This document shows, piece after piece, positions 1 through 10,111 of a DNA stretch of 10,111 nt. Both the position numbers and the translations under genes were made by a program. The notes beneath the pieces were generated by a model. It had not been told where the DNA came from. It made no database searches and worked only from the letters and a program-made list of their open reading frames with translations. The stretch spans positions 1-10,111 of the forward strand of contig JAQGPE010000215.1 in the NCBI GenBank assembly GCA_028293225.1. The letters run 5' to 3'. This stretch comes from Akkermansiaceae bacterium. Lineage in GTDB: Bacteria; Verrucomicrobiota; Verrucomicrobiia; Verrucomicrobiales; Akkermansiaceae. The first letter of the stretch is position 1. The number at the start of each line of letters is the position of its first letter.

Positions 1-659
1 TCTCCAACGCCACTGTGGATTTCAACCAACTCGCCGGCGCTCTCACCGGCCCTGCCCACGTCTTTGCGATCTACGGGACGCTGACGGGTAGCCAGTTCGC
101 CGCCGTTACCAACCTGCCGGCGGGTTATGCCATTTCCTATCACTACAATGGATTGAACCAGATCGCGCTGGTGTCGGATGGGTCAGCGACGGCCTACCAG
201 CTGTGGGCTGCCTCCAAGGGTTTGAGCGGCGCCGATGCCGATGCGAATGCGGATCCTGACAAGGACGGGCGCGCAAATCTGATGGAATTCGGCTTCGACG
301 GCAATCCGCAGTCGGGGGCCGCCGATGGCAAGACGGTGGCCAAGGTCGCCAACGTCGGCGCGGTGACCGCCCTCACCCTGACCCTTCCGGTCCGTACCTC
401 GGCCGTTTTCCCTGCGAATAGCGGGCCTCTGTCCTCAACTGCGGCGGAGACCATTTCCTATACGATCGCGGGCAGCACCAACCTGGCGACCTGGACGCTT
501 GCGGTGGTTGAAGTGCCAACGGCGAACATCGGCACGCTGCAGGACAATCTGCCGGTGCTGTCTGCGGGCTACAGCTATCGTTCCTTCTACCTCCCGAACT
601 CCAACCCCGCGACCAGCCCGAAGGCCTTCATCCGGGCCGCGGTCGTGAAGTCACCGTAA
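1..659 (+). CDS. C-terminal part of a secreted/surface beta-strand-rich protein (5' truncated)
   Basis: The reading frame is open to the left edge (codons begin at base 3) and ends at TAA 657-659, so only the last ~219 residues are visible. The valine codon GTG at 15 lies inside the protein and is not a convincing start. The visible part begins with a beta-rich segment (FAIYGTLTG, then LPAGYAISYHYNGLNQIALV) of the kind that closes autotransporter-associated beta-strand-repeat proteins in Verrucomicrobiota. Next comes a short acidic stretch at about 225-310 (DADANADPDKDGRANLMEF), resembling a calcium-binding thrombospondin-3/dockerin-like turn, and then a final beta domain (YTIAGSTNLATWTLAVVE...). 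This is the usual C-terminal layout of large exported verrucomicrobial proteins. I see no PEP-CTERM anchor at the end. The export role is inferred from family resemblance, because the signal peptide would lie outside the window. A strong terminator follows at once, so this gene ends its transcription unit. Confidence 0.8.
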   Translation, partial: SNATVDFNQLAGALTGPAHVFAIYGTLTGSQFAAVTNLPAGYAISYHYNGLNQIALVSDGSATAYQLWAASKGLSGADADANADPDKDGRANLMEFGFDGNPQSGAADGKTVAKVANVGAVTALTLTLPVRTSAVFPANSGPLSSTAAETISYTIAGSTNLATWTLAVVEVPTANIGTLQDNLPVLSAGYSYRSFYLPNSNPATSPKAFIRAAVVKSP

Positions 660-677
660 TCTTTCCGGGGTGTCAAT

Positions 678-721
678 AAACCAGCCGGCCCATTTGGGGG
701 GGCGGCTGGTTTCCCCGTTTT
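678..721 (+). terminator. Intrinsic (rho-independent-like) terminator
   Basis: A perfect 10-bp inverted repeat pairs AAACCAGCCG (678-687) with CGGCTGGTTT (703-712). It extends inward by three G-C pairs past one bulged G (688). The descending arm ends in TT and is followed by CCCCGTTTT. The hairpin starts 18 bases after the stop of the preceding gene, the expected place for a terminator. The U-tract is short and interrupted by C residues, so termination may not be complete. Confidence 0.8.
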
Positions 722-884
722 CTCCGTGAGTCCCTCAGGCCGAACCAATCGATTCAAGAGAACGATCCACCCTGTCGCAGGGAGTTTCGCAGGCCCTCCA
801 TGGCAGGGATCGGCAGCTTTGAAATCCAGTAGCCCAGGTAACGTTTTGCACCGCTCTTTCTGCTCTCAATTTTTCGACTCTTTC

Positions 885-3800
885 ATGGGCAAGGGAATAT
901 CCAGCGCGCTTCGTTCGCGCGGCGCGATGGTCATCCTGTATCTCGCCGGAGCCTTGGCCTTGGGCAGCGGGCTGACTTCCTGTGGGAAAAGCCACGCATC
1001 GGAGAGTGAGGCTGGGAGCCAGGTCTCCTCAACATCCGAATCCGTCGCGGTTCAGCTTCCCCGGGAGATCACTTTCAACGAACACATCCAGCCGATCCTC
1101 TCGGAGCACTGCTACCACTGCCACGGGCCGGACTCCGGAACCCGCAAGCCGAAGGAATCTCCTCTCCGGCTCGATCTCGAGGCCGACGCCTTCGCCAAAC
1201 GTGAGAATGGCCAGGCTGTCATTGTGAAGGGAGATCCGGACCATTCTCTTCTCATCAAACTGGTCAAGACCGGCGACGAGAAGAAGGTGATGCCGCCGCG
1301 GGAGAGCCACAAGGATCTCAAACCGCAGGAGATCGCGCTCCTGGAGGAATGGATCCGCCAGGGAGCGAAGTACGAGCCCCACTGGTCCTTCGCGGCCATC
1401 AGGAATCCCGAGCTGCCGAAGGAAGGCGAAGGATTCGCGACCAATCCGATCGATCGCTTCATCGCGCAGAAGCTTTCCGCCAACGGCCTCGAGCCGAATC
1501 CTCCGGAGGACCCCCGCCGCTTCTACCGCCGCTTGTCATTGGACCTGACCGGCTTGCCACCGTCGCCAGGGGATACCGATCAATTTGTGAAGCGGTCTAC
1601 GGAAGCGCCGCAACTCGCGGTGGAGGAAGCCGCCGACCGGCTGATGGCCACCTCCGCCAGCGCCGAGCATTTCACCCGCCAGTGGCTGGATGCGGCGCGC
1701 TACGGGGACACCCATGGCATCCAGTACGACAATTATCGGGCGATCTGGCCCTACCGCGACTGGGTGATCCGGGCCTTCCAGGCGAACATGCCGTGGGACC
1801 GGTTCACGATCGAGCAGATCGCCGGCGATCTGCTGCCGGAGCCTTCCCTCGACCAGATCGTCGCCACCGGCTTCAACCGCTGTCTCATCACCACCAACGA
1901 AGGCGGCGCCATCCCCGAGGAGTATGAAGCCATCTACGCCAAGGATCGTACCGAGACCATGTCCGGGGTGTGGCTGGGCTTGACCACGGGTTGCGCCGCT
2001 TGCCACGACCACAAGTTCGATCCGGTTTCGACGAAAGACTTTTACTCCCTGACGGCGTTTTTCCGCAACAACACCATGGAAGCTCTTGACGGTGACAGCG
2101 CCACCCCTGCGCCTGTCGTCTTCGTTCCACTGATGGAGGACCGGCAACGCTGGGCCGAAGTGGCTTCCGGGATTTCCGCCACCGAACGGGCCATCGAGGC
2201 CCGCGAGAAGGCCGCGCGACCGGACTTTGAGAAGTGGCTTTCCAACCCCGCCGTCATCCCGCCCTCGCGGCAGCTCGATTCCAATCTCGCGATCCATGTT
2301 CCCCTCATTGAGGGTGAAGGGACGATCAAAGGAACGGTTGACGGGCAAGCACGCGAGTGGCCTGCCCAGGCGGGCCGCATCGACGGGCCGCTTGGCAAGG
2401 CGCTTCTCATCAGCGAGGCGCCGGTCGAACTTGGCGATCTCGGCTCCTTTTCACGCGGCGATCAGGTCACCTACGGCGGCTTCGTGCGGATCGAAGGGAC
2501 TCCCACCGGCGTGATCGTGGCACGCATGAATCCAGGCCAGGCCTACCGTGGCTGGAACATCCTTCTCCTGGACGGCAAGCTCAACACCGAGATCATCGAG
2601 ACCGTGGGCTCGGCGGTCCACAAGTATGGGCTGGGCACTCCGCTCCCTCCTGGGGAGTGGCATCACGTGATGATCACTTTCGACGGCACACGTCCGGCTT
2701 CCGAGATCAGCGCCATTTACATCGATGGCGTTCGCCAGGCTGGCCAGCTTATCACCAGCTCGATCGGCAACATGATCGAGGCCGATGTCCCGCTGCGTCT
2801 TGGCGCGCGCGAGGGGAACGACGCGAGGCCAAACACCAGGGTGGCGCTGCAGGACTTCCGCTTCTACCGGCGCGTGCTCGGCGCGGAGGAGATCCAATAC
2901 CTCGCCTCGGCCCATGTCTTGCGCAATCTTGCGGACACCCCCGTGGCTCAACGCACCGCGGCCCGGATCGACTATGTCTTCCGCCAGTATGTCGATCAGA
3001 TGGATGGCCCCCTGCGGGATCTTCGCGCGAAGTTGGAGCAACTGAAGAAGGAGGAGGATGGCCTGCGCGCACGGGGCTCGATGAGCCTGGTGATGGAGGA
3101 GAGAAAGGATTCCGCTCCTGCTGCGCACGTTCTCGTCCGGGGTGTCTATTCCAACAAGGGCGAGAAGGTGAGTGCCGATGTTCCCGGCGTGCTGCCGCCG
3201 CTCCCCGCCGGAGCGCCGCACAACCGCCTGGGCCTGGCGCGCTGGCTCGTCGATCCCGCCAATCCGCTGCCAGCACGCGTCACCATGAATCGGATGTGGG
3301 CCTACTACTTTGGCACCGGCATCGTGGAGACGGCCGAGGACTTCGGGGTCATGGGGGCCAGGCCCAGCCACCCCCGGCTTCTCGATTGGCTGGCTCACGA
3401 ATTTATCGCCTCGCAGTGGGACTACCGGCACATGGTGAAGCTGCTCGTGACCTCCGCCACCTACCGGCAATCCGCGGCATTATCGGCGGAGAAACTGGAG
3501 AAGGATCCTCTCAACCGTCTCTTGTCGAGAGGACCTCGGGTCCGCCTGGACGGCGAGCAACTCCGCGACCTCGCTCTCGCGGCCTCTGACCTTCTCGTGA
3601 ACAGGGTCGGTGGTCCTCCCGTGAAGCCCTACCAGCCTGATGGCGTCTGGGAGACCATCGCAATGGCAGCGTCGAACACCCGCTTCTACAAGCAGGATGC
3701 AGGGGAGGGGCTTTACCGTCGCTCGCTCTATACGTTCTGGAAGCGCAGCGCACCGCCGCCCGCCATGGAGCTGTTCAACGCGCCCAGCCGCGAGGTGTTC

Positions 3801-4166
3801 TGCGTCCGCCGCGAGCGCACCAACACCCCGCTGCAAGCGCTGGTGATGCTCAATGATCTGCAATTCGTGGAGGCTTCAAAAGTGCTCGCCGCCCATGCGC
3901 TTGAGAAAGAGGACTCGTTCGACACGCGCCTCGATTTCATCACTTCCCGCTTGCTCAACCGGCCGCTGAATCCTGACGAGCGAACGAGCGCGAAAGCTAC
4001 CCTGGATCGCCTTCGTTCCATCTACACGGGCAAGCCGGATGAGGCAGTGAAACTGCTCGCCGCCGGTGAAAAGGCCGCGCCTGCCCAGCTCGATCCGGTC
4101 GAACTCGCGGCGTGGACCGTTTTCGCAAGCCAGATCCTGAACCTCGACGAGACCATTACGCGATGA
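885..4166 (+). CDS. Cytochrome c-type (PSCyt1)/DUF1549/LamG/DUF1553 lipoprotein
   Basis: Predicted 1093-residue exported lipoprotein. Residues 1-33 form a lipoprotein signal peptide (basic K3, R10, R12; hydrophobic core ~16-29; lipobox LTSC with Cys33). Domains in order: planctomycete cytochrome c (PSCyt1, ~65-155) with haem motif CYHCH at 76-80 and a candidate axial Met136 in VMPP; DUF1549/PSCyt2 (~187-396) with a second CAACH at 370-374 in the family motif GCAACHDHKFDP; LamG/concanavalin-like domain (~468-676); a short charged coiled-coil-like helix (~699-731); and DUF1553/PSD1 (~780-1090) with NRMWAYYFGTGIVETAEDFG and RERTNTPLQALVMLND. Family members accompany sulfatases and polysaccharide-utilisation genes in Planctomycetes and Verrucomicrobia; the catalytic role is not established. 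An in-frame GTG at 726 would add 53 residues before the signal peptide, so I prefer ATG 885; ATG 927 is also possible. No clear Shine-Dalgarno is seen. The stop overlaps the next gene's start. Confidence 0.93.
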   Translation: MGKGISSALRSRGAMVILYLAGALALGSGLTSCGKSHASESEAGSQVSSTSESVAVQLPREITFNEHIQPILSEHCYHCHGPDSGTRKPKESPLRLDLEADAFAKRENGQAVIVKGDPDHSLLIKLVKTGDEKKVMPPRESHKDLKPQEIALLEEWIRQGAKYEPHWSFAAIRNPELPKEGEGFATNPIDRFIAQKLSANGLEPNPPEDPRRFYRRLSLDLTGLPPSPGDTDQFVKRSTEAPQLAVEEAADRLMATSASAEHFTRQWLDAARYGDTHGIQYDNYRAIWPYRDWVIRAFQANMPWDRFTIEQIAGDLLPEPSLDQIVATGFNRCLITTNEGGAIPEEYEAIYAKDRTETMSGVWLGLTTGCAACHDHKFDPVSTKDFYSLTAFFRNNTMEALDGDSATPAPVVFVPLMEDRQRWAEVASGISATERAIEAREKAARPDFEKWLSNPAVIPPSRQLDSNLAIHVPLIEGEGTIKGTVDGQAREWPAQAGRIDGPLGKALLISEAPVELGDLGSFSRGDQVTYGGFVRIEGTPTGVIVARMNPGQAYRGWNILLLDGKLNTEIIETVGSAVHKYGLGTPLPPGEWHHVMITFDGTRPASEISAIYIDGVRQAGQLITSSIGNMIEADVPLRLGAREGNDARPNTRVALQDFRFYRRVLGAEEIQYLASAHVLRNLADTPVAQRTAARIDYVFRQYVDQMDGPLRDLRAKLEQLKKEEDGLRARGSMSLVMEERKDSAPAAHVLVRGVYSNKGEKVSADVPGVLPPLPAGAPHNRLGLARWLVDPANPLPARVTMNRMWAYYFGTGIVETAEDFGVMGARPSHPRLLDWLAHEFIASQWDYRHMVKLLVTSATYRQSAALSAEKLEKDPLNRLLSRGPRVRLDGEQLRDLALAASDLLVNRVGGPPVKPYQPDGVWETIAMAASNTRFYKQDAGEGLYRRSLYTFWKRSAPPPAMELFNAPSREVFCVRRERTNTPLQALVMLNDLQFVEASKVLAAHALEKEDSFDTRLDFITSRLLNRPLNPDERTSAKATLDRLRSIYTGKPDEAVKLLAAGEKAAPAQLDPVELAAWTVFASQILNLDETITR

Positions 4167-5626
4167 ATCCCATCGAAATCCACAATGCCGCGCTGACCCG
4201 CCGCCAGTTCTTTCGTAGCTCCGGAACGGGTTTGGGGGTGGCGGCCCTGACCTCGTTGATGGGCCGCGCCACCCAGGGCGAAACGGTCGATGCCGCCGGC
4301 TTTCTCGCCGGCCTTCCACAGGTCGCGCCGAAGGCGAAACGCGTCATCTTCATCTCGTTGATCGGCGCTCCCTCCCAGCTCGATACCTTCGACTACAAGC
4401 CGGACCTGCAGAAGCGCTTCAAGGAAGACCTGAGCGACTGGCTGAAGGTGCAAGGCCAGCGGCTCACGACCATGACCTCGGGCCAGAAGGGATTCCCGCT
4501 GGCGCCATCGATTTTCAAGTTCGCCCGGCACGGCCAATCTGGAGCATGGGTCAGCGAGCTGCTGCCATGGACCGCAAAGATGGTGGACGATCTGTGCATC
4601 ATCAAGTCGATGCACACCGATGCGGTCAACCATGAGCCGGCCAATCAGCTCATCTGCACCGGATCGATGCAATCGGGCAAGGCGTCCATGGGCTCGTGGA
4701 TGTCGTACGGTCTGGGCTCGATGAACCAGGACCTGCCCTCGTTCGTGGTCCTGCACGCCAGGAATTCGTCGCCTTTTGCCGCGGTGCAATCCATCTCGGC
4801 CCGCCTCTGGGGCGCGGGCTACCTTCCCGGCAAGTACGCCGGAGTGGCGCTGCGTTCACAGGGCGATCCGGTGCTTTTCCTGGAGGATACTCCGGGAATT
4901 CCCCGCGAGGTGCGCCGGACCATGCTGGACGGTCTCAATGAGTTTAACCGGAAGTCTTATGAGATCGTGGGCGATCCCGAGACCCAGACTCGGATTCAGC
5001 AATACGAGATGGCCTTCCGGATGCAGACTTCGGTTCCGGAACTCGCGGATCTTTCGAAGGAGCCGGAGAACGTCCACGCTCTCTACGGTCCGGAGAGCAG
5101 GACGCGCGGCAGCTTCGCCAACAGCGCTCTCATGGCGCGCCGCCTGATGGAGCGCGGCGTGCGCTTTGTGCAAATTTTCCACCGCGGCTGGGATCAACAT
5201 TCGAATCTTCCCCGCGACATCGCCTCGCAGTGCAAGGACATCGATCAGGGATGTTATGGGCTGATCCAGGATTTGAAGCAGCGCGGCATGCTTGAGGACA
5301 CGCTCGTCGTCTGGGGTGGCGAGTTCGGCCGCACGATCTATAGCCAGGGAAATCTCACGGATACCGACTACGGGCGGGACCATCATCCACGTTGCTTCAG
5401 CATGTGGCTGGCGGGCGGTGGCGTGAAGACCGGGCAGGTCTATGGCGAGACCGACGAAATGTCGTTCAATATTGTCCGGGATCCGGTCCACATCCGCGAT
5501 CTGCACGCCACCATTCTCTACTCCCTGGGAATGGATCACGAACGCCTCACCTACAAGTTCCAGGGTCTTGATCAGAAGCTCACCGGCACCGAGCCAGCGA
5601 CAGTGGTGAAGGAATTGTTTGCTTGA
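4163..5626 (+). CDS. DUF1501 family protein, Tat-exported, sulfatase-like fold
   Basis: Predicted 487-residue protein of the DUF1501 family, which belongs to the alkaline phosphatase/sulfatase superfamily. The N-terminus carries a twin-arginine export signal: TRRQFF with Arg13-Arg14, then a hydrophobic stretch GLGVAALTSLMG. Family hallmarks follow: KRVIFISLIGAPSQLDTFDYKP at 59-80, the MQ-rich middle (GSMQSGKASMGSWMSYGLG), WGGEFGRT at 384-391, and GRDHHPRCFSMWLAGGGVKTG with candidate metal-binding His407/His408. The length is normal and the gene is intact. The preferred start is ATG 4163, which overlaps the previous gene's TGA as ATGA and implies translational coupling. A GTG at 4112 would extend 17 residues ahead of the Tat signal and is unlikely. 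Pairing with a DUF1549/DUF1553 partner is the rule for this family, so the two probably act together outside the cytoplasmic membrane. The substrate and exact reaction are unknown. Confidence 0.93.
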   Translation: MNPIEIHNAALTRRQFFRSSGTGLGVAALTSLMGRATQGETVDAAGFLAGLPQVAPKAKRVIFISLIGAPSQLDTFDYKPDLQKRFKEDLSDWLKVQGQRLTTMTSGQKGFPLAPSIFKFARHGQSGAWVSELLPWTAKMVDDLCIIKSMHTDAVNHEPANQLICTGSMQSGKASMGSWMSYGLGSMNQDLPSFVVLHARNSSPFAAVQSISARLWGAGYLPGKYAGVALRSQGDPVLFLEDTPGIPREVRRTMLDGLNEFNRKSYEIVGDPETQTRIQQYEMAFRMQTSVPELADLSKEPENVHALYGPESRTRGSFANSALMARRLMERGVRFVQIFHRGWDQHSNLPRDIASQCKDIDQGCYGLIQDLKQRGMLEDTLVVWGGEFGRTIYSQGNLTDTDYGRDHHPRCFSMWLAGGGVKTGQVYGETDEMSFNIVRDPVHIRDLHATILYSLGMDHERLTYKFQGLDQKLTGTEPATVVKELFA

Positions 5627-5644
5627 TGCAGCGGGGAAGCACCT

Positions 5645-5762
5645 GAAGTGAACCCCAGCCCACCAATGGCATGGCGCGTGCCATCATTCTGAGAACCGAA
5701 GCAGGAAGAGCTTCTCAACGGTTGAACACTCTCTGGCTGTGACTCTTCGAACTCGAATCCGG
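5645..5762 (+). repeat. Dispersed intergenic repeat, copy 1
   Basis: First of three related ~110-120 bp elements in this window, by eye roughly 80-85% identical to copy 2. It begins about 20 bases after the DUF1501 stop. Conserved landmarks in order are GAAGTGAA (5645-5652), CCAATGGCATGGCGCGTGCC (5663-5682), AACCGAAGCAGGAAGA (5694-5709), TTGAACACT (5722-5730), CTGGCTGTGA (5733-5742) and TTCGAACTCGAATCC (5746-5760). A 6-bp stem ATGGCA/TGCCAT (5666-5671 with 5679-5684) closes a 7-base loop. A second possible stem pairs AACCG with CGGTT (5694-5698, 5719-5723), with GAAGC/GCTTC-type pairing inside. TTCGA/TCGAA forms a near-perfect dyad at the 3' end. There is no T-run, so it is not an obvious terminator. 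Confidence 0.85.
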
Positions 5763-6394
5763 ACTCTCTTGCTTCGCCTCGCTTCGATCCCCCTCGACCT
5801 ATCACGCCTTTCTCACGAGCAAAGACCGCCTACGTCTGACTGAACACCTCAACGCCGGAGCGCAGCCCCGGTTAACCGCGGAAGTTTCATTCACATGCCA
5901 CGGCGAGCTTCGGCCAGAATTCGGTAAAAGGGCGACCCTTCCCTGCGATGGGATTCGATCTTAGGCGCTTCCCTTGCTAGCGCAATGGCGCATCCCACAA
6001 TCGCTTTTTTCCGGCGTCCTGCTATCTGATCCGCATGAATACTGCGTCCATTCCTTGCGGCTCTCCCTGCCGAAGCGAATGACTCCTCCTCCGCCATTTC
6101 GGAAAACACCTCACCAACCTCACCCTGTGGGCCACCTGTTCGCTCCAAACCCTGGCAAACCTCACCTTTTCGTCCGAGCTCTACACATGCCCGACACGAC
6201 CACCATCAGCTGGGGATCGGTAGTCGCACCAGCAGCACGGTAGCGGGCGCCACCACCGCCTACCGGGCCAATGCCACCGGCACGACTGCCGGCGCCAACA
6301 ATCTCAACCAGTACAAGAAAGTGGGCTCCAGTTCGGCGATCACCGACGACGACGATGGGAACATGCCTGACTGCACATCAACGCCGATACCTCA
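5763..6394. other. Long stretch without an intact gene
   Basis: About 630 bases lie between repeat copy 1 and the next intact gene. The first part (5763-6030) shows no gene-like frame I trust. It holds a C/T-rich run after the repeat (CTTGCTTCGCCTCGCTTCGA) and a perfect 10-bp palindrome CGGTTAACCG at 5869-5878. The second part, from about 6039, has coding-like composition but is frameshifted and is described separately as a probable gene relic. No tRNA, rRNA or clear promoter was found. A promoter for the 166-residue protein should lie in this stretch, but I could not pick out convincing -35/-10 boxes. Confidence 0.5.
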
Positions 6395-6398
6395 ATGA
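6039..6398 (+). pseudogene. Frameshifted relic of a GC-rich, probably exported protein
   Basis: One frame is open for 120 codons, from just after a TGA at 6036-6038 to a TGA at 6396-6398, but it has no usable start codon near its beginning. Its first part reads like the tail of a signal peptide (PFLAALPAEANDSSSAISEN). From about 6084 the neighbouring +2 frame looks more protein-like (NLTLWATCSLQTLANLTFSSELYT) until it hits a stop near 6220. From about 6219 the first frame again has strong GC3 coding bias (STVAGATTAYRANATG, then NLNQYKKVGSSSAITDDDDGN). An ATG at 6035 starts a short out-of-phase N-terminus. The simplest reading is a decayed gene with at least two frameshifts. The acidic DDDDGN-MPD end resembles calcium-binding turns of verrucomicrobial secreted proteins. 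The family is not identified. Sequencing error is an alternative. Confidence 0.35.
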
Positions 6399-6895
6399 AA
6401 CTACTATTCGTTACCTTTTTTGCTGTCTGGCTCTCTCAGCTTCATGCGCAGGAGACTAAAGGTTCCTTGCCTCGTGAGGTAAGTGTTACTGCTCACGTGA
6501 CACTTGAAAGTGTATTTGGCGCGAAGGCCTCGATATTCTATTTTATAACGAACAATTCTGATGTTTCACAGGATGTGTTTACGGAATGGATTTACGACTC
6601 GGGCAGAATGTTGGAGGTGAAATCGAGCTTGACGGGCGAGGTCTTCCCTAATCAACCCGGCGGGTTGTTCCCTGATGAATCAAAGAAGAAAATTACTCTA
6701 TCGCCGAAATGTACGATCATTCTAGTTGGGCCGGTTCCAATCAATGATATTTTCTTAAAGCGGAAGGAGGGGAGTTATGCGATAACGCATGCGATTTTCG
6801 GTGATGTGATATATCCCTTTGCTCTAACGAAAAAAGGTATTGAGGAAAAGATTGAAGATACTGAGGGTGAGAGTGATGAAAAGAAAAAGAAGTGA
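6395..6895 (+). CDS. Small secreted protein of unknown function
   Basis: Predicted 166-residue protein that I do not recognise. Residues 1-19 look like a Sec signal peptide (MKLLFVTFFAVWLSQLHA, probable cleavage before QE). The mature part is mixed beta-like (VSVTAHVTLESVFGAKASIFYFITNN...IILVGPVP) and ends in a very charged tail (EEKIEDTEGESDEKKKK). One could picture an immunoglobulin-like or other small beta fold, but no motif decides it. The ATG overlaps the stop of the upstream relic frame as ATGA, and no Shine-Dalgarno is visible. Codon use and base composition are clearly AT-richer than the flanking large genes (about 35-53% G+C in lines I counted), suggesting acquisition from elsewhere. 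Its last codon and stop (AAG TGA) lie inside repeat copy 2. No cysteine-rich, enzymatic or membrane-anchor features are seen. Confidence 0.7.
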   Translation: MKLLFVTFFAVWLSQLHAQETKGSLPREVSVTAHVTLESVFGAKASIFYFITNNSDVSQDVFTEWIYDSGRMLEVKSSLTGEVFPNQPGGLFPDESKKKITLSPKCTIILVGPVPINDIFLKRKEGSYAITHAIFGDVIYPFALTKKGIEEKIEDTEGESDEKKKK

Positions 6896-7010
6896 AGTCC
6901 GCGCGCCAACCAATGGCATGGCGCGTGCCACTCATTTGAAAACCGAAGCAGGAAGATCTCCTGGGCGATTGAACACTTTCTGGCTGTGATCCTTCGAACT
7001 CGAATCCGAG
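6889..7010 (+). repeat. Dispersed intergenic repeat, copy 2
   Basis: Second member of the family. It opens with GAAGTGAA (6890-6897), whose TGA is the stop codon of the 166-residue gene. Landmarks are CCAATGGCATGGCGCGTGCC (6910-6929), AACCGAAGCAGGAAGA (6941-6956), TTGAACACT (6970-6978), CTGGCTGTGA (6980-6989) and TTCGAACTCGAATCC (6993-7007). Two mutually exclusive stems are possible: TGGCA/TGCCA (6914-6918 with 6926-6930), as in copy 1, or CGCGCC/GGCGCG (6902-6907 with 6920-6925), as in copy 3. The complement strand has an open frame through this copy and copy 1 with similar peptides (FEFEGSQPESVQ, then SSCFG and GTRHAIG), but copy 3 interrupts that frame. Confidence 0.85.
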
Positions 7011-7025
7011 CCTATTAATAATATG

Positions 7026-7030
7026 AAGGA
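7026..7030 (+). promoter_or_regulatory. Shine-Dalgarno-like AAGGA for the 91-residue gene
   Basis: AAGGA lies 12 bases ahead of ATG 7043, slightly farther than ideal. It supports that start, because an in-frame TAG at 7040-7042 immediately precedes the ATG and rules out any longer form. The element overlaps the beginning of a competing 44-codon frame that starts at ATG 7023. Confidence 0.4.
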
Positions 7031-7042
7031 TTACTCGCTTAG

Positions 7043-7318
7043 ATGGCCGGCCGATTTGAGAACTGCTCATGGGAGCTTGAGTCCAAGGGTTGGTTCGACG
7101 GATTGGAAATTACTGTTGATGAGAAGACCTTTAATCCAATTTTCTATGACGTCGTAAGGCTCTCGCAGGACATCGCCGAAGAAATATCTGCGGGACGGGT
7201 CTTTGTGCTGCAAAACTTGGTTGTTGTTGAACGCGTGTGCCGGGAGGCAATGGAATCTGCGGTAGCGAATCTCGCGCAGTCTGATGAGCTGAGACGTCTG
7301 ATCTCATCGAAAAAGTGA
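7043..7318 (+). CDS. Small cytoplasmic protein of unknown function
   Basis: Predicted 91-residue soluble protein with no signal peptide or membrane segment. The first half looks alpha/beta (FENCSWELESKGWFDGLEITVDEKTFNPIFYDVVRLSQDIAEE, acidic and rich in aromatics). The second half looks helical (LVVVERVCREAMESAVANLAQSDELRRLISSKK). Size and composition would suit an immunity-type or antitoxin-type protein, but no family motif supports this and no toxin partner is adjacent. The gene occupies almost the whole interval between repeat copies 2 and 3, and its last codon and stop fall in copy 3. A sampled line is about 45% G+C, well below the flanking large genes. A second frame from ATG 7023 (MKDYSLRWPADLRTAHGS, stop at 7155-7157) overlaps its 5' end, so an indel near 7065-7070 may have displaced the original N-terminus. 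Confidence 0.6.
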   Translation: MAGRFENCSWELESKGWFDGLEITVDEKTFNPIFYDVVRLSQDIAEEISAGRVFVLQNLVVVERVCREAMESAVANLAQSDELRRLISSKK

Positions 7319-7430
7319 ACGGTACGCGCCAACCAATGCCATGCGCGTGCTACCTATCTAGGAACCGAAGCAAGGAGCAGCTTCTCGATGAAGGAACACT
7401 CTTTGATTTGGACTTCCCGGCTGAACTTCC
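7313..7430 (+). repeat. Dispersed intergenic repeat, copy 3 (most diverged)
   Basis: Third member. It starts with AAGTGAAC (7313-7320), whose TGA is the stop of the 91-residue gene. Conserved blocks are GCGCCAACCAATG (7326-7338), GCGCGTGC (7343-7350), GAACCGAAGCA (7362-7372), AGCTTCTC (7379-7386) and GAACACTCT (7394-7402). Beyond that the match to copies 1 and 2 fades, and the 3' limit is approximate. The TGGCA/TGCCA stem is lost (TGCCA/TGCTA), but ACGCGC (7324-7329) pairs perfectly with GCGCGT (7343-7348), and GAAGC pairs with GCTTC across 8 bases. The remaining sequence to 7576, before the end of the convergent minus-strand gene, shows nothing I can name. Confidence 0.75.
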
Positions 7431-7576
7431 GCACGTGCCTTGGTCCTTGCCTCTTTTGCGGTTGCCACCCATAGAGAGGGATGGAGACTGGACTCTGGCC
7501 GGGCGGCGCGGGGAGATCTAGTGGGTGACTTAAGGCGTCCTGAGTTTCATCTCCGTGGCGTGGATCCGGGGCGAGG

Positions 7577-8887
7577 TCAGTGGGAGATCCGCCGACCGGT
7601 TTGGTTCATGTAGTCGTAGCGGACGCGTTCGAGGCGGCGCACCACGCCGGGGTTGGTGAGGCCAGCCGTGCTGGCCATGAAGGCGTCGAGATCGGAGGTG
7701 CTATAGAGTTTCTGAACCGACAGTTCGCCCAGGCCCTGCTCGCGGCGCCAGTCACCCTCCGGGAGTTGATCCAGCATGGCGCGGGCGTCGTCGGGCTGCA
7801 TTGTGGCGAGGGGGCTGACCATGGAGCTGAAGAGGTTTTCGGTCTCCGGCCGTTCGGGCAGGTTCAGAGCCCAGTCGGCGAGTTCCTGGGGGCGGCCGGT
7901 GTTGTAGACCTTGCCGGAGGTGGACTGGTCGATGAAGTCCCACTCGCCGGCGGCCATGGCTTGATCGAGCGCGGGGAGCAGGGCCGGCACATCGCGGGCG
8001 GTCTCCGAAAGCAGCATCTTTGCGGCCTCCCCGCGCTCGCTCTCCGGGATGGAGGCGAACTGGGCGGAGATGCCCGCGGCATCCATCCCGCGCAAGAGGG
8101 TGGCCCAGCCAGCCATGGCAGCGGTGCGCTCCGGAGAACCGGGCGGGAGAGTTCCCCACTGGGCGCGTAGTACTTCGCGATCTTCCGGGGCGTCCATCAT
8201 GCGGTAAGCGCTCTGTAGCCAAGTGGCGACCTGCTGGGAATCACCGGAGGCGCGGATGCCATCGAGGACGGTCTGGCGCATGGAGTTGTTGTTACCGGTG
8301 TGGAAGACCCGGGACATGGCGCTGAGCCGGAGATTGGCGGGGAGCTCGCCGAAAACGGACATGACCAACTTCGGGTCATGGGTGACGACCACCTCCAGCC
8401 ACTGGCGGTTCAGGCGCGCGGCGTAGGGTCCCAGGCTGCCGGAGGAGAGGATCTTCCAGGCTTCCAGGGGGTGCTGGGAGAAGGCCGTGGCGAAGGCGGA
8501 GAGCGACTGGCCTTCGGTGGCCGCGAATTTCATGGCTGCGGCGAGATCGGCGTCGGCCCACTGCTTGAGGAGTTCCTGGTAGCGAACACCGCGGTCCTCC
8601 GCGGGCATGGGTTGGCGCTTCAGGAGATTCCAGGCGGTGAGGAACTCCCGGTTGCGGACAGCCTGACTGGTAGACGCGGAAGCTGGACGGGGCTGGCGAG
8701 ACTTGCCGGCTCTGTCCAACGATGAGAGGGAGGAATCCCTGTCCACGGTGTCCGGAGTAGCTTGGGCAGCATTGCGATTGCCAAGTCCCAGGGTGGCGAT
8801 GAATCCGGGCGCGAAGGAGGCAAGCAGCAGTCCGGCGACGAGCGCACCCGCGTGGGTGAGGAGCGGGCGTTTTGGGAACCGGGTCAT
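7577..8887 (-). CDS. Membrane-anchored helical-repeat protein, verrucomicrobial type, unknown function
   Basis: Predicted 436-residue protein. A basic N-terminus (R3, K6, R7) and one hydrophobic segment at ~11-36 (GALVAGLLLASFAPGFIATLGLG) act as an uncleaved anchor or signal peptide, placing the rest outside the cytoplasm. A low-complexity linker rich in S, R, P and D follows (~38-75). The remainder (~76-436) is a string of helical units of ~30-40 residues with recurring W and LP positions: PLEAWKILSS, QWLEVVVTHD, VATWLQSAY, ELADWALNLPERPE, ARAMLDQLPEGDWR. This is typical of uncharacterised alpha-solenoid proteins common in Verrucomicrobiota. Its ATG overlaps the preceding gene's TGA by one base (TGATG), so the two are probably co-translated. 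It ends convergently with the repeat strip. I see no catalytic motif. A scaffold or interaction role is an inference. Confidence 0.8.
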   Translation of the reverse strand: MTRFPKRPLLTHAGALVAGLLLASFAPGFIATLGLGNRNAAQATPDTVDRDSSLSSLDRAGKSRQPRPASASTSQAVRNREFLTAWNLLKRQPMPAEDRGVRYQELLKQWADADLAAAMKFAATEGQSLSAFATAFSQHPLEAWKILSSGSLGPYAARLNRQWLEVVVTHDPKLVMSVFGELPANLRLSAMSRVFHTGNNNSMRQTVLDGIRASGDSQQVATWLQSAYRMMDAPEDREVLRAQWGTLPPGSPERTAAMAGWATLLRGMDAAGISAQFASIPESERGEAAKMLLSETARDVPALLPALDQAMAAGEWDFIDQSTSGKVYNTGRPQELADWALNLPERPETENLFSSMVSPLATMQPDDARAMLDQLPEGDWRREQGLGELSVQKLYSTSDLDAFMASTAGLTNPGVVRRLERVRYDYMNQTGRRISH

Positions 8888-10111
8888 CAGCGCTTTTCAG
8901 AGATTTTTTGGAGGAGGCGGGGATCGGTGATCTGGCTTCGGAGGCGTGCGGCGGTGTCGCCGTCACTGCGCTCCCGGGAGCGGGCCAACGAGTAGAGGGC
9001 GATCTCGCGGTCGGGGCCGGCCGGGAGGTCCTCGACCCAGGCGGCGAAGTCACCGGTGCTGTTGCGGTTCAACCAGACAACGCTGGAGTTCCATGCGTCC
9101 ACGCGGCTTTCCCAGAGGGCGGGGTCGTCAGCGGGAACCTGCTGGATGACCTGAAGGAAGGTATCCGGCGAGGCGCGCTGGAAACGGGTGCGGATGGCAT
9201 TCAGGATGGCGTCGTTGCGATCCTCCTCGGGCAGACCGTCGAGCAGCTTCATGGCGGCGGGAGTATTTTCCACGGCCAGCTGGGCGAAGACCTGGTCGCG
9301 CAACTCAGTGGGTGCGGAGGCCGCTAGTTCGGGAGACGCTTGTGTGGCCGCGGCCAGAACCTCGGCGGCCGTGGCATCGCCCGAGCGGACCAGACCGGGC
9401 CAGTCGATCGAGTTAGTGAGGGCGCGGCTGAGATCGGCTCGGCAGAGACTCTCGTATTTCTCGCTTTCTGTGGCGCCGTCAGAAAATTGCACCCGTAGGG
9501 CGAGGGGAGCGGAGGAGTTCCAGGCAATGGCGGAGCCAAAGCCCTTGTCAGCCAGGAGAGCCTGCCGGAAATCCACGGGCAGTGCGGGATCATCCATCAT
9601 TTTAATCAACCAGGCAGAGCTCTCTCTTTCGCTTTCAGGGGTGCTGGTCTGGTAGCCATTGGCCAGGCCGCTGATCATGCCGGGCTGGTTTTGCTGGATG
9701 GCGAAAGCGAGCAAGGCCTCGCGGCGGTCGGGTGGCCACTGGTAGCTGAGATTCTGGCAGAAATCCTTCCACTGGTCCGGCGGAATAAGATCCTTCACCA
9801 CGGCAAGGCGGCCGGAGTCTGGCTCGCGGGCCAGCTCGCCGGCCATGGCGCGGCGGATGCTATAGGCACCCGAAGAGGAGGCCGGCCCGGCATCGCGGAG
9901 CAGCTTGTCGATGGCGCTTGGGACCTTCATGGCCTCCCCGACCGCGACGCCGAGGAACCGGGCGGAAACAGCGCTGTGAGAGGAGTCTGCCCACACCCAG
10001 TCCCCGTAGGCGCCGGGATCCTTCAGGAGCCATTGATAAATGAGAGCGGCCATCTCCGGAGCGGGCTTCCAACCGGCTTCGCCCGGAGCAGGGTGAGTGC
10101 TTTCCAGCAAA
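8887..10111 (-). CDS. Helical-repeat protein, apparent relative of the downstream gene (5' truncated)
   Basis: The frame is open to the right window edge, and ~408 C-terminal residues are visible. A TTG at 10108-10110 is only the first possible start in view and is unlikely to be real. The visible part is entirely helical-repeat in character, with units built around W and LP positions: IYQWLLKDPGAYGDWVWAD, LSYQWPPDRREALLAFA, AAMKLLDGLPEEDRNDAIL, DFAAWVEDLPAGPDREIAL. The same 'A/L-x-x-W-x-x-x-LP-x-x-P/D-R' pattern occurs in the downstream protein, so the two look like distant tandem paralogues. Any signal peptide or anchor would be outside the window. Its TGA overlaps the next gene's ATG. No enzyme motif is visible and the function is unknown. 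Confidence 0.8.
   Translation of the reverse strand, partial: LLESTHPAPGEAGWKPAPEMAALIYQWLLKDPGAYGDWVWADSSHSAVSARFLGVAVGEAMKVPSAIDKLLRDAGPASSSGAYSIRRAMAGELAREPDSGRLAVVKDLIPPDQWKDFCQNLSYQWPPDRREALLAFAIQQNQPGMISGLANGYQTSTPESERESSAWLIKMMDDPALPVDFRQALLADKGFGSAIAWNSSAPLALRVQFSDGATESEKYESLCRADLSRALTNSIDWPGLVRSGDATAAEVLAAATQASPELAASAPTELRDQVFAQLAVENTPAAMKLLDGLPEEDRNDAILNAIRTRFQRASPDTFLQVIQQVPADDPALWESRVDAWNSSVVWLNRNSTGDFAAWVEDLPAGPDREIALYSLARSRERSDGDTAARLRSQITDPRLLQKISEKR

Follow-up and report, generated by a model that had tools for sequence, protein, structure and literature searches.

The window analyzed here, a 10,111-nt stretch of Akkermansiaceae DNA, comes from a 4.5-Mb draft genome that is divided into 820 contigs and is 62% complete. 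Three same-strand copies of a repeat, starting at positions 5646, 6890, and 7313 of the window, are interspersed with a gene relic and two small genes. The array is preceded by a PSCyt/DUF1553 and DUF1501 operon ending at 5626; the DUF1501 ORF (4112..5626, plus strand; PF07394, E = 1.5e-153) forms its left border, and copy 1 starts 20 positions beyond the end of this ORF. Beyond the last copy, two adjacent long ORFs of 436 and 407 aa (7577-10110, minus strand) had no Pfam match at an E value of ≤0.1. An earlier, sequence-only reading of this DNA had reported three copies in the same orientation and small genes richer in AT than the GC-rich flanks. Both observations were confirmed: the copies are 75 to 88% identical, and the GC content is 0.43 and 0.50 in the small genes versus 0.61 to 0.66 in the four flanking genes measured.

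Copy 1 (5646..5986, plus strand; right end approximate) is nearly full length and extends further than had been reported, with a first conserved block (block A) at 5646-5727 and a second (block B, in the second half of the element) from ~5808, where the block B profile matched 5808-6027. Copies 2 (6890..7011, plus strand) and 3 (7313..7431, plus strand) are both truncated at the 3′ end, and copy 3 is also diverged. Copies 1 and 2 share 85% (ungapped) to 88% identity over 104 bp, and copy 3 is 75% identical to copy 2 across 76 bp (E = 3.2e-6 when the source genome was searched). All three copies open with AAGTGAA, and the TGA within this motif is, in copies 2 and 3, the stop codon of the ORFs at 6395-6895 and 7043-7318, respectively. 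The repeat is not confined to the window, since a fourth copy is present in the same genome (G000:C207:2573-2652, minus strand). Searches of plasmid records with copy 2 and of phage records with copy 1 gave no match.

The relic is represented by one open piece of a YD-repeat (Rhs) gene (6213..6374, plus strand). In 57 genomes, this frame had only three matches outside the window, with per-genome E values between 4e-4 and 1.5e-3; each lies inside an Rhs ORF of a relative, within the region covered by the Rhs-core profile and at 37 to 44% identity. No NCBIfam model was reported for the frame, and a blastx comparison with 42 fetched Rhs ORFs did not score above shuffled sequences. Because the relic frame matches Rhs ORFs, the order in the window can be read as element, Rhs relic, orphan gene, element, orphan gene, and element. 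The first orphan gene, ORF166 (6395..6895, plus strand; 166 aa), has a signal-peptide-like start as judged by eye; it matched no Pfam or NCBIfam family, and a search of 5.8 billion proteins returned only ORF166 itself at an E value of ≤0.01. The second, ORF91 (7043..7318, plus strand; 91 aa), also matched no Pfam or NCBIfam family, and one relative was found, an 89-aa protein (P0003) with 50% identity over 77%. By eye, the N terminus of P0003 apparently aligns to a frame other than that of ORF91 (window positions 7005-7070), and the ORF91 gene may be decaying. We consider ORF166 and ORF91 candidate orphan immunity genes. Among the window ORFs scanned with Pfam and NCBIfam, no toxin family was revealed, and we read the toxin of this array as lost.

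The repeat is a noncoding element of ~345 bp, sharply delimited at the 5′ side (AARTGAAC) but not at the 3′ side, where its end varies. When 63 copies were aligned with their flanks, information rises at position 1 from ~0 to 1.2 bits, remains mostly high for ~50 bases, and then drops before the second conserved block further on, and the 5′ flank has no consensus. Among the 60 longest pairwise alignments listed, many stop near 300 to 345. Block B, located ~160 to 345 bp into the element, was also searched separately beside block A in 40 genomes to reduce bias from the block A model, the block B model being itself derived from copies carrying block A. Block A lay upstream of 43 of the 49 block B matches, and block B was present for 43 of 108 block A matches, some of the A-only copies being at contig ends. 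The element does not look coding: in six of eight pairwise comparisons, substitutions were spread evenly over codon positions; in two close pairs, changes at second positions were fewer; and most indels were not multiples of three. A leader peptide starting at ATGAAC was considered and rejected on the basis of a frame that, by eye only, is not conserved. At two loci from the genus of the window (L037 and L041), conservation is also seen in another stretch behind the element, at +300 to +644.

With a sequence-only search model built from 15 copies, 44 of 260 genomes from the family contained the element (E ≤ 0.01), with 1 to 9 copies per positive genome; of 386 genomes sampled across the order, including the family itself, 63 were positive (E ≤ 1e-6). 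When an exact pattern was searched in a collection with one genome per species, 13 stretches were returned, of which 12 were titled Akkermansiaceae, Verrucomicrobiaceae, or Akkermansia muciniphila (the last accounting for four stretches from three MAGs) and 1 was titled Kiritimatiellae. In the Kiritimatiellae MAG, which falls outside the order, the element is followed by coding remains that, read by eye, resemble YD repeats (L158:300-1000, minus strand).

We then considered the genes upstream of the copies, using a first and less biased set of 63 copies at 56 loci and a larger set of 103 copies that included 20 more regions. The Rhs-core profile matched at 20 of the 56 loci, whereas 13 control stretches, taken from six of these genomes, gave no match. 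An Rhs ORF ended upstream on the same strand for 23 of the 63 copies, at a distance of 300 to 689 bp in 22 of the 23 cases; this is far above the <1% that we estimate for random sites from Rhs counts. In the larger set, 49 of 103 copies had an Rhs-core ORF upstream on the same strand (within 811 bp for 43 of the 49), and none had one on the opposite strand. The gap between the Rhs core and the element usually leaves room for one immunity gene. The toxin or immunity families found beside copies included SUKH-3, RES, Imm27, EndoU, TreTu, and SUKH-1, the SUKH-1 neighbor being accompanied by ankyrins and DUF4240. Neither the identity of the relic as an Rhs gene nor the assignment of the array to Rhs toxin-immunity loci had been part of the sequence-only reading, which was nevertheless right in describing an array of the gene-plus-3′-repeat type, of a nonintegron kind, containing a gene relic.

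That reading had also tied the copies to gene ends, and this held in part. For 40 of 63 copies, an ORF of ≥50 aa ended between −60 and +15 of the repeat start, compared to 22.5% of random places, and an ORF ended on the element's own TGA for 11 of 63 copies, compared to 3.1% of random places with the nine positions from 0 to +8 combined. Several copies, however, follow ordinary genes, and for 46 of 103 the 3 kb upstream contained no Rhs core, with a further 8 copies located at contig edges. Copies were found after genes for a prolyl-tRNA synthetase (119 bp), a gluconolactonase-like protein (30 bp), and an alpha/beta hydrolase (88 bp), and the ORFs of a GH2 gene and an FtsK-like gene stop on the TGA of the element. 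Of 43 proteins whose genes end at a copy or close to one, only 2 could be assigned to a named immunity family; most of the small genes matched nothing, and the same 43 proteins yielded 18 families with one protein each, mostly ordinary ones. Rhs genes also occur where the element was not detected: the NCBI Rhs core model matched in 46 of 50 genomes checked (0 to 24 matches per genome, genomes with no detected element included), and many Rhs loci had no detected element, as in G002 and G016, which have 8 and 10 cores, respectively, and no element.

Comparison of units within arrays revealed how the Rhs-linked copies are placed. In the L049, L165, L163, and L038 arrays, the cores of successive units are 79 to 94% identical, the interiors cannot be aligned by blastn, and homology returns within ~10 bases of position 0 of the element. 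The cores are 92% identical in L049, where the element and the next core align at 94% over 861 bp from position 0; 84 to 88% identical in L165, where the element aligns at 92.5% over 431 bp from position 0 in one pair; 90% identical in L163, with element pieces at 85 to 94%; and 79% identical in L038, with the element at 95 to 96%. The next Rhs-core fragment lies directly behind the element in L049 and L165. At L037 and L041, two loci in one genome, 88.6% identity begins at −1, and the cores do not align as DNA. Modules carrying the shared 3′ element were found in three families of the order, and orientation was uniform in all 16 multicopy loci. Some copies are stacked: an earlier copy is cut at ~27, 52, 92 to 94, or 190 to 198 bp, and the next copy restarts at position 0. 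Copies are joined at position 0 in this way in L163, L165, L168, L169, L172, and L038, and in the L173 stack ~30 other bases separate them. The stacked copies are clearly unlike each other in L165, L169, and L172, and the extra piece in L038 is a near-identical duplication.

These data provide good support for the view that the element marks a boundary of Rhs modules in a large proportion of cases. In several arrays, the order within a module is Rhs-core fragment, toxin tip, immunity gene, and element, with modules arranged head to tail. Since core and element supply the same flanking homologies around unrelated interiors, replacement or stacking of modules is possible: an incoming module would replace the resident one through homologous recombination at the core and the element, or the same two-end recombination would place it in front of the resident one. 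That the element acts as a downstream homology block is our best inference. The window fits a decayed array of this kind, as its layout resembles arrays elsewhere minus the toxin, and both of its orphan genes would then have an immunity role. Taken as a whole, the proposal that the element is the 3′ border and downstream homology block of Rhs toxin-immunity modules in Verrucomicrobiales, with the window as a decayed array, is the one we favor, with somewhat better than even confidence.

The stacks joined at position 0 run counter to what plain homologous exchange would predict, and they are among the observations that fit the main rival, a mobile, nonautonomous repeat (MITE-like, or of a retro type in which one end is fixed) that settles at the 3′ ends of genes and hitchhikes on Rhs modules. 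The sharp 5′ end without a flank consensus, the variable 3′ end, the joining of clearly unlike copies in three loci, the copies behind ordinary genes, and the presence of 1 to 9 copies per genome with a match all suit such a repeat. Linkage to Rhs in 23 of 63 copies, set against the rate estimated for random sites, argues against it, as does the lack of any transposase consistently nearby; in addition, neither terminal inverted repeats nor target duplications were noticed in an unsystematic look. The suggestion that the copies are REP-like elements carried by a RAYT was not borne out, since, of 60 upstream ORF pieces scanned, 2 had a Y1_Tnp (IS200-like Y1 transposase) domain, including one at L101. 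No clean empty site was found: for two solitary copies, mainly the downstream gene was common to relatives (one relative also retains fragments of the gene preceding the element, at a greater distance), and therefore no insertion boundary could be read. The element was found in none of 11 fetched flanks of DUF1501 relatives, which do not represent empty sites because the family is multicopy and the right-hand neighbor in the window was not found there. We regard a mobile repeat as a serious rival, though less likely than the favored reading, and dispersal and service as a homology block may both apply. For 7 of 103 copies, a tyrosine recombinase was encoded within 4 kb, compared to none of 13 controls, and this, together with the copies after ordinary genes, means that the element may move by itself or be used by a recombinase. 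A related proposal is that the element serves as the recombination site of a previously undescribed polymorphic-toxin cassette system, in which a dedicated enzyme joins modules or element copies precisely at the 5′ end of the element, behind stop codons. This seems to us rather unlikely; if true, toxin-immunity modules would be collected much as in integrons, but with neither attC nor IntI.

Integron cassettes consist of a gene plus a 3′ repeat and are arranged head to tail in a single orientation, and the arrays described here share all of these features. Integron integrases were, moreover, above the cutoff in 23 of 57 genomes searched, the source genome being included in the 57. The arrays differ from integron cassettes in lacking a consistent recombinase, in having the 5′ end of the repeat as the fixed end, and in lacking the attC core pair (RYYYAAC...GTTRRRY, 55 to 150 bp apart), which was found in 0 of 103 copies. 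The sequence-only reading had asked whether an integrase is linked, and no integron integrase was above the cutoff in the source genome, at its 62% completeness. Bottom-strand folding was not clearly better than that of shuffled sequences (z scores of −0.4, −1.3, and +0.5), and we consider it extremely improbable that the copies are attC sites of an integron cassette array. A structured 3′-untranslated-region RNA or a terminator of the immunity genes would account for the position directly behind stop codons, including the 11 copies whose own TGA is used, and block B contains a possible 5-pair stem in which 3 pairs have changed on both sides. Otherwise, no conserved fold was evident: when 15 and 22 copies were aligned, 4 and 5 pairs resulted, with two-sided changes in 0 and 3, respectively; folds of single copies had z scores of +0.9, −1.0, and −1.7; and Rfam and tRNA searches found no family near the cutoff. 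An RNA or terminator function is accordingly very unlikely in our estimation.

Returning to the favored reading of a 3′ border and homology block, the modules resemble several known arrangements. In the Enterobacteriaceae, the available part of one report describes a main rhs gene and, behind it, displaced rhs-CT/immunity pairs in which part of the core is retained, with evidence for homologous recombination via a 522-bp core stretch (PMC3967940). The modules described here are like those orphan units in being displaced toxin-immunity genes with core remnants; homology is described there, in that part, at the core only, whereas here the modules also end in a shared noncoding element (PMC3967940). 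For the type VI secretion system (T6SS) of Vibrio cholerae, the portion of the report consulted describes arrays of orphan immunity genes that grow behind the newest module, by a model combining an upstream anchor with illegitimate recombination on the other side (PMC5361080). Orphan immunity genes accumulate in both cases, but that model, as set out in the same portion, has homology upstream only, while here homology is repeated at the 3′ side (PMC5361080). In Neisseria, maf islands carry silent mafB-CT/mafI cassettes of toxin tip plus immunity gene behind a full toxin gene, according to the part of the source available (PMC4287609). The cassettes are alike in content; that part does not describe a 3′ repeat element, and the toxin scaffold is another one, in contrast to the 3′ element and Rhs scaffold found here (PMC4287609). 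Among the literature titles and openings of abstracts searched, a scope lying mostly outside subscription journals, we found no description of such an element.

The way in which orphan toxin and immunity genes build up into arrays is still an open question, and a shared 3′ element would provide the missing downstream homology. The repeat may in this way help bacteria to exchange and accumulate toxin and immunity genes. It makes module exchange testable through breakpoint mapping and would aid in finding orphan immunity genes that lie outside family models, perhaps including both orphans in the window.

Recombinase genes were seen beside modules at a few loci. At L107:4516-6921 (minus strand), an Xer-like tyrosine recombinase precedes an Rhs fragment in one frame, and an Xer-like recombinase also lies before an Rhs-core fragment and toxin tip at L098:2078-3274 (minus strand) and L126:4417-5616 (plus strand), the Rhs nature of the next ORF at L098 being based on a BLAST match only. 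On an IMG/VR contig (L191:3-3580), an Rhs tip (profile E = 2.7e-11), a small gene, and a full element are followed by a tyrosine recombinase, and a prophage may lie right behind the element there.
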